A stretch of 64,000 bases of DNA from Flavobacterium lindanitolerans. Lineage in GTDB: Bacteria; Bacteroidota; Bacteroidia; Flavobacteriales; Flavobacteriaceae. Where the stretch lies: contig NZ_PJND01000011.1 of the NCBI RefSeq assembly GCF_002846575.1, positions 1 to 64,000 of the forward strand. Reading direction: 5' to 3'. Under the pieces are notes generated by a model. That model searched no databases. It had not been told where the DNA came from and saw only the letters and a list, made by a program, of their open reading frames with translations. Both the position numbers and the translations under genes were made by a program. Positions 1 through 64,000 of the stretch are shown in pieces. Each line of letters starts with the position of its first letter. The stretch's first letter is position 1.

Positions 1-10
1 CGCGGAGCGG

Positions 11-374
11 CTGCAAAGGTAACACTCTTTTCGAGTCCCGCAAGCCTTTTCGGAAAAAAAATTTTATTTTTTTTGCCGGAGGCCTTACCGTTTTTACGGA
101 CGGCAAAGATATGGACCTTTTCCGTTTCACGCAAGCTTTTCGGGAAAATTTTTTTCCTGAAAGCCGGTATCGCATTTTCCCTATGAACGTTGCCCTGATT
201 GCGGGTGCAAAAGTAAAAACCTTTTTTGAAACTCGCAAATTTATTTTTGGAAAAATTTATCCCTTTTTTAAACCTGCTTCCTGCCAGTATTTACCTATGA
301 ACTTCGCCTTTATTGCGGGTGCAAAAGTAGCACCTTTTATTCGTTTTGCAAGTTTTTTGGTAACTTTTTTTTGA
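11..374. repeat. Degenerate tandem repeat array, about four units
   Basis: Four anchors of the form GGTGCAAAAGTA-n-ACC lie near 11, 101, 203 and 317, so the period grows from about 90 to 114 bases. Each anchor is followed by T-rich tracts and a CGCAA-TTTT-GG-AAA segment. The best pair, 180-216 and 294-330, matches at 32 of 37 positions by hand count. An open frame at 111-374 is only the repeat read through, and its own protein repeats internally. From memory such arrays occur near rRNA operons in Flavobacteria, but no rRNA is visible here. Function unknown. Confidence 0.7.
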
Positions 375-536
375 TATTTTCTTAACCCAAAAGCTAACTC
401 CCTGCGAAACACTACTTTGAGTTAAAACTTTTTTTTTGACCGTCGCCTCCAATCCTTAACAAAACCTTATTCAACCATTACTTTCGCCCCTTAATCTCAA
501 AAAACATATCGCACCTATTATATATACGTATATATA

Positions 537-567
537 TTGTATGTATTTTGAGAAACTTCTATATTTG
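537..567 (+). promoter_or_regulatory. Sigma-A promoter of thrS operon
   Basis: TTG at 537-539 and TATATTTG at 560-567 are separated by 20 nt, the Bacteroidota housekeeping promoter pattern. Transcription should start near 574. This places the upstream in-frame ATG at 548 inside the promoter and supports translation from 587. Confidence 0.8.
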
Positions 568-586
568 CGGACATAAATTTTATACG

Positions 587-2533
587 ATGATAAAGATTAC
601 GTTACCCGATGGGTCAGTTAAGGAGTTTGCACAAGGTGTAACTCCGATGGATGTTGCGAAAAGCATTAGTGAAGGATTAGCCAGAAATGTTATTTCTGCT
701 TCTTTTAACGGAACTACTGTTGAAACGACGACATCACTAACGACGGACGGGTCACTCATATTATATACATGGAATGACATAGAAGGCAAAAAAGCGTTCT
801 GGCATTCTACATCCCACGTTATGGCTCAAGCCCTAGAGGAGTTATTCCCTGGAATCAAACTAACTTTAGGACCGGCTATTGATAACGGGTTTTATTATGA
901 TGTAGATTTTGGGGACCAAAAGATTACCGATGCTGATTTTAAAAGAATCGAGGATCGTGTTCTTGAAATTTCCCGTGAAAAGCATGAATTCAAAATGCGT
1001 TCTGTTTCAAAAGCAGAAGCATTGGCTATATATAAGGACAACGAATACAAGACTGAATTAATCCAGAATCTTGAAGACGGAACAATTACATTCTGCGACC
1101 ATGCAACTTTCAGCGATTTATGCCGAGGTGGACATATTCCAAATACAGGAATCATCAAGGCCATGAAAATCATGAGCATTGCCGGTGCTTATTGGAGAGG
1201 AGACGAGAAAAATAAGCAATTGACCCGCGTTTATGGAATTTCATTCCCTAAACAGAAAGACCTGACTGATTATCTTGAATTGTTAGAAGAAGCCAAAAGA
1301 CGTGACCATAGAAAACTAGGAAAAGAATTGGAATTGTTTGCTTTTTCACAAAAAGTAGGACAAGGTCTTCCATTGTGGCTACCAAAAGGCGCTGCTTTGA
1401 GAGACCGTTTGGAACAGTTCCTGAAAAAGGCACAAAAGAAAGCGGGTTACGAACAAGTAGTAACACCACATATCGGACAAAAAGAATTGTATGTAACTTC
1501 AGGCCACTATGAAAAGTATGGCGCTGATAGTTTCCAGCCCATCCACACCCCTGCTGAAGGAGAGGAATTTTTATTGAAACCGATGAACTGCCCTCACCAC
1601 TGCGAAATCTTCAATGCAAGACCCTGGTCATACAAAGATTTACCTAAGCGTTATGCAGAATTTGGTACAGTATATAGATATGAGCAGTCGGGTGAGCTTC
1701 ACGGCTTGACTCGTGTTCGCGGGTTTACTCAAGATGATGCGCATATTTTCTGTACTCCGGAGCAATTGGATGAAGAGTTCAAAAAAGTAATCGACCTGGT
1801 ACTTTATGTATTTGGTTCTTTAGGATTCGAAAACTTTACCGCCCAGATATCTTTAAGAGACAAGGAGAACAGGTCTAAATATATAGGTACGGAAGAAAAC
1901 TGGGAAAAGGCAGAAAACGCGATTATCAATGCAGCAAGAGACAAAGGGTTGAATACTGTTGTTGAATATGGCGAAGCGGCTTTCTATGGCCCTAAACTGG
2001 ATTTCATGGTAAAAGATGCCTTGGGAAGACAGTGGCAGTTAGGAACCATCCAGGTAGACTATAATCTTCCGGAGCGTTTTGACCTGACTTACAAAGGTTC
2101 TGACAACGAATTGCACCGTCCTGTAATGATTCACAGAGCACCATTCGGATCGATGGAGCGATTCATTGCTATTTTGCTGGAACATACAGCTGGAAATTTC
2201 CCGATTTGGCTAATGCCGGAACAGGCTATTATATTGTCTTTGAGCGAGAAATATGAAAATTATGCGAAAAAAGTTTTAGATTTGCTAGAAAATCACGAAA
2301 TTCGCGCCCTAATTGATAATAGAAACGAAACAATAGGCAAAAAAATCAGGGAGGCTGAAGTACAGAAATACCCATTTATGCTGATTGTAGGCGAAGAAGA
2401 AGAGAAAAACGGAACCGTTTCTGTACGTCGTCACGGACAGGAAGGTAAAGGAAATATCAGCGTTACAATTGAAGAATTTGCCGCTATTGTCGATGAAGAA
2501 ATAAAAAAGACATTAAAAACATTTGGAGTTTAA
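587..2533 (+). CDS. thrS: Threonine--tRNA ligase
   Basis: Class II aminoacyl-tRNA synthetase that charges tRNA-Thr in the cytoplasm. The 648-residue protein matches the family length. It has an N-terminal TGS domain (residues 1-60), an editing domain with HSTSH (H73, H77) and a CRGGH segment, then the catalytic core with the zinc cysteine in KPMNCPHHC near residue 335, and a C-terminal anticodon-binding domain. An earlier in-frame ATG at 548 is rejected because it falls within the promoter. It is the first gene of thrS-infC-rpmI-rplT; infC begins 17 nt after its stop. Confidence 0.97.
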
Positions 2534-2550
2534 CTTAAAATTTTAGAGCC

Positions 2551-3105
2551 ATAGCAATAAGAAACAACAGAGGTCAACAACCTCGAGTAGAAAAGAAAGA
2601 TGCACACAGAATCAACAACCTGATTCGTGTCCCGGAAGTACGCCTTGTAGGAGACAACGTAGAGCCGAAAGTTTATAAGACTTCTGAGGCACTAAGGATG
2701 GCAGAAGAGCAGGAACTTGACCTGGTTGAGATTTCTCCGAATGCAGAACCTCCGGTTTGTAAAATCATGGATTATAAGAAATTCCTTTACATGCAAAAAA
2801 AGCGCGAAAAGGAATTGAAAGCAAAATCTACTCAAATTACAGTAAAGGAAATTCGTTTCGGTCCGCAAACAGATGAGCACGATTACGAATTCAAAAGAAA
2901 GAATGCTGAGAAGTTCCTTAAAGAGGGTTCTAAGCTAAAAGCTTTTGTTTTCTTCAAGGGTCGTTCGATTATCTATAAAGACCAAGGACAAATTCTTTTA
3001 TTGCGTTTGGCTCAGGATTTAGAGGAATTCGGAAAAGTAGAAGCTTTGCCAATTTTAGAAGGAAAGAGAATGATTATGTTCATTGCTCCTAAGAAAAAGA
3101 AATAA
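2551..3105 (+). CDS. infC: Translation initiation factor IF-3, non-standard AUA start
   Basis: IF-3 binds the 30S subunit and proofreads the start codon. The frame is open from an in-frame TAA at 2536, and between that and an internal ATG at 2698 there is no ATG, GTG or TTG. Conserved N-terminal sequence (AIRNNRG, then [16 protein letters not shown]) is encoded well upstream of 2698, so an ATG start there would remove most of the N domain. ATA at 2551 yields M-A-I-R-N-N-R-G and a 184-residue protein, close to the 180 residues of E. coli. E. coli infC uses AUU and is autoregulated by IF-3 through it; the same logic is inferred here. The exact start codon is the uncertain part. Confidence 0.9.
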
Positions 3106-3106
3106 G

Positions 3107-3226
3107 TCAAAAAGTTAAAAGTCACAAAGGAAAAAGTCACAAAGGAAAAAGTAGTAAAGTCGGATATTCAATATTAGCTTATCAACTTTAAGACTTTCAA
3201 ACCTTAATACTTTGCAACTTTAGACT
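3107..3226. repeat. Low-complexity intergenic filler with short direct repeats
   Basis: Between infC and rpmI, the unit GTCACAAAGGAAAAA occurs twice in tandem around 3121-3151. It is followed by an AAGTC/GACTT-rich stretch whose complement resembles sequence at 3480-3500, between rpmI and rplT. It looks like a dispersed intergenic filler element. No coding potential or terminator was seen. Confidence 0.5.
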
Positions 3227-3268
3227 AAAGAATAAGTAAGTAAGACAATTCAAATACACTAGGAAAAG

Positions 3269-3466
3269 ATGCCTAAAATGAAAACTAAATCTAGCGCCAA
3301 AAAACGTTTCAAAGTTACTGGTTCTGGAAAAATCAAAAGAAAGCACGCTTTCAAAAGTCACATTTTGACTAAGAAATCTAAAAAGCGTAAACTAGCGTTA
3401 ACTCACTCTGCATTGGTTCACCAATCTGACGTGAAAAGCGTTAAAGAACAATTAAGAATTATCTAA
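3269..3466 (+). CDS. rpmI: 50S ribosomal protein L35
   Basis: A 65-residue, strongly basic protein beginning [14 protein letters not shown], the hallmark N-terminus of bacterial L35, with KRKHAFKSH following. It is a structural component of the large subunit. The neighbours infC and rplT on the same strand give the standard operon order. The 160-base spacers on either side are longer than in many bacteria and contain repeats. Confidence 0.97.
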
Positions 3467-3626
3467 TACGTCGAAGGTTAGAAAGTCTTAAAGTCATTGA
3501 CCTTAGATTTTACAACATTTGACTATAAATATTCTTTAGGTTAAAACAATTAAATAACCTTGGAGTACGGCTTATAAGATCCTTTGATTAAATTCAGGAC
3601 GCCTGCTACAAAAAAACATTAAAATT

Positions 3627-3971
3627 ATGCCAAGATCAGTAAATTCAGTTGCTAAAAGAGCAAGAAGAAAAAAGATAATGAAGCAAGCCAAAGGTTTCTT
3701 TGGCAGACGTAAAAACGTTTGGACAGTTGCGAAAAACGCGGTTGAGAAAGCAATGGCTTATGCTTACCGCGACAGAAAACAGAATAAGAGAAATTTCCGC
3801 GCTTTGTGGATTCAACGTATCAACGCTGGAGCCAGATTGGAAGGAATGTCTTATTCTCAATTCATGGGTAAAGTAAAAGCTAACGGAATCGAATTGAACA
3901 GAAAAGTTCTTGCAGATTTGGCTATGAACCACCCTGAAGCTTTCAAAGCTATACTTAACAAAGTAAAATAA
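3627..3971 (+). CDS. rplT: 50S ribosomal protein L20
   Basis: The 114-residue basic protein starts [16 protein letters not shown] and has the L20 features [12 protein letters not shown] and [16 protein letters not shown]20 binds 23S rRNA early in assembly of the large subunit and in some bacteria represses its own operon; no leader structure for that was identified here. It is the last gene of the operon, followed 40 nt later by a strong intrinsic terminator. Confidence 0.97.
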
Positions 3972-4010
3972 ACGTTTTATAAATCTATTTGTCTTACTTA
4001 CTTATAAAGA

Positions 4011-4037
4011 AACCATCTCGAAAGAGGTGGTTTTTTT
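4011..4037 (+). terminator. Intrinsic terminator of thrS-rplT operon
   Basis: A 9-bp stem (AACCATCTC with GAGGTGGTT, one G-U pair) and a GAAA tetraloop are followed by seven T, all downstream of rplT. Confidence 0.85.
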
Positions 4038-4045
4038 GTTATTGC

Positions 4046-4053
4046 TATATTTG
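4046..4053 (+). promoter_or_regulatory. Candidate -7 element before the Crp-like gene
   Basis: TATATTTG matches the Bacteroidota -7 consensus and ends only 4 nt before the ATG at 4058. If it is used, the mRNA would be leaderless. No clear -33 TTG is present at the usual distance, so this is a weaker call than the thrS promoter. Confidence 0.45.
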
Positions 4054-4057
4054 CCTT

Positions 4058-4627
4058 ATGAATCCTTTACTCCAACATATACGAAAGTTTATTGCTTTAG
4101 ACAATTGGGAAGCAGAAACCGTACTATCGTATTTTGAAACCGAAAGTTTCAGGAAGAAGCAGATTATGTTGGAAGAAGGGCAAATCTGCAACAAACAATA
4201 TTTCATCACAAAAGGATGCGTGCGCTTTTATATCAACAACCGTAAAGGTGTTGAACAGACCTTGCAATTTGGAATTGAGAATTGGTGGATTGCTGATTAT
4301 TTGAGTTTCCAGGAACAAATCCCTTCTCATTTTTACATACAGGCCATAGAACCCATTGAGACACTTTCTATAGATCGCAAATCGTTTGAAGCCTTATTAC
4401 TGGAATTGCCTAAACTCGAAAGATACTTCCGGTTAATCATTCAAAAATCATTTGGCGCTTCGCAAACCCGAATCAAATATCTCTTTACGATGTCTGCCGA
4501 AGAACGCTACCATCACATGAATTCAAGATTTCCTGAATTTATACAGCGCGTTCCACAATATATGCTTGCCTCCTATCTTGATTTTTCTCCTGAATTTCTG
4601 AGTAAAATCAGAGCCGGTAAAGTCTAA
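4058..4627 (+). CDS. Crp/Fnr family transcriptional regulator
   Basis: A 189-residue protein with an N-terminal cyclic-nucleotide-binding-type beta-roll (about residues 15-115; LEEGQICNKQYFITKGCVRF is typical of Bacteroidota members) and a short C-terminal helical region with LASYLDFSPEFLSKIRAG, which resembles the recognition helix of the HTH. Ligand unknown. The upstream in-frame ATG at 3989 is rejected because it lies inside the rplT terminator region, and MNPLLQHIRK is a typical start for this family. The AhpD-like gene follows after a small hairpin and may be its target; that is inference from adjacency. Confidence 0.88.
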   Translation: MNPLLQHIRKFIALDNWEAETVLSYFETESFRKKQIMLEEGQICNKQYFITKGCVRFYINNRKGVEQTLQFGIENWWIADYLSFQEQIPSHFYIQAIEPIETLSIDRKSFEALLLELPKLERYFRLIIQKSFGASQTRIKYLFTMSAEERYHHMNSRFPEFIQRVPQYMLASYLDFSPEFLSKIRAGKV

Positions 4628-4635
4628 TCTGTTTT

Positions 4636-4657
4636 CTTGAAGTACTTCAAGTTTTTT
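4636..4657 (+). terminator. Short intrinsic terminator after the Crp-like gene
   Basis: The palindrome CTTGAAGTACTTCAAG (6-bp stem, GTAC loop) is followed by six T. Confidence 0.55.
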
Positions 4658-4704
4658 CCAATCCATCTTACGGAACTTTGTTGTGAACTTTAAAACACAT
4701 CAAA

Positions 4705-5139
4705 ATGGAAACCAGAGTAAATATTTTAAAAACGGCTCCTGAGGCCTATAAAGCAATGATGGGGTTAGAGAAATTCCTTGCTTCTACTTCATTAACCCCA
4801 ATCCACAAAGAACTCATCAAAATCCGCGCTTCGCAAATTAACGGTTGTGCCTACTGTATTAATATGCATACGAGAGACGCCCGTAAAATGGGTGAAACCG
4901 AGCAAAGAATCTATCTGTTGAATGCCTGGAGAGAAACCCAACTCTATACAGAAGAAGAGCAGGCAATTTTAGCCATGACCGAAGAGATTACCCTAATCCA
5001 GAATCACTTGTCAAAAGCTACCTACGACAATGCCCGAAGATTATTTGACGAAGAATATATTGCTGCTATTATTATGATGATTACGACAATCAATGCGTGG
5101 AACCGCATCGCAATTTCTACAGAAATGGCATTAGACTAA
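4705..5139 (+). CDS. Carboxymuconolactone decarboxylase (AhpD-like) family protein
   Basis: The 144-residue all-helical protein carries the CxxC-type motif CAYCINMHTRDA at about residues 48-59, the AhpD-family peroxidase/reductase signature with a conserved His. Such proteins reduce peroxides or act as disulfide reductases; a true decarboxylase role is unlikely given the CxxC. It lies 77 nt downstream of the Crp-like regulator, a common pairing in Flavobacteria. The substrate cannot be told from the sequence. Confidence 0.9.
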   Translation: METRVNILKTAPEAYKAMMGLEKFLASTSLTPIHKELIKIRASQINGCAYCINMHTRDARKMGETEQRIYLLNAWRETQLYTEEEQAILAMTEEITLIQNHLSKATYDNARRLFDEEYIAAIIMMITTINAWNRIAISTEMALD

Positions 5140-5144
5140 ATGAT

Positions 5145-5174
5145 AAAAAAGCCCGGCAATTGCCGGGCTTTTTT
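5145..5174. terminator. Bidirectional terminator
   Basis: A perfect inverted repeat has an A6-GCCCGGCA arm and its complement ending in T6. It sits between convergent genes and can serve both strands. Confidence 0.9.
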
Positions 5175-5181
5175 ATAGTTT

Positions 5182-6024
5182 CTATTGAAAAACTTCTTCT
5201 GTAGTTCCATCGTAACTGGCAAACACCATACTCGGATGTGAATCCTGATGGCAGATTGTTCCATCTTTATCAATGGCAATTGCACCGGCAAAACCGTCAA
5301 AAGGTTTCAGTTCCTTAAATGTTTTTTCAAAGGCCTGTTTTAAAGAAAATCCATCGGTTACACGGGTTACGATTTTAGCTGCGACTGCTCCGCTTACAAT
5401 ATCTTCGCCAACACCGGTGAGGCTTACACCACAAAATTCATTGGCATAATTTCCTGCAACGGTAGCCGAATCCGATATCCTTCCCGGAATTTCAAAGCCT
5501 TTGCCTCCGGTTGATGTCGCAACAGCTATTTTTCCTTCACCGTCTAAAGCAACACAGCCAACAGTTCCGGTTCCGGTAGCTTTTACTTTTGCCTCATACT
5601 CTGTCCTTCTTTGAGGAATTTCTGTAGAAAACACTTCAAAACCGTGCTTTCGGGCAAAGTTTGTTGCTCCACTCCCACCCAAAACCTTATCGTCATAATC
5701 CTGCAAAATCCGGGCAACCTGGATTGGGTTTTTTACTTCCTCAATATTAATGACTCCGCTCATCTTGTGTGTTGAACCATCCATTAAAGAGGCGCTCATC
5801 CTGATTTTCCCATCACTTTGTATCTGGGAACCTATTCCGGCATTGAACAGTTCATCATCTTCCAGAAGAGAAACCGCATACACCACTGTTTCTAAAGCAG
5901 AATGCGTCTTTAGAAATTCATACGAATCTTTTACGATACGCAACAAAGCATTTTGCTTGGCTACTTTGGTTTCCTGGCTGGTGGATGACTCCGAAAAGAA
6001 TCCTCCGTGGATTATAATTTTCAT
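5182..6024 (-). CDS. iaaA: Isoaspartyl peptidase / plant-type L-asparaginase
   Basis: Ntn-hydrolase of the Thr-dependent asparaginase family, 280 residues. The autoprocessing and catalytic threonine is in ATGTGTVGCVALD (Thr154), with HGGF at residues 6-9 and the downstream glycine loop TSTGGKGFEIPGRISD. These enzymes cleave beta-Asp dipeptides and asparagine. The start lies 2 nt downstream of the cyanophycinase stop on the same strand, so the pair is an operon. Cyanophycinase releases beta-Asp-Arg, and this enzyme would split it into Asp and Arg. No signal peptide is seen. Confidence 0.93.
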   Translation of the reverse strand: MKIIIHGGFFSESSTSQETKVAKQNALLRIVKDSYEFLKTHSALETVVYAVSLLEDDELFNAGIGSQIQSDGKIRMSASLMDGSTHKMSGVINIEEVKNPIQVARILQDYDDKVLGGSGATNFARKHGFEVFSTEIPQRRTEYEAKVKATGTGTVGCVALDGEGKIAVATSTGGKGFEIPGRISDSATVAGNYANEFCGVSLTGVGEDIVSGAVAAKIVTRVTDGFSLKQAFEKTFKELKPFDGFAGAIAIDKDGTICHQDSHPSMVFASYDGTTEEVFQ

Positions 6025-6026
6025 TC

Positions 6027-6896
6027 CTAAACGTATTGAGAGGATTGGATGTGCATTTTATTCGTTTTGAGGTCATAGGTATCATATTTGCTCATCACGT
6101 GTACAATCAGGTTGTTGATTGAGATTGGCTGTCCGAGTTCAACCTGCGTAAGATTGGTATCTTTTATTTGATGTCCGTCAACCAGAATAACCAATCCTGA
6201 ACCTATAGCTTCCATTTTGTCATCTATAATCAGCAGTCCTGTATCTTCTCCCAATCCTACTCCCAGCACCTTAGGATTTCCTACAACTGCCTGAAACAGT
6301 CTTCCAATTCTTCCCCTTTGAACAAAATGCGTGTCAATAATAACATCGTCAATAAGTCCAAGTCCGCTCGTAATTTTTACCTCTCCTTTTAATAATGCTT
6401 CAGAACTGCTTCCCTGATAAATCATATTGTTAGAAGCTGCTGCGGCTCCTGCTGATGTTCCGGCATACACAAAATCTTCATTTTTGTATTTATCAAGAAG
6501 TATATCGTGGAATTCTGTTCCACCTAAAATAGAGGTCAATCTTAACTGATCGCCTCCTGTAAACATGACAACATCTGCATCCCTGAGTCTTTTCAGTATT
6601 TCAGGATCTGTTGCCTGTTCTCTCTTTTCAATATGAAGAACGTCAACATTGGTTGCATTCAGATATTGCAATGCTTTTACATATTCAGGACCTACTTCTC
6701 TGGGTATTTTTGAAGCCGTAGTGATGACTTCTATTCTTGATTTTTCTTTGTGTTTTGATTCGGTCAAAAGCCTTTTTAAAATTCCTGTTTCAAAGAAATT
6801 CAGGTTATTGGCTACATTGGCATCAAAACTGGCTTCTGTAAAACTTCCTTTATCTACAGCACCTCCAATGATCATTAATTTTCCTTTTATATTCAT
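6027..6896 (-). CDS. cphB: Cyanophycinase
   Basis: Peptidase family S51, 289 residues. The nucleophilic serine is in AGTSAGA (Ser148), preceded by the FTGGDQLRL strand-loop near residue 112 and followed by a DTHFVQRGRIGRL segment containing the conserved His. It hydrolyses cyanophycin to beta-Asp-Arg dipeptides. No signal peptide is visible, so it is probably intracellular and mobilises stored polymer rather than scavenging it. It is divergently oriented to cphA across a 296-bp AT-rich intergenic region and co-oriented with iaaA. Confidence 0.94.
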   Translation of the reverse strand: MNIKGKLMIIGGAVDKGSFTEASFDANVANNLNFFETGILKRLLTESKHKEKSRIEVITTASKIPREVGPEYVKALQYLNATNVDVLHIEKREQATDPEILKRLRDADVVMFTGGDQLRLTSILGGTEFHDILLDKYKNEDFVYAGTSAGAAAASNNMIYQGSSSEALLKGEVKITSGLGLIDDVIIDTHFVQRGRIGRLFQAVVGNPKVLGVGLGEDTGLLIIDDKMEAIGSGLVILVDGHQIKDTNLTQVELGQPISINNLIVHVMSKYDTYDLKTNKMHIQSSQYV

Positions 6897-7192
6897 TTCA
6901 AATGGTATGTGAATTCCGTAAAAATAACCAAAAACTTAAAAAACGCAATTAAACGCGTAATATTTATTTAAACTTTTGACAATTTAGCCCAAACAATAGT
7001 TTTATAGTAAAAATTTAAAAAAATTTTGATTGATATTTTAAAAAAATTATTTTAGTAGAAATTTATTTTAATTTTTTTAACGAAATCCGTATACAATAGC
7101 TACTATCCTGTAGCAAACGGCACACAATAACCTATAATTCCTTACATGCTAAACAATTACACTTTTAATTAACTTACTTAACCCATCCGTTT
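6897..7192. other. Divergent AT-rich intergenic region between cphB and cphA
   Basis: This stretch carries long A and T runs (about 6950-7080) and must hold the promoters for both the degradative and the synthetic cyanophycin genes. No perfect TAnnTTTG element, hairpin or ORF was recognised. Confidence 0.5.
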
Positions 7193-9817
7193 ATGAAAAT
7201 ACTTAAAATACAAGCCTTACGCGGGCCAAATATTTGGAGCGTCCGCAGAAAAAAATTAATCCAGATGCGTTTGGATCTTGAAGAAATGGAGCAATATCCA
7301 ACGAATAAGATCGACGGATTTAAAGAGAGAATCGAAGCCATGTTTCCCACCATGTATGAACACCGATGTTCAGAAGGTGTACCCGGAGGTTTTTTCATGC
7401 GAATTGAAAGAGGGACATGGATGGGACATGTTATTGAACATATTGCTTTGGAAATCCAGACATTGGCCGGAATGGAAACCGGATTTGGAAGAACCCGTGA
7501 AACCAAAACTCCCGGTGTCTATAATGTGGTTTTCAGTTATACCGAAGAAAACGTTGGTCTTTTTGCCGCTGAATCTGCCGTAGCAATTGCTGAATCACTG
7601 ATAGCCGGCACAGATTATGACCTGGAAGCCGATATTCAAAAAATGCGTGAAATCAGAGAACGCGACCGTTTAGGACCAAGTACCGGAAGTATTGTCGAAG
7701 AGGCCGTTGCCAGAGATATTCCGTGGATTCGTCTGGGAACTAATTCTTTGGTGCAGTTGGGTTATGGCATTAATCAGATGCGTTTTCAGGCAACAATTAC
7801 CTGCAAAACAAGTAGTATTGCAGTAGATATTGCCTGTAATAAGGAGGAAACCAAAAGGATGCTGGACAATGCCTCTATTCCTGTGGCCAAAGGTTCTATT
7901 TGTGTAGACGAAGAAGACTTGCAAAATACGATTGATAAAATAGGTTATCCTATTGTTATAAAACCTTTGGATGGCAATCATGGAAAAGGGGCTTCTATTA
8001 ATGTGACGAATTATGAAGATGCAAAAGCCGGACTGGCCTATGCCCAAAAATACAGTCGCAGGGTTATTGTGGAAAAATTTATCACCGGATTTGATTTCAG
8101 GGTATTGGTGATTGACAATAAAGTAGTTGCAGCCGCTCAAAGGGTTCCTGCACACGTTAAAGGAAACGGCACCAATACTATTGAACAGTTGATTGAGATT
8201 GAAAATCAGGATCCCCGCAGAGGATACGGACATGAAAACGTACTTACAGAAATTACAGTAGATCGCGATACGACCGATCTTTTGGAAAAGATGAATTATA
8301 CTTTAGAAACTGTTCCCCGCAAAGGAGAAATAGTCTATCTGAAATCTACTGCCAACCTGAGCACCGGTGGAACTTCTGTTGATGTTACCGATATGATGCA
8401 TCCCGAAAACATCTTCCTTTCAGAACGAATTTCCAGGGTTATCGGATTGGATATTTGCGGTATTGATATTATGGCCGAAAATCTGACGCAACCTTTGAAC
8501 GAAAACGGCGGTGTTATTTTAGAGGTTAATGCAGCTCCCGGTTTCAGGATGCACCTTGCTCCTTCTGAAGGATTGCCAAGAAATGTTGCTTCGCCTGTAA
8601 TTGACATGCTCTATCCGCCAGGAAAGCCAAGCCGTATTCCTATTATTGCCGTTACCGGTACAAACGGGAAGACTACAACAACCCGACTCCTTGCCCATAT
8701 CGTTAAGAATAACGGATATAAAGTTGGATTCACTACTTCCGACGGTATCTACATCCAAAACCATATGCTGGAAAAAGGTGACACAACCGGGCCTATCAGT
8801 ACCGAATATATTCTTAAAGACCCTACTGTAGAGTTTGCCGTATTAGAAACTGCCCGTGGCGGAATACTCCGTTCCGGCCTTGGTTTTAGCCGTTGTGACA
8901 TTGGCATCATTACCAATATTTCTGCCGACCATTTAGGATTGAGTGATATCGATACGCTTTCGGATTTGGCACGTGTAAAGAAAGTTGTTGTCCGAAGCGT
9001 AAAAAAAGACGGCTGGGCTATCTTAAATGCCGATGATGAAGAGTGTGTAAAAATTGCTTCTGAATTGGAATGTAATGTGGCTTATTTCAGTATGGATGAA
9101 GAGAATCCGCTGATTAAAAAGTTAGGAAAAGAAGGAAGAATTGTAGCTGTTTATGAAAACGGATATATTACGATAAAGAAAGGCGATTGGAAAATACGTG
9201 TTGAAAAAGCCGCGCATATTCCGCTTACGTTAGGCGGAAAGGCAAAATTCATGATTGCCAATGTACTTGCAGCTACCCTCGCATCTTATTTATGGGGCTT
9301 TAAGACAGAGGATATCAGCCTTTCACTTCAAACCTTTATTCCCAGCGTTGCCCAAACTCCGGGACGTATGAACATTTTTGAATTCAAAAAATTCAAAGTC
9401 ATGATTGATTTCGCCCATAATCCATCAGGATATATGGCTATTGAAGATTTACTGAATAACATCGAGGCTTCCCGAAAAATAGGAATTATTGCAGGTGTGG
9501 GCGACAGACGTGATGAAGACATCAAGGAATGTGGAATGATTGCAGGCAGAATGTTTGACCATATTATTATCCGACAGGAAAAACATCTCAGAGGAAGAAC
9601 GGAAGAAGAAATCATCAATTTGATTTTGGAAGGAATCGAAGAATCCGGAAGAGATATCACTTACGAAATCATACCTAAAGAAACCGAAGCTATTAAACAT
9701 GCCATCAATAGTGCCGATGAAGGAACTTTTATCACCGCATTAAGCGATGTCGTAACCAATGCCATCGAAATTGTCCAGCAATATCTCGATAAAGAAAATG
9801 AGGATGGACTAATTTAA
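7193..9817 (+). CDS. cphA: Cyanophycin synthetase
   Basis: The 874-residue ligase polymerises aspartate and arginine into multi-L-arginyl-poly-L-aspartate with ATP. Three parts are visible: an N-terminal domain (1-160), an ATP-grasp domain (about 215-475, with VIKPLDGNHGKGA and ILEVNAAPGFRMHLAP) that adds Asp, and a Mur-ligase-like domain with P-loop GTNGKTTTTR near residue 487 and FAHNPSGY later, which adds Arg. The length is typical. The divergent cphB-iaaA operon completes a make-and-break storage cycle. A terminator follows directly. Confidence 0.95.
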   Translation: MKILKIQALRGPNIWSVRRKKLIQMRLDLEEMEQYPTNKIDGFKERIEAMFPTMYEHRCSEGVPGGFFMRIERGTWMGHVIEHIALEIQTLAGMETGFGRTRETKTPGVYNVVFSYTEENVGLFAAESAVAIAESLIAGTDYDLEADIQKMREIRERDRLGPSTGSIVEEAVARDIPWIRLGTNSLVQLGYGINQMRFQATITCKTSSIAVDIACNKEETKRMLDNASIPVAKGSICVDEEDLQNTIDKIGYPIVIKPLDGNHGKGASINVTNYEDAKAGLAYAQKYSRRVIVEKFITGFDFRVLVIDNKVVAAAQRVPAHVKGNGTNTIEQLIEIENQDPRRGYGHENVLTEITVDRDTTDLLEKMNYTLETVPRKGEIVYLKSTANLSTGGTSVDVTDMMHPENIFLSERISRVIGLDICGIDIMAENLTQPLNENGGVILEVNAAPGFRMHLAPSEGLPRNVASPVIDMLYPPGKPSRIPIIAVTGTNGKTTTTRLLAHIVKNNGYKVGFTTSDGIYIQNHMLEKGDTTGPISTEYILKDPTVEFAVLETARGGILRSGLGFSRCDIGIITNISADHLGLSDIDTLSDLARVKKVVVRSVKKDGWAILNADDEECVKIASELECNVAYFSMDEENPLIKKLGKEGRIVAVYENGYITIKKGDWKIRVEKAAHIPLTLGGKAKFMIANVLAATLASYLWGFKTEDISLSLQTFIPSVAQTPGRMNIFEFKKFKVMIDFAHNPSGYMAIEDLLNNIEASRKIGIIAGVGDRRDEDIKECGMIAGRMFDHIIIRQEKHLRGRTEEEIINLILEGIEESGRDITYEIIPKETEAIKHAINSADEGTFITALSDVVTNAIEIVQQYLDKENEDGLI

Positions 9818-9824
9818 ATCATAA

Positions 9825-9866
9825 AAAGCTGTTTAGTGAAAATTCATTAAACAGCTTTCTTTTTTA
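9825..9866 (+). terminator. Intrinsic terminator of cphA
   Basis: An 11-bp stem (AAAGCTGTTTA with its complement) and a 12-nt loop are followed by CTTTTTT. Confidence 0.85.
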
Positions 9867-9927
9867 TAATTATTTTAATTAATTAGTATATTTACATCCA
9901 CATACCTAACTAATCCCTAAAATAATT

Positions 9928-11661
9928 ATGAATAAAACTACATTACTGTTCTTTTTATTAAGTTTTTCTATCTATGCTCAAGATTCAGATTGGAGTTGGG
10001 CCAAGGGTTATGAAAATTTAAATGCCGGTACTATTACCGGTTCTTTTATGGACAATCAGAAAAACATCTACCAAATTGGATCCTTCAGTTCTACTTCAGT
10101 AACAATCGGAGAAACCGTGATTGCAAATTCCAGCGAGGCACCAGTCAATCCAAACGTGAAATATATGGATGCGTATATCTCTAAACACGATTCTGAAGGA
10201 AACCTTTTATTTGTCAAGCATTTTACCGGATCAAAATTTGAAAACCTGACTTCTATCGCTTACGACAACAATAACAGTTTTTATGTTACCGGACATTATA
10301 ACGGTAACATAACGATTGGCAATAGTACTTACGAAGCCACAGACAATATGACCAAGAGTTTTCTCGCAAAATTAGACTTAAACGGCAATGTTATCTGGAG
10401 CAAGCCGCTTAATTTTAGTGGGAGTACACTCCTAAAATTCAAAGACAATAATCTATATATGGCAGGAATCCATTCCGGCGACACCTATTCGATTGACAAT
10501 CTTACGACTCCAAGTGTTGGATATACGGCAGTAGTCAACAATATGGACAAAATATTTGTTGCCAAACTCGATTTATCCGGAAATGCAATTTGGTTAAAAT
10601 CGTCTACTTATACAGGAACTGCTTCAATTAGCGACTTTCATAGATTAGGCACACAGATAAAAGGATTAGCAATAGACAATTTAGGTAATGTATATGTTGC
10701 AGGAGTTATTTTTTCACGCTCGTCAACTTTTGGTTCTATTACTATTACGAAAACAGTAACCAATAACAATTCAAATTTATTTATAACCAAATATGACAAT
10801 GCGGGCAATGTAGCCTGGGCCAATACGGCACCAACAAATTCTTCAGCCAATAGTGTCGTTTCTGATCTTGCCACTGATAGCAATAATAACATCTATCTTC
10901 TGGGATATATCTATAGCTCTGCAACCAACTTTGGTGGAGTATCTCTTAATTTCCCTAGTAATTATGGGTCATTCCTAGTAAAATATGCTACAAACGGTAG
11001 TGTTCTTTGGGCAAAATCAGGAAAATTAGCTACAGACGCACAACCTAGTACAGGATTAGGATACAACTTTTTCGATCGTATGTATATTGACAGTACCAAT
11101 AATGTGTATGTAACAGGAGTTTTTGCAAATTACATAAATTTTGGAAACAATATAACTTTTCAAACTAATAACTGGACGCCTAATCTTTTTTCTATAAAAT
11201 ATGATAGCAGCGGGAATGCCAGCGATTATTATAAAATAACAGAGGCGATTATCTCCAGATATCCTATAATTCTCGATATCACAGGGGATGTTTTTTATTA
11301 TAGCGGACAAGTAAGCGATTCTAATTTTGTTTTGGGAAATACTACTATTAGTAATCCTACAACTAATCCATTTACATTTATAGCAAAAAGAGATAAAAGA
11401 CTTAGTATTGAAGAACATTCTGGAAACAATTTTACTATCTATCCTAATCCATCCCAAGAGCAAATTTATGTTTCCGGATTAGATTCTGCAGAAAATAAGA
11501 TATTCTCTGTATTCGATATGACAGGAAAAAAAATAAAATCTTTAGAATTTACAAATAATGATACGATTGCGATTGATGTAAAAGATTTAGCTTCAGGCAC
11601 TTATGTTCTAAAGATAGAAAACGGTACTATCCAAAAAAACATCAAGTTTGTAAAAAACTAA
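9928..11661 (+). CDS. T9SS-secreted beta-propeller protein with type A sorting domain
   Basis: 577 residues. A Sec signal peptide (MNKTTLLFFLLSFSIYAQ) leads into repeated blades of the SBBP type, recognisable as recurring GNVIWSK, GNAIWLK, GNVAWAN and GSVLWAKS strands alternating with NNIYLLG/NVYVAG strands. The last 75 residues (about 503-577: FTIYPNPSQEQIYV ... LASGTYVLKI) form a type IX secretion system type A C-terminal sorting domain. The protein is therefore predicted to cross the outer membrane by T9SS and be anchored or released. Function of the propeller unknown. It is monocistronic between terminators. Confidence 0.92.
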   Translation: MNKTTLLFFLLSFSIYAQDSDWSWAKGYENLNAGTITGSFMDNQKNIYQIGSFSSTSVTIGETVIANSSEAPVNPNVKYMDAYISKHDSEGNLLFVKHFTGSKFENLTSIAYDNNNSFYVTGHYNGNITIGNSTYEATDNMTKSFLAKLDLNGNVIWSKPLNFSGSTLLKFKDNNLYMAGIHSGDTYSIDNLTTPSVGYTAVVNNMDKIFVAKLDLSGNAIWLKSSTYTGTASISDFHRLGTQIKGLAIDNLGNVYVAGVIFSRSSTFGSITITKTVTNNNSNLFITKYDNAGNVAWANTAPTNSSANSVVSDLATDSNNNIYLLGYIYSSATNFGGVSLNFPSNYGSFLVKYATNGSVLWAKSGKLATDAQPSTGLGYNFFDRMYIDSTNNVYVTGVFANYINFGNNITFQTNNWTPNLFSIKYDSSGNASDYYKITEAIISRYPIILDITGDVFYYSGQVSDSNFVLGNTTISNPTTNPFTFIAKRDKRLSIEEHSGNNFTIYPNPSQEQIYVSGLDSAENKIFSVFDMTGKKIKSLEFTNNDTIAIDVKDLASGTYVLKIENGTIQKNIKFVKN

Positions 11662-11686
11662 AGCTACACTATTCGTAGAAACTAGA

Positions 11687-11717
11687 AAATCCCAAGTTTA
11701 GCTTGGGATTTTTTTTA
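11687..11717. terminator. Terminator between convergent genes
   Basis: A 10-bp stem AAATCCCAAG with its complement and loop TTTAG is followed by a T8 run on the plus strand. It can also act weakly on the minus strand for the glutaminase. Confidence 0.85.
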
Positions 11718-12629
11718 TTAGAATACAGACATTCCTGTTTTGGTTGTAAACAACTCTAAGGCGTTCATGCCTAATTCCGAATTTCCTTTTTCATTTAGTC
11801 GCGGACTCCAAGTCACTATTGTAAAGTGTTTTGGAAACAAAGCTGCGATTCCTCCACCTATTCCGCTTTTGCCAGGAAGGCCAACCTTATAGGTAAATTC
11901 TCCTGATTCATCATAAAAACCACAAGTTTGCATCAGGGCATTTAGTCGTTTGACATTACTTTTTGATAAAATCTGCTTTCCATCCATCGTTTTTCCTTCG
12001 TTGGCAAAAAAATAAAATGAATGTGCCAGTTCCTTACAGGTCATTTCTATGGAGCACTGGTGGAAATAAAAATCCAAAACTGTTTCAACATCGTTTTCAA
12101 TATTGCCAAACGATTTCAAAAAGTTAGCCAAAGCAGCATTTCTGTAACCTGTCTCTTTTTCGGATTGTGCCACTTTTAAATTGAAGTCTATTTCCTGTGT
12201 ACCCGAAATGGTCCTTATAAAAGCCAAAAAATCTTCTTTAGGATGTTTTAAATGCGAAACCAGCATGTCTGCTATGACTAAAGCTCCTGCATTTATAAAT
12301 GGATTTCGGGGAATTCCTTTTTCAAATTCCAATTGTACCAGAGAATTAAAAGCCGTTCCAGAAGGCTCAACTCCTACTCTTTTCCAAATTTCTTCACCCA
12401 TAAAAGAAAAAGCCAGGGCTACGGTTAACGCTTTGGAAACACTCTGTATCGAAAATTTTTCATTGCTGTCGCCTATTCCGAAGTCTTGCCCCTTAATTGT
12501 TGTGAGATGAATTCCGAATTTATCAGGATTTACTTTTGATAATTGCGGAATTGTTTGAGCAACATTCCCTATTTGCGGAAGCGATTTGGCCTCAAGGTAA
12601 ACCTCTTGCAGTATTTTTTGATAATTCAT
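11718..12629 (-). CDS. glsA: Glutaminase
   Basis: Serine-dependent beta-lactamase-like glutaminase of 303 residues, hydrolysing glutamine to glutamate and ammonia. The SxxK catalytic motif is SVSK at residues 63-66, with the conserved NPFINAGALV segment and the C-terminal GLPGKSGIGGGI loop. The start is 22 nt downstream of the exported AsnB-like gene on the same strand, with no terminator between, so the two are probably cotranscribed from the promoter at 13931. Confidence 0.95.
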   Translation of the reverse strand: MNYQKILQEVYLEAKSLPQIGNVAQTIPQLSKVNPDKFGIHLTTIKGQDFGIGDSNEKFSIQSVSKALTVALAFSFMGEEIWKRVGVEPSGTAFNSLVQLEFEKGIPRNPFINAGALVIADMLVSHLKHPKEDFLAFIRTISGTQEIDFNLKVAQSEKETGYRNAALANFLKSFGNIENDVETVLDFYFHQCSIEMTCKELAHSFYFFANEGKTMDGKQILSKSNVKRLNALMQTCGFYDESGEFTYKVGLPGKSGIGGGIAALFPKHFTIVTWSPRLNEKGNSELGMNALELFTTKTGMSVF

Positions 12630-12651
12630 TCCGTTAAAAAGATTGGAAAGA

Positions 12652-13914
12652 TTATGTTTTCAGTTTTTTCTTTCTTGCTGCCGGGAACAGTACATTATTA
12701 AGTATCAGCCTATATCCGGGAGAATTAGGATGCAGGTCTAAAACCGTTGGAGCGTCACCCACTCTATGCTGGTAGTCTTCCGGGTCATGTCCGCCAAAAT
12801 AAGTAAACATTCCTTTCCCTTTTGTGCCATGAATATATCTTGCTTCGTTGTTTACCTTATTTTCACCCATAACCAGAACACTCGATTTGATTCGATTGCT
12901 ATCAAAAGATGTGGTTTGTCCCATAAAACCCTTAACCAATTGCGTATGGTTCTGGCAGAGCATACTTGGAATTGGATCCCATTTGGCAGAATATTCCATG
13001 AGCGTAAAATAATCCTTTTCAGGCAGTACGTTTCTTTTCATTGTCATGTCAATATCTGAAAATTCATAAATAATAGGATTTCTTTCCAGAATATAGTCCT
13101 TAAAGGCAAAGCTGTTTTCATATTTTATCTTCGCCTGATAATTTGCCTCACTTTCATCACCGTCAAACATAGGTTCGCAAATATCCACTCCGTCGGCAGC
13201 CAGAGCAATATCAAAACTGTCAGTGGCAGAGCACATCGCAAACATAAATCCACCTCCTATTACAAAATCGCGGATTTTTTTTGCAACAGCCAATTTTTCA
13301 TCAGAAACCTTACTGTAGCCTAACTTTTTAGCCAATGCTTCCGCTTCTTTCTTTTGTTCAATATACCAGGGTGCATTTCTGTATGCCCCATAAAATTTGC
13401 CATACTGTCCTGTAAAATCTTCATGATGCAGGTGAAGCCAGTCATATAGAAGCAGACCATCTGCCAAAACTTCTTCATCATAAACCGGCGTAAAAGGAAT
13501 TTCCGCATAGGTGAGTACCAATGTCACTGCATCGTCCCAGGGCTGTTTCCCTTTTGGTGTATATACTGCAATTTTAGGCGCCTTTTCCAAAACTACCGTT
13601 TCCATATTTTGCGAAGGGCTGCTGATTTCATCCAAAATCTGATTGGCCTGACTGTCAGAAAGCAGTTCAAAACTGACCCCGCGAATCTGGCATTCTTTTC
13701 TGATTTCAGGAGCATCCGGAAGTAAAAATGAACCTCCCCTGTAATTCAAAAGCCAACTTACCTTGTACTGTTTATCTAATGACCAATACGTTATCCCATA
13801 AGCTTTCAGGTGATTTTTTTGCGTAGTTTCATCCATAGGAAGCAAAATGAATGAGGCCCAGGAAGGAACTGAGAGCAAGAAAAAAAGAAATAAAAAGGCT
13901 GTTTTTTTAAGCAT
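12652..13914 (-). CDS. Exported protein commonly labelled asparagine synthetase B
   Basis: 420 residues with a clear signal peptide (MLKKTAFLFLFFLLSVPSWA). Homologs in Flavobacteria carry the name asparagine synthetase B, but the sequence lacks the hallmarks of AsnB: there is no N-terminal Cys2 glutaminase nucleophile after processing and no PP-loop SGG(L/I)DS. The middle (GGGFMFAMCSATDSFDIALA, about residues 225-244) resembles the nucleophile elbow of class I glutamine-amidotransferase-like folds. Linkage to glutaminase suggests amide-nitrogen metabolism in the periplasm, but this is inference and the true activity is unknown. Confidence 0.75.
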   Translation of the reverse strand: MLKKTAFLFLFFLLSVPSWASFILLPMDETTQKNHLKAYGITYWSLDKQYKVSWLLNYRGGSFLLPDAPEIRKECQIRGVSFELLSDSQANQILDEISSPSQNMETVVLEKAPKIAVYTPKGKQPWDDAVTLVLTYAEIPFTPVYDEEVLADGLLLYDWLHLHHEDFTGQYGKFYGAYRNAPWYIEQKKEAEALAKKLGYSKVSDEKLAVAKKIRDFVIGGGFMFAMCSATDSFDIALAADGVDICEPMFDGDESEANYQAKIKYENSFAFKDYILERNPIIYEFSDIDMTMKRNVLPEKDYFTLMEYSAKWDPIPSMLCQNHTQLVKGFMGQTTSFDSNRIKSSVLVMGENKVNNEARYIHGTKGKGMFTYFGGHDPEDYQHRVGDAPTVLDLHPNSPGYRLILNNVLFPAARKKKLKT

Positions 13915-13930
13915 TCCAAAGATTTTACTT

Positions 13931-13938
13931 CAAAGATA
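13931..13938 (-). promoter_or_regulatory. -7 element for the AsnB-like/glutaminase operon
   Basis: On the minus strand this reads TATCTTTG, a match to TAnnTTTG, and it lies 16 nt upstream of the ATG at 13914. No -33 TTG is evident. Confidence 0.55.
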
Positions 13939-13960
13939 ACGGTTTAGGGAAGCAAATTAT

Positions 13961-13988
13961 AAAAAAATCCGCCTCATTGGGCGGATTT
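13961..13988 (-). terminator. Terminator of dnaB
   Basis: On the minus strand a 9-bp stem, AAATCCGCC with its complement, is followed by a T7 run just after the dnaB stop. Confidence 0.8.
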
Positions 13989-13997
13989 AACTCTATT

Positions 13998-15542
13998 TTA
14001 GAATGGCACATCGCTGTCGTCGTCAACATTGTTCATGTTACTACCAAATGCTTCATTGGCAGATGGCAGATTTTTGGTCAGGAATGGCGCATCCTGCATA
14101 TTCATTTTTGATGGGAGGTCATCGAAACCACCTCCAAATTCATCAAGATTGTCAAATTTACCCAAACTTCCAATAAATTTAAGCCTCACGTTTTCCAAGC
14201 TACCATTTCTGTGTTTTGCAATGATAAATTCTGCCTGTCCTTCTGTTGGAGAATGCTCATCGTCGTCCCATTCGTCAATTTTATAATATTCCGGACGATA
14301 GATAAACGAAACGATATCGGCATCCTGCTCGATTGCTCCCGATTCCCTAAGATCCGAAAGCAAAGGCCTTTTACTCGAACCACGAGTTTCAACGGCACGG
14401 GAAAGCTGCGAAAGTGCAATTACCGGAACGTTCAATTCTTTAGCTAAGGCTTTCAGGTTTCGGGAAATTGTAGAAATTTCCTGTTCACGGTTTCCTCCTC
14501 CTTTTCCACCACCACCGGCTGTCATCAACTGGAGGTAATCAATAATTATCAGTTTAATTCCATATTGCGAAGCCAGACGACGCGCCTTGGCACGTAAATC
14601 AAAGATGGATAGCGATGGTGTATCATCAATATATAATGGTGCCTTTTCAAGGTTTTTCACCTTGATACTAAGCTGTTCCCATTCGTGTTTTTCTAATTTT
14701 CCGGTACGTAATTTTTCGGATGATAGTCCTGTTTCAGAAGAAATAAGACGGGTAATCAACTGTACGGATGACATCTCCAGAGAGAAAACCGCTACGGCAT
14801 GGTTAAAATCTATGGCAATATTTCTCGCCATCGACAAAACGAAAGCCGTCTTACCCATACCCGGACGTGCCGCAATAATAATCAAGTCACTTGGCTGCCA
14901 TCCTGAAGTTACTTTGTCCAACTTTTCAAAACCGGTAGCAACACCACTCAGACCTTCCTTATTGGCAATTTCTTCAATTCTTTTCTTTGCCTGGATTACC
15001 AAACTCTGGGCTGTTTCAGAACTTCTCTTTATATTTCCCTGAGTAACTTCATATAGTTTTGATTCTGCCTTGTCCAGCAAATCAAATACGTCTGTAGTCT
15101 CATCATAGGATTCTTCAATAATTTCGGAAGAAATTTTTATCAGGCTTCGCTGGATAAATTTTTGAAGAATAATTCTGGAATGGAACTCGATATGTGCTGA
15201 AGATGATATTTTCTGCGTTAGTTGAATCAGATAGAAATCACCTCCTGAAAGATCCAGTTTTGCATTCTTTTTAAGCTGAGCCGAAACTGTTAATAAGTCA
15301 ATGGGCTGTGAATCGTTGAAAAGCTGTACAATTGCTTCAAAAATATACTTGTGGGCTTCTTTATAGAAAGCATCGGGCTGGAGAATATCAATAACCTCAT
15401 CCACCCCTTTTTTATCAATCATCATAGCCCCCAAAACGGCTTCTTCCAATTCGACAGCCTGTGGCGGGAGCTTACCTTTTTCAAGATTGATTATGGTAGT
15501 TTTATCTACTCTAACCGGGTTTATATTTCTGAGATTTTCCAT
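13998..15542 (-). CDS. dnaB: Replicative DNA helicase DnaB
   Basis: 514-residue hexameric 5'-3' helicase. The N-terminal primase-interacting domain spans about 25-130. The RecA-type domain has Walker A ARPGMGKT at 225-232, IIIDYLQLM as Walker B, and the SQLSRAVE and DLRESGAIEQDADIV motifs. The last nine residues, VDDDSDVPF, closely resemble the C-terminal tip of single-stranded DNA-binding protein (DDDIPF type), preceded by an Asn/Ala-rich, probably disordered linker; this tail is not part of the E. coli enzyme. Monocistronic, with a terminator directly downstream. Confidence 0.96.
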   Translation of the reverse strand: MENLRNINPVRVDKTTIINLEKGKLPPQAVELEEAVLGAMMIDKKGVDEVIDILQPDAFYKEAHKYIFEAIVQLFNDSQPIDLLTVSAQLKKNAKLDLSGGDFYLIQLTQKISSSAHIEFHSRIILQKFIQRSLIKISSEIIEESYDETTDVFDLLDKAESKLYEVTQGNIKRSSETAQSLVIQAKKRIEEIANKEGLSGVATGFEKLDKVTSGWQPSDLIIIAARPGMGKTAFVLSMARNIAIDFNHAVAVFSLEMSSVQLITRLISSETGLSSEKLRTGKLEKHEWEQLSIKVKNLEKAPLYIDDTPSLSIFDLRAKARRLASQYGIKLIIIDYLQLMTAGGGGKGGGNREQEISTISRNLKALAKELNVPVIALSQLSRAVETRGSSKRPLLSDLRESGAIEQDADIVSFIYRPEYYKIDEWDDDEHSPTEGQAEFIIAKHRNGSLENVRLKFIGSLGKFDNLDEFGGGFDDLPSKMNMQDAPFLTKNLPSANEAFGSNMNNVDDDSDVPF

Positions 15543-15630
15543 AATGCGAATGTAGCCAAAATTAAAAGAAATAGCCTTTTGATTTGTTAGCCACTTTTGT
15601 TTATAAGTATTAAAATTGTGTTGATAACCA

Positions 15631-15663
15631 AAAAAAAATCCGAAACCACGGGGCCTCGGATTT
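15631..15663 (-). terminator. Terminator of accA
   Basis: On the minus strand an 8-bp stem, AAATCCGA with its complement TCGGATTT, encloses a GC-rich loop and is followed by a run of T. Confidence 0.75.
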
Positions 15664-15683
15664 AGTTTCGATTTTAGTAAGGT

Positions 15684-16637
15684 TTACTCTTTAAATTCGC
15701 CCATTTTGCTGTATTTGTCCATTCTTTGGGCCACTAATTCAGCTGTTGATAAGTCTTTTAATTCGTTATATCCTTTCAATATGTATTTTTCAACAGATTT
15801 AAACGTTGTTTCCCTGTCATAGTGGGCTCCACCCAGCGGTTCCGGAATAATATCGTCAATCAGTTTTTGTTTTTTCATATCAAATGAAGTCAGTTTTAAA
15901 GCTTCAGCTGCCTGCTCTTTAAATTCCCAGCTTCTCCATAAAATAGAAGAGCAGGATTCCGGAGAAATTACAGAATACCAGGTATTTTCTAACATATAAA
16001 CTTTATCTCCAACACCTATTCCTAAAGCACCTCCAGACGCTCCTTCACCAACAATAATGGTGATAATTGGAACTTTAAGACGAATCATTTCAAGAATGTT
16101 TCTTGCAATTGCTTCTCCCTGTCCTCTTTCTTCCGCTTCTAATCCAGGGTATGCTCCGGGAGTGTCTACCAAAGTAATTACCGGAATACCGAATTTCTCT
16201 GCCATTTTCATTAAACGCAATGCTTTACGGTAGCCTTCCGGATTTGCCATACCAAAATTACGGTACTGGCGTGTTTTTGTATTGTATCCTTTTTGCTGTC
16301 CGACAATCATAAATGACTGCCCTCCAATTTTACCCAAACCTCCAATCATCGCTTTGTCATCCTTGAAACTTCTGTCTCCAAAAAGTTCCAGAAAAGTATC
16401 ACCGCATAATGCATGCACGTGATCCATAGTATAAGGACGGTTAGGATGTCTTGACAACTGAACGCGCTGCCAGGCAGTTAGGTTTTTGTATATATTTTTT
16501 TTAGTTTCTTCAAGTTTTTTTTCAATCTGCTTGCAAGTATTCGATACGTCAACGTCTGATTCTTGGCCAATTACCTGGCATTTGTCTAGTTGGTCTTCAA
16601 GTTCTTTTATTGGGAGCTCAAAATCTAAATATTCCAT
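15684..16637 (-). CDS. accA: Acetyl-CoA carboxylase carboxyltransferase subunit alpha
   Basis: The 317-residue carboxyltransferase subunit transfers CO2 from biotin to acetyl-CoA in the first step of fatty acid synthesis, together with AccD encoded elsewhere. Family segments are [36 protein letters not shown] and [15 protein letters not shown]. The start [10 protein letters not shown] is chosen over an upstream ATG at 16688 because a -7 element at 16671-16678 would place that ATG before the transcript begins. The length agrees with E. coli AccA (319). Confidence 0.96.
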
Positions 16638-16670
16638 AGGACTTGTGCATTTTTTGTTTAGTTCGAACTG

Positions 16671-16698
16671 CAAAGATAGGATTTTCATTTAAGAACAA
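16671..16698 (-). promoter_or_regulatory. Promoter of accA
   Basis: On the minus strand TTG (complement of 16696-16698), a 17-nt spacer and TATCTTTG (16671-16678) fit the Bacteroidota consensus. Transcription would start near 16664. Confidence 0.65.
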
Positions 16699-16757
16699 AA
16701 GCTAATTTCTGAAAAGATTTAGCCTCTTTTTGTCTTAAAAAATCAAATCAGCAGTCC

Positions 16758-17672
16758 TTATGAATTGCTTTGTTTATCGACCAAAAGCGATTTTTTAGCT
16801 GTATAATTTTTTAAAATTCCATTCAAAATAACTGTTGCCAGAATGATGACCGCACCAATATAAAAGGCAGGACTCATCTTTTCCTTATCACCTAAAATAA
16901 TGTAAGCCAGCATAATGCCATAAACAGGTTCCATATTAGTAGTAAGCATTACGGTATAGGGTGTAAGTTTTTTCATGACATTTACCGATGCTGTAAAGGC
17001 ATAGGCCGTGCAAACGGAAGAAAGTACCAGCAGTAAAATCCAGTCATGTTGAGATACGGAAAAGAATTCAGCCGTAAATTGCCCATCATATAACAAATAG
17101 AGCGACACAAAAAAGACACCGGCAAAAAATTCATAAAGCGTAATTACGGAAGGGTCATATTTTTGTATCAGCTTGCCATTAAAAAGTGTAAAAGTAACAC
17201 CCAGAAAAACGGAAATCAGCGCATAAACCATTCCCAAAACATAATGCGTTTCTACCTGCATAATCATTAATAGTCCGCCAATTATAATTAGACCGAAGAA
17301 CACTTCATACCACAACATTTTTCTATTAAAAAATATCGGTTCCATGATAGATGCAAAAAAAGCTCCGGTTGAAAAAACAGCTAGCGTAATCGAAACATTC
17401 GAAACGTTAATTGCCTTGAAGAAAAATATCCAATGCAAGGCTATAATCAGGCCTACACTAATAAGATGGAAAAATGATTTTCCCGGAATGCGCCATGGTT
17501 TTTTGGTTACCAAAACGTAGATAAGCATAAAAATTCCCGCAAGAAGCATTCTATACCATACTACGGGCGCTTCTTTTATGGTAATGAGTTCGCCAAGGAT
17601 TGCTGTAAATCCCCAGATAAAAACAATCAGGTGGAGATTCAGGTAGCTTTTGAGATTGTTATCTTTTTGCAT
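16758..17672 (-). CDS. EamA/DMT family transporter
   Basis: 304 residues with about ten hydrophobic helices in two five-helix halves, the drug/metabolite transporter architecture (VFIWGFTAILGELITIK at the start; repeat half from about residue 150). It probably exports a small metabolite or amino acid; the substrate is not predictable. It overlaps the 3' end of the upstream LptF/G-type gene by 14 nt, so it is translated in the tgt-permease-transporter operon. Confidence 0.9.
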   Translation of the reverse strand: MQKDNNLKSYLNLHLIVFIWGFTAILGELITIKEAPVVWYRMLLAGIFMLIYVLVTKKPWRIPGKSFFHLISVGLIIALHWIFFFKAINVSNVSITLAVFSTGAFFASIMEPIFFNRKMLWYEVFFGLIIIGGLLMIMQVETHYVLGMVYALISVFLGVTFTLFNGKLIQKYDPSVITLYEFFAGVFFVSLYLLYDGQFTAEFFSVSQHDWILLLVLSSVCTAYAFTASVNVMKKLTPYTVMLTTNMEPVYGIMLAYIILGDKEKMSPAFYIGAVIILATVILNGILKNYTAKKSLLVDKQSNS

Positions 17673-18735
17673 TTCGAAGCAGGTAAATCGCTAAAATTCC
17701 AAAGACAAAATTTGGAAGCCATACGGCTATAAATGGAGGTATGCTTGATTTTTCAGCCAGAGTTCCGAAAATCTTGTCAAAAAAGATAAATGTAAAAGCA
17801 AGACCAATACCAATAGCCAGATTCATTCCCATTCCTCCTCTTCTTTTCATAGAAGATACAGCAACCGCAATAATAGTCAGGATGAAAGCCGAAACGGGAA
17901 GGCTGTATTTTTTATACAATACAACAAGATAGGTGTTGATATTTGACGAGCCCCGTTCTCTTTCTTTATCGATAAAGTCATTCAACTCTCCTAAAGTCAG
18001 TGTTTCTGCGATGTAAATTACCGGTGTCAAATCTTCAAGGTCAAATTTAAAAACAGTATCTTTTTTCGCAGATGTCTCTAACCTATCATCAAATTCGCCA
18101 ACTATTCTTTTTTTATAGTTGTACAAAGAGTAAGTAGTATCTTTTTGGTTAAAATGAATACGAGATGCATTTATAGCAAAATCGAGCTTGTTATCTTTAA
18201 ATTTCTTCAGTGAAAAATCAAAAGCTGTCTTAGAATTGATATTGAAATTACTTACATAGATAAACTCTCCCGGGCTGATTTCACGGTAAACGTTTGTGGT
18301 TTCCCTTGTTTTATTATTGCCTTTGAGATAAGTATATCTGAAATCGTTAAAACCCTGGCTTGCCTTCGGAACAATAAAAAAACCCATCAATAAGGCAAAA
18401 ACTGATACAATTGTGGCTCCAATCAGGTAAGGACGTAAGAATCGCTGAAAGGATATTCCGGAGCTTAAAATCGCAATAATTTCCGTATTGTTAGCCAGTT
18501 TGGAAGTAAACCAAATCACGGAAAGAAACAAGAAAATAGGAAAAAGAAGATTGGCAAAATAAACCGTAAAATCGACATAATATAGCGCCACTTTTCCGAA
18601 AGGCACCTTATTCTGGATAATTTTATTGACCTTTTCCGACACGTCAATTACAATCCCAATTGGGATAAACAGAAACAGCATCACAAAAAATGTGGCCAGA
18701 TACCTTTTCAGGATATACTTGTCGATTATCTTCAT
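17659..18735 (-). CDS. LptF/LptG (YjgP/YjgQ) family permease
   Basis: 358 residues. Three N-terminal helices (about 12-35, 55-75, 98-120), a central periplasmic domain (about 125-265) and three C-terminal helices give the LptF/LptG topology. It starts MKIIDKYILKRYLATFF, a family signature. LptFG with LptB extracts lipopolysaccharide from the inner membrane. It lies 34 nt behind tgt. Whether it is LptF or LptG cannot be settled without the paralog. Confidence 0.92.
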   Translation of the reverse strand: MKIIDKYILKRYLATFFVMLFLFIPIGIVIDVSEKVNKIIQNKVPFGKVALYYVDFTVYFANLLFPIFLFLSVIWFTSKLANNTEIIAILSSGISFQRFLRPYLIGATIVSVFALLMGFFIVPKASQGFNDFRYTYLKGNNKTRETTNVYREISPGEFIYVSNFNINSKTAFDFSLKKFKDNKLDFAINASRIHFNQKDTTYSLYNYKKRIVGEFDDRLETSAKKDTVFKFDLEDLTPVIYIAETLTLGELNDFIDKERERGSSNINTYLVVLYKKYSLPVSAFILTIIAVAVSSMKRRGGMGMNLAIGIGLAFTFIFFDKIFGTLAEKSSIPPFIAVWLPNFVFGILAIYLLRNAKR

Positions 18736-18769
18736 TTTTCTACCAGATTCTAATCTTATTTTGGATTTC

Positions 18770-19900
18770 TTATAGTCTTTGGTCCATTTGTTTCACCATC
18801 ATTTCTTTCCATACGCGGAAATCTCCCGCTAAGATATGTTTTCTTGCTTCACGAACCAACCACATATAGAATCCTAAGTTATGAATTGTAGCGATTTGCT
18901 TTCCAAGATATTCATTTGCGGCAAAAAGATGGCGTAAATAGGCTTTTGTATATTCTGTATCGACAAAAGTGTGTCCCATTTCATCAAGGGGTGAAAAATC
19001 AGACTCCCACTTTTTATTTTTAATATTGATTGTACCATGGGCCGTGAAAAGCATTCCGTTTCTGGCATTTCTGGTTGGCATCACACAATCAAACATATCT
19101 ATTCCAAGTGCAATGTTTTCCAGAATATTGATAGGAGTACCTACTCCCATCAGGTATCTAGGCTTGTCTTTTGGCAGGATTTCTGTAACAACTTCGGTCA
19201 TTGCGTACATTTCTTCAGCAGGCTCACCTACTGAAAGTCCTCCAATAGCATTTCCTTCTGCTCCGGCATTTGCTATATATTCAGCTGACTGCTGTCTCAA
19301 ATCTTTATAGGTACTTCCCTGAACAATTGGGAAAAAAGTCTGTTCGTAGCCATATTTATATGGCACTTTGTCCAAATGGCTGATACATCTGTCAAGCCAT
19401 CTGTGCGTCATGTGCATCGAACGCTGGGCGTAGCGGTAATCACAAGGATATGGAGTACATTCATCAAATGCCATAATAATGTCCGCCCCTATTGTTCGTT
19501 GAATTTCCATTACATTCTCAGGTGTAAAGACATGATAGGAACCATCAATATGCGATTTGAACTTCACACCTTCTTCTTTAATTTTTCTGTTGGAAGAAAG
19601 AGAATACACCTGATAACCGCCTGAATCTGTAAGTATATTTCTGTCCCAATTCATAAATTTGTGGAGTCCGCCTGCTTTTTCAAGAATATCGGTCTGCGGT
19701 CTTAAGTACAGGTGATAGGTATTTCCTAAAATAATATCGGGGTTGATATCATTCTTCAATTCTCTCTGGTGCACGCCTTTTACGGAAGCCACAGTTCCTA
19801 CAGGCATAAAAATAGGCGTTTCAATAACACCGTGATCCGTTGTTATTTTTCCAGCCCTTGCCTTTGAATTCGGATCATTTTGTAATAGTTCAAATTTCAT
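18770..19900 (-). CDS. tgt: tRNA-guanine transglycosylase, zinc-site cysteines absent
   Basis: 376 residues. The enzyme exchanges guanine 34 for preQ1 in Asp, Asn, His and Tyr tRNAs during queuosine synthesis. The catalytic segments are intact: NILTDSGGYQVYSL and GIDMFDCVMPTRNARNG. The structural zinc motif CxCxxC of the E. coli enzyme is replaced by SPLDEMGHTFVDTEYTKAYL, with no Cys. The start MKFELLQ is used because an earlier in-frame ATG at 19933 overlaps a -7 element. It is the first gene of an operon with the LptF/G-type permease and the DMT transporter. Confidence 0.95.
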   Translation of the reverse strand: MKFELLQNDPNSKARAGKITTDHGVIETPIFMPVGTVASVKGVHQRELKNDINPDIILGNTYHLYLRPQTDILEKAGGLHKFMNWDRNILTDSGGYQVYSLSSNRKIKEEGVKFKSHIDGSYHVFTPENVMEIQRTIGADIIMAFDECTPYPCDYRYAQRSMHMTHRWLDRCISHLDKVPYKYGYEQTFFPIVQGSTYKDLRQQSAEYIANAGAEGNAIGGLSVGEPAEEMYAMTEVVTEILPKDKPRYLMGVGTPINILENIALGIDMFDCVMPTRNARNGMLFTAHGTINIKNKKWESDFSPLDEMGHTFVDTEYTKAYLRHLFAANEYLGKQIATIHNLGFYMWLVREARKHILAGDFRVWKEMMVKQMDQRL

Positions 19901-19930
19901 TCTTTTCTCTTTATCCCAAACTTTGGGAGG

Positions 19931-19938
19931 CAAAGATA
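19931..19938 (-). promoter_or_regulatory. -7 element of tgt operon
   Basis: The minus strand reads TATCTTTG, 30 nt before the ATG at 19900. No distinct -33 TTG was seen. Confidence 0.55.
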
Positions 19939-20152
19939 ATTTATTTAAGATTTATCATTTTAGATTTATGATTTAATTTAACATCCTATCTGATAAGCGT
20001 GCCGTATGTATGTTTTTGAAGCCTATAAAAATGTTACTATCAGTTTTTTAAGCTAGTGAAAACTCATTTGCTTTAAGAAAAAAATTTATTGTTATTTTTA
20101 GACCGAAATGTAATTACCCCCAAAGCATTTTTCTTGCCAAATCCTGATAGAC

Positions 20153-21331
20153 ATGAAAACACAATTGATGGCTGAATTGCTTGCTATATTTTTAATCTCC
20201 AGACCTTTTCTTACGGTCTTCCACGAACTTGGCCATGCAATTCCTGTTATCTTAATGACCGGCGAACGCGCTACTATCTTTCTTGGCTCCTATGGCGACA
20301 CCGATAAAAGTTTTCGGTTAGCGATTGGCAAGCTCGAAATCTGGATAAAGTACAATCTTTTTAAATGGAGAGGAGGTCTGTGCGTTCCTCATGCCAGTAA
20401 TATTTCTATCAACAAAAAAATTATTTATACGCTTACCGGTCCATTGGCTTCTCTTTTCATTGCATTAATTTCCTGCTACATTGCTTTTACTTTCAGGCTA
20501 AAAGACTTCCTATCGTTTCTTTTTCTGATTTTCTTACTGCTTTCTATTTTTGATTTCTTAAAGAACATTATCCCAAGCAACCAATCCATTACGCTCCATG
20601 ATGGCAAGATTGGACATAATGACGGCACTTCCCTGGTGAGGCTCTTTCGCCATAAAAAGTATCCCAAACAATATTTTGATGCTATTGATTTATACAATAA
20701 CAAGCAATATACTGAAGCCGCTACTGTTTTTGACACCATACTTTCCAATGGACTAAAAGACCAGGACACCTATCGCTGGGCTATTTACTGCCATCTTCTA
20801 ATTAAAAACTACCGCAAGGCCAAAAGTTATTTTGATGAGTTCCGAAAACGGTTCCAAATGAATTCAGAAGACTATTCCAATCTGGGACTTATCTACACCC
20901 ATTATGAAAACCATGAAAAGGCAATGAAACTTTATGGCATATCCCTGAAACTGAACCCCATGAACAGCTACTCGCTAAACAACAAGGGCTATACGCTTAA
21001 CATTCTTGAAAAATATGAAGAGGCAATTACTTTTTTTGATAAAGCATTGGAAATTGACAAATCTTTTGCCTACTCCTACAACAACAGGGGTTTTTCAAAA
21101 ATAAAGCTTGGTCGTATGGAAGAAGGACTTCATGACCTCAATCAATCGTATGAGTTGGATCCATACAATCCTTATTATTTTAGAAATCTCGGAATTTATT
21201 ATCAGGAGAGAGGCGACTATCAAAAAGCACTGGAATTATTCCTGGAAAGCAAATCTTTAGACAATTATACTTACAACATTGATGCATTGATTATAGAAAC
21301 CCGGAAATATGTGAACCAAAAAGCCTACTGA
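20153..21331 (+). CDS. Membrane M50-like metalloprotease fused to TPR repeats
   Basis: 392 residues. HELGH at 24-28 within the first helix is an HExxH zinc site. A later helix begins LTGPLASL, as in site-2 proteases, and NIIPSNQSITLHDG (about 140-153) resembles the third M50 element (N-x-P ... DG). From about residue 175 to the end run five or more tetratricopeptide repeats (EAATVFDTIL, KAMKLYGISLKLNP, EAITFFDKALEI, YQKALELFLESKSLD). It may be an intramembrane protease with a cytoplasmic protein-binding arm, but the proteolytic role is inferred. It stands alone between tgt and transketolase. Confidence 0.75.
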   Translation: MKTQLMAELLAIFLISRPFLTVFHELGHAIPVILMTGERATIFLGSYGDTDKSFRLAIGKLEIWIKYNLFKWRGGLCVPHASNISINKKIIYTLTGPLASLFIALISCYIAFTFRLKDFLSFLFLIFLLLSIFDFLKNIIPSNQSITLHDGKIGHNDGTSLVRLFRHKKYPKQYFDAIDLYNNKQYTEAATVFDTILSNGLKDQDTYRWAIYCHLLIKNYRKAKSYFDEFRKRFQMNSEDYSNLGLIYTHYENHEKAMKLYGISLKLNPMNSYSLNNKGYTLNILEKYEEAITFFDKALEIDKSFAYSYNNRGFSKIKLGRMEEGLHDLNQSYELDPYNPYYFRNLGIYYQERGDYQKALELFLESKSLDNYTYNIDALIIETRKYVNQKAY

Positions 21332-21398
21332 CAGAATTTATGCCTTGTTCTTTATGAAATTCTAAAAATTCAGATGTCAAAAAATCCAAATATCTGAT

Positions 21399-21406
21399 TA
21401 TCTTTG
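21399..21406 (+). promoter_or_regulatory. -7 element of transketolase operon
   Basis: TATCTTTG ends 27 nt before the ATG at 21433. Confidence 0.55.
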
Positions 21407-21432
21407 CGCCAGTTTAAATTTATCCTATAAGA

Positions 21433-22284
21433 ATGAAACCTAACACACAACAATTAAACAACTTAACTATTCAAGTACGCAGAGATATTCTCAGAATGGT
21501 TCATGCTGTAAACTCAGGACACCCGGGCGGTTCGCTAGGCTGTGCAGAATTTCTTGTCGCACTTTATCAAAATTTAATGGATCGCAAACCAGGTTTCGAT
21601 ATGGATGGAAAGAATGAAGATATCTTCTTTTTGTCGAACGGACATATTTCTCCTGTTTTCTATAGCGTATTGGCAAGAAGCGGTTATTTTCCGGTATCTG
21701 AGCTGGCTACATTCCGCCACATCAATTCCAGATTACAAGGACATCCAACAACGCACGAAGGTCTTCCGGGAATCCGAATGGCTTCAGGTTCTTTAGGACA
21801 AGGAATGTCTGTTGCTATTGGTGCTGCACTGACAAAAAAACTGAATAAGGATTCTCATCTGGTTTATAGCCTTCATGGTGACGGTGAATTGCAGGAAGGG
21901 CAAAATTGGGAGGCAATGATGTATGCTTCTGCTTACAAAGTCGATAATTATATCGCTACAATCGATTTAAACGGAAAACAAATTGATGGTCCTACTGACG
22001 AAGTTTTAAACATGGGAAGCATCAGAGCTAAATTTGAGGCTTTTGGCTGGGATGTTTTAGATATCGAAAAAGGAAATGATATTGAAGCCATTATTGCCGG
22101 TATGACCGATGCCAAATCAAGAACAGGAAAAGGAAAACCTGTTTGCGTATTGCTGCATACCGAAATGGGTAATGGTGTAGATTATATGATGTATAGCCAC
22201 GCCTGGCATGGAAAAGCTCCAAATGATGAGCAGCTGGCCAATGCTTTGGCTCAAAACTATTGTGAAGGCGAAAGCGATTATTAA
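21433..22284 (+). CDS. Transketolase, N-terminal (TPP-binding) subunit
   Basis: 283 residues equivalent to the first half of a full transketolase. It has the substrate and cofactor segments NSGHPGGSLG and GHPTTH, and the thiamine-diphosphate motif GDGELQEGQNWEA ending in DLNGKQIDG. It acts in the non-oxidative pentose phosphate pathway together with the C-terminal subunit encoded 71 nt downstream. The split arrangement is regular in this phylum, not a broken gene. Confidence 0.95.
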   Translation: MKPNTQQLNNLTIQVRRDILRMVHAVNSGHPGGSLGCAEFLVALYQNLMDRKPGFDMDGKNEDIFFLSNGHISPVFYSVLARSGYFPVSELATFRHINSRLQGHPTTHEGLPGIRMASGSLGQGMSVAIGAALTKKLNKDSHLVYSLHGDGELQEGQNWEAMMYASAYKVDNYIATIDLNGKQIDGPTDEVLNMGSIRAKFEAFGWDVLDIEKGNDIEAIIAGMTDAKSRTGKGKPVCVLLHTEMGNGVDYMMYSHAWHGKAPNDEQLANALAQNYCEGESDY

Positions 22285-22355
22285 AAGGCAGTAGGCTTTA
22301 AGCAGTAAGCTTCAAGTTATTGCCAACAGCCTATTCGTATATCAAAAAGACAAAA
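22285..22355. repeat. Short filler repeat between transketolase halves
   Basis: Near-direct repeats GGCAGTAGGC and AGCAGTAAGC form low-complexity filler. It contains an in-frame ATG at 22320 that is not used. Confidence 0.4.
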
Positions 22356-23309
22356 ATGAAAAAATATATCAATACAGGAAATAAAGACACCCGCTCCGGT
22401 TTTGGTGCGGGACTGACCGAGCTTGGTCAAAAAAACGAAAATGTTGTTGCCCTTTGCGCTGACTTGATTGGTTCATTAAAAATGGACGATTTCAAAAAGA
22501 ACCACCCGGAACGTTTCTTTCAGGTTGGAATAGCGGAAGCAAACATGATTGGAATTGCTGCAGGTATGACTATTGGCGGAAAGATTCCTTTTACAGGAAC
22601 ATTTGCCAACTTTTCTACAGGAAGAGTATACGACCAGATCCGCCAATCTGTTGCTTATTCTGATAAAAATGTAAAAATATGTGCTTCACACGCGGGACTT
22701 ACCCTGGGAGAAGACGGTGCTACCCACCAAATCCTTGAAGACATAGGATTGATGAAAATGCTACCAGGCATGACCGTAATCAATACCTGCGATTACAACC
22801 AGACCAAGGCAGCTACAATTGCTATTGCAGAACACCACGGACCTGTTTATCTTCGTTTTGGACGTCCATCGGTTCCAAATTTCACTCCGGAAAACGGAAC
22901 GTTTGAAATAGGAAAAGCAGTATTGCTTAATGAAGGAACGGATGTAACTATTGTGGCTACAGGACATTTAGTATGGGAAGCATTGGTAGCTGCCGAAGCA
23001 TTAGAAGCTAAAGGCATATCTGCTGAAGTAATCAATATCCACACGATTAAGCCTCTTGACGAAGAAGCTATCTTGAAATCACTTGCAAAAACAAAATGTG
23101 TTGTTACTGCTGAAGAACATAACATTCTTGGTGGTTTGGGAGAAAGCGTAGCAAGAGTATTGGCATTGAACAATCCTGCTCCACAGGAATTCGTTGCCGT
23201 AAACGACAGCTTTGGAGAGTCCGGAACTCCGGATCAATTGATGCAGAAATACAAACTAAACAATCAGGCAATTGTTGAAGCTGCTGAAAGAGCTATCAAA
23301 AGAAAATAA
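22356..23309 (+). CDS. Transketolase, C-terminal (pyrimidine-binding) subunit
   Basis: 317 residues, the second half of transketolase: Pyr domain with [17 protein letters not shown] (the conserved Glu that activates the cofactor) and [16 protein letters not shown], then the C-terminal domain with [17 protein letters not shown]. The start MKKYINTG is preferred to the ATG at 22320, which lies in repeat filler. It forms the active enzyme with the 21433 gene product. A terminator follows. Confidence 0.95.
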
Positions 23310-23331
23310 AAAGCTTTAGCTTTATAAAAAT

Positions 23332-23361
23332 AAAAGCCCGTTCGTTTGAACGGGCTTTTTA
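23332..23361. terminator. Bidirectional terminator
   Basis: AAAAGCCCGTTC, loop GTTT and its complement form a 12-bp stem with A and T runs, between convergent genes. Confidence 0.9.
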
Positions 23362-23384
23362 TATTACTTCAAAGTAAACCATTA

Positions 23385-24347
23385 TTAATGGCAACTCGGA
23401 TCCAAATGTTTCTTTAAACCTCCTGTTGTTCCGGAGCAGTTTGGTATCAGATCAAACGGATAGATATTTCCAAAAGCATCTTTAATCTCAGTTCTTGTTT
23501 TTGTGCGGTCTCCATCATCATCAACATCTAAAAAGTTGGGTATACCGTCTCCATCTGTATCATCATCATAATAATCACCGTTTCCATTTAAATCTTCTAA
23601 ATACGACAAGATTCCATCTCCATCATTATCAGCATATTTTACCATATGCAGATTTATTGTAAATACCAAAGGCGAATAGGAAGACAATCCTGAACCCGCT
23701 GGAGCTCCATTAAAATAACCTAAACCAGAAGGCACAAATACAATTCCTACTCCATAATCTGTCAATAATGTTCCACCCGGATTAGACGGATCGTCAACCG
23801 CATTTCCTGATTTAAATTCTGTCATTATATTTCTCCATCCGGAAACGACACTTTCCTGAGAAAACCAAACCGGATTTGGCCTGTAGTCAAATTGTGTTCC
23901 GTCTAAAGCATTACCTCTGTAAGTTACCAAAGTAGAATCTACTCTCGTTGGCGATTGCCCCACTCCTTCTCTTAATTTTATATAATACAATTTATATTCA
24001 ACCGGATCATTAATTGGCTTCCCTACTATAGGATCTGCATTCGTATAGGTTCTTCCATCATTTCTAACCATCTTAGTTTTCAACGGATAATCCTGCTGGT
24101 CCCAGATAGAAACCTGTGTACCTCCCTCAGGAATCTGAATAATGGTAGGTACCGGATTATTATTGGCATCCATAGTAACGGTAAGATAATGCGTCTTTAA
24201 GTAGGTTTCGATATCCTGTATGTCTGATGCATATTGTGTCGCTCTGTCTCTTGGAGGAGCTACTTTTGAAGAATCATCGTCTTTTTTACAGGAAAAAAGA
24301 ACCGTACTTGAAACTATAGCTATTAAAAAAAGCTTAATTCTGGTCAT
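23385..24347 (-). CDS. FKBP-type peptidyl-prolyl isomerase lipoprotein
   Basis: 320 residues. A lipoprotein signal peptide ends in LFSC, so the mature protein is lipidated and periplasm- or surface-facing. An FKBP fold covers about 110-240 (YYIKLREGVGQ, VTYRGNALDGTQFD, GVGIVFVPSGLGYF). It ends with an acidic calcium-type repeat region (DNDGDG, DDDTDGDGIPNFLD). It resembles GldI-like foldases of gliding Flavobacteria, but orthology to GldI is not shown. The start at 24347 is used rather than an upstream ATG at 24377, which would put a non-signal extension first. Confidence 0.88.
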   Translation of the reverse strand: MTRIKLFLIAIVSSTVLFSCKKDDDSSKVAPPRDRATQYASDIQDIETYLKTHYLTVTMDANNNPVPTIIQIPEGGTQVSIWDQQDYPLKTKMVRNDGRTYTNADPIVGKPINDPVEYKLYYIKLREGVGQSPTRVDSTLVTYRGNALDGTQFDYRPNPVWFSQESVVSGWRNIMTEFKSGNAVDDPSNPGGTLLTDYGVGIVFVPSGLGYFNGAPAGSGLSSYSPLVFTINLHMVKYADNDGDGILSYLEDLNGNGDYYDDDTDGDGIPNFLDVDDDGDRTKTRTEIKDAFGNIYPFDLIPNCSGTTGGLKKHLDPSCH

Positions 24348-24424
24348 TATTATTGATTTTAGAGGCGCAAGATACAATTTTGATTTATTTTTGTAAATAA
24401 ATTAACGTAGATTTTAGTTTTAAA

Positions 24425-24820
24425 ATGAGAGTAGACAAATACCTCTGGTGCGTTCGATATTACAAAACACGCAACATGGTTACCGAAGCTTGCAAAAAGA
24501 ACCATATTACTGTAAACGGGCAGGTTGCAAAGCCTTCGAAAGAAGTATTTGCCACTGATAAAATTACCTTCAGGAAAGATCAGATTACACATACGATTAC
24601 CGTGTTAGACATTCCCCAAAACCGTGTGGGTGCCAAACTTGTTGATATTTACAGAAAAGACGAAACTCCCATTGAAGCTTTCCAGCATTTGGAACTTTTG
24701 AAATTATCAAAGGAGCATTACAGAAAACATGGCGAAGGCAGACCTACAAAAAAAGACCGCAGAGATATTGATGACTTTAACCTGGACTTTGAAAATGACG
24801 AGGACGAGACCGACTATTAA
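24425..24820 (+). CDS. S4-domain RNA-binding protein, Hsp15-like
   Basis: 131 residues. An S4 RNA-binding domain at about 1-60 (MRVDKYLWCVRYYKTRNM, ITVNGQVAKPSKEV) is followed by a charged tail rich in Lys and Asp/Glu. E. coli Hsp15 (HslR) of this type binds stalled 50S subunits carrying peptidyl-tRNA. Divergent from the FKBP gene and followed by the phosphoribosyltransferase on the same strand. Confidence 0.9.
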   Translation: MRVDKYLWCVRYYKTRNMVTEACKKNHITVNGQVAKPSKEVFATDKITFRKDQITHTITVLDIPQNRVGAKLVDIYRKDETPIEAFQHLELLKLSKEHYRKHGEGRPTKKDRRDIDDFNLDFENDEDETDY

Positions 24821-24861
24821 AATATAAACCGTCATATAGCACAAACAAACAAAGCGTTTTT

Positions 24862-24869
24862 TATCTTTG
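24862..24869 (+). promoter_or_regulatory. -7 element of phosphoribosyltransferase gene
   Basis: TATCTTTG ends 15 nt before the ATG at 24885. It overlaps an in-frame TTG at 24867, which is therefore an unlikely start. Confidence 0.5.
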
Positions 24870-24884
24870 AAAAAAATAAACAAA

Positions 24885-25382
24885 ATGAGCAAAAATATCA
24901 TCCTCAACAATCAGGAAATAGAGCACAAAATCCTGCGAATCGCTTATCAGATATACGAAACTTTTGTTGATGAAGAAGAAATTGTTATTGCAGGAATAGC
25001 TAAAAACGGTTTTATTTTTGCTGAAAAAATCGCCAAAAAAGTCACGCAGATATCACCTTTGAAAGTAGCCCTTTGCGAGGTCTTTATCGACAAGCAGAAT
25101 CCGCACAATGAGGTTACAACTTCATTAGAAAAAAAACAATACGAAAATAAAGGGCTTGTTCTTGTAGACGATGTATTAAACTCCGGCACTACGTTGGCGT
25201 ATGGCGTTAAGCATTTTTTAGATGTTCCTTTGAAAAAATTCAAAACAGCGGTACTTGTAGATAGAAATCATAAAAAATATCCTGTAAAGGCAGATTTTAA
25301 AGGAATTTCACTTTCCACCTCTCTACAAGAGCATGTACAGGTAGTTTTTGAAGCTCAGGAAGACTACGCCTATTTAAGCTAG
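24885..25382 (+). CDS. Phosphoribosyltransferase family protein
   Basis: 165 residues with the type I PRTase fold. The PRPP-binding loop is LVLVDDVLNSGTTLAYG (about residues 87-103). It resembles the PyrR/hypoxanthine PRTase group, but the base specificity cannot be read with confidence. Its last 9 bases overlap the 3' end of aroK on the opposite strand. Confidence 0.88.
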   Translation: MSKNIILNNQEIEHKILRIAYQIYETFVDEEEIVIAGIAKNGFIFAEKIAKKVTQISPLKVALCEVFIDKQNPHNEVTTSLEKKQYENKGLVLVDDVLNSGTTLAYGVKHFLDVPLKKFKTAVLVDRNHKKYPVKADFKGISLSTSLQEHVQVVFEAQEDYAYLS

Positions 25383-25892
25383 GATACGGCTTATTTCTGC
25401 TGTAACTTCTTCGGGAGTCTTCTTATCTACAGACACAATATGAGTAGCTTGATTGTAATAATAACTACGATCAAAAAGATGCTTTGCGATATATTCTTTC
25501 ATTTCCTCTTTTTCCTGCTCTGCAATTAACGGGCGATTATCCCTGACAGAAAGCAACCTTTCATACAGTGTTTCTATAGAAGCTTTCAAATAAAAAGAAA
25601 CCACTCCACCGCCATTAAGTAATTCGTGATTGTTGGCATAGCAAGGCGTACCACCGCCCAAACTTAGAATCATATCTTTTTCGGAAGAAATAAATTCCTT
25701 AAAAATTTGATTTTCCAATTTCCGGAAAAAGACTTCTCCTTTCTGCTCGAAGATATTTTTTATAGACAATCCTGCTCTTTCTTCGATAATTTTATCCAAA
25801 TCAAAAGCTTCGATTTGAGTTTTTTCAGACAACAGATGGGCAATTGTTGACTTTCCTGAACCCATATACCCCAATAAAACAATTTTTATCAT
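25374..25892 (-). CDS. aroK: Shikimate kinase
   Basis: 172 residues. The P-loop GYMGSGKST (8-16), the DxD-type DLDKIIEERAGLSI, the FRKLE Arg and the SLGGGTPCY loop identify shikimate kinase, which phosphorylates shikimate in the aromatic amino acid pathway. It converges with the phosphoribosyltransferase, sharing 9 bases. Confidence 0.95.
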   Translation of the reverse strand: MIKIVLLGYMGSGKSTIAHLLSEKTQIEAFDLDKIIEERAGLSIKNIFEQKGEVFFRKLENQIFKEFISSEKDMILSLGGGTPCYANNHELLNGGGVVSFYLKASIETLYERLLSVRDNRPLIAEQEKEEMKEYIAKHLFDRSYYYNQATHIVSVDKKTPEEVTAEISRILA

Positions 25893-25964
25893 TAAAGTAA
25901 AACCTTATAAATTAAGGCATTATAAAAGATTAGTAAAAAAAGACAAATTTAAAACAAAATTGCT

Positions 25965-25995
25965 TTGAAAAATAAATAATAAGAACGTATATTTG
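25965..25995 (+). promoter_or_regulatory. Strong promoter of the tRNA cluster
   Basis: TTG at 25965-25967, an exact 20-nt spacer and TATATTTG at 25988-25995 match the consensus throughout, 22 nt before the first tRNA. Confidence 0.85.
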
Positions 25996-26017
25996 CACCC
26001 GCATTCAAGAAATTAAT

Positions 26018-26090
26018 GACTCGATAGCTCAGTCGGTAGAGCACATCACTTTTAATGATGGGGTCCTGGGTTCGAGCCCCAGTCGGGTCA
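26018..26090 (+). tRNA. tRNA-Lys (anticodon TTT)
   Basis: 73-nt cloverleaf: acceptor stem GACTCGA with TCGGGTC, D-arm AGCTCAGTCGGTAGAGC, anticodon stem CATCA/TGATG around loop CTTTTAA, and T-arm GGTTCGAGCC. The CCA is not encoded. Confidence 0.96.
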
Positions 26091-26121
26091 CTACAAAATT
26101 TTGAAATTTCATGAATGCAAT

Positions 26122-26194
26122 GACTCGATAGCTCAGTCGGTAGAGCACATCACTTTTAATGATGGGGTCCTGGGTTCGAGCCCCAGTCGGGTCA
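26122..26194 (+). tRNA. tRNA-Lys (anticodon TTT), second copy
   Basis: Identical in all 73 positions to the copy at 26018 and 31 nt downstream of it, so a recent tandem duplication or gene conversion. A terminator follows immediately. Confidence 0.96.
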
Positions 26195-26196
26195 CA

Positions 26197-26227
26197 AAAG
26201 TTATTCGCCAAGCGGGTAACTTTTTTT
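26197..26227 (+). terminator. Terminator after the tRNA-Lys pair
   Basis: A 12-bp stem with two G-U pairs (AAAGTTATTCGC with GCGGGTAACTTT) and loop CAA is followed by T5. Confidence 0.75.
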
Positions 26228-26233
26228 GTTTAC

Positions 26234-26315
26234 GGCCACGTGGAGAAATTGGTAGACTCGCCATCTTGAGGGGGTGGTGCTGCAAGGCGTATGGGTTCGA
26301 ATCCCATCGTGGTCA
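26234..26315 (+). tRNA. tRNA-Leu (anticodon GAG)
   Basis: 82-nt class II tRNA. Acceptor GGCCACG pairs with CGTGGTC (one G-U). The anticodon stem CCATC/GGTGG encloses loop TTGAGGG, giving GAG. A long variable arm (GCTGCAAGGC region) and T-arm GGGTTCGAATCCC are present. DNA downstream is broken and foreign-looking, consistent with use of the tRNA 3' end as an integration site. Confidence 0.93.
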
Positions 26316-26320
26316 CATCT

Positions 26321-26361
26321 TGGGACAAGTCAGAAAACTTCTGGATTGTCCCATTTTTTTT
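26321..26361 (+). terminator. Terminator after tRNA-Leu
   Basis: An 8-bp stem TGGGACAA with TTGTCCCA, extended by an inner TCAGAA/TTCTGG pairing, is followed by T8. Confidence 0.85.
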
Positions 26362-26470
26362 ACCCCGCAATCCCTTATCAAACAGCAACATAAGCCTTAG
26401 CGCTTCGTTTACCCTGGCGGTTCGATATCCGAATCCGTCAAATATCAGTTTTTCAGGGAACATCGTTCTT

Positions 26471-26804
26471 TTTGACGACACAAAAAATTCAAATACAACA
26501 GAATTGGATACTCAACTAACCAACAAAACATTTGCCAAAACAGTACTAATTAATTCTCCAACATCACTCTTAGGGCATGAATTTATACATACATTTGGGT
26601 GGAAAAATGATGCTAAAGGTTATTTGGCAAGGAGAAAAGATATAACTGACAGAAAAATACGCCTTATTTTCGAAACGCTGAGGAAAAAAGGCAACAACCT
26701 TATCTAGTCAGATAAATACGAATCTTCAAGAAAATCCAAGAAATAATTACATGGGGCTAGATGTAGCTACCCAAGGAGCTCTATCAAATAAATTAAAATT
26801 ATAA
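26471..26804 (+). pseudogene. Frameshifted fragment of an HExxH toxin-like C-terminus
   Basis: One frame encodes a stretch with SLLGHEFIHTFGW, an HExxH zinc-protease motif (HEFIH), and stops at 26705-26707. The sense continues in the next frame through SSQINTNLQENPRNNYMGLD and ends at a TAA at 26802-26804. The shift falls at a run of six A near 26684-26689. There is no start or N-terminal part: the fragment abuts the tRNA-Leu terminator region. Short HExxH domains at the C-terminus of large secreted proteins are known polymorphic toxin tips, and the lipoprotein gene 1 nt downstream would be the expected immunity position. Toxin identity is inference. Confidence 0.5.
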
Positions 26805-26805
26805 C

Positions 26806-27237
26806 ATGAAAATAAAAATTATATTAATACTGTCAGTGTTTTGTTTTTTTGGCTGTAAAACCAGAAATAATATTACAATCCAAAATAATCCTATAGAAGT
26901 AACAAAATTCATGGGATCAATTACTACACAACCCTATTCAATTAACGAGAAAACATTTTGGAATTCTAAAGATGAACATGCTAAATTATTGATCAAAAAC
27001 AATGTGTTTATTGAAGATGTTAAGAGCCTAAAAAATCATTCATCACAAAATTTTAAAGAATACAACTATGCTTTTATTATGAGACACGGTAAAAGTACCG
27101 ACACATTATATAGCGATTCTAGTTTACAAAGTTGGATTCTAAAAGAAAATAACACAACATCGTATTTTTATGATGAAGAAGGAATAATAGCTGAAAAATT
27201 GAGAACAAGTTATTCCTTTTTTTATGATTGTTGGTAG
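26806..27237 (+). CDS. Lipoprotein, candidate immunity protein
   Basis: 143 residues. A lipoprotein signal peptide MKIKIILILSVFCFFGC is followed by a soluble domain of unknown family with IHR-free, Asn/Lys/Ser-rich sequence. It begins 1 nt after the stop of the toxin-like fragment, so it was once translationally coupled to it. Immunity proteins against periplasm-acting effectors are often lipoproteins. It looks intact even though its partner is broken, as orphan immunity genes often are. No sequence family recognised. Confidence 0.65.
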   Translation: MKIKIILILSVFCFFGCKTRNNITIQNNPIEVTKFMGSITTQPYSINEKTFWNSKDEHAKLLIKNNVFIEDVKSLKNHSSQNFKEYNYAFIMRHGKSTDTLYSDSSLQSWILKENNTTSYFYDEEGIIAEKLRTSYSFFYDCW

Positions 27238-27360
27238 GTAATACATTGAAGATGTCAGCCCTAAATAATTAATATTATGTCTTGAAAAAAAATTAGAGCA
27301 TTTATTTGCCGACCTTTTAAGTAACCATTAATTGATGAGGGTCGTAAGGCCCTTAAGTAA

Positions 27361-27393
27361 AAGCCAATCCTTTCGGATTGGCTTATTATTTTT
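27361..27393 (+). terminator. Intrinsic terminator downstream of the lipoprotein
   Basis: A 10-bp perfect stem, AAGCCAATCC with GGATTGGCTT, and loop TTTC are followed by ATTATTTTT. Confidence 0.8.
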
Positions 27394-27876
27394 CCATTTA
27401 TTAATTTAAAAGAATCCTTTGTAAATAAATTATTCCCTTTGTAAATGAAGAACTTAAAAGTTCATGTTTTGACTTTAGCTAATAAAGCAGCAAAGCGTTA
27501 GTTCCCATCTTCGTTGCAATCAAATATGCTAATCCTTCGTGTAAAACCCTCTGCTCCATTCTGTCCACTTCATTCCAAAACCAAATCCGAAATCAACTTT
27601 AAATCATAGATGAAATGGTTCAAGTTTTGCACCAGCATGTTCACTTTCAAAAACCTGTATTCACTTACTTATCAGAGCGTTGCAGGTTTTTAATGTTAGT
27701 TTCCCAATATTTTCACAGCAATATATCTTTACTCTTCACTTTCTTTCTGATTTACAGCATAGATAATCAAATGAATAGATTGTTAGAATAAATACCAACA
27801 ATCGGTGGTTATATTCTATGGATTGAGTATATGACAAATCTGAAATTGAAACAAAATGGTCAGCAACCTGGTAATT
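27394..27876. other. Gene-free stretch, probably decayed DNA
   Basis: Some 480 bases with no ORF longer than a few dozen codons on either strand. Minus-strand translations around 27550-27650 give short protein-like runs interrupted by stops (for example VFESEHAGAKLEPFHL). These suggest a degraded gene but could not be assigned. No repeat, RNA gene or att duplication of the tRNA-Leu end was found here. Confidence 0.4.
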
Positions 27877-28830
27877 CTATCCGGAAAAATCAGCAAGCAT
27901 ATCCAATGAAGGAACAAAAAACAATGTTCCTGTTTTGGCAGTACTGAAATCCAGAATACGATCATAATTTCCCGGAGGATCACCTACAAACATATTAGTC
28001 AGCATTTTCTCTACCGTACTGAAAGTACTTGTATAGCATATAAAATAAGTCCCCATTTCATTTGTAGCTACATTCCCAAAAGGCATATTATCGCGGACAA
28101 CCTTGAAATCATCTCCAATATTAGCTAAGGCTATATGTGAATTCTGAGGTTTTACATCATCATCCATTTCTATATCATGCTCTTTCGATCTGCCTATTAC
28201 TTTTTCCTGTTCTTCTACAGAAAGTAATTTCCAGGCATTAAGATTATGGACATACTTCTGAACAAAGAGGTAGCTTCCTCCCCTATAATCCAAATCCTGC
28301 TCATTAATTACTGAAAAATAATCCCTATCCGTTCCATGAGGATTTTCCGTTCCGTCTACGAAACCCAAAATAGATCGGCTGTCCCAATAACGGAATCCCT
28401 GAACTTCTACAACACAGTCTCCAATGACTTTCATAGTGTCCGAAATCACCGAAGACATATCATAGGCAAGACTTTTTTGATCCGAACGGATATGAAAATG
28501 TAAATCTCCTTTAGTAGCCACGGCAATATGCTTATCACCCATAACAGGCTCAAATGGCTTCAATTCTTTAGGCAGCGGTTTTGGCAAATCGAGTTTTAGC
28601 CATGCTTCATAGCCTATTCCCATAACGCAGCTTGCTTTAGAATCCGGAAATCGGTCAAGGCCAGAATTATTCAGGTTTATTACCAAAGCACATATTCTTT
28701 GGAAGCAGGATTTTATCTTTTCTATCGGAATCTGTTCCTTGAAATTCCAAACCAGAAAATAAGTATTGTTATTAGGATAATCGGTTACATTTTGAGGAGT
28801 ACTATGCATAGTAAATTTATTTATTATCAC
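27877..28830 (-). CDS. DyP-type heme peroxidase
   Basis: 317 residues. The dye-decolorising peroxidase motif GxxDG is GFVDGTENP (about residues 150-158), the proximal heme-ligand His is in PQNSHIALAN, and RDNMPFG supplies the distal-side Arg. It most resembles the cytoplasmic YfeX-type branch, with no signal peptide. ATG at 28809 (MHSTPQ) is an alternative start 7 codons in. Monocistronic; physiological substrate unknown. Confidence 0.92.
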   Translation of the reverse strand: MIINKFTMHSTPQNVTDYPNNNTYFLVWNFKEQIPIEKIKSCFQRICALVINLNNSGLDRFPDSKASCVMGIGYEAWLKLDLPKPLPKELKPFEPVMGDKHIAVATKGDLHFHIRSDQKSLAYDMSSVISDTMKVIGDCVVEVQGFRYWDSRSILGFVDGTENPHGTDRDYFSVINEQDLDYRGGSYLFVQKYVHNLNAWKLLSVEEQEKVIGRSKEHDIEMDDDVKPQNSHIALANIGDDFKVVRDNMPFGNVATNEMGTYFICYTSTFSTVEKMLTNMFVGDPPGNYDRILDFSTAKTGTLFFVPSLDMLADFSG

Positions 28831-28893
28831 GTTTGTCCTTTATTCGGATCCTTCAAGATTTTACAAGAAAGCAGGTTCTAAGATACTTTATTA

Positions 28894-29499
28894 TTAACCG
28901 TTAAACAATTTTCTTCGCTTTATTGCTCTCCCTTTTCTAAGTTGTACCGCATGATATAATGAAGGAACATCATTTGTCCATTCTTTTAGCGTTAAGATAA
29001 TGCCTATAATTTCAATTCGTGTAATCATTCCAACCCAAAAACACATTTGGAACAGATAAACCGATTGGCATTCCACTATTACCTGAATCAACGTGCAAAA
29101 TAATAGTAATGTCCAAAATTTTGCCCCAAGTGAATGGGTTGCTATTTCTTTTCTAAATTTTAAAAAACTGACTGCATAAGTCAGAATTTCAGTTCCAATA
29201 AGAATAGAAACCAATAATATATTATTTTTAAAAAACTCCGGACACTGGATAAAGGTTGCCAACGCAACACAAATAAAAAAAATCTGGTCAATAGTAGAAT
29301 CCAGCCTTCTTAGCAATTGTGTTGAAATATTTAATTTTCTTGCTATGATTCCGTCAAATATATCTGTCAACAGACCGATTGTTAGTAGAGACACAGCTAT
29401 TGGCTTATAATTTTGAATATTTATATAGCTTACTATAACAATCAAAAATCCGATTACTAATCTGGAGAATATTAAAATTTTGGGAATTTGATTTTTCAT
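28894..29499 (-). CDS. CDP-alcohol phosphatidyltransferase family protein
   Basis: 201 residues, with about six hydrophobic helices. The signature D-G-x2-A-R-x8-G-x3-D-x3-D reads DGIIARKLNISTQLLRRLDSTID in parts: both Asp pairs are present but the central Gly is Leu. It would transfer a phosphoalcohol group from a CDP donor, but the substituted Gly and unknown acceptor leave the exact product open. It stands alone between the peroxidase and the Tiki/EreA-like gene. Confidence 0.8.
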   Translation of the reverse strand: MKNQIPKILIFSRLVIGFLIVIVSYINIQNYKPIAVSLLTIGLLTDIFDGIIARKLNISTQLLRRLDSTIDQIFFICVALATFIQCPEFFKNNILLVSILIGTEILTYAVSFLKFRKEIATHSLGAKFWTLLLFCTLIQVIVECQSVYLFQMCFWVGMITRIEIIGIILTLKEWTNDVPSLYHAVQLRKGRAIKRRKLFNG

Positions 29500-29543
29500 T
29501 GATTGATATAAAAGTTAGCTTTCAATAATTTTCTCTTTATGAA

Positions 29544-29603
29544 CTTTGTGCCTCAGCGTCTATGAGAATAATTATTTTCTCGCAAAGACGCAGAGGCGCA
29601 AAA
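29544..29603. repeat. Palindromic intergenic repeat, copy 1
   Basis: Arms at 29545-29561 and 29586-29602 pair at 15 of 17 positions (TTTGTGCCTCAGCGTCT and AGACGCAGAGGCGCAAA). An inner GAGAA/TTCTC stem lies around AATAATTA. The core GCGTCT...GCAAAGACGC is shared with the element at 54350. Confidence 0.75.
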
Positions 29604-29634
29604 TAATAAACTTATCAGAATTGGCTTTTGCTTT

Positions 29635-30690
29635 CTATTTTAGTTTTGTTAGTGCTTTAGAGTTTCTCAGCAAAAACACATATTGAAAATAATCTGTCGT
29701 AAAAATACCTTCCTCAGGAACAATATTTTCTCCAAAAATTCTCGATTTCACATTGATCAGTTGTTGTGATGTAAGGTATGGTGAATTTGGCGAATCAATT
29801 TTGAAAAGTGTAATTGTATTAGGTTTACTCAATTCTTTGAGGTCTTTTATCCCTTTAACTAACTGCAATGGTCCATCTGCATTTACCCAATCAATTTTTT
29901 CATCCTCAGGTGTTGGAAATTGAGGGTTTTTAGGAAGATACATTTCACTGTCAATCGTATAACTAACAAAACTGGCGGTTTTAATACCTGATTTTTTTAA
30001 CCCGGAAGCAAATGTTTCTTTTCCGTTTTCGGTTTTACTTTGTAGTACATGGAAATATCCAAAAAGTCCGTAAAATTTTTCATTCTCAAGTTTCATTTTC
30101 TTGATTGAATTTTTGAAATTCACTACCATAGCAGCATCTCTCGATACTTTTGAGTCATCATCAAAATTCTTGTCTATCCCGATTACGGTAATTTTTAAAG
30201 AATCGGCTAACTTTTGATTGTAATCGTAGATTTCATTCCATTTGTCAAATAATTCCTGACTGGACTGCTGCGGGATTCTTTGCTTTATGTCCACTACAAC
30301 TTCTTTTAATTTTGCTTGATTTTTTGAGCTGTCTTTTAAAAAAGCATTTAGTTTTTTGGCCGTCAAGCTATCCATCTCTGCAATATAATATTTAACGCCT
30401 GCCTTTTTGTTTAGGAAAAACAGCAGCTCCTTGTCTAGTTTTTGATTATCGGCATAACCGTGAATTTCCCCTAAAAGAAAAACCTGCGATTTGTAAAAAT
30501 CTTCATCAAAAAGTTCTTCATTAATTGAACCCTTAATTTCAGTTTTATTTTTTGTCAGATAGCTAATGTTATTTTCATTTTTGGAACCCAGAAATAATTT
30601 ATTACTTATAAAAAAATATAAGAATAAAAGTAAAAAGATGCTTACAATAGCTGTAAATGTGAATTTGATAATTTTTAAAAATTTCTTCAT
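29635..30690 (-). CDS. Membrane-anchored Tiki/erythromycin-esterase-like protein
   Basis: 351 residues. One N-terminal membrane helix (about 10-33) is followed by a soluble domain with VFLLGEIHGYADNQKLDKEL and an IAEMDS strand, the GE-x-H plus E pattern of the EreA/ChaN/TraB-Tiki superfamily. ATG at 30690 (MKKFLKI) is preferred over the ATG at 30732, which adds a non-hydrophobic leader before the helix. It is probably a periplasmic enzyme or heme-binding-like protein; activity unknown. Confidence 0.7.
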   Translation of the reverse strand: MKKFLKIIKFTFTAIVSIFLLLFLYFFISNKLFLGSKNENNISYLTKNKTEIKGSINEELFDEDFYKSQVFLLGEIHGYADNQKLDKELLFFLNKKAGVKYYIAEMDSLTAKKLNAFLKDSSKNQAKLKEVVVDIKQRIPQQSSQELFDKWNEIYDYNQKLADSLKITVIGIDKNFDDDSKVSRDAAMVVNFKNSIKKMKLENEKFYGLFGYFHVLQSKTENGKETFASGLKKSGIKTASFVSYTIDSEMYLPKNPQFPTPEDEKIDWVNADGPLQLVKGIKDLKELSKPNTITLFKIDSPNSPYLTSQQLINVKSRIFGENIVPEEGIFTTDYFQYVFLLRNSKALTKLK

Positions 30691-30947
30691 GGTTTGATTA
30701 TTTTGATACAAAAGTATCTGTGAGAAAATCAATACTCAATTTTTAATTACTGAACTGTTGTTTTTTTATGATGAACCGTTGTATAGCCCAAATAACACTA
30801 CGTTTCAACTGAACTAAAAATAATAAAATTCAACAACTTACACCATTACAAAGATCTCAAATTCATAAAATTTCACAAATCAAATAAGGAATACTATAAT
30901 AGCACACCATTTCCAAATTCTGAATTTTGACAACAAAATATTTATCC

Positions 30948-31523
30948 ATGTTACTATTAATCAAAGGAATGGTTTGCAATAGATGTGTCTATGTCCTGGA
31001 ACAAGAGTTCACCAACCTTGGTTTCACGGAAGCAGATATTCAACTAGGACGTGTTATACTTAATACTAGTGACATTCAAACCTCAGACTTAACCATTATA
31101 CGGTCAATGCTCATAAAAAATGGTTTTGACCTTCTATACAGCAGAAATCAGATAATAGTCGAAAAAATAAAAGTGCTGGTTGAAAATGGAATCAACATAC
31201 AGCTTACTACCAATACTTCTCTAAAGTTTTCAACATACATCAGCAATAAACTGAATAAAAATTACGATACCTTAAGTGCTATATTTTCCTCAATAGAAGG
31301 AAATACGCTTGAGAAACATATCATTCTTCAGAAGATTGAAAAAGTTAAGGAATTATTGGTTTATACAGACCAATCGTTATCCGATATCGCCTTCACTCTT
31401 GGATATAGCAGTCCCTCCCATCTTTCCAACCAACTAAAAAAATATACCGGCTTTACTTCTTCCTATTACAAACAAATCAGGCAAGATAAAATTATTATTC
31501 AGAAACAGGCAAGTAAAAATTAA
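30948..31523 (+). CDS. AraC-family regulator with N-terminal HMA-like metal-binding domain
   Basis: 191 residues. Residues 1-65 have the heavy-metal-associated fold pattern: GMVCNRC with Cys pair CxxC, then alternating strands ending NGFDLL. Residues about 100-185 form the AraC DNA-binding domain (SLSDIAFTLGYSSPSHLSNQ, FKKYTGFTSSYYK type). It is likely a sensor whose CxxC binds a soft metal such as Cu(I) and switches transcription. The tripartite RND operon starts 178 nt downstream on the same strand and is the obvious target; this is inference. A TTG start at 30927 is possible. Confidence 0.85.
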   Translation: MLLLIKGMVCNRCVYVLEQEFTNLGFTEADIQLGRVILNTSDIQTSDLTIIRSMLIKNGFDLLYSRNQIIVEKIKVLVENGINIQLTTNTSLKFSTYISNKLNKNYDTLSAIFSSIEGNTLEKHIILQKIEKVKELLVYTDQSLSDIAFTLGYSSPSHLSNQLKKYTGFTSSYYKQIRQDKIIIQKQASKN

Positions 31524-31701
31524 GCTTCCTTTCCTTCGATATTATCAACTATATTTCAATGAGTTACACTATTACTATAACAACAATACTCCCATGTAAA
31601 TTTCGCAATTCTTAGCTGTAATTGTGCTAAAGCCACCTTCATTTCCTCTTCTAAATTTGCCAATAAAATCAATTGTTTGTTACATAATTTTAAAAAAGGC
31701 C

Positions 31702-32754
31702 ATGTACAGAAACCATACACACAAATTAGGAATCCTGATTCCATTAGTAAGCATTTTGCTTACAGCATGCCAGAACAAACCTAAGGAAGCCGCGACGCCG
31801 GCTGTAGCCAACAAACTGCCCGTTGACATTATCGTTGCGCAGGAAAAAGCACTCGACCAAAGAGAAATATTTGTAGGCACCATCATGCCTCTTCGTGAAG
31901 TGGCGATTGTCAGTGAAACAGCACAAAAAATAACTAAAGTAGCTTTTCAAGACGGCAGTTATGTCAGTCAGGGAGCTGTACTTTATACACTCAATGATGC
32001 CGACATCAAATCCAAACTCCGACAGGTACAGGCTGAACTGCAACTGGCCCGATTAAACAAAGACAGGATGGCCAACCTACTAAAAACCGAAACCGTGAAG
32101 CAATCAGAGTATGACGAGGCGCTCATGCGTTTTACCTCGCTCGAAGCACAACAAGACTATTTGCAGACAGAATTGGCCAAAACGGTCATCAGAGCACCTT
32201 TCTCAGGCAAAATAGGTATTTCTCAGGTGCATCTGGGAGCCTATGTCTCACCTGGTACTCCACTCGTTAATCTGCAGGACCAGAGCAATATAAAAATCAA
32301 CTTTACGCTTCCCGAAAGATACCTGCCATTACTAACAACCGGTACTCCAATTAAATTCAGTACAGGACTATCAGAAGAATATTATAATGCCAACGTTACT
32401 GCTACCGAACCCGGACTTGATGCCCAAGGCAGAAGCCTACAGGTACAAGCTACTACTAGTAATAACAGCGGTAAACTCCGTGCCGGACAGTCTGTCAAAG
32501 TCTACTTCAGTACGGAACAAAAAGGCGCAACAGGTGTCATGATACCTACCGAAGCATTGATGCCCGGCGAAAAAGGTTATAATGCCTTTGTCATAAAAGG
32601 CGGTATGGCCAAACCCGTACCTGTAACTATTAGTAACAGGACCGAAACAGAAGCCATTATCACTTCAGGCATAAAATCCGGCGACAGCATTATTGTGTCC
32701 AATATGTTACGTATTGGTGACGGAACTCCGGTACAAACTGTCACGAAAAAATAA
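31702..32754 (+). CDS. RND efflux periplasmic adaptor (membrane fusion protein), lipoprotein
   Basis: 350 residues. The signal peptide ends LLTAC, a lipobox. The HlyD/AcrA architecture is visible: beta-barrel and lipoyl halves around an alpha hairpin (LRQVQAELQLARLNKDRM to YDEALMRFTSLEAQQDYL), then IRAPFSGKIGISQVHLGAYV. The adaptor bridges the inner-membrane pump and outer-membrane channel encoded next. An upstream in-frame ATG at 31624 is rejected because it would push the signal peptide inward. Confidence 0.93.
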   Translation: MYRNHTHKLGILIPLVSILLTACQNKPKEAATPAVANKLPVDIIVAQEKALDQREIFVGTIMPLREVAIVSETAQKITKVAFQDGSYVSQGAVLYTLNDADIKSKLRQVQAELQLARLNKDRMANLLKTETVKQSEYDEALMRFTSLEAQQDYLQTELAKTVIRAPFSGKIGISQVHLGAYVSPGTPLVNLQDQSNIKINFTLPERYLPLLTTGTPIKFSTGLSEEYYNANVTATEPGLDAQGRSLQVQATTSNNSGKLRAGQSVKVYFSTEQKGATGVMIPTEALMPGEKGYNAFVIKGGMAKPVPVTISNRTETEAIITSGIKSGDSIIVSNMLRIGDGTPVQTVTKK

Positions 32755-32775
32755 TCCATCTCAATTTGCAATATT

Positions 32776-35700
32776 ATGAGCATATCCTCTTTAAGCATAA
32801 AAAAGCCGGTTTTGGCCGGTGTGTTTTCCCTTCTTATTGTAATTTTGGGCATTGTTGGATGGAAACAGCTCGGAATTCGGGAATTCCCACTCACCGAACC
32901 ACCTGTAATATCCGTTATTACCTTCTATCCCGGCGCCAGTCCTGATGTAATAGCGTCCAAACTCACCCGCCCAATGGAAGAATCCATTGCTGAGGCAAGT
33001 GGTATACGTACCATATCGTCCGAATCCAGAGAGCAGGTAAGTGTTATTTCTATAGAATTTAACCGTGAAATAGATATTGAAGATGCCCTGAACGATGTCA
33101 GAGACAAAGTATCCAAAGCCCGGAAACAGCTTCCGGCAGACGTTGATCCGCCAATTGTACAGAAAGCATCCTCTGCAGACAATCTTGTAGCCTTTCTTGA
33201 AGTAGAAAGCGATACTAAAGATATTAAAGAAGTAAGCCACATCGCTTCTACCGTCATCAAAGACCGTGTACAATCCATTCCCGGTATTAACAACGTAGCT
33301 ATTGTAGGCGAACACAAATATGCCATGCGATTGCGCTTTGACCCGGTAAAACTGGCAGCCTATAAGCTGACTCCGGAAGACATTCGGCAGGCTCTACTCC
33401 GGGAAAACATTGACCTTCCATCCGGACGTATAGACGGTAACAGCAGCGAACTAAGCATACGAACGCTGGGAAGGCTGACTACTGTAAACGATTTTGAGGA
33501 AATGCTCATCAAACAAACCGGCAATACTGTTATCCGACTCAAAGATGTAGGCTCGGCAGAACTGGGTGAAATGAATGAACGTACCGCTATCATTAACGAA
33601 ACCGGAAACCTCAACCGTGTTGGTGTTGGTGTAGCCATACAAATACAACGCGGAGCCAACGCTATTGAAGTAGTCGACGAATTTTACAAACGTCTCGAGC
33701 AGTTACGTAAAGACATTCCGTCAGAATACCGACTTATCGTAGGATTCGACTTTACACAATCTGTCCGCGAGTCTATAAAAGAAGTAGAAGAAACTCTTTT
33801 TATTGCCTTTGGTCTTGTGGTTATTATTATCTTCCTGTTCCTGCGTGACTGGCGTTCTACCATCATACCTGTAATCGCAATTCCGGTATCCATATTATCG
33901 GCCTTTTTCATTATGTATATTGCGGGCTTTTCTATCAATGTACTTACCCTTTTGGGGTTGGTACTTGCCATAGGACTGGTGGTGGATGATGCTATTGTGG
34001 TGCTTGAAAATATTTATAAAAAAATAGAAGAAGGTATGCCTCCGGTACAGGCCGCCTTTAAAGGTTCCAAAGAAATTTATTTTGCCGTAATCTCAACTAC
34101 CATAACACTGGCAGCCGTATTTCTACCTATTGTATTTATGGGTGGTATTAGCGGACAGCTATTTAAAGAATTTGCCATCGTCGTGTCTGGTTCTGTATTG
34201 GTTTCGGCATTCGTTGCCCTTACGCTTACGCCTATGCTCAGCGCTTATTTCCTTAAAAAGAAACAAGGACCAGGTTGGTTTCATAGGGTTACCGAACCTT
34301 TCTTTGTTCATATGAACAATGGGTATGCCCGTCTGCTAACAACCTTTATGCGCTTCAGATGGATGGCATGGGTATTTCTGCTCATAACCTCCGGACTCAT
34401 TTACTTTGTAGGCCAAAAACTGCCTTCGGAACTGGCACCGGTAGAAGACCGTTCCAATATGAGCCTTATTGCCGTGGCTCCGGAAGGTGTCTCTTTCGAT
34501 TATATGAAAAAACACATGATGGAAGTCGGTAAATATGTTAATGACTCAACAGACGGACTGTATCAGACTTACTCCATGGTAGCTATTTCCTTTATTCCTG
34601 CCCCGGCTCCCGTCAATGTTGCCGTACAGAGTATTTATCTGAAAGATCCTAAAGAAAGAAAAGCCAGTATACAGGATTTGTATAACCAATATGGTGCTGC
34701 ATCTGCCAATTTCAGAGGATTCCTTCTGTTTCCTTATCTGCCGCCAACCATTGGTACGCGCTATGGTGGAGGGATGCCGGTACAGTTTGTATTGCAGAGC
34801 CAAAATCTGGATACCCTTACCGCTGCGCTTCCTAAATTCCTGAATGCCGTACGACAGAGTAAAAAATTAATGTTTGCTGATGCCGACCTCAAAATCAACA
34901 AACCCGAAATAAAAATAAACATCGACAGGCAAAAAGCAGCCTTAATGGGAGTTTCTATAGAAGAAGTTGCCAGAACATTGCAATTAGCCCTTTCAGGACA
35001 ACGTTATGGATATTTTCTGCGTAATGACAGACAGTATGAAGTCATTGGACAAATGGAACGTGAATATCGAAACGACATCACAGACCTTAATTCCATATAT
35101 GTACGTTCCACAACAGGACAATTGATTCCGCTAAACAACCTCATTGCTACAGAAGAAGCCGTAAGTCCGGCAGCCATATATCGTTATGACCAGTATACTT
35201 CTGCCACCATATCTGCAGCTCCGGCTCCGAGTGTGAGTCTTGCCGAAGGCATAGAAGAAATAGAACGGATAAAAACCGAAGTACTGGGTGATAACTTCAA
35301 AACGTCATTAGCCGGCCAGTCTCGTGATTATAGAGAAAGTCAGGGCAATATCCTCTTTACTCTTATCCTCGCTCTGGTGATTATTTACATGATTCTGGCC
35401 GCACAATTTGAAAGTCTGCGCGACCCGCTGACTATTATGCTTACCGTTCCAATGGCGGTTACAGGAGCCATCCTCAGCCTCCATTGGTTTGGTCAAAGCC
35501 TTAATGTATTCAGTCAGATTGGCATCATCACTCTCGTAGGACTCATTACAAAAAACGGAATTCTGATTGTGGAGTTTGCCAACCACCTGAAAGACACCGG
35601 ACTCTCCAAATATGAAGCAGCTATACAAGCGGCAGAACAGCGATTCCGTCCTATTCTGATGACCTCACTTGCTATGATATTTGGTGCCTTACCTATCGCA

Positions 35701-35874
35701 TTAACTGCCAACAGTCGTCAATCACTGGGTATTGTTATCGCAGGTGGACTAGTATTTTCAGGAATACTTACACTGTTCATCATTCCTGCAGTATACTCCT
35801 ACCTGTCCAGTAACAAACGTAGAAAAGAAGTTATGGAAATAGATGACAGCGAAATAGCAACGAACCATGAATAA
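32776..35874 (+). CDS. RND family efflux transporter permease (HAE1-type)
   Basis: 1032 residues with 12 membrane helices and two large periplasmic loops, the AcrB layout. The proton-relay helix GLVLAIGLVVDDAIVVLENI carries the paired Asp. Family signatures are PGASPDVIASKLTRPMEE near residue 50 and a GLITKNGILIVEFAN repeat-half motif. It pumps hydrophobic compounds out using the proton gradient. It starts 21 nt after the adaptor, and the TolC-type gene follows. The sequence points to a multidrug-type pump rather than the CusA metal type, even though the regulator next door looks metal-sensing. Confidence 0.95.
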   Translation: MSISSLSIKKPVLAGVFSLLIVILGIVGWKQLGIREFPLTEPPVISVITFYPGASPDVIASKLTRPMEESIAEASGIRTISSESREQVSVISIEFNREIDIEDALNDVRDKVSKARKQLPADVDPPIVQKASSADNLVAFLEVESDTKDIKEVSHIASTVIKDRVQSIPGINNVAIVGEHKYAMRLRFDPVKLAAYKLTPEDIRQALLRENIDLPSGRIDGNSSELSIRTLGRLTTVNDFEEMLIKQTGNTVIRLKDVGSAELGEMNERTAIINETGNLNRVGVGVAIQIQRGANAIEVVDEFYKRLEQLRKDIPSEYRLIVGFDFTQSVRESIKEVEETLFIAFGLVVIIIFLFLRDWRSTIIPVIAIPVSILSAFFIMYIAGFSINVLTLLGLVLAIGLVVDDAIVVLENIYKKIEEGMPPVQAAFKGSKEIYFAVISTTITLAAVFLPIVFMGGISGQLFKEFAIVVSGSVLVSAFVALTLTPMLSAYFLKKKQGPGWFHRVTEPFFVHMNNGYARLLTTFMRFRWMAWVFLLITSGLIYFVGQKLPSELAPVEDRSNMSLIAVAPEGVSFDYMKKHMMEVGKYVNDSTDGLYQTYSMVAISFIPAPAPVNVAVQSIYLKDPKERKASIQDLYNQYGAASANFRGFLLFPYLPPTIGTRYGGGMPVQFVLQSQNLDTLTAALPKFLNAVRQSKKLMFADADLKINKPEIKINIDRQKAALMGVSIEEVARTLQLALSGQRYGYFLRNDRQYEVIGQMEREYRNDITDLNSIYVRSTTGQLIPLNNLIATEEAVSPAAIYRYDQYTSATISAAPAPSVSLAEGIEEIERIKTEVLGDNFKTSLAGQSRDYRESQGNILFTLILALVIIYMILAAQFESLRDPLTIMLTVPMAVTGAILSLHWFGQSLNVFSQIGIITLVGLITKNGILIVEFANHLKDTGLSKYEAAIQAAEQRFRPILMTSLAMIFGALPIALTANSRQSLGIVIAGGLVFSGILTLFIIPAVYSYLSSNKRRKEVMEIDDSEIATNHE

Positions 35875-35893
35875 TGACAGATATAAAAAAGCC

Positions 35894-35940
35894 CATTTAT
35901 CGCCCCGCAGTTGTCCCCATCCAACTGCACGGGTGATAAA
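35894..35940 (+). repeat. Imperfect hairpin between pump and TolC genes
   Basis: Arms 35896-35913 and 35922-35940 (TTTATCGCCCCGCAGTTG and CAACTGCACGGGTGATAAA) pair with two or three defects around an 8-nt loop. No T run follows, so it is not a standard terminator. It lies in the intercistronic stretch just before the TolC start and could adjust mRNA stability or the expression of the last gene. Confidence 0.6.
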
Positions 35941-35995
35941 AATGAAATTAGAAACAAAATTTCGGCTAACCTTATATGATTATAAATATTTTACG

Positions 35996-37345
35996 ATGAA
36001 AAAAGCATCACATATACTCATAATAACGCTACTGCTTTTCATAGGAAGCAGTCCATTATTCGCCCAGAAAAAAGAGCTTTCGCTACAGGAAGCACTAAGT
36101 ATGGCAAAACAAGGAAACAAAACACTACAGGTGCAGGTATTGGAAGAAAAGCATGCCAGAGAACAGACAAAAGAAAGCAGAGGCAAGCTTTTACCTGATA
36201 TTTCAGCAGGGATGGCTTTTTCGCATTACTTTGACCGACAAAATATCTTTCTTCCGGGGTCGTTTGCCGGAACCAATAAAGCCGTTCAGGAAGTAGCCGT
36301 TGGTGGGAGAAATGCCTTTAACGGATTTGTATCCCTATACCAACCCGTTCTGGATATTGCTTCAAACAGATTAACAAAAGCATCCAAAATCAATGAAAAA
36401 ATTCAAACTGAAAAGACAGAAGACCTAAAAAGCCAGGTGGCATTATGGGTTTCAACGCGTTATCTTGACATACTGATGATGAAACGCCAGCTCATTCTTT
36501 TACAACAAAGTCATGAGCGAAACGTACGTGCCTTAAAAGACTCCCGTGCTTTATTAGCTCAGGGCAAGGGACTGAAATCCGACACATTGCGGAGTTTTAT
36601 AGCTGTAGAAAACTTAAAATCTTCTGTTTCCTATCTGAAAAACAGCATTGAAGTGTCTGGTATGGAACTCAAAAGACTGATTGGCCTGGAAGATGCTCAA
36701 GAGTTGGAACTAACCGATGAACTTGAATCCGAAATTCAGGCTAAACAAACCGAATTTCTGACCGTTAGTAAAGCACTGGAAATTGCCGAAACCAATCGCA
36801 ACGACCTTAATGTACAGGAATTAACCCTCGAACTGCAACAGCAAAAATTATCAGCAGCCAAAGCAGCATTACTGCCCAAGCTTTCGTTAATCGGGCAATA
36901 TCAGATACAGGCACAGGCAGACGATTTAAAACTTAATGACTATGTCTGGCCGAGGACTTCTTTCCTGGGTTTACAGGTTAGTATACCCATATTGAATGGC
37001 GGGCAAAACAAATCAAGAATTGGTCAGGCTAGAATTGTAGCACAACAGGAACAGATACGGCTGAAGGGCCTGAAGGACGAAGTAAAAACAACCCTGGCAA
37101 GTATCATCAGTAAATGGAAAGAAGCCACTTCTCAATTGGAAATCCAGATAACAACCGTACAATCTGCGGAACTAAATCACCAGATGACCGAAGACCGTTT
37201 CAAAAACGGATTAGGCTCCCGACTGGAACTGACTGATGCCGAACTGGCACTCACCCAGGCTAAAATCAACTATCTGCAGGCCATATACAATCTGCGTAGA
37301 CTACATACAGAATTACAATATGCTTTGGGTGTGTTGGAGTTGTAG
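35996..37345 (+). CDS. TolC family outer-membrane efflux channel
   Basis: 449 residues. The signal peptide MKKASHILIITLLLFIGSSPLFAQ is followed by the two-fold repeat of long alpha hairpins characteristic of TolC proteins, with the tail FKNGLGSRLELTDAELALTQAK. ATG at 35996 is chosen because the signal peptide starts there; in-frame ATGs at 35867 and 35942 would add a hydrophilic leader and cross the hairpin. It is the third gene of the efflux operon. Confidence 0.93.
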   Translation: MKKASHILIITLLLFIGSSPLFAQKKELSLQEALSMAKQGNKTLQVQVLEEKHAREQTKESRGKLLPDISAGMAFSHYFDRQNIFLPGSFAGTNKAVQEVAVGGRNAFNGFVSLYQPVLDIASNRLTKASKINEKIQTEKTEDLKSQVALWVSTRYLDILMMKRQLILLQQSHERNVRALKDSRALLAQGKGLKSDTLRSFIAVENLKSSVSYLKNSIEVSGMELKRLIGLEDAQELELTDELESEIQAKQTEFLTVSKALEIAETNRNDLNVQELTLELQQQKLSAAKAALLPKLSLIGQYQIQAQADDLKLNDYVWPRTSFLGLQVSIPILNGGQNKSRIGQARIVAQQEQIRLKGLKDEVKTTLASIISKWKEATSQLEIQITTVQSAELNHQMTEDRFKNGLGSRLELTDAELALTQAKINYLQAIYNLRRLHTELQYALGVLEL

Positions 37346-37373
37346 CAAATGTTTTCATTATTAAAAATGATTA

Positions 37374-37400
37374 ACCCCGAAAAATTAAATCTTTCGGGGT
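37374..37400. terminator. Hairpin downstream of the RND efflux operon
   Basis: A perfect 9-bp stem, ACCCCGAAA with TTTCGGGGT, encloses a 9-nt loop. The T run on the plus strand is missing, so its efficiency is uncertain. Confidence 0.5.
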
Positions 37401-37468
37401 CTCCTAAAAAAAAGCAAACCAGATTGTATTGAAAATCTTTATCGCATTAAGATTATAATGACTGAAGG

Positions 37469-37699
37469 TTATAATTCAATCAAAATAAACTCATTATTTT
37501 CCGGCATGTATATCATGCTGTTTTTACAGATAGTACTACAGCCGTCATCTTCAAGACAGTCATAAATCAAGGAACCACATGAAAACTTACCATCACATTC
37601 TTTAGTCCAAATGTCTTTACCTCCCTTAGTACAGGTTATCTTATATTTTTTCCCAGGAGTTATTAAATCCGGGTTTGTTGGATTTTCTTTACTTAACAA
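37469..37699 (-). CDS. Small Cys-rich hypothetical protein, TTG start
   Basis: 76 codons from TTG at 37699. Six Cys (TCTKGG, ECDGKFSC, DCLEDDGCSTIC) suggest a disulfide-bonded or metal-binding miniprotein. The frame is open for a further 19 codons upstream without an ATG, so the true start is uncertain, and it may be a 3' fragment of a longer gene. It lies 69 bases after the exported barrel-like gene on the same strand. No family recognised. Confidence 0.4.
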   Translation of the reverse strand: MLSKENPTNPDLITPGKKYKITCTKGGKDIWTKECDGKFSCGSLIYDCLEDDGCSTICKNSMIYMPENNEFILIEL

Positions 37700-37768
37700 T
37701 CTTTCAGATATTGGAAAAAAATCAAGTTCTTTTTCTACTTGAAACCATCTCTTCTAATATTATTTTTT

Positions 37769-38566
37769 TCAATTCCTTTTCAGCCAACCTTTTCTTGGAG
37801 TAAAAATCAAAGCAAGACCATTGTAATTTCCTTTGATTGTATAAACTCCCGTTTTTGTCTGATTGTTATCTAAATAAAATTCATAAACCCCTGTTTTAGG
37901 ATAGGATAAAAGTTGTGAATTATTAAAAAGCTCTATCTGAAACAAGCCAATGTTAGTTTTATAATTCACTCCTAACGAAACATCCAACGAACCTGTTACT
38001 TGCTGTTCTGTTGAATTTACATTAAAGAAAATCCGTTCTTTTTGCTTACTATAATCAAATACAACAGCTGATAATTCATCATCCCCTCCTCCTGTTCTAA
38101 TATCCAAACTCATACCTAAACCAACCGCAAAGTTTAAATTATTGTTTATGGGTATAAAGTATTCTGTCTTTACTGTTTGTGAAAAAATGAATTGGTTTGC
38201 TATCTCAAAGCCACTTAAATATTCAGAATAATCGTATCCTGCATTTAAATCCTCATTTGAAATTTTAATATTGAAGGTGGGATTAAATGTTTTTACTATA
38301 ACCCCAGCCTTAAAGTTAAAATTATTCTTTTGGTAAAAGTTATAAAGAAAACCAAATTGAGCCGAGAAATCCTTATTAAATGAGATACTGGGCGAGTTCC
38401 CTTCATAGCCAGCACCAACTTCATATCCTTTCAGTAAGGAGGGCTGTAAAACCAAACTAATTTTAGATAAATTTTCTCCAAATAATTTTTCGGCAGTTTG
38501 GGAATGTATTTTAGTAGGAATACATAATATAGAAATCAAAACGCTAATAATCCTAGTACATATCAT
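37769..38566 (-). CDS. Exported hypothetical protein, probably an outer-membrane beta-barrel
   Basis: 265 residues with a signal peptide (MICTRIISVLISILCIPTKIHS). The rest alternates polar and hydrophobic residues with aromatic ends (AQFGFLYNFYQKNNFNFKAG, YFIPINNNLNFAVGLGM), typical of small outer-membrane barrels. No family was named. Its upstream region contains copy A of the CTACACAAAA hairpin shared with the two lipoprotein genes at 40570 and 41845, implying a common regulatory or evolutionary origin. Confidence 0.65.
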   Translation of the reverse strand: MICTRIISVLISILCIPTKIHSQTAEKLFGENLSKISLVLQPSLLKGYEVGAGYEGNSPSISFNKDFSAQFGFLYNFYQKNNFNFKAGVIVKTFNPTFNIKISNEDLNAGYDYSEYLSGFEIANQFIFSQTVKTEYFIPINNNLNFAVGLGMSLDIRTGGGDDELSAVVFDYSKQKERIFFNVNSTEQQVTGSLDVSLGVNYKTNIGLFQIELFNNSQLLSYPKTGVYEFYLDNNQTKTGVYTIKGNYNGLALIFTPRKGWLKRN

Positions 38567-38663
38567 AATAATCTAATCTTAAATTTATAGAACCTTGTTT
38601 ATCATAACACAGAAATTCTCTTCTTTTGATTTTTTCAAAATTATTTTTTAAGAAACAAATAAC

Positions 38664-38722
38664 TGCTACACAAAAGGATAGAATTTAGTCTTAAGCTTAA
38701 AACCCTACCCTTTTGTGTAGCA
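38664..38722. repeat. CTACACAAAA hairpin repeat, copy A
   Basis: A 14-bp perfect stem has arms 38664-38677 (TGCTACACAAAAGG) and 38709-38722. It lies 98 nt upstream of the exported-protein gene at 38566. A flank on the gene side (AAAATTATT...TAAGAAACAAATAACTG) is also similar to that of copies B and C. Confidence 0.8.
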
Positions 38723-38857
38723 ACAGAGCGTATCTTCAAAATCCATTTTTAATTCTTAATGCTCTTACAGCAACCACTCTAATTATGTTTTTGAATTTCA
38801 AATAAATTTTACAATACATAGCCGTAATTATGCATAAACCTTAAATACAAGCACTTA

Positions 38858-38865
38858 TACATTTG
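38858..38865 (+). promoter_or_regulatory. -7 element of the DHA2 transporter gene
   Basis: TACATTTG matches the consensus, 86 nt before the ATG. A 5-bp GCCTG/CAGGC hairpin lies in the leader at about 38889-38914. The rest of the 385-base gap holds repeat copy A. Confidence 0.5.
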
Positions 38866-38951
38866 CCTATACAATCAATTGTTTTCAGCCTGCAAATTAT
38901 TTCAGGCAACTAACAATTAACAGACAAATTAAAACACTAACTAAAATAAAT

Positions 38952-40373
38952 ATGGAAACTAGTACTGCAACAGCACAGTCAACACCTTATAGCAAACGAT
39001 GGGCGGCTCTTTTCTTATTATGCACCGCCGAGTTCTTAGTAATCATGGACACCTCAATTATTGGAGTAGCATTACCGGCAATAAAAGAAGATTTGGGCTA
39101 CTCGCAAACCGGCCTGCAGTGGATTTTTAACGCCTATGTTATTCTGTTTGGTGGTTTTTTATTACTCGGCGGACGCCTATCGGATTTGTTTGGGGCTCGT
39201 AAAATATTTATGTGGGGCTTTGTCATATTGACCGCAGCTTCATTGCTGGCAGGTATGGCCTGGTCTGAATCCGCACTCAATACCGGAAGAGCCCTTCAGG
39301 GATTAGGTTCTGCATTCATTGCACCGGCAGCATTAACCTTAGTTATCTCCAAATTTACAGACCCAAAAGAACTGAACAAGGCACTGGGATTTTGGGGAGC
39401 ATCTGCCGCAGCAGGCGGTTCTGCCGGAGTTTTCCTTGGTGGTGCTATCACTGAATGGCTTTCATGGCATTGGATATTCCTTATTAATATTCCAATAGGC
39501 ATTATTGTGCTGCTTCGCAGCCGGAGTCTGCTATTTACCGGCGATACCCGAAAGGGAAAAGTGGATATGGCAGGTGCAATTCTGGCTACAGCCGCTCTTA
39601 TACTAATGGTATATGCTATAGTAGCGTCAGAAACTGCAGGTTGGGACTCGGTTCAGACTATTGGTCTTTTAATTGTATCACTGGCATTGCTATTTGCCTT
39701 TTATTTAACTCAAAAACATAAAAGCGAACCTTTGGTGTCGATGTCGATTTTCAAAGTTCAAAATCTTTCAGCAGGTAACATCGTGATGGCCTTACTGGCA
39801 GCAGCATGGATACCGTTATGGTTTTTTCTCAATCTGTATTTACAGCAAACCTTACATTATTCAGCATTCAACAGCGGACTTGCACTATTGCCGATGACAT
39901 TGGCTATTATGTTCCTGATGGTTGGTGTTACAGGAAAACTGGTCGCGAAGTTTGGCTTTAAATCTAATATGATTGTAGGATTGCTGGTACTTGCCGCATC
40001 ACTGTTTTTATTTAGTATAGCCCCAACAAACGGAAACTTTATAGCCCATGTATTGCCTGCATCATTGCTTGGTGCGATAGGCATGTCACTTACCTATATT
40101 CCCGGAACAATAGCCTCCATGTCTGGTGCAAAACCAGAAGAAACAGGATTGGCATCAGGGTTAGTCAACACAAGCTATCAGGTAGGTTCGGCTCTGGGAT
40201 TGGCAATCATAGTAACCATTTCTGCCGCTAAAACGAATGCTCTTAAAATGGCCGGGGAAGTAGAAACCACAGCTCTCAATTCCGGTTTTCAAACGGCGTT
40301 TTTCTCTGCGGGAGTGGTTTGTATTGTCGCTGCTCTTATTGCTATGGCATATATACGTACGCCAAAACAGTAA
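38952..40373 (+). CDS. MFS transporter, DHA2 (14-helix drug:H+ antiporter) family
   Basis: 473 residues with 14 predicted helices. The signatures are LDxTIVNVALP-like MDTSIIGVALPAI near the start, the loop motif GGRLSDLFGARK (motif A), and GSAFIAPAALTLV (motif C region). It exports cationic or hydrophobic compounds, as QacA and EmrB do. Lying a short distance from the RND operon, it adds to a resistance-like neighbourhood. A terminator follows. Confidence 0.93.
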   Translation: METSTATAQSTPYSKRWAALFLLCTAEFLVIMDTSIIGVALPAIKEDLGYSQTGLQWIFNAYVILFGGFLLLGGRLSDLFGARKIFMWGFVILTAASLLAGMAWSESALNTGRALQGLGSAFIAPAALTLVISKFTDPKELNKALGFWGASAAAGGSAGVFLGGAITEWLSWHWIFLINIPIGIIVLLRSRSLLFTGDTRKGKVDMAGAILATAALILMVYAIVASETAGWDSVQTIGLLIVSLALLFAFYLTQKHKSEPLVSMSIFKVQNLSAGNIVMALLAAAWIPLWFFLNLYLQQTLHYSAFNSGLALLPMTLAIMFLMVGVTGKLVAKFGFKSNMIVGLLVLAASLFLFSIAPTNGNFIAHVLPASLLGAIGMSLTYIPGTIASMSGAKPEETGLASGLVNTSYQVGSALGLAIIVTISAAKTNALKMAGEVETTALNSGFQTAFFSAGVVCIVAALIAMAYIRTPKQ

Positions 40374-40418
40374 CCTGTACTGTTCTATATTTCAATCACC
40401 CTCACCATCTTAAGTTGC

Positions 40419-40445
40419 AAAACCCGCCTTGTATGGCGGGTTTTG
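40419..40445. terminator. Terminator after the DHA2 transporter
   Basis: AAAACCCGCC pairs perfectly with GGCGGGTTTT around a 6-nt loop. The flanking A and T runs make it plausible on both strands. Confidence 0.8.
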
Positions 40446-40569
40446 TAGTTAATGCAAAGGATTTGCTATATAGTTTGAATTTTCGCCTAAATAAAATAAG
40501 CGATAACAGTTTACAAATTGATAGTAACAAAAATGCATAATTATTTAATTAAGGCATCTACTAATTACT

Positions 40570-41676
40570 CTACATATCATAAAAATCCTTGTTTACAGTT
40601 ATATTATACAATCTATGATAACTATATAACTTATTATCCCGTATTCCAAAATATTGTAAAGAAAAAAGAGGATTAGTTGTTTTAACGGATACTAAACGCC
40701 TTCTTTTCTCCTTAAAAAGATGAAGGGTCCGTGCCTGATTACAATTGGCATATGCTGTACCTGAAGTATTTGAACTTTGTCCATTAATTCCAACCGTAAT
40801 CAATAACCTCCTTGGTCTCCATACTCCATTTATCTTTTTATAACCTCTGGTTTTAGATATAATCTTACTTGGGGAAAACCAATGAGGATGTTGTACCCTA
40901 CTGCTTCTTTTTATTGCATAAAGACTCGAAAATTCATATGTGTCTTCATAAACCATAGTTTTGCACCCATATGATGCTCTTGTTGTTCCAGGGGTAACCA
41001 CTATTACATTTGGATTATCTGTTGGAATTTTTCCCTGACTTACCTGGGAAATCGCTTTTAAATCATTATTGATAACTTCAATCCTGTTTCCTTTATCATT
41101 CAAGAATTTATAATATACATAACCTCTTTTTTCATCATTAACAATGACTTCGCCATTAGAGCTTAATAAAGCTCTTTCAGACTGATCCTGAATAAAATGA
41201 TTATCAGGATCTGCATTTGCATCCCAACCCCTATCACCTTGTCGGCTCAGCCAAACTCTTTCTAACGATTCAATTTTACTTCTTAAAGAGCAAAAAGCCA
41301 AATCTTCTTCAAATCTGCGCAGTACGTTATCTTCATCAAAACCTGCAGCATCAGCTAAAGTATTATACCTGTCTTCAGATATATTATTTGGAAGATTTGA
41401 GTCAAATACATCACAATCCCTCTCTACCATCTGGTCTAATCCCTCAACTGTTTCCCAATAGTGATTCCAACTTGGAAAAATTAAAATGTTGTTTTCACAA
41501 TTAACCCCATTATCAATCCGTGTTGATTGAATGTAGTTAAACATTGAACTTTGCCGCTGTCTTCGCATTAATGAATTGTCATTGTTTGCATTTTGTTCCT
41601 GTGGCAAATCCGCTCGTTCACAAGAAACAGCCATTAATCCAACTAGAATTGATAGGCTTAAAATAATTTTCTTCAT
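40570..41676 (-). CDS. Lipoprotein paralog 1, unknown function
   Basis: 368 residues. The lipoprotein signal is MKKIILSLSILVGLMAVSC, then a Gln/Asn-rich spacer. The first 100 residues match the neighbouring 41845 protein at 83 of 100 positions by hand, and similarity stays high to about residue 220. The C-terminal third is quite different apart from a shared GYKKxNGxWRxRxxLI segment. Six or more Cys in the mature part suggest disulfides. The 5' region, including hairpin copy B, is duplicated too. No domain family was recognised. Confidence 0.75.
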   Translation of the reverse strand: MKKIILSLSILVGLMAVSCERADLPQEQNANNDNSLMRRQRQSSMFNYIQSTRIDNGVNCENNILIFPSWNHYWETVEGLDQMVERDCDVFDSNLPNNISEDRYNTLADAAGFDEDNVLRRFEEDLAFCSLRSKIESLERVWLSRQGDRGWDANADPDNHFIQDQSERALLSSNGEVIVNDEKRGYVYYKFLNDKGNRIEVINNDLKAISQVSQGKIPTDNPNVIVVTPGTTRASYGCKTMVYEDTYEFSSLYAIKRSSRVQHPHWFSPSKIISKTRGYKKINGVWRPRRLLITVGINGQSSNTSGTAYANCNQARTLHLFKEKRRRLVSVKTTNPLFSLQYFGIRDNKLYSYHRLYNITVNKDFYDM

Positions 41677-41727
41677 AAGTGTTTAATTAAATTTTGATAA
41701 AATTATTCGTAAAAGAGTTAATAGCTG

Positions 41728-41781
41728 CTACACAAAAAGGCAGAATTTACTTTCAAAATTGAATTCTATCCTTTTGTGTAG
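41728..41781. repeat. CTACACAAAA hairpin repeat, copy B
   Basis: Arms 41728-41740 and 41770-41781 (CTACACAAAAAGG and CCTTTTGTGTAG) pair with one bulged A. It lies 52 nt upstream of lipoprotein gene 1, on the far side of the terminator of gene 2. Confidence 0.8.
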
Positions 41782-41798
41782 TATAACTGATTAACAAA

Positions 41799-41836
41799 AA
41801 TTAAGAAAAAAAAAGGACGTCTTATAGACGTCTTTT
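41799..41836 (-). terminator. Terminator of lipoprotein gene 2
   Basis: On the minus strand the stem AAAAGACGTCT with AGACGTCCTTTT (one bulge) and loop ATA is followed by a run of T, directly after the stop at 41845. Confidence 0.75.
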
Positions 41837-41844
41837 CTTTGATT

Positions 41845-43011
41845 TTAATTACCTGGCATATCATAATAATCCTTGTTTATAATTAAATTTCCTCTTTTAT
41901 GATAACTAAATAATTTATTATCCTGTAATGAAAAATTATATCTCCTTGGAGTCCCAATAGGAGCTATATTAGTCGTACTTTTTGCTACAACTCTTATTTT
42001 ACGCCTTTTTCTCTCTTCAAAAAGACGAATACCTCTTTCCTCAATACAATCAACATATGTTAAACCTGGTATATTTTGTCCTGGACCATTGATTCCAGCA
42101 GCTATCAACATTTTTCTGGATCTCCATTTTCCATTTTTCTTTTTATAGCCTTTGGTTATAGCAATAACTTTACTTGGAAAAATACTTGTACAAGGATTAT
42201 TTAAACAATTTGTACCCCAGGCACGCCTTACCTTACTTTTTCTCTTAAACCTATCTGCCCCAGAGACTTCATAAGTAATCTGTGTCACTTTATTTTTACA
42301 TTTATTGGAATCACTTTCTTTGTCCGGACGAACAACCACAACATTTGGATTCCCTGTTGGGATTCTTCCACGACTCACCTGAGAAATCGCATCCCTATCA
42401 TTATTGAGAACTTCGATACGGCTTCCTTCATCGTCTAAAAATTTATAATAGACATAACCTCTTCTCTCGTCTCCAACAATAACTTCGGCATTAGGGCTTA
42501 GTAAAGTTCTTTCAGCCTGGTCATCAATAAAATGGTTATCCGGATCTGAATTAGCATCCCATTCCCTATCACCCTGACGATCCAGCCAAGCTGTTTCCAA
42601 CAATTCAATTTTACTTCTTAACGAACAAAAGGCCAAGTCTGTTTCAAATCTGCGCAATACGTTATCTTCATCAAAACCTGCTGCGTCAGCTAGGATATCA
42701 TACCTTTCTTCAGATATATTATTAGGAACAGTTGAGTCAAACGCATTACAATCCCTCTCTACCATCTGGTCTAATCTGTCGATAGTTTCCCAATAATGTC
42801 TCCAGCTCGGAAAAATTAAGATGTTGTTTTCACAATTAACATCACTTTCGATTCTTGTAGATTGGATGTAGTTAAACATCGAACTTTGTCGCTGTCTTCG
42901 CATTAATGAATTATCATTGTTTGCATTTTGCTCTTGCGGCTGGTCTGCACTTTCACAAGAAACAAGTACCAAACCAGCTAGAAATGATAGGCTCAAAATA
43001 ATTTTCTTCAT
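41845..43011 (-). CDS. Lipoprotein paralog 2, unknown function
   Basis: 388 residues. Signal MKKIILSLSFLAGLVLVSC; the conserved N-terminal module (NSLMRRQRQSSMFNYIQSTR, NCENNILIFPSW, DEDNVLRRFE) is shared with 40570. The C-terminal part has its own sequence with extra Cys (CLNNPC) and a basic region (FEERKRRKIRVV). It is a tandem duplicate with its own terminator and its own hairpin-bearing upstream region. Surface or outer-membrane lipidation is probable; role unknown. Confidence 0.75.
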   Translation of the reverse strand: MKKIILSLSFLAGLVLVSCESADQPQEQNANNDNSLMRRQRQSSMFNYIQSTRIESDVNCENNILIFPSWRHYWETIDRLDQMVERDCNAFDSTVPNNISEERYDILADAAGFDEDNVLRRFETDLAFCSLRSKIELLETAWLDRQGDREWDANSDPDNHFIDDQAERTLLSPNAEVIVGDERRGYVYYKFLDDEGSRIEVLNNDRDAISQVSRGRIPTGNPNVVVVRPDKESDSNKCKNKVTQITYEVSGADRFKRKSKVRRAWGTNCLNNPCTSIFPSKVIAITKGYKKKNGKWRSRKMLIAAGINGPGQNIPGLTYVDCIEERGIRLFEERKRRKIRVVAKSTTNIAPIGTPRRYNFSLQDNKLFSYHKRGNLIINKDYYDMPGN

Positions 43012-43063
43012 AATTTGTTTAATTAAATTTTGATAAAATTATTCGTAAAAGAATTAAAAACCA

Positions 43064-43117
43064 CTACACAAAAAGGCAGAATTTACTTTCAAATTCAAAT
43101 TCCACCCTTTTGTGTAG
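43064..43117. repeat. CTACACAAAA hairpin repeat, copy C
   Basis: Arms 43064-43076 and 43106-43117 are the same as copy B. It lies 53 nt upstream of lipoprotein gene 2. The gene-proximal flank (TTTAATTAAATTTTGATAAAATTATTCGTAAAAGA, in parts) is nearly identical to that of copy B. Confidence 0.8.
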
Positions 43118-43125
43118 TATATTGA

Positions 43126-43158
43126 TTGACAAACTATTAAAACTATTTTCTATTTTTG
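43126..43158 (+). promoter_or_regulatory. Promoter of the LuxR-type regulator
   Basis: TTG at 43126-43128, a 22-nt spacer and TATTTTTG at 43151-43158 lie 65 nt before the ATG. Confidence 0.55.
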
Positions 43159-43223
43159 TAAAAAGCCCATACAAAATTCTCTACTCAAGCAGTAGAAAAA
43201 TATATGCACTTAACTTTTGAGCC

Positions 43224-43955
43224 ATGCAAAATACCTATACTAAACATTCAGAACAACCCTATGCGTCACATACGGCTTATCTCGAAATAGCCAAGGCTTT
43301 TGACAGACTCACTTATAAAAGCATTTATATTTTTGATTGCATTCAACGAAAAATCGAATATATATCGAATCATCGCTTTTTCTTACACAACCACACACCG
43401 GAAGAAATTATAGAAATGGGCGAAGGTTTTTTCCACACCTTTATCAAGACGGAAGACCAACCCATCGTAAATCAGGCAAATGAAGCGGGTTTTGCTTTTT
43501 ATGCTGCATTACCCGAATCAGAACGTAAAAGCTATACATTGGCATACAATTTTCATCTGGTTGATAAAAACCAAAACACCTTACTTGTTAACCACAGGCT
43601 TACCCCATTATTAATAACCAACGAAGGTAAGATATGGAAAACTTTAGGTATGATTTCATTGGCCACAAATAATTCGTCAGGAAACATCACTCTTACCAAA
43701 GATGGAGACAATTCCATTCTGAAATATGATATCGAAGCAGACCAATGGATAGGCCATAGCAAAATAGCGCTTTCTGAAAGAGAAATCCAGATTCTTCGCT
43801 TTTATGCCCAGGGGCTTACAATCAATGGAATTGCTTCCGTCCTAAACCTCTCTGCCGATACTATCAAATTTCATCGCAGAAACCTGCTCCAAAAACTGGA
43901 AGTAAACAATATTAATAAAGCACTGGCATATGCAACAGCCTGTAAGCTTATATGA
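43224..43955 (+). CDS. LuxR-type (HTH) transcriptional regulator with PAS-like N-terminus
   Basis: 243 residues. The C-terminal LuxR helix-turn-helix is SEREIQILRFYAQGLTINGIASVLNLSADTIKFHRRNLLQKL (in parts, about residues 183-225). The N-terminal 150 residues resemble the PAS-like sensory domains of flavobacterial LuxR regulators (SIYIFDCIQRKIEYIS near residue 33). No phosphoacceptor receiver domain, so it is not a classical response regulator. Divergent from the lipoprotein genes, which it might control. Confidence 0.88.
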   Translation: MQNTYTKHSEQPYASHTAYLEIAKAFDRLTYKSIYIFDCIQRKIEYISNHRFFLHNHTPEEIIEMGEGFFHTFIKTEDQPIVNQANEAGFAFYAALPESERKSYTLAYNFHLVDKNQNTLLVNHRLTPLLITNEGKIWKTLGMISLATNNSSGNITLTKDGDNSILKYDIEADQWIGHSKIALSEREIQILRFYAQGLTINGIASVLNLSADTIKFHRRNLLQKLEVNNINKALAYATACKLI

Positions 43956-44183
43956 AGATTAAAGTAATTAATCCCGAATGGGGTGTCTTGATTTATGTAA
44001 AATTAATTGTTACTGTTTGGAGAATGTAGCTTTTGAGTACGTTTAAAAATTCTTTTCTTAATGAGAAGAAATCAGTAAAAAGAATTTTACATCAAACAGT
44101 AAATATTACAAATCTAATTAGCAATAGCGTAAAGGTAAAAATTCATGATTTCGGAAATTTGACTATACAAAAAATATCAAATC

Positions 44184-44930
44184 ATGAATACACATCAGCA
44201 CGCAGTCAAACCGATAGTAAAAATTACTTATGAGCCACAAAACATAGCCGCTGACGAACCGGCATTCTTTGTTATTTCGGTTACCGAAAATTATAAAAAT
44301 ATTCCTTTGGAAGAAGTACACACCAAGAAAATGCATCTCTTGCTGGTGAACGACGAATTAACATGGTTTGACCATATTCATCCGGAAGAACAGGCAGACG
44401 GTACTTATTATGTTTCTGAAATTTTTCCGTCATCCGGAAAATATCTTTTGTTTATTGACTACAAACCCATAGACCATCCGGCAACTATTGCAAAGCACAC
44501 TATTGAGGTGGACGGCAAGTATCTTTACAAAAAACCGGAATCGGATACAAAATTGGCATCCGTTATTGATGGCTATACGGTAATTTTAGTCAACGGAAAA
44601 GATTTAAAAACAAATGCCAAACAAAGCCTGCAATTTTCAATCGAAAAAGACAGCATCCTTCTTGAAGAAAAAGATATGCAACCTTATCTTGGAGCCAATG
44701 CGCATATTGTAATGATAGGCAAAGCGGATAAAGATTTCCTTCACATACATCCCATGTCAGACAATCGTTTTCCTGTCTATGCTGAAACCTATATTAAAAA
44801 AGCCGGTTTATACAGAATGTGGGTACAGTTTAAAATAGATGGAAAAATCCATACCACAGATTTTACTGTAGAAGTTTCAGAAAATGAGGAAATGGGAGAA
44901 AATCATAACGGTCATGGTGGTCATCATTAA
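44184..44930 (+). CDS. Conserved protein with two beta-sandwich-like halves, His-rich tail
   Basis: 248 residues, no signal peptide. The two similar halves each contain a His motif in a beta context: LTWFDHIHPE (about residue 57) and KDFLHIHPMSDNRFP (about 183). The C-terminus is NHNGHGGHH. The pattern resembles YtkA/FixH-like sequences found near copper and other heavy-metal resistance genes in Bacteroidota; metal handling is inferred from the His clusters and neighbours. The start at 44184 is the first ATG giving this conserved N-terminus. Confidence 0.65.
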   Translation: MNTHQHAVKPIVKITYEPQNIAADEPAFFVISVTENYKNIPLEEVHTKKMHLLLVNDELTWFDHIHPEEQADGTYYVSEIFPSSGKYLLFIDYKPIDHPATIAKHTIEVDGKYLYKKPESDTKLASVIDGYTVILVNGKDLKTNAKQSLQFSIEKDSILLEEKDMQPYLGANAHIVMIGKADKDFLHIHPMSDNRFPVYAETYIKKAGLYRMWVQFKIDGKIHTTDFTVEVSENEEMGENHNGHGGHH

Positions 44931-44963
44931 GGAAAAACAAAGTGAAATCCTCCAAAAAAAGTA

Positions 44964-45356
44964 TCAACCCATTGGTGTACAAATTTCAATTAAAAAGCCA
45001 TCAAGGTCTCTTAGATAGGCAACGATTTGTCCCCACGGTTTTGTTTTTGGATTTTCAACAACAGTGGCACCTGCATTTACAGCTTTTAAAATAGTTTCCT
45101 CTACATTTTCTGTAGTAAAACCTATTTAAATTCCAAATGGTTTGGTTGCTATATTGCTTTCTATAAAACCATCTGTCAAGTTTGATTTTGCTAATACTGT
45201 TGAAGCAAACGAAAGTGTCGTTTCTCCAACTAAAAGTTCCCCATAATCATTTTCAGGTGACACAAATTTTCTTGAAAAGCCGAATGCGTATTCATAAAAC
45301 TCAATGGCTTTTGTCACGTCCTGAACATATAAAATGGTGTAAGCAAATTTTATCAT
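44964..45356 (-). pseudogene. VOC/glyoxalase-family gene with in-frame stop
   Basis: Reading from ATG at 45356, the protein MIKFAYTILYVQDVTKAIEF is a clear VOC-family N-terminus. It meets TAA at 45126-45128 after 76 residues. The same frame then continues without shift (IGFTTENVEETI, PWGQIVAYLRDLDGFLIEI) to TGA at 44964-44966, giving the normal 130-residue family length. A single base change, for instance GAA to TAA, explains it. Function would be a dioxygenase- or glyoxalase-like metal site. Sequencing error is the alternative. Confidence 0.85.
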
Positions 45357-45534
45357 TTGTCGTTTTTATTATTTTTATTCGTTAATGTCAAAGCTCTGTA
45401 TTGGTAGTTTGGTTGGTTAAAATTGCGACTAATGGTTGTGCCTTTGATGTAATAAATTTAGTATTGATTTTGATGAAATCCTACTTTCTAATTTGTACAG
45501 ATGTTTTATAGGAGCATTCCTAAAATCGTGTTTA

Positions 45535-46047
45535 TTATTGATTCAATTGCCCTAATTTCTTTAGTATTTCGGTTAATTCATCGGGTTTATTTGTTCCTAT
45601 GAGCAATTTCTTATTATCTGTAAATTTAAGTTGCAGGCCTTTGTTACCAGAAACATTAAGAGCCTTTCCTTTTCCCATAAAATCGTAACGCAAACCCCAT
45701 CCTCCATACTCAGCAATGGGAGCATATTGTCTTACATAAGATTTTGTCAATGTCTTCCAGGCATAATGCCGAAATTTTAAATGAAAAGGAAAAAAACGAA
45801 CATAAATCCCGTCTTTCCTTATTATGGTCTCAAGCCGGAAGCTAACAAACAGAAAGGTAAGGAATACCGTTAGTGCCGTTGTTATTATAAGTCCTGTATT
45901 GCTCATTGGTTTGTCTCCATAAGGTTCTCCGCCAACAACCTGCTTAATTACACCAAACAAAAAAAGTCCGTTAATGCCTAACAGGATGAACCAAAGCCAC
46001 CATTGCTTGAACCTTTGTCTTTCTGTAAATAGGATTTCGTTATCCAT
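45535..46047 (-). CDS. Small conserved membrane protein with two helices
   Basis: 170 residues. Two membrane helices (about 17-38 and 53-75) are followed by a cytoplasmic, PH-like beta domain (YVRFFPFHLKFRHYAW, GGWGLRYDFMGKGKALNVSG, LLIGTNKPDEL). The KG/GGWGLRY and LLIGT elements are familiar from conserved Bacteroidota proteins of unknown function. The start lies 4 nt after the stop of the S41 peptidase gene, so the two are an operon. Confidence 0.75.
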   Translation of the reverse strand: MDNEILFTERQRFKQWWLWFILLGINGLFLFGVIKQVVGGEPYGDKPMSNTGLIITTALTVFLTFLFVSFRLETIIRKDGIYVRFFPFHLKFRHYAWKTLTKSYVRQYAPIAEYGGWGLRYDFMGKGKALNVSGNKGLQLKFTDNKKLLIGTNKPDELTEILKKLGQLNQ

Positions 46048-46051
46048 TTTT

Positions 46052-47461
46052 TTATTTGCTGTTTAATGTCTCATCCACAAATTTTATCCAATTGTATTCT
46101 GATACTGAACCGTCAATAAAATAATCAGGTTGTAAACCGATATCGTCTATGGCAAAATCCGGAATTCTGTAACTTCTTGACAAACCATAGTAAAGTTCAA
46201 AATCTTTACAAGGTGATTCAATAATGTTGACATTAGAAATATCCAGCATCCCACGGGTAGTCTTTCCGTATAGCTTGACCTTCTTGCTTTGTTTTGCGGT
46301 CAATAAAAACTGTTCGGTCGTACTTCCATTTTTTTCATTAATTACAATACCGATGTTTTCCGGGTATCTTGTTATTTCTTTACGAGTCTGTATAAAAACG
46401 TCTTTATTAAAAATATCTACAAATTTTCCAAGCGATGCGTTTAAAGTCTCATAATATTTTTTGAAGCCTTCCTGTGATTCTTTGTCAAAGTCAGGATTTT
46501 GGGAAAGCTCCAGCATTCTCTGGTTATTAAGAGGCGTAGAATAAAACAGGGTACCCACTGTTCTTATTGGGTTGGTGTATAAAAATGGGATTAACGAACT
46601 GTAACTTGCATCGCTACCTCCCGGATTATTACGGACATCAATAATCAGGTTTTTCGTTGCCAAAATTATATCCTTGTTTTTCTCAATAATGCTGTCGATG
46701 TGCTTCTTTTCTGAAATTTCAAAATCAGGAATTCTCAAATAAGCAGTATTCTCATTTAATTTTTCAAACAGCGGCTTGGCAGTATCCAACCATTGGATTT
46801 CTTTTGAAATAGTAGCATCTTCCTTAATTTCAGGATACTTCTTTTGTAAAATAGTACTATTAAGTTTTAGATAAGTATTTCCTATAGTTGTAATTTTACT
46901 AATCTTTTGGGGAGACTTGTTTCCTAAATAAAGAGTTCCATCATTTTCAGTAAAAACAGTTTTTACATCACCAACTTTCCAGTTTTTATTGGTGGAAGAA
47001 AGGATTGTGCCTACATATTCGTTGTTTCTGCGTTTTATTGCGATAACATAACTGCCAAAACTCCAAATTCCTTCATATTTATCCTGTGTCTTCTTTTTAC
47101 TCAAATATTTTTTAAAATCTTTTTCATTAACCGGGATGTTCTCAACCGTGAAATTGGTTTCCTGAACAGGCTCTTTTAAATATTTAATCCCGATATGTCC
47201 GTCACGAAAAAACCGAACCCATTTATCTATTACTATGGCACATTCTTTATCATTAGGAAGCTGTTTTGCTTTTTCCAAATACATTTGGCTATGAAGTTCA
47301 TAAGCATCTCTTCCTTTTTTGCTGATTATATATTCAAATCCTGCGTCGTTTTCTTCAAATGTTTTTTTCACCCAATTAAAATTGCTTTCACAATCACAGT
47401 TTTGGGCATAACTAAAGGTGGAAAAAGTTAATAACAGGAGTGGTAGAATTTTTCTTTTCAT
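46052..47461 (-). CDS. S41 family peptidase (C-terminal processing type)
   Basis: 469 residues. The signal peptide is MKRKILPLLLLTFSTFSYAQ. The S41 core at about 225-440 has LIIDVRNNPGGSD and the nucleophile in INEKNGSTTEQFLLTAKQ, with the catalytic Lys of YGKTTRG. A preceding DGHIGIKY loop is typical of S41 proteins without a clear PDZ. It is probably a periplasmic or exported protease. First gene of a pair with the small membrane protein. Confidence 0.9.
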   Translation of the reverse strand: MKRKILPLLLLTFSTFSYAQNCDCESNFNWVKKTFEENDAGFEYIISKKGRDAYELHSQMYLEKAKQLPNDKECAIVIDKWVRFFRDGHIGIKYLKEPVQETNFTVENIPVNEKDFKKYLSKKKTQDKYEGIWSFGSYVIAIKRRNNEYVGTILSSTNKNWKVGDVKTVFTENDGTLYLGNKSPQKISKITTIGNTYLKLNSTILQKKYPEIKEDATISKEIQWLDTAKPLFEKLNENTAYLRIPDFEISEKKHIDSIIEKNKDIILATKNLIIDVRNNPGGSDASYSSLIPFLYTNPIRTVGTLFYSTPLNNQRMLELSQNPDFDKESQEGFKKYYETLNASLGKFVDIFNKDVFIQTRKEITRYPENIGIVINEKNGSTTEQFLLTAKQSKKVKLYGKTTRGMLDISNVNIIESPCKDFELYYGLSRSYRIPDFAIDDIGLQPDYFIDGSVSEYNWIKFVDETLNSK

Positions 47462-47549
47462 TATGATAGTATGTAATTTTTATATTCTGAACATGAATCT
47501 GTCTGATACAATGGTAGGATTGCATTACAGTGAAATTCATGGGGGTATT

Positions 47550-47744
47550 TTATTGTCTTTTTTGATTGTTTTTATAGTTTCTCACCAGGACATAGACTGA
47601 AAATAGAAAAGTAATGCTATAAATAACAGCTAAGCCTGTATGCTCAAATTTTAGTGTTTTAAAATCGAACTGTTTAAATAAGACACTTCCCAGAATGATT
47701 GCTATTATACCAAAAATAAACGATGACGCTTTGTTTTTTTCCAT
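47550..47744 (-). CDS. Small membrane protein
   Basis: 64 residues from ATG 47744 (MEKNKASS). Two hydrophobic helices (about 8-26 and 37-56) and a basic tail (NYKNNQKRQ). No recognised family. Its 3' end is 88 bases upstream of the S41 gene. Confidence 0.5.
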   Translation of the reverse strand: MEKNKASSFIFGIIAIILGSVLFKQFDFKTLKFEHTGLAVIYSITFLFSVYVLVRNYKNNQKRQ

Positions 47745-47902
47745 GATTTTCAATGTTTTATCAAATACCAATCAGGTACTCCGATTTTGTGTCTAAAATA
47801 CTTATTTTTAGCTATATTTTATTTCCGTTCTTATCAAAACTATCGGAACAATAAATGTTGCTGACTACAGTAAACCGGCTCTATTTCTGCACTGTGTTGT
47901 AG

Positions 47903-48100
47903 CTAGCTTCTCTTTCTGTATATTTTGACTCCTAACCAAATAGTAATGCTGATGATTAATAGCAGTATAATTACCAAACCTGTCAGGTACCCTAAACCGT
48001 AATCGGTTAGGCGATTGTAATCACATATAAATATTCTCCCTATTTTATAAGTCAAGATTAGTCCTATTATCAATAGAAGGAAAAAAAGTATTTTTCTCAT
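47903..48100 (-). CDS. Small membrane protein
   Basis: 65 residues with two helices (MRKILFFLLLIIGLILTYKI and LGYLTGLVIILLLIISITIW) and a basic end (KIYRKRS). Unknown family; consistent positive-inside topology supports it being real. Confidence 0.5.
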   Translation of the reverse strand: MRKILFFLLLIIGLILTYKIGRIFICDYNRLTDYGLGYLTGLVIILLLIISITIWLGVKIYRKRS

Positions 48101-48175
48101 TATTATTTTGGGTTTTATTTTAAAAATCGCAGAGAGGGGAAATATTTCATCCCACTCTCTGCTGGAATTTTCAGC

Positions 48176-48472
48176 TTACTTTTGAACTGTTGTAGTTGTT
48201 GGTGTGTAAATACCAAAAGTCAAACCAGCAATTAAACCGTTAATAAACGAATGTTTTGTAGTAACAGTATAGTCAGTTGCTCCTTCAGCCATTGCTTTAG
48301 CATCCGAAACTCCAACCGGAGCCAAACCATAAATTACATAGTGATTCCATTTTGAAACTTTTTGCTCTCCTTTAGCTCCTTTTCCTACCACAGTAGTGTA
48401 AGTATAGCATGAAGTAAATAGTGTTGAGCATAGCAAAGCTCCAACTGCCAGAGTGAAAACTCTTTTTTTCAT
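48176..48472 (-). CDS. Bor-like lipoprotein
   Basis: 98 residues. A lipoprotein signal ends FTSCYTYTTVVG, the pattern of phage lambda Bor and its relatives, followed by KWNHYVIYGLAPV and a C-terminal glycine-rich hydrophobic segment (SFINGLIAGLTFGIYTPTT). Bor-type proteins are outer-membrane lipoproteins; Bacteroidota members are common and of unknown role. No phage genes lie nearby. Confidence 0.8.
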   Translation of the reverse strand: MKKRVFTLAVGALLCSTLFTSCYTYTTVVGKGAKGEQKVSKWNHYVIYGLAPVGVSDAKAMAEGATDYTVTTKHSFINGLIAGLTFGIYTPTTTTVQK

Positions 48473-48670
48473 AAATTATCTTTTAAGTTAAATTTCCTTA
48501 CTCATAAGGCTTTTCAGTAACGCCCCGTTTTTTGAGTGGTTTCTGGTCTCCACTATATTTTAATTTATTACACACTTCGTTTTTCACAGATTTTTGATTA
48601 CTGCCACTCCAATCTGATAACAAATTCATCCGAAAGAGAATAATTTTTGAACTTTTTTTACCTTGAACCT

Positions 48671-50197
48671 TTATTGAAATATGTTCATTTCTTCATTATA
48701 GACAGGACTCTGTATACCCAGGAAATTCAATACACTGTGAAACACATGGTGTTGCGTTAGTGACTTGTTGGGCTTGAGTTGTTTTGAGCCGTCAGACACC
48801 CAAACCAGAAAAGGAATTTCATACTGTTCTTTTGGAGCAATGCTCATAGGCATTCCATGCATGTACAGGTTTTTCTCTCCCAAAGATTCACCGTGGTCTG
48901 AAACAAAAATCATCGAACTTTTATACTCTTTCAACTGTTTCAGGTTTTCTATCACACTGTTCAGAATATAGTCCGTATAGACGATGGTGTTATCGTAGGC
49001 ATTGATAAGTTCATCCTTTGAACAGTTACCCAATTCGACACTGTTGCATACGGGCTTGAAATTCTCAAACCGGGACGGATACTTTTTACTATAAGTAGGC
49101 CCGTGACTTGTACTTGTGTGTAATACCACCAACACCTTATCTTTTTTGCTGGCAAGTATCTGTTCTTTCAACCCTGACAATAAAACTTCGTCATAGCCAC
49201 ATCCTTCACCCTGGCAGTCCGGCAGGAGAGCATCACGCTTCTGGTAGTTTTTTATATGAACCGGAGGTTCTCCCCAATTAGTTGTTCTCCAGATGACCTC
49301 TGCATTATTCCTGTAAAGGTAGTTGGGCAGTATCTCATACAGCTTTCCCGTATCGGCATGCTCCAGAATACATTTCACTCCCGCGGTAGTATAGGTGGCA
49401 CAGGAAGTTGCTTCAAAATGGGACAGGTTTTCCACTTTGGAAAGCAGCGGATTAGTGTTTCTCGCATACCCATAGAGTGAAAAATTCTGCTTCCTTGCTG
49501 ATTCTCCGATAACCAAAACCACAACCGATTTTTCGGTATCTTTTATAGTAGCATCCGGTAACAGAATTTCTTTCTTGTTCTTCTGGTATTTGTGAATATA
49601 AAACAAAGAGGTGTTTACAGTATAAGACCAGGGCATTGCAAGTCCTCCTAATTGTTTTGAGTTTTTATCAATCCACAGCCAGTTACTGGCATTGGCAAAT
49701 GCCATACCTACTATAAACAACAGTGTAAGAGACAAAGTGGTTAAAAATTTCTTCAGCGGCACACTTGTTATTTTTGTTTTGACAATAAAGACAGCGGGAA
49801 TAATTCCTAGAAAGATGACATATAGCACCAATTTAAAAGAAAAAAAGCTGCTGGATTCTTCATAATTGGTATTGAGGACATTGCCAATCATACTTTCGTC
49901 TATAATGACACTGTAGGTATTGACAAAATACACTGCAACTGCGCTAATGATAAAAAATAAAACCAATAAAAATTTCCCGACCGGACGAGAGAGATAAAGT
50001 ATCAGGTAGAAAGCAAAGGCATTGGCGACCAGCATCAGCACCACGAGACTTACAATCAGAAGAATGCCGTTTCCACTTTTGTAGTCAACATTATTAAAGA
50101 CATAGCCATAGAATGGAAAATGGAAAAACACAAAGTTCAATAAACTCATCAGTAAGGCAAAATGGGCTAACTTCAGTTTATTTTTTATCTTTAACAT
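48671..50197 (-). CDS. eptA: Phosphoethanolamine transferase (EptA family)
   Basis: 508 residues. Five N-terminal membrane helices (about 5-165) are followed by a periplasmic alkaline-phosphatase-like domain. Metal and nucleophile motifs: VLVIGESARKQNFSLYGY, SCATYTTAGVKCIL with the acceptor Thr, VVLHTSTSHGPTY, and VSDHGESLGE with a downstream HGMP. It transfers phosphoethanolamine from phosphatidylethanolamine to lipid A, lowering negative charge; chromosomal relatives of MCR proteins. The start MLKIKNK is used. It overlaps the upstream PAP2 gene by 20 nt, so the two are translationally linked. Confidence 0.93.
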   Translation of the reverse strand: MLKIKNKLKLAHFALLMSLLNFVFFHFPFYGYVFNNVDYKSGNGILLIVSLVVLMLVANAFAFYLILYLSRPVGKFLLVLFFIISAVAVYFVNTYSVIIDESMIGNVLNTNYEESSSFFSFKLVLYVIFLGIIPAVFIVKTKITSVPLKKFLTTLSLTLLFIVGMAFANASNWLWIDKNSKQLGGLAMPWSYTVNTSLFYIHKYQKNKKEILLPDATIKDTEKSVVVLVIGESARKQNFSLYGYARNTNPLLSKVENLSHFEATSCATYTTAGVKCILEHADTGKLYEILPNYLYRNNAEVIWRTTNWGEPPVHIKNYQKRDALLPDCQGEGCGYDEVLLSGLKEQILASKKDKVLVVLHTSTSHGPTYSKKYPSRFENFKPVCNSVELGNCSKDELINAYDNTIVYTDYILNSVIENLKQLKEYKSSMIFVSDHGESLGEKNLYMHGMPMSIAPKEQYEIPFLVWVSDGSKQLKPNKSLTQHHVFHSVLNFLGIQSPVYNEEMNIFQ

Positions 50198-51011
50198 AGA
50201 CCGTGAAAATTTTATACAATGAGACAACTAAGCTAAGGAATGCGAGGTAAAACACTATCAAATTTTCATTAATTATTTTGGTAATTAATAAAATAGCACT
50301 AACCAGAAATAGAAGAAGAATGACGTGATAATATTTTTTATTGCCAATCCAGGACAGAATTTTATATTTCCGACTGATAAAAATACCTAAAAGCCCGCAA
50401 ATATATCCCACAATACTACCTACAATGACATCAATCGGGTAATGGGCTCCTACTCCAACTCTGGTAAAAGCAAGCCCAAAGCCTATAAGGATTAAGAAAA
50501 AAATCCATCCCATTTTGTACCATAATCTTTTAGGCATAAGGGCAAACATCAGCACGGTTAGAACTGTAAATACTGTAATGGAATGTCCGGAAGGCAGGCT
50601 GGTACATCCGGAGAGCCTTTTGCCAATGATAGAAAAACCTTCATTATCAAATACTGCTGCTGGCCTTGGTACTGCAAATATATTTTTTAGCAGGCTGCAA
50701 AATACTAGTGAAACCAATGAACCGGATAGTAAGGCTTCCCACATTTTAGGAGCATATAGAACAAAAAGACCCAGAAGCGATAAAAAGACCAATGCATCCC
50801 CAAATTGAGTAAAATTATGCAGCAGGTTTGGGTATGGTGCCAGTTTACGATTAATAAAAAGAAAGCTATTTTTCTGTATTTCCGCATATTCATTAATACA
50901 CAAAGCATTCTGTGCATACAGAAACAAAACAATCAAAATCAGTAAGAAGAAAGGTAACAGGAATACAGGTATTTTGAGCCTGGAATAATTATCAATAACT
51001 TTTGCGTTCAT
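50178..51011 (-). CDS. PAP2 superfamily phosphatase, possibly lipid A 1-phosphatase
   Basis: 277 residues with about seven helices. The PAP2 motifs are GKRLSGCTSLPSGHSITVF and RVGVGAHYPIDVIVG, containing the phosphate-binding SGH and the His of the third motif. It is an integral membrane phosphatase. Direct overlap with eptA mirrors the lpxE-eptA pair of Helicobacter pylori, where the 1-phosphate is removed and replaced by phosphoethanolamine. That role is inferred from context; undecaprenyl-pyrophosphate phosphatase is the alternative. Confidence 0.82.
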   Translation of the reverse strand: MNAKVIDNYSRLKIPVFLLPFFLLILIVLFLYAQNALCINEYAEIQKNSFLFINRKLAPYPNLLHNFTQFGDALVFLSLLGLFVLYAPKMWEALLSGSLVSLVFCSLLKNIFAVPRPAAVFDNEGFSIIGKRLSGCTSLPSGHSITVFTVLTVLMFALMPKRLWYKMGWIFFLILIGFGLAFTRVGVGAHYPIDVIVGSIVGYICGLLGIFISRKYKILSWIGNKKYYHVILLLFLVSAILLITKIINENLIVFYLAFLSLVVSLYKIFTVYVKDKK

Positions 51012-51174
51012 ATGCCCTATTATTTAGATACATGCCTTACTAAAGCTCACTTCAGCAGGTATGGAATTAAAATTTAATTGGGCTTTTGAACGATTTGACT
51101 CTTAAAGTGTCAAATACGCTTTTTGGTAAAACACTACATAGGAGTATCTTACCGATTTCTTTTATCGTGTTCTT

Positions 51175-51306
51175 TTATTCTATAAGTTTTTTATTTGGAT
51201 TTTTATTTATAAGATAGGTTCTCATTTTTAGGAAAAAGAATCTGCCTAAAAGAGAAACGAAAAAAATAATTGCAGTAAGAAACAATAACAAAAATTGCTT
51301 TTCCAT
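51175..51306 (-). CDS. 43-residue single-helix membrane protein
   Basis: ATG at 51306 to TAA at 51175. It starts MEKQFLLLFLTAIIFFVSLL, one hydrophobic helix, then a basic tail (LKMRTYLINKNPNKKLIE). Charge pattern and codon use look coding, but there is no homology evidence, so it is tentative. It is the only ORF recognised in the 51012-51523 gap. Confidence 0.35.
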   Translation of the reverse strand: MEKQFLLLFLTAIIFFVSLLGRFFFLKMRTYLINKNPNKKLIE

Positions 51307-51523
51307 AAGTTTTTTTAATTGGCGTTTAAATTTGAAATGGTATAATTACCATAACTGTGTTTTCGGCAAACATAAAAATTTTTTAAACATCTACATAACC
51401 AAAATTTATATTTTACTTAAAATTATTTTTTTTATAACATTTATTTATCATTAAATTATTTATGCTATTTTTATAAAATTAAAACTACATTATATTCTAT
51501 ATAAGCCACTTAATTCAATACTT

Positions 51524-52159
51524 ATGGACCAGTTAAAATCAAGAATCAAGAAATTTAATGAAATAATTGACCGCACATTTGATGATGAGGAAGGCGAGTC
51601 AGAATACAGAATAGAACAGGCGGAAGTTGCAAGTACAGAAGAACTAAAAGAATTATCAACTTTTTTAGACGCTGAAATACCCAAGGAATTATTGGCATTT
51701 TATCTACAGATTGGTGGCATACGAAACCATGCATTTGATGTTTACGGTTTAAATATTCCGTCTGCTAATAGTTTATTGAAACAACTAAAATCCGAACGGC
51801 GTTACGAAAAGCGACAATCTATGGGGCTTATTGATGGTATTAAGCATTCCTGGAGCAATGACCGTCCGGAATTTAGCCATATACCCGAATCCAAAATCAA
51901 CTACATTAATACTAATTATAAATGCATTGGTTTGCATCATTACGATTGGCAATTTGAAGAAGCTTTTTATATTTATTTTGACAAAAACCACCAGTTTGGG
52001 CTGTTGCGTTACCATCAGGATAAATTTGACACTTTATGGCAGGAACATCTTACTCCCCTACTCACGGAAAGCCAGGCCAATCAAACTCTGGAACAATTGC
52101 TCATACAGGTTTTAGACCGGTTGGAAGAAGGAATACTTAATGATTTCAATGGGAATTAA
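51524..52159 (+). CDS. SMI1/KNR4 (SUKH) family protein
   Basis: 211 residues. The SUKH pattern is visible: TEELKELSTFLDAEIPKELLAFYLQIGG at about 38-65 (acidic helix, then IPxELxxFY and a GG turn), then a mixed alpha/beta body with FEEAFYIYFD. The family supplies immunity proteins of polymorphic toxin systems, but many members are orphans or have other roles. No toxin gene lies beside it, so an immunity role is only possible. Confidence 0.75.
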   Translation: MDQLKSRIKKFNEIIDRTFDDEEGESEYRIEQAEVASTEELKELSTFLDAEIPKELLAFYLQIGGIRNHAFDVYGLNIPSANSLLKQLKSERRYEKRQSMGLIDGIKHSWSNDRPEFSHIPESKINYINTNYKCIGLHHYDWQFEEAFYIYFDKNHQFGLLRYHQDKFDTLWQEHLTPLLTESQANQTLEQLLIQVLDRLEEGILNDFNGN

Positions 52160-52178
52160 CAGTAAACTTTATATGGTT

Positions 52179-53114
52179 TTATTCAATTTTATACATCTGG
52201 TTTCTACAATCCAAAATCATTTTTCGGTTTAGAAACAGTTTATTTCCAATCATTCCCTGCATGCCTGAAAACTTCATCAAAAAGTTTTGCGCCTTGGATG
52301 TGCCTTCAATGTAAGTCACTTCTGAAAGTTGTAACGTTTTGCTTCCAAATCTTATTTTTTGATGGGACGATGCTGTCATTACCGTTAGTATTTTTCCCCA
52401 TGAATTTCCTTTATCAATTTTTACTTCACCGCCTTTTCTGTACTTTTCCCATTTATCCTTATTCATAATAAGTTCATAGCCACTTGTTCCGGAATCATAC
52501 ATCAGCTTCAGGTTTTCATTACCAATCACTGCCGGAATGAGAATCCTTCGTTTCTTAAATTCAAATCTTTCAAAACCACTACCTTCTCTTTTTTTAGAAA
52601 AGGAGCAGCGGCTGTTTTTAAAGTCCAATGTGACAATCCTTTTTTCCAACAAATCCGTTCCAAGGGTTCCTATTATATTTTGGGCATCGGGATTTTCAAA
52701 ATCGGCCTTAGTTCCATAATCTAATACTTCAAAAAACTTTGATGAAACCTTCATATCCCGAAGCGAAAAATCCAGTGCTATTTTTCCTTTTTCTGTCTCT
52801 TCCGGAATCCTGTCAGGAAACCTGGCCTTAACAGATTGCAAAGAGTTCTTATAAAATACCGTTACGGGCGAACCCAAATCCAACTGCATATAAAACAACT
52901 TATCAATTCCATCAATTCTGACAGGTAAAAGAATGGCCCCATATGGATTTTCATCATTTCCCTGCCACACCATAGGAATACCTTCAGATAGGCCCGAAAC
53001 GGTAAGATAATTTTGAGGTGGCGAGAATCTCTTTTCAAAATAGAAATAACCTCCAATTAACGATAAGGCAATAAGCGCCAATAGGCCCAACAGGATTTTT
53101 TTTAAAGTTTTCAT
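52179..53114 (-). CDS. Exported two-lobed aspartic-protease-like protein
   Basis: 311 residues with an N-terminal helix (KKILLGLLALIALSLIGGYF). The protein is in two similar halves. Lobe 1 has MQLDLGSPVTVFY and later IIGTLGTDLLEKRIVTLDF. Lobe 2 has LMYDSGTSGYELI and later GMIGNKLFLNRKMILDC. This D-x-G ... hydrophobic-G ... LD pattern is that of retropepsin-like proteins. Lobe 1 carries Leu where active enzymes have Thr or Ser after the Asp, so catalysis is uncertain. An ATG at 53135 is an alternative start. Confidence 0.65.
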   Translation of the reverse strand: MKTLKKILLGLLALIALSLIGGYFYFEKRFSPPQNYLTVSGLSEGIPMVWQGNDENPYGAILLPVRIDGIDKLFYMQLDLGSPVTVFYKNSLQSVKARFPDRIPEETEKGKIALDFSLRDMKVSSKFFEVLDYGTKADFENPDAQNIIGTLGTDLLEKRIVTLDFKNSRCSFSKKREGSGFERFEFKKRRILIPAVIGNENLKLMYDSGTSGYELIMNKDKWEKYRKGGEVKIDKGNSWGKILTVMTASSHQKIRFGSKTLQLSEVTYIEGTSKAQNFLMKFSGMQGMIGNKLFLNRKMILDCRNQMYKIE

Positions 53115-53376
53115 TCTGATTTCTTTTTCGTGCAAGATTCGGAATCAAAGTTGAATTTAACCCTAAAATCAATACGCCATTATTGTGACAATTTTACGAC
53201 ACAATCATAACATTCTTTATTTCAAATAAATACAAACCCTTTTCTTTCAAACACAAGACTCAAAAATTATCTATTATTTAATGTGATAGTCGCGGCTCTT
53301 CTTTATTTTAGTACTTTTATAAAGATTTTTTCTTACAATAAATAATCCTGACAGACTATTCGCGTTTTATATCCTG

Positions 53377-54327
53377 ATGAAACCCTATTTCTTCCTTCTC
53401 TTCTTTTTTATGACGTCCTTTTCGTGGGCACAACGCGACAGCACCTATATCAGACCTTATGAGCATAATTTCTCGATAAGGACCTATCTGGCGATTAATT
53501 TTCTGTCGATGGAGCAACAGACAGGCACCGAGGAATATAAAAAATTCATGCCCAATAATCCTCCCAATATTGGTTTGGGATTCTCAATGAACAATACGAT
53601 TGTAAATGTCAGTTACGGACAGGGATTCAATTTTATGAGAGATAAGGAAAAGGGAAGAACCAAGGCGCTGGACCTGCAAATACACAATTACGGAAAGAAA
53701 TTCACCTTTGATATTTTTATACAGCGATACCGCGGATTCTATGCAGAAGACGAATCGGGTAATGTGCTTGCCCTTTATCCTGACCTGAAAATCCGGCAAT
53801 ATGGCGCTTACGGACAATACATCTTCAACAATAAAAAATTTTCATACAGGGCTGCCTTTAACCAAAATGAAAAACAGTTAAAATCGGCAGGAAGCTTTCT
53901 GATTGGCGGAGGTGTTTATTTTTCAAAGATTGAATCAGACAGTTCATTTGTACACAAAAAAAGAAATTCGCTGCATAATTTCCAATTTGGCGTAAGTGGT
54001 GGTTATGCTTATCTATGGGCAATCAACAAAAAATGGTTTGCGAGTATCTCGACTACTGTTGGTGTCAATATTGGTTCCGAAAAATTCAACACCTTTGGTA
54101 AAGAAAAAATCGAGGTCTATCCTACTTTATTTCCGCGCGTAGCTTTAGGTTATGATACTGAAAACTGGTCGGCGGGACTTTCATTTGTCAGCAATACCGT
54201 ATTTTCGGCCTTTTCAGATAATGAGCATTCAAATGTCAGCCTGTTTTCCGGAAATTTTAAACTTTCCTATATCCGAAGATTCGATTCTTTCGACTTTCTA
54301 AAAAAGAAGAAAAAACAGATTGATTGA
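53377..54327 (+). CDS. DUF4421 family protein, probable outer-membrane barrel
   Basis: 316 residues. The signal peptide is MKPYFFLLFFFMTSFSWAQ, then RDSTYIRPYEHNFSIRTYLA, the usual start of DUF4421 proteins in Bacteroidota. Amphipathic beta strands with aromatic ends run throughout. Function unknown. It is followed by a palindromic repeat. Confidence 0.85.
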   Translation: MKPYFFLLFFFMTSFSWAQRDSTYIRPYEHNFSIRTYLAINFLSMEQQTGTEEYKKFMPNNPPNIGLGFSMNNTIVNVSYGQGFNFMRDKEKGRTKALDLQIHNYGKKFTFDIFIQRYRGFYAEDESGNVLALYPDLKIRQYGAYGQYIFNNKKFSYRAAFNQNEKQLKSAGSFLIGGGVYFSKIESDSSFVHKKRNSLHNFQFGVSGGYAYLWAINKKWFASISTTVGVNIGSEKFNTFGKEKIEVYPTLFPRVALGYDTENWSAGLSFVSNTVFSAFSDNEHSNVSLFSGNFKLSYIRRFDSFDFLKKKKKQID

Positions 54328-54349
54328 TAGTAATGTCCTACTATAATAA

Positions 54350-54397
54350 GGCCTGGCGTCTTTGCAAGGAAATAATTCCCCGCAAAGACGCCAGGCC
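54350..54397. repeat. Palindromic intergenic repeat, copy 2
   Basis: A perfect 16-bp inverted repeat has arms 54350-54365 (GGCCTGGCGTCTTTGC) and 54382-54397 around a GGAA/TTCC inner stem. The core GCGTCTTTGC and the AATAATT loop match the element at 29544. Confidence 0.85.
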
Positions 54398-54420
54398 ACA
54401 AAGAGAAAGTAATTTGAAAA

Positions 54421-54462
54421 ATCTTAAATCTTAAATCTTAAATCTTAAATCTTAAATCTTAA
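54421..54462. repeat. Heptanucleotide tandem repeat
   Basis: Six exact copies of ATCTTAA (42 bp) lie directly downstream of the palindromic repeat and just past the 3' end of the MFS gene on the opposite strand. It is not in frame with any gene. Confidence 0.9.
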
Positions 54463-54467
54463 ATTTT

Positions 54468-55661
54468 TTATTCACACGAAACAACCTTCACAGGCTCTGC
54501 TTCTAATTCCTGTTCTACTTCCTTATGCTTCTTCTCCAGTGTAATAAACGTAAATCCAAAAGCCAACAGCAATAACGGAACACTCAACCAAATAACTTCG
54601 TGCACGCCATACTGTGCTATGACAAAACCGCCAAGCAAAGTTCCCAATGTGATACCGGCATTAAAAAAAGAAGGCATCAGACCATTTACACTTTCAAGTG
54701 CCTGTTCCGGAACACCATTTATGATGTGGATATTCGCAGCCAGGAAGCCTCCCGTGTGGATAAAGCCCCATATCGACAGAATAATAACCATCGGAACAAA
54801 AGCACCACCAAATTGATACGCCAATAAATGGATTCCTATCAGGGACAGTAAAAACAATCGGTTAGTTAGCATTACGTTTTTGCTGAGTGCGATTCCCATA
54901 AGCCAGTTTCCAACAATACCGGTCACACCAAAAACAAGCAGCATAATGCTGATTTCCGTACCATTCATATGCGAAATCTTATCCATATACTCGGCCAGAT
55001 AACCATAAGTTGCAAACATTCCCGCCACTATAATCAAAGACGTAAAAAGCTTGAACCATACCTGAGGTTTGTCTAATACTTTTACCTGATTTTCTGTAGG
55101 CAGTTTTTCTTCCACAGGCATTGAAGGAACAAAAAGAGCCAGGGCTATAAAAGCGATAAGGTTAATGATTCCCGCCAAAGCGAAGGAAGCCCTCCAATCA
55201 AACAAATCTGCCATGTAAGTTGTTATTGGAACACCTAATACGGTTGCCACACTAAGGCCGGCCATCACAACAGAAATTGCTTTTGGAGCATCTTTAGGTC
55301 CGGCCTGTTTTGCTGCTGCAGACATAGATACTGCCCAAAAAACAGGATGCAAAAAAGCTGGAACGATGCGGGCAATCATTAGCATTGTGAAATTAGGAGA
55401 AATAACAGAAAGCAGATTCGATATTACAAATACAGCCAAAACGGCACACATTATGGTCTTGCGGTTAATCTTAGCCGTTAGCATTGTAGTAAACGGACCC
55501 GCTACAGCAACAGTCAGTGCAAAAGCACTTAACAGCCAGCCTGCCGTATCGATTGAAACCTGAAATTCTTTTGCCAGCGTTGGCAAAATACCTATAACTC
55601 CAAATTCTGTGGTAATAATACCGAAGGCTCCCAAAGCCATTATATAGATTGACTTATTCAT
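54468..55661 (-). CDS. MFS transporter, sugar/arabinose-efflux-like (12 helices)
   Basis: 397 residues with 12 predicted helices. It begins MNKSIYIMALGAFGIITTEFGVIGILPTLA, as in the DHA1/YdeA-type efflux proteins. Substrate unknown. It is 64 nt downstream of an ArsR-type repressor on the same strand, so it is probably in that operon and derepressed by the repressor ligand. Confidence 0.9.
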   Translation of the reverse strand: MNKSIYIMALGAFGIITTEFGVIGILPTLAKEFQVSIDTAGWLLSAFALTVAVAGPFTTMLTAKINRKTIMCAVLAVFVISNLLSVISPNFTMLMIARIVPAFLHPVFWAVSMSAAAKQAGPKDAPKAISVVMAGLSVATVLGVPITTYMADLFDWRASFALAGIINLIAFIALALFVPSMPVEEKLPTENQVKVLDKPQVWFKLFTSLIIVAGMFATYGYLAEYMDKISHMNGTEISIMLLVFGVTGIVGNWLMGIALSKNVMLTNRLFLLSLIGIHLLAYQFGGAFVPMVIILSIWGFIHTGGFLAANIHIINGVPEQALESVNGLMPSFFNAGITLGTLLGGFVIAQYGVHEVIWLSVPLLLLAFGFTFITLEKKHKEVEQELEAEPVKVVSCE

Positions 55662-55725
55662 TAATTCAAATATTTAAATGTTTCTATTAATAATAAAGGT
55701 TAAAAAATTTTGTAAGCAGGCAAAG

Positions 55726-56001
55726 CTAGCCTTTCAGGTTGTTGAGGCTGGCGATATACTCGTCAAGTACTTTTTGGTTGAGCGAATATTTTAGGTTTCT
55801 TCCTTCTTTTTCAGGAATAAGAAGGTCAGCATCTACCAATTGCTTGAGGTGGTGCGAAACAGAAGGCTGTGTAAGGTCGAGCATATCATTAAACTCGGCA
55901 CAGTAAACACCATCATGCTTTTTTTTGAATTGCTGCAAAATAGCAATTCTGCTCACATCGCTCAGGGCTTTAGATATTTTCTCTATTTTTTTGTTATCCA
56001 T
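55726..56001 (-). CDS. ArsR-family winged-helix regulator
   Basis: 91 residues from ATG at 56001; an adjacent in-frame ATG at 56004 is equally possible. The helix-turn-helix is VYCAEFNDMLDLTQPSVSHHLKQL with a wing LLIPEKEGRNLKYSLN. The metal-binding cysteine pair in helix 3 of ArsR/SmtB is absent (only one Cys, in CAEF), so a non-metal ligand is likely. It should repress itself and the MFS gene that follows. Confidence 0.9.
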   Translation of the reverse strand: MDNKKIEKISKALSDVSRIAILQQFKKKHDGVYCAEFNDMLDLTQPSVSHHLKQLVDADLLIPEKEGRNLKYSLNQKVLDEYIASLNNLKG

Positions 56002-56157
56002 CATAGCAATTATGATAACTATCATTTGGTAAATCTGTTACAAAATTACAAAACATATAGAAACATATAAATATATACATGGATAAATTTGATTTAAATA
56101 TCAACAATATCTATTCTGTAAGGTCAAGCCCGCGGAAAAGCTACCTTTTCCACTGAT

Positions 56158-56622
56158 CTACAAACAGTTGATTACGGAACTTTCTTTAATGCTCCTGATA
56201 ACAAAAGCACTTTTGATATTGGAAATAATTTCAAGTTTTGAGATTTTATGTACGGCGAAATTCTGATAATCTTCCATATCATCCAGTAAAAGTTTTAGGA
56301 GAAAATCATAAGTACCGGCTATATAGGATGCTTCCAAAACCTCATCAAGTCCTAAAACATACGATTCAAATTCTTCAAAAAGCGATTCCTGATGCCTCAC
56401 AAGCGTTACCTGGCAATACACCAATAATTTTTTTCCCAAAGCTTTGGGGTCGATTACGGCAGCATAATTCTGAATGACACCTGCAGATTCCAACTTTTTG
56501 ATTCGCTCATGAACCGGAGTAATTGACAGGTTTACCTTCTCTGCCAGCTGTTTTATAGATTGTTTTGCATCTTTTTGGAGTTCCAGCAGCAATTTTCTGT
56601 CGGTTGCATCTAATGTTATCAT
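56158..56622 (-). CDS. Lrp/AsnC family transcriptional regulator
   Basis: 154 residues. The N-terminal HTH is LDATDRKLLLELQKDAKQSI (residues about 3-22) with NLSITPVHERIKKLES, and a RAM ligand-binding domain occupies about 65-150 (YCQVTLVRHQESLFEEF). ATG at 56622 (MITLDATD) is the family start; the ATG at 56670 adds a nonconserved leader. It stands divergently to the Cys/Met-rich leader and susCD operon, and Lrp-type regulators bind amino acids, so control of the neighbour is plausible. Confidence 0.93.
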   Translation of the reverse strand: MITLDATDRKLLLELQKDAKQSIKQLAEKVNLSITPVHERIKKLESAGVIQNYAAVIDPKALGKKLLVYCQVTLVRHQESLFEEFESYVLGLDEVLEASYIAGTYDFLLKLLLDDMEDYQNFAVHKISKLEIISNIKSAFVIRSIKESSVINCL

Positions 56623-56748
56623 AGTATGATTTTCTATTTTGGATAAAAAGTCCAATACAAAACTATACAAAAATACTATTAAAAATAGATTAAAAAGAAA
56701 AACATACTGATTTTGATGTGTTTTACAGAATTAAAGTGTTTTATTAAA

Positions 56749-56756
56749 TACATTTG
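56749..56756 (+). promoter_or_regulatory. -7 element of leader-susCD operon
   Basis: TACATTTG fits the consensus; transcription would start near 56763, 48 nt before the leader ORF. No well-placed -33 TTG was found. Confidence 0.55.
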
Positions 56757-56810
56757 CCACAGAAATACGGACTAAAAATTTGATACCAATCAAATAATAA
56801 AATCTACCCA

Positions 56811-56987
56811 ATGAATCAGTTTACAAACATCAGCAAAAACCCAACTTCAAAATCTAAAAACTTTTTTGGCTTTTTAGAATGCATGATGCTATGTAAAAAT
56901 TGTTGGCATAAAGCCACAACCTGCTGTACAAACAGTACTTCAATGTATAGCGCATCAATGAATTATTGGTGCATGAATATTTCATAA
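56811..56987 (+). CDS. Cys/Met-rich leader peptide upstream of susCD
   Basis: 58 codons, ATG 56811 to TAA 56985-56987. Cys at 24, 28, 31, 38, 39 and 54; Met at 1, 25, 26, 45, 50 and 55; so 12 of 58 residues are sulfur amino acids, nearly all in the last 35 codons, ending NYWCMNIS. No signal peptide. The stop lies 11 nt before an RNA structure that can form either an anti-terminator or a terminator ahead of susC, the geometry of an attenuator leader. A metal-binding miniprotein is the alternative reading. Confidence 0.55.
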   Translation: MNQFTNISKNPTSKSKNFFGFLECMMLCKNCWHKATTCCTNSTSMYSASMNYWCMNIS

Positions 56988-56997
56988 AATCGTAAGA

Positions 56998-57024
56998 CCT
57001 CGACTTTGTATAAAACAAAGGAGG
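56998..57024 (+). promoter_or_regulatory. Candidate anti-terminator hairpin
   Basis: CCTC at 56998-57001 and CTTTGT at 57004-57009 can pair with ACAAAG at 57015-57020 and GAGG at 57021-57024, a 10-bp stem with a 2-nt bulge and loop ATAAA. It uses bases 57017-57024, which are the left arm of the terminator at 57017, so the two cannot form together. Confidence 0.5.
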
Positions 57025-57046
57025 CTTGTGCGAGCCTCCTTTTTTT
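57017..57046 (+). terminator. Intrinsic terminator in the susCD leader
   Basis: A perfect 10-bp stem AAAGGAGGCT with AGCCTCCTTT and a 6-nt loop TGTGCG is followed by T4. It lies between the leader ORF and susC, 75 nt before the susC ATG, so it must be conditional or weak for susC to be transcribed from the upstream promoter. Confidence 0.85.
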
Positions 57047-57120
57047 GTGCCGTTTTTTATAGCAGCTAAAAAACGATACGTATAAGTGTATGCTGCTAAA
57101 ATTAATCAAATCTTTTAAAA

Positions 57121-60100
57121 ATGAAGAGTAAACTATCAAAAATTCTATTCGGATTTTTGCTTCTCAATGCGCTAATAGCAGCAGCGCAGGAAAAGGAAAT
57201 TTCCGGATATGTTACTGATGCGAACAGTCTTTCGCTGCCCGGCGTTACCATAGCGGTAAAAAATACGACACTGGGAACCCAAACCGATTTCGATGGAAAA
57301 TTCACCATCAAAGCGACCCCGGAAGACATTCTTGTTTTCACCTTCCTGGGATACAAAACCCGAGAAATTAAAGTAGGCAGCCAATCCAATCTGACGGTAC
57401 AGCTTTTGGACGAAAGTGTTGGTTTGGACGAAATTGTAATCGTTGCCTACGGAACCCAAAAACAACGTGCGGTTGTGGGTGCCATTGGAAAAGTGAGCAG
57501 TGAGGTTTTAGAAAAGCAGCAGGCCACTTCTGTAATTTCTGCCTTACAAGGTTCTGTTCCGGGTGTCAGCGTTATTAATTCCAGCGGTCAGCCGGGTGAA
57601 AGTCCAACAATACGCGTGAGGGGAATCGGCTCAATAAACGCCTCCGCTTCTCCGCTGATTATTGTAGACGGTGTTCCTTTTAACGGAAACATCAATTCCA
57701 TCAGTTCCGACCAGATTGAATCTATGAACGTCCTGAAAGATGCAGCGTCAACCGCTTTATACGGTTCCCGTGGAGCCAACGGCGTTATTGTCATCAAGAC
57801 AAAATCAGGCAAGAGAAATTCCCTGCCGCAGGTAAGTTTCAGGGTTTCTTCGGGAATCTCCGGTGATGCGGTAAAAACCCATGAAGTTTTAGGCACTAAT
57901 GACTATGTAAAATATTTATGGGAAGCCCGAAAAAACACCTATCAGTATGTTCAGGGGCAAACTCCTGAAAATGCAGCCAGCAATGCGGCTTCAGGATTGG
58001 TTAGCGCTTTGGGATACAATCCATACAATGTTTCAAACATTATCGATTCGAACGGACAATTAAATCCGAATGCCCAATTAAACTGGGAAACGAATTGGAA
58101 GGACGAACTGTTCCGGAACCAAAGCTTTAGGAATGAGTACAATTTCAATGTGAGCGGCGGTAGTGAAAATACCACCTACTTCTTATCCGGAAATTACCTG
58201 AATCAGGACGGATTGGTCAAAACCTCGAAGTTTGAACGTTCCACATTCCGATTAAATGTTGATACTAAAGTAAACGACTGGCTTGAAGTGGGAAGCAATG
58301 TTGCCTATTCGGCCTCACGACAAAACTTTCCTGTGCAATCCGGCACTTCCTTTACCAGCGCCATGAGTTGGATTTATGCCATGCCAAGCGTATACCCTGT
58401 CTACAGACGAAATCCAGACGGCAGTCTTGTATCAGGAAATATTTTTGACTACGGAAACACAACGCAATTGGTGAACGGAGTACGTCCTTTAATGAGTGGC
58501 GACAATGCTGTAGGTTCGCTTTATAAAGACCAGAACCGCAACAACAGAAGCAATGTAAATCTTAACGGATATGCCAAGTTTTTACTGACGGATAAGCTTT
58601 CCTTCAAAACCAATCTGGCGTATGAGGATTATAATTATGATGCCAAAGAATATATGAACTCTGTTTACGGGCAGGCATCAAGCGTCAATGGAAGAGTGAG
58701 CCGTGAAAAGACCAGCACAAAAACCATAAATTTCATCAATGCATTACGCTATGACAATAATTTTGGAGACCATTCTGTTGGTGTTGACGTAATTTACGAA
58801 GCCTATCAATCCAAAAATGACCTGTTTGCAGCTTCATCGACCGGATTTTTGCCGGGCGTAACGGTTATAGGCGGCGGAACTACTCCTGAATCTGTAGATG
58901 GTTATGTTTTGGAAGACCGTTTAAACAGTTTCTTAGGAAGAGTGAGTTACGATTTTGCAAACAAATACTTTCTGGAAGCTTCCTATAGAAGAGACGGTTC
59001 TTCCCGATTTTCACAGGAGGTGCGTTGGGGTAATTTCTATTCAGTTGGAGCTTCCTGGATTATTTCGGATGAGAATTTCTTAAAAGACAGTAACGTGGTC
59101 AATCTTCTGAAATTAAGAGGTTCTTATGGTGAATTGGGTAATAACCAGACTTCTTCCTATTTCCCGTATATCCAGAGTTTTGAAACAGGTTTCAGCCAAC
59201 TGGAAAATCCCGGCGTTTTGCTAGGCGACCGTGTTGATAAAAACCTGACCTGGGAAAAAACGGCATCGTTCAACATTGGACTGGATTTCAGCCTTTTCAA
59301 CAGCCAACTGGAAGGTTCTGTAGATTATTACAACAAGAGTTCAATCGACCTTTTGTACAATGTTCCGATTCCGTCATCAACCGGAAATACAAGCGTATTG
59401 ACCAATGCAGGTTCTCTAAGAAATTACGGTCTGGAGGTTAGCCTTACATCACATAACATCAAAACCGATAACTTCTCGTGGGATACGAATCTGAATTTTT
59501 CTTTAGACCGAAACAAGATTACGGAACTGACGCAGGATTCTTTTATCACAGGCCTGAATCGTTGGGAAGTAGGACGCTCGCTTTATGATTTTTATCTGAG
59601 AGACTATGCCGGTGTCGACCCGAATGACGGTTATGCTATGTGGTATAAGGATGTGGTTGATGCCAACGGAAATGTTACCGGAAAAGAAACGACTAAAAAT
59701 TATGACGAAGCAACAAGATATTACAACAAATCGGCCCTTCCTGCAATCATTGGAGGTATTACGAATTCAGTACAGTTCAAAAGATTTGATGTAAGTGCCT
59801 TGTTCAATTTCAGTTTGGGCTCCTATGTCTATGATTCCGATTATGCAGCCCTGATGGGTGGTATTTCAAGAGGAAGGCAAAGCTCACCCGATATTGAAAA
59901 CCGCTGGACAAAACCGGGTGATATTACCAATATTCCGGTATTGCTCAACTCGACCAATAATTTTGCGGCGGCTTCCACCCGATTCCTGTACAAAAATGAT
60001 TATGTGAGATTGAAAGCGCTGACGTTAGGATACAGCCTTCCAATTGAAAGTATTCATAAACTGAAAATTAATCAGGCAAGGATTTATCTTCAGGCAGACA

Positions 60101-60219
60101 ACCTGCTGACATTCCAATCGCATAAAGGAATCGACCCGGAACAAAGCATTAACGGAACAACCAATTTCAGGTCGCCGCTTTCAAGAACCGTGACATTAGG
60201 ATTCAACCTTAATTTTTAA
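57121..60219 (+). CDS. SusC/RagA-type TonB-dependent transporter
   Basis: 1032 residues. Signal peptide to about residue 22 (LLNALIAAAQ), a carboxypeptidase-D-like domain (about 25-95: ISGYVTDANSLSLPGVTIAV), a TonB-box-like DEIVIVAYGTQKQRAVVGAI, the plug (about 115-235: ALQGSVPGVSVINSSGQPG, RGANGVIVIKTKSGK) and a 22-strand barrel ending VTLGFNLNF. With SusD it imports large or complexed nutrients. Substrate not evident; the sulfur-rich leader upstream hints at a sulfur-containing one. Eleven bases separate it from susD. Confidence 0.95.
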   Translation: MKSKLSKILFGFLLLNALIAAAQEKEISGYVTDANSLSLPGVTIAVKNTTLGTQTDFDGKFTIKATPEDILVFTFLGYKTREIKVGSQSNLTVQLLDESVGLDEIVIVAYGTQKQRAVVGAIGKVSSEVLEKQQATSVISALQGSVPGVSVINSSGQPGESPTIRVRGIGSINASASPLIIVDGVPFNGNINSISSDQIESMNVLKDAASTALYGSRGANGVIVIKTKSGKRNSLPQVSFRVSSGISGDAVKTHEVLGTNDYVKYLWEARKNTYQYVQGQTPENAASNAASGLVSALGYNPYNVSNIIDSNGQLNPNAQLNWETNWKDELFRNQSFRNEYNFNVSGGSENTTYFLSGNYLNQDGLVKTSKFERSTFRLNVDTKVNDWLEVGSNVAYSASRQNFPVQSGTSFTSAMSWIYAMPSVYPVYRRNPDGSLVSGNIFDYGNTTQLVNGVRPLMSGDNAVGSLYKDQNRNNRSNVNLNGYAKFLLTDKLSFKTNLAYEDYNYDAKEYMNSVYGQASSVNGRVSREKTSTKTINFINALRYDNNFGDHSVGVDVIYEAYQSKNDLFAASSTGFLPGVTVIGGGTTPESVDGYVLEDRLNSFLGRVSYDFANKYFLEASYRRDGSSRFSQEVRWGNFYSVGASWIISDENFLKDSNVVNLLKLRGSYGELGNNQTSSYFPYIQSFETGFSQLENPGVLLGDRVDKNLTWEKTASFNIGLDFSLFNSQLEGSVDYYNKSSIDLLYNVPIPSSTGNTSVLTNAGSLRNYGLEVSLTSHNIKTDNFSWDTNLNFSLDRNKITELTQDSFITGLNRWEVGRSLYDFYLRDYAGVDPNDGYAMWYKDVVDANGNVTGKETTKNYDEATRYYNKSALPAIIGGITNSVQFKRFDVSALFNFSLGSYVYDSDYAALMGGISRGRQSSPDIENRWTKPGDITNIPVLLNSTNNFAAASTRFLYKNDYVRLKALTLGYSLPIESIHKLKINQARIYLQADNLLTFQSHKGIDPEQSINGTTNFRSPLSRTVTLGFNLNF

Positions 60220-60230
60220 CACCTAAAGAC

Positions 60231-61649
60231 ATGAAAAAAACATATATTTTACTCGTTCTTCTATCTGCAAGTCTTTTGCAGACCGGATGTTCTTCCGATT
60301 TCTTAGATGAGCCTAAACCTACAAATAATGTCACTCCTGATGTTATTTTCAGCAATCGCGCAGGTGTCGATGCTTTTATTGCAGGAATCCTTCGATTGAA
60401 CCGCGGCCAGTTTCTAAACAATGAAGCAGCCGGCTTGCAGTCTGTTTATTTTGCAAGAAGCGTTAGGGGCGAATCGTTAATCCAGAAACAGATTTGGTTT
60501 GGCGACGACTACGATTTCCAAAACCGGGAAGCAACTTACACACGCCCCAATTTCACCTGGAGATTTTCGTATAAGATTATTGACCAATTGAACAATCTGA
60601 TTAAAGGAATAGAATCAAGCAGCCAGCTTTCGGAACAGGACAAAAGGGAAACCAAATCGCAGGCATTAGCATTGAGAGGATTTTATTATTTCCAACTGGC
60701 CCTGGAATTTGGCGATGCCTACCAGTCACCTAAAAACCTGCAATTCCCTCCTATTTATACAGAGCCTACTTCTGAAGGAAAAGGAATGTCGACAAAAGCT
60801 GAATTTTTCGGTCAGATTTTATCCGATTTAGAAACGGCAGTCGCCGGCTTGTCTGAAGAACGAATTGACAAATCGTATATTAATAAACAGGTTGCACAGG
60901 CTTTTTTGGCCCAGGTATATCAATATACCGGAGATTGGAATAATGCAAAAACAACTGCCCATGAAGCCTATGGTGGAAACACCAGTGCCGTTTTGGATGC
61001 GGCAAGCTATTCCAAAGGTTTTAATGATTTTAATGCCAGAGAATGGTTATGGGCATTGCCACAAACCGCAGACCAGAGCGCTTATTACATGTCACACCCG
61101 CATGCTATGATGGACCATGTTGCCGTAGCCTATCACGGAACATTTATTAATGATGATTTTGTCAACCTGTTTTCCGGAACAGATGTCAGAAATTTATTTT
61201 CAAATCTTTATAATGCGCCTGTTGGCGACTGGCAGGAATTTGTAACTTCAAAATTCAAGTTTACGTTTGATGCCGATATCCCTGTCATCCGTTATCCGGA
61301 ATTGATTTTGATTGAAGCCGAAGCCGAATATCATTTGGGGAACGAAAGCAGGGCACGCGAACTGCTGGATGCCATCCGTTTAAACAGAGATAATCAGGCG
61401 CAAGCTTCAACAGCTTCAGGTAATGCTCTTTTTGAACTTATCCTAACGGAACGAAGAAAAGAATTTTACGGGGAGAACGGTATCGAATGGTTTGATGCAA
61501 AACGTCTGCTGCGTGGCATTACACGTACCGGAAACCACAGAACACATATCAATCTGACCGCAGACGATAAAAGGTTTGAGCTTAAAATTCCGCAAGAGGA
61601 AATTGACGCGAACCCGAATATCACAAATTCCGTAAACAGTAACCGATAA
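60231..61649 (+). CDS. SusD/RagB family nutrient-binding lipoprotein
   Basis: 472 residues. Lipoprotein signal ends LLQTGCSSDFLDEPKPTNN, the Cys followed by the SDFLD motif standard in SusD proteins. TPR-rich helical fold (ALRGFYYFQLALEFGDAY, QVAQAFLAQVYQYTGDW) and the C-terminal LTERRKEFYGENGIEWFDAKR signature. It is the lid of the SusCD transporter. Cotranscribed with susC and followed by a terminator; no polysaccharide lyase or glycosidase genes accompany it, so this is not a typical PUL. Confidence 0.95.
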   Translation: MKKTYILLVLLSASLLQTGCSSDFLDEPKPTNNVTPDVIFSNRAGVDAFIAGILRLNRGQFLNNEAAGLQSVYFARSVRGESLIQKQIWFGDDYDFQNREATYTRPNFTWRFSYKIIDQLNNLIKGIESSSQLSEQDKRETKSQALALRGFYYFQLALEFGDAYQSPKNLQFPPIYTEPTSEGKGMSTKAEFFGQILSDLETAVAGLSEERIDKSYINKQVAQAFLAQVYQYTGDWNNAKTTAHEAYGGNTSAVLDAASYSKGFNDFNAREWLWALPQTADQSAYYMSHPHAMMDHVAVAYHGTFINDDFVNLFSGTDVRNLFSNLYNAPVGDWQEFVTSKFKFTFDADIPVIRYPELILIEAEAEYHLGNESRARELLDAIRLNRDNQAQASTASGNALFELILTERRKEFYGENGIEWFDAKRLLRGITRTGNHRTHINLTADDKRFELKIPQEEIDANPNITNSVNSNR

Positions 61650-61670
61650 ATCATCGCAGCAGAAATCCTA

Positions 61671-61704
61671 AAAACGCAATCTAAAACATAGGTTGCGTTT
61701 TTTT
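61671..61704 (+). terminator. Terminator of susCD
   Basis: Stem AAAACGCAA-C with G-TTGCGTTTT around a short loop is followed by T7. Confidence 0.8.
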
Positions 61705-61771
61705 ATATCCTTTATCGTATTTCCAATGCTGATTTATTTCATTATTTTTGTTTAATCAACTCTAAAAAACG

Positions 61772-62671
61772 ATGAACAGCAGTAAAAGTACTTTTAGCAT
61801 TAAGGACCTGGAAAATTTATCCGGCATAAAAGCCCATACCATACGTATCTGGGAAAAAAGGTATAATATACTGAAACCCATGCGTACCGTATCAAATATC
61901 AGGCTATACGATACTGAAAACCTACAGAAACTGCTCAACATTACGCTTCTGCACAGCCACGGCTATAAAATATCCAAAATCTCAAAATTCCCTCCTGAAA
62001 AGATTCCGCAGCTTGTGAGTGAAATCATTTCCGACAAAAATATTAACAGTCAGGTTATCAGCTCCTTCAAGATGGCCATGATGGATTTTGACCAAAGACT
62101 GTTTAATACCACCTATGAAAACCTTCTTGTAACAAAATCGTTCGGAGAAATTTTTAAAGAATTGTTCATTCCGCTGCTAAATGAAATTGGAATGCTTTGG
62201 CAAACCGGAACAATTACACCTGCCCACGAACATTTCATCAGTTATCTAATCAGGCAAAAACTATTAAGCAACACCGAACAGTTACAATTGCCGGACCCGT
62301 CCAAAAATGAAAAAATCTTTGTACTGTATCTGCCGCAAAATGAAATCCAGGAACTCGGACTGATGTATCTCAACTATGAAATCCTTTCACGCGGTTATCA
62401 GACCGTTTATCTGGGACAATCTATCGCTATTGAAAACTTAAAAGGATTGGCTACCCATTTTGATACTATAGTGTTCCTGTCTTATTGGACTACGTTCCCC
62501 GAAGCAGACACCATTCCGGAATATCTTGAGAAAATACAACAAGAAATTTTGAGCAGCGGTCATTCAGAATTTTGGGTTTTGGGAAAAATGACGCACTATA
62601 TCCCTACGGAAAACCTTAATCAAAAAATTTCCGTATTTACTACTTTACAACACGCCCTAAACAAACTATAA
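61772..62671 (+). CDS. CarH/LitR-like MerR regulator lacking the B12 His ligand
   Basis: 299 residues. MerR HTH at 8-75 (FSIKDLENLSGIKAHTIRIWEKRY). The four-helix cap has W143-x9-E153-H154, the CarH light-sensing W-x9-EH motif. The cobalamin-binding DxHxxG reads E191-I-Q193-E-L-G196, so the cobalt-ligating His is Gln. It lies 54 nt ahead of crtI and is expected to repress carotenoid genes. Loss of the His suggests it is B12-independent or senses something else. Confidence 0.87.
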   Translation: MNSSKSTFSIKDLENLSGIKAHTIRIWEKRYNILKPMRTVSNIRLYDTENLQKLLNITLLHSHGYKISKISKFPPEKIPQLVSEIISDKNINSQVISSFKMAMMDFDQRLFNTTYENLLVTKSFGEIFKELFIPLLNEIGMLWQTGTITPAHEHFISYLIRQKLLSNTEQLQLPDPSKNEKIFVLYLPQNEIQELGLMYLNYEILSRGYQTVYLGQSIAIENLKGLATHFDTIVFLSYWTTFPEADTIPEYLEKIQQEILSSGHSEFWVLGKMTHYIPTENLNQKISVFTTLQHALNKL

Positions 62672-62708
62672 TTATTTCTTAAAAACTAAATTTTGTTTAT
62701 CATTTTAC

Positions 62709-62716
62709 TATATTTG
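62709..62716 (+). promoter_or_regulatory. -7 element of crtI
   Basis: TATATTTG ends 9 nt before the crtI ATG, giving a transcript with almost no leader. Confidence 0.6.
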
Positions 62717-62724
62717 TTAAACAA
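62714..62724. promoter_or_regulatory. Candidate MerR-type operator at crtI
   Basis: The palindrome TTGTT-A-AACAA overlaps the -7 element and the expected start site. Similar TTGTTTA elements lie at about 61748 and 62694. A regulator bound here would block RNA polymerase. Tentative. Confidence 0.35.
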
Positions 62725-62725
62725 T

Positions 62726-64000
62726 ATGAGCAAAAACATCAAAATCATAGGTTCCGGCTTTTCTGCCCTGGCAGCATCCTGCTATTTGGCAAAACAGGGC
62801 CACTCTGTTACCATTTATGAAAAGAATGCGACAACAGGAGGACGTGCAAGGCAATTAATAAAAGACGGTTTTACATTTGACATGGGACCAACATGGTATT
62901 GGATGCCCGATGTTTTTGAGAGGTTCTTTGCAGATTTTGGAAAAAAGCCTTCAGACTATTATGAATTGTCGAAGCTATCACCTGCCTATAAAGTATATTT
63001 TGGAGAGAAAGACAGCATTACCATTGCCGACAATCTCGATGAAATAGCCGCAACGTTTGAAAATACAGAAAAAGGCAGTTCGCAAAAACTAAAGGAATTT
63101 ATTTCTGAGGCTCAGAGCAATTATGACATAGCCATAAAAAATTTGGTCTACCGTCCCGGAGTTTCACCTTTGGAACTGATAACTCCCGAAACCATGATGA
63201 AAGTGGGGCAATTTTTTGGCAATATTTCAAAAGATGTCAGGAAGCGTTTTAAAAACAGAAAACTTGTACAGATACTCGAATTTCCTGTTTTGTTTTTAGG
63301 AGCCAAGCCTTCAGACACGCCATCGTTCTATAGTTTTATGAATTTTGCAGATTTCGGGCTTGGAACCTGGCATCCAAAAAATGGAATGTATGCCGTAGTC
63401 GAAGCCATGCAAAAACTGGCAGAAGAACTAGGTGTAATAATAAAGACGGACGCTGTTATAGATGAAATTATTGTTAAAGACGGAATAGCAGAAGGGCTTA
63501 TTTTAAACGGAACTAAAACAGAAGCCGACATCATTGTAAGTGGTGCCGATTACCATCATACAGAAACCCTTTTGCCTCAAAAATACCGGGTTTATACTGA
63601 AGAATATTGGAATAAGAAAACATTTGCCCCATCCAGTCTGCTGTTTTATGTAGGGTTTGACAAAAAAATAGCCAATGTAGAACACCATACGCTGTTTTTT
63701 GATGTGAATTTTGACAAACATGCAGAAGCTATATATGATGACCCGAAATGGCCGGAAGAGCCTTTGTTTTATGCCAGCTTCCCATCAAAAACCGACAAGA
63801 ATGCGGCACCTGACGGAAAAGAAGCCGGAATATTCCTGATTCCTCTGGCTCCCGGAATAACTGATACTGAGGAGTTAAGAAATGTTTATTTTAATAAAAT
63901 CATGGAACGTTTTGAAAGGATTACCGGACAAAGCATCCAAAATAATGTTATATTTAAGGAATCCTTTTGCATCAATGATTTTGTAAAAGAGTACAATTCC
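62726..64000 (+). CDS. crtI: Phytoene desaturase (CrtI type), 3' end beyond the window
   Basis: 425 codons to the window edge with the frame still open. The Rossmann FAD-binding motif is IIGSGFSALAASCYLAKQG near residue 7 with GGRARQL following, then TFDMGPTWYWMPDVF, the N-terminal signature of CrtI-type desaturases. The segment GMYAVVEAMQKLAEELG with a downstream IVSGADYHHTE is also typical. It converts phytoene stepwise to lycopene in flavobacterial carotenoid or zeaxanthin/flexirubin-yellow pigmentation. The full enzyme is about 485-490 residues, so roughly 60 remain outside. crtB probably follows but is not visible. Confidence 0.93.
   Translation, partial: MSKNIKIIGSGFSALAASCYLAKQGHSVTIYEKNATTGGRARQLIKDGFTFDMGPTWYWMPDVFERFFADFGKKPSDYYELSKLSPAYKVYFGEKDSITIADNLDEIAATFENTEKGSSQKLKEFISEAQSNYDIAIKNLVYRPGVSPLELITPETMMKVGQFFGNISKDVRKRFKNRKLVQILEFPVLFLGAKPSDTPSFYSFMNFADFGLGTWHPKNGMYAVVEAMQKLAEELGVIIKTDAVIDEIIVKDGIAEGLILNGTKTEADIIVSGADYHHTETLLPQKYRVYTEEYWNKKTFAPSSLLFYVGFDKKIANVEHHTLFFDVNFDKHAEAIYDDPKWPEEPLFYASFPSKTDKNAAPDGKEAGIFLIPLAPGITDTEELRNVYFNKIMERFERITGQSIQNNVIFKESFCINDFVKEYNS

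Follow-up and report, generated by a model that had tools for sequence, protein, structure and literature searches.

The window is a 64,000-nucleotide stretch of Flavobacterium lindanitolerans DNA in which a susCD gene pair is preceded by a short open reading frame (ORF) rich in methionine and cysteine and by several potential RNA hairpins. The features at the locus are as follows.

55726-56025, minus strand: ArsR/SmtB-type gene, two genes upstream (NCBIfam metalloregulator subfamily, 58.2 bits against a cut-off of 55)
56158-56625, minus strand: gene for an Lrp/AsnC-family regulator, divergent
56749-56756, plus strand: putative Bacteroidota -7 element TACATTTG, a match to TAnnTTTG
56811-56987, plus strand: leader peptide ORF of 58 codons with 6 Met (start included) and 6 Cys; stop codon TAA at 56985-56987
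56970-56975, plus strand: Cys54-Met55, the proposed last control codons
56991-57030, plus strand: putative antiterminator hairpin (core 56998-57024)
57017-57046, plus strand: intrinsic terminator, nearly invariant in 15 leaders
57051-57075, plus strand: second conserved hairpin, CGTTTTTTA-tagcagc-TAAAAAACG
57092-57097, plus strand: GCTGCT, complementary to the loop AGCAGC (57061-57066), with which it may form a pseudoknot ahead of the susC start
57121-60219, plus strand: susC, SusC/RagA family TonB-linked outer membrane protein, 1032 amino acids
60231-61649, plus strand: susD, SusD/RagB family lipoprotein, 472 amino acids

The susC product matches in sequence a SusC homologue (8aa4, 2.6e-115) and RagA (6sli, 2e-108), of the peptide importer RagAB. 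The window also holds a MerR-type regulator with a B12-binding-like domain (61772-62671), which is CarH-like by NCBIfam at a score below the cut-off; at the related locus L057, the ORFs that follow the MerR-type orthologue presumably encode a carotenoid desaturase and synthase. A DUF805 RNA (RF03081), a cis-regulatory motif, lies at 48490-48558 on the minus strand (83 bits).

An earlier note on this DNA had described a -7 element at 56749, a 58-codon ORF with 6 Cys and 6 Met that stops at 56985-56987, and Cys54 and Met55 at 56970-56975, and each was found in place, with TACATTTG read at 56749-56756. TAnnTTTG is taken here as the Bacteroidota -7 consensus, which makes the element a candidate promoter from which the leader may be transcribed and then translated. 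To gauge the composition of the ORF, we used as background the 45 mechanical ORFs of at least 150 amino acids in the window (17,023 residues; Met 1.97%, Cys 0.64%). Internal Met and Cys account for 11 of 57 residues in the leader ORF (binomial p 2.4e-7). None of the 14,503 segments of 57 amino acids in the 45 larger ORFs matches this content, and among the 203 ATG-initiated ORFs of 30-75 amino acids in the window the leader ORF has the highest Met+Cys density. Its composition is not a chance outcome of the genome's amino-acid use.

The earlier note had also claimed two hairpins downstream of the ORF with bases 57017-57024 in common, and both sequence and folding agree with this. A terminator scan returned AAAGGAGGCTT-GTGC-GAGCCTCCTTT at 57017-57042, followed by T's, and this terminator folds at -16.6 kcal/mol (z -4.7 against shuffles). 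The core of the first hairpin folds alone at -9.1 kcal/mol (z -3.3), and at -12.2 when extended to 56991-57030. Folding 56760-57060 gave a z of -5.7 for the leader. When only the stretch upstream of the terminator was shuffled, the antiterminator had a z of -2.9 and 2 of 200 shuffles were as stable. No protector hairpin was identified in the leader, so that, in contrast to trp, readthrough may be the default when the leader is not translated.

These parts suggest how the leader might work. RNA polymerase would start near 56763, as judged from the -7 element, and a ribosome would translate the Met/Cys-rich ORF behind it. When methionine is plentiful, the ribosome would reach the stop codon and cover or weaken the 5′ arm of the first hairpin; the terminator would then form and transcription would end at about 57046. 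When methionine (or cysteine) is short, the ribosome would wait on a late Met or Cys codon, the first hairpin would form and take up the 5′ half of the terminator, and polymerase would read into susC and susD. A shortage of sulphur amino acids would in this way turn on an outer-membrane importer.

For comparison, we assembled 15 leaders: that of the window and 14 from Flavobacterium and Myroides-type genomes, each preceding an orthologue of this susC. These leaders are related rather than independent, and two of them (G510 and L059) are near-identical. By agreement of coordinates, G170 is F. microcysteis, G646 is Myroides odoratus XSfan, and G734, G638 and G673 are Myroides sp. 1354, WP-1 and N17-2, respectively; the remaining Myroides-type genomes are so called by similarity. 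A SusD search of 199 genomes yielded 11 non-self loci, three of which carry the leader (G170, G076 and G058). It is absent from the 700 bases read upstream at the other eight, where SusC is 42-56% identical, and on this evidence the leader is missing from more distant relatives of susC. F. microcysteis and Myroides species were added by searching named genomes with SusC, which yielded 77 loci. The leader was recognised in seven of these (L057-L061, L066 and L099) by a script that demands both a short ORF and a terminator. The remaining 70 were judged by this script, L064 and L065 also by eye; in some of them, little DNA precedes susC or the position of its start is uncertain.

We also searched with R1, a covariance model of the 3′ part of the leader built from nine leaders on alignment A4; in the window and G170 rows of A2 and A4, MAFFT had put the 5′ arm of the terminator one base off. 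Within the GTDB genus, R1 matched 13 of 398 genomes, including that of the window, in which the window copy is the only match. All 12 matches outside the window (L147-L158) lie before a susC as judged by tblastn. Because nine leaders had gone into the model, only six of the 12 are new (G510, G543, G673, G705, G746 and G616). At the level of the order, 11 of 395 genomes besides that of the window had R1 matches at E ≤0.01, none comparable to the leader. The 12 order-level loci (L135-L146) were rejected as ordinary terminators or chance matches, with a SusC match at none of them. In the family, the window alone was matched (1 of 397 genomes, E ≤1e-5). In searches of more than 40 genomes, the filters were stricter and 10 candidates were scored in each genome, so that some members may have been missed.

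In every one of the 15 leaders, a short ORF stops close to the terminator, which hardly varies, and an upstream arm can pair with the 5′ half of that terminator; a TAnnTTTG match begins 36-80 nt 5′ of the ORF in each. All 14 further leaders thus keep an ORF rich in Met or in Met and Cys, and a competing arm for the alternative pairing, the two features on which the earlier note had staked its reading.

The ORFs fall into three groups. In the Flavobacterium group (window, G170, G746 and G616) they encode 57-61 amino acids and have in common MM, CC and a final C-M-x-[IL]-S; a Cys-Met pair at the place of Cys54-Met55 is kept in all four. In group A (G076, G646, G058, G734 and G638) the ORF encodes 31 amino acids with no Cys or one, and a C-terminal M-x-M-x-x-M-x-M is invariant in the five genomes while every x varies. 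The ORFs of group B (G510, L059, L099, G543, G673 and G705) encode 35-41 amino acids and contain one to four Cys, and S-M-x-M-E is common among them; that of L099 would start with GTG. Met+Cys is in excess in all 15 ORFs, with binomial p values of 2.4e-7 to 1.8e-3 for sequences that are related and not independent. In the Flavobacterium group, enrichment is stronger for Cys (p about 2e-6) than for Met (5e-3 to 0.1), with Met by itself not significantly enriched in G746 (3 of 56, p 0.10). In group A, Met alone is enriched.

The earlier note had proposed Cys or Met as the signal. Met is present in all 15 leader ORFs and Cys is missing from three (G646, G058 and G638), indicating that Met is the best candidate for a common signal and that Cys does not hold as a general one. 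For the Flavobacterium clade and several Myroides-type leaders, Cys is the best candidate for an added signal on the strength of these ORFs.

If the ORF were instead an independent small-protein gene with its own terminator, susC would be reached by readthrough or transcribed from another promoter. The terminator does follow closely after the ORF stop, and ratios resembling dN/dS are low in some pairs (0.30 for window-G170, 0.31 for G058-G734). Across eight pairs, these ratios are mixed, from 0 to 1.34 (one pair without change; 1.34 for G646-G058), so that selection on the whole peptide is modest at most. The product also varies greatly between clades, from 31 to 61 amino acids. A protein search of 150 relatives with the ORF alone gave matches in 68 genomes at E ≤1 (self included), of which those beyond the window were rejected as chance-level; the best non-self E value was 0.005, and G058 and G076 were missed even though they bear the leader. 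Two regularities also speak against a free-standing gene: the 12 of 12 non-window R1 matches among 398 genus genomes that precede a susC, and the competing arm in all 15 leaders. The weakness of the competing fold in a few leaders speaks in its favor. On balance, we consider a separate small-protein gene improbable.

A competing fold that uses the 5′ half of the terminator is present in each of the 15 leaders. The figures given here are for folds from the stall position onward, as earlier folds of G510, L059, L099, G543 and G673 had begun inside the arm (z -0.5 to 0.6). When the stretch between the stall and the terminator was shuffled, the antiterminator had a z of -1.9 or below in 11 of 15 leaders. 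G705 was marginal (z -1.8, 9 of 200 shuffles), and the antiterminator did not stand above shuffles in G616 (z -1.3, 21 of 200), G543 (z -0.8, 36 of 200) or G673 (z -0.9, 32 of 200). Conservation extends to the ORF, the terminator and the competing arm in the 14 further leaders, whereas the competing fold of these last three is no better than that of many shuffles. Among the Myroides-type leaders, 11-93 of 200 shuffles pair equally many bases of the terminator arm. In every leader, the antiterminator is weaker than the terminator (-12.2 versus -16.6 kcal/mol in the window, -8.2 versus -17.3 in G616).

The antiterminator arm differs by clade: CCUC in the window and G170, AAGC in G746 and G616, and CAAAGC or AAAGC in the Myroides-type leaders. 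All of these can pair with a portion of the terminator's 5′ half, and the kept feature appears to be this complementarity, not the arm sequence. The terminator is too invariant across the leaders for covariation to inform on the competing pairing.

To relate the control codons to the hairpins, we modeled a ribosome whose footprint masks 13 nt starting at the first base of the codon in the A site; this size, a usual one, is an assumption of the model. With the ribosome stalled at the last Met, the modeled antiterminator differed by no more than 0.3 kcal/mol from its value with the ribosome one codon earlier in all 15 leaders, and melting began one to four codons past the last Met in all 15. With the ribosome at the stop codon, 8-12% of the antiterminator energy was left in G510, L059, L099, G543 and G673, and 35-72% in the other ten, including 69% in the window. 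In the model, then, a stall spares the antiterminator in 15 of 15 leaders and arrival at the stop disrupts it strongly in five and partially in ten, so that the geometry is sharper in these five group-B leaders than in the window. The late Cys36 of G510, L059 and L099 comes after the point of melting, too late to have an effect in the model.

In the same model, the antiterminator stays free whenever the ribosome stalls short of the melting point. This would allow the attenuator to sense a general slowdown of translation, from starvation or ribosome-targeting antibiotics, rather than Met, and a gene for a drug-type MFS exporter does lie nearby. Such a sensor would not call for the repeated Met/Cys excess or for the invariant Met array of group A, and we judge it very unlikely.

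The divergent Lrp gene is kept beside 10 of the 15 leaders. It was not found at the group-A loci, of which L045 and L046 extend at least 2.4 kb upstream and L058, L061 and L066 extend 4.4 kb. The earlier note had said that this gene fits amino-acid sensing; its position agrees with such a role and is no proof of it.

A peptide rich in Met and Cys could also act as a sensor of copper or another metal while still nascent, like CruR/CutF, binding Cu(I) and thereby controlling the TonB-dependent transporter. This copper-sensing upstream ORF (uORF) is the most serious rival. Both Met and Cys bind copper, and the leaders partly swap one for the other; the MxMxxMxM of group A resembles copper-binding motifs, and the ArsR/SmtB-type gene (55726-56025, minus strand) lies two genes upstream. 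Given the length of the ribosome exit tunnel, however, the group-A Met run, one residue from the C terminus of a 31-amino-acid peptide, would lie inside the tunnel during synthesis. Precedent exists in CutF-like uORFs with metal motifs, and in CruR, whose uORF with metal-binding Cys likewise precedes a TonB-dependent transporter (PMC9973294, in part). The known members have DUF2946, mostly a Sec signal, and a proline-rich stalling tail, as far as the sections of PMC9973294 used here describe them, and the same sections state that CruR works without its signal. The window ORF, the only one scanned, had no Pfam or NCBIfam match at E 0.001, DUF2946 included, and no Sec signal or proline-rich tail was seen on inspection of the 15 peptides by eye. 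Finally, none of six neighboring proteins searched is a recognised copper protein. Taken together, metal sensing has a small chance of being correct.

Between the terminator and susC lies the second conserved element. In alignment A5 (13 leaders; L059 was omitted as near-identical to G510, and G673 because of its insertion), the hairpin at 57051-57075 and the GCTGCT are kept, with 96.6% of cells paired. For the pseudoknot helix, 97.2% of cells are paired, with one mismatch each in G746 and G616 and no covariation. The hairpin and GCTGCT are a possible H-type pseudoknot with a U-rich/A-rich stem. The insertion in Myroides sp. N17-2 (L060:2654-2806; the locus is also L158/G673) is MITE-like, about 160 nt long, with 25-nt terminal inverted repeats that are 84% complementary, and sits in the loop of the second hairpin, between the terminator and susC.

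Were this element a ligand-binding riboswitch and the main control, the ORF would be secondary. The conservation of the hairpin with its complementary GCTGCT in 13 leaders is what speaks for this. There is one compensatory change (G543), and covariation does not rise above shuffles, 63 of 500 of which reach the same level. At the gathering threshold, Rfam gave no match to the window leader (matches of the window and L058 leaders at E ≤10 were far below it), and neither SAM-I nor any other Rfam cis-regulator reached its family cut-off in the leader. A riboswitch would also leave the Met/Cys ORF unaccounted for, and as the main control it is highly improbable. A tandem sulphur switch, in which a Met/Cys-codon attenuator before the outer-membrane importer genes would be joined by a second, undescribed cis-regulatory RNA, the hairpin and pseudoknot at 57051-57097, is a tentative idea that we consider doubtful.

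The comparison of the 15 leaders supports the ribosome-mediated attenuation of susCD that the earlier note had proposed. The susCD leader is probably a transcription attenuator of this kind, sensing charged Met-tRNA and, in the clade of the window, also Cys-tRNA.

Methionine metabolism differs among the genomes that bear the leader. In the window genome, SAM-I riboswitches accompany metH and a gene that, from its sequence, we take to be O-acetylhomoserine-lyase-like. SAM-I (RF00162) occurs in four of 13 leader-bearing genomes, all four of the Flavobacterium group, each with one before metH as judged by coordinates. It was not found in the nine Myroides-type leader-bearing genomes, with up to 144 candidates scored per genome, so that some copies may have been missed. 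The metH model (TIGR02082) matches eight of the 13 genomes and the metE model (TIGR01371) two. The MetX model was uninformative, exceeding its cut-off in 0 of 13 genomes (147-198 bits in ten; about 30 bits in the window genome, G170 and G746). The five group-A genomes (G076, G646, G058, G734 and G638), at 98-99% completeness, have no match to the metH or metE model, and the three Cys-free leaders all belong to this group. These bacteria may be methionine auxotrophs, in need of an outside supply, or may use a different methionine synthase; the Met-only or nearly Met-only leaders are those of this group.

Ribosome-mediated attenuation is well known from amino-acid operons with trp, his and leu leaders. 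The susCD leader resembles these in its short ORF rich in control residues, its terminator with a competing antiterminator, and the position of the ORF end relative to the arm. It differs in that it precedes an outer-membrane importer rather than a biosynthetic operon, in its putative Met/Cys signal, and in having two hairpins with no protector hairpin identified. Cysteine-responsive poly-Cys leader ORFs are known from mycobacteria; there too a short ORF senses a sulphur amino acid, but those leaders are Actinobacterial, respond to Cys only and control sulphur-assimilation genes. The SAM-I riboswitch likewise controls sulphur amino-acid genes, whereas the susCD leader lacks such a motif and has an ORF in place of an aptamer. 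Closest in phylogeny is Flavobacterium psychrophilum, of the same bacterial family, in which leader-peptide attenuators of the same mechanism class were proposed before amino-acid biosynthesis operons (PMC9723704, in part). Those attenuators concern biosynthetic operons, and no SusCD target is named in the portion of PMC9723704 covered here; a supplementary table of that study lists 64 structured leaders. Leader-like short ORFs have been described in Bacteroides (PMC7366714, in part). Among the literature matches listed, with subscription papers and supplements outside scope, there was no SusCD attenuator and no Met leader. The susCD leader would thus be a variant of ribosome-mediated attenuation, not a new mechanism.

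SusCD pairs are mostly known as glycan importers under the control of sensor proteins and small RNAs. A Met/Cys-codon leader would put outer-membrane importers of Bacteroidota under the direct control of amino-acid supply, and would point to sulphur amino acids, or peptides that hold them, as the substrate of this orphan SusCD pair. Uptake of methionine would matter most in the genomes without metH or metE matches. If the tandem switch were true, it would be a main Met-responsive control of a methionine or Met-peptide importer in one Myroides-type group, that in which metH, metE, SAM-I and an Lrp gene beside susC were not found. More generally, a short biased ORF and a terminator before susC would offer a simple rule for guessing the substrates of other orphan SusCD pairs.
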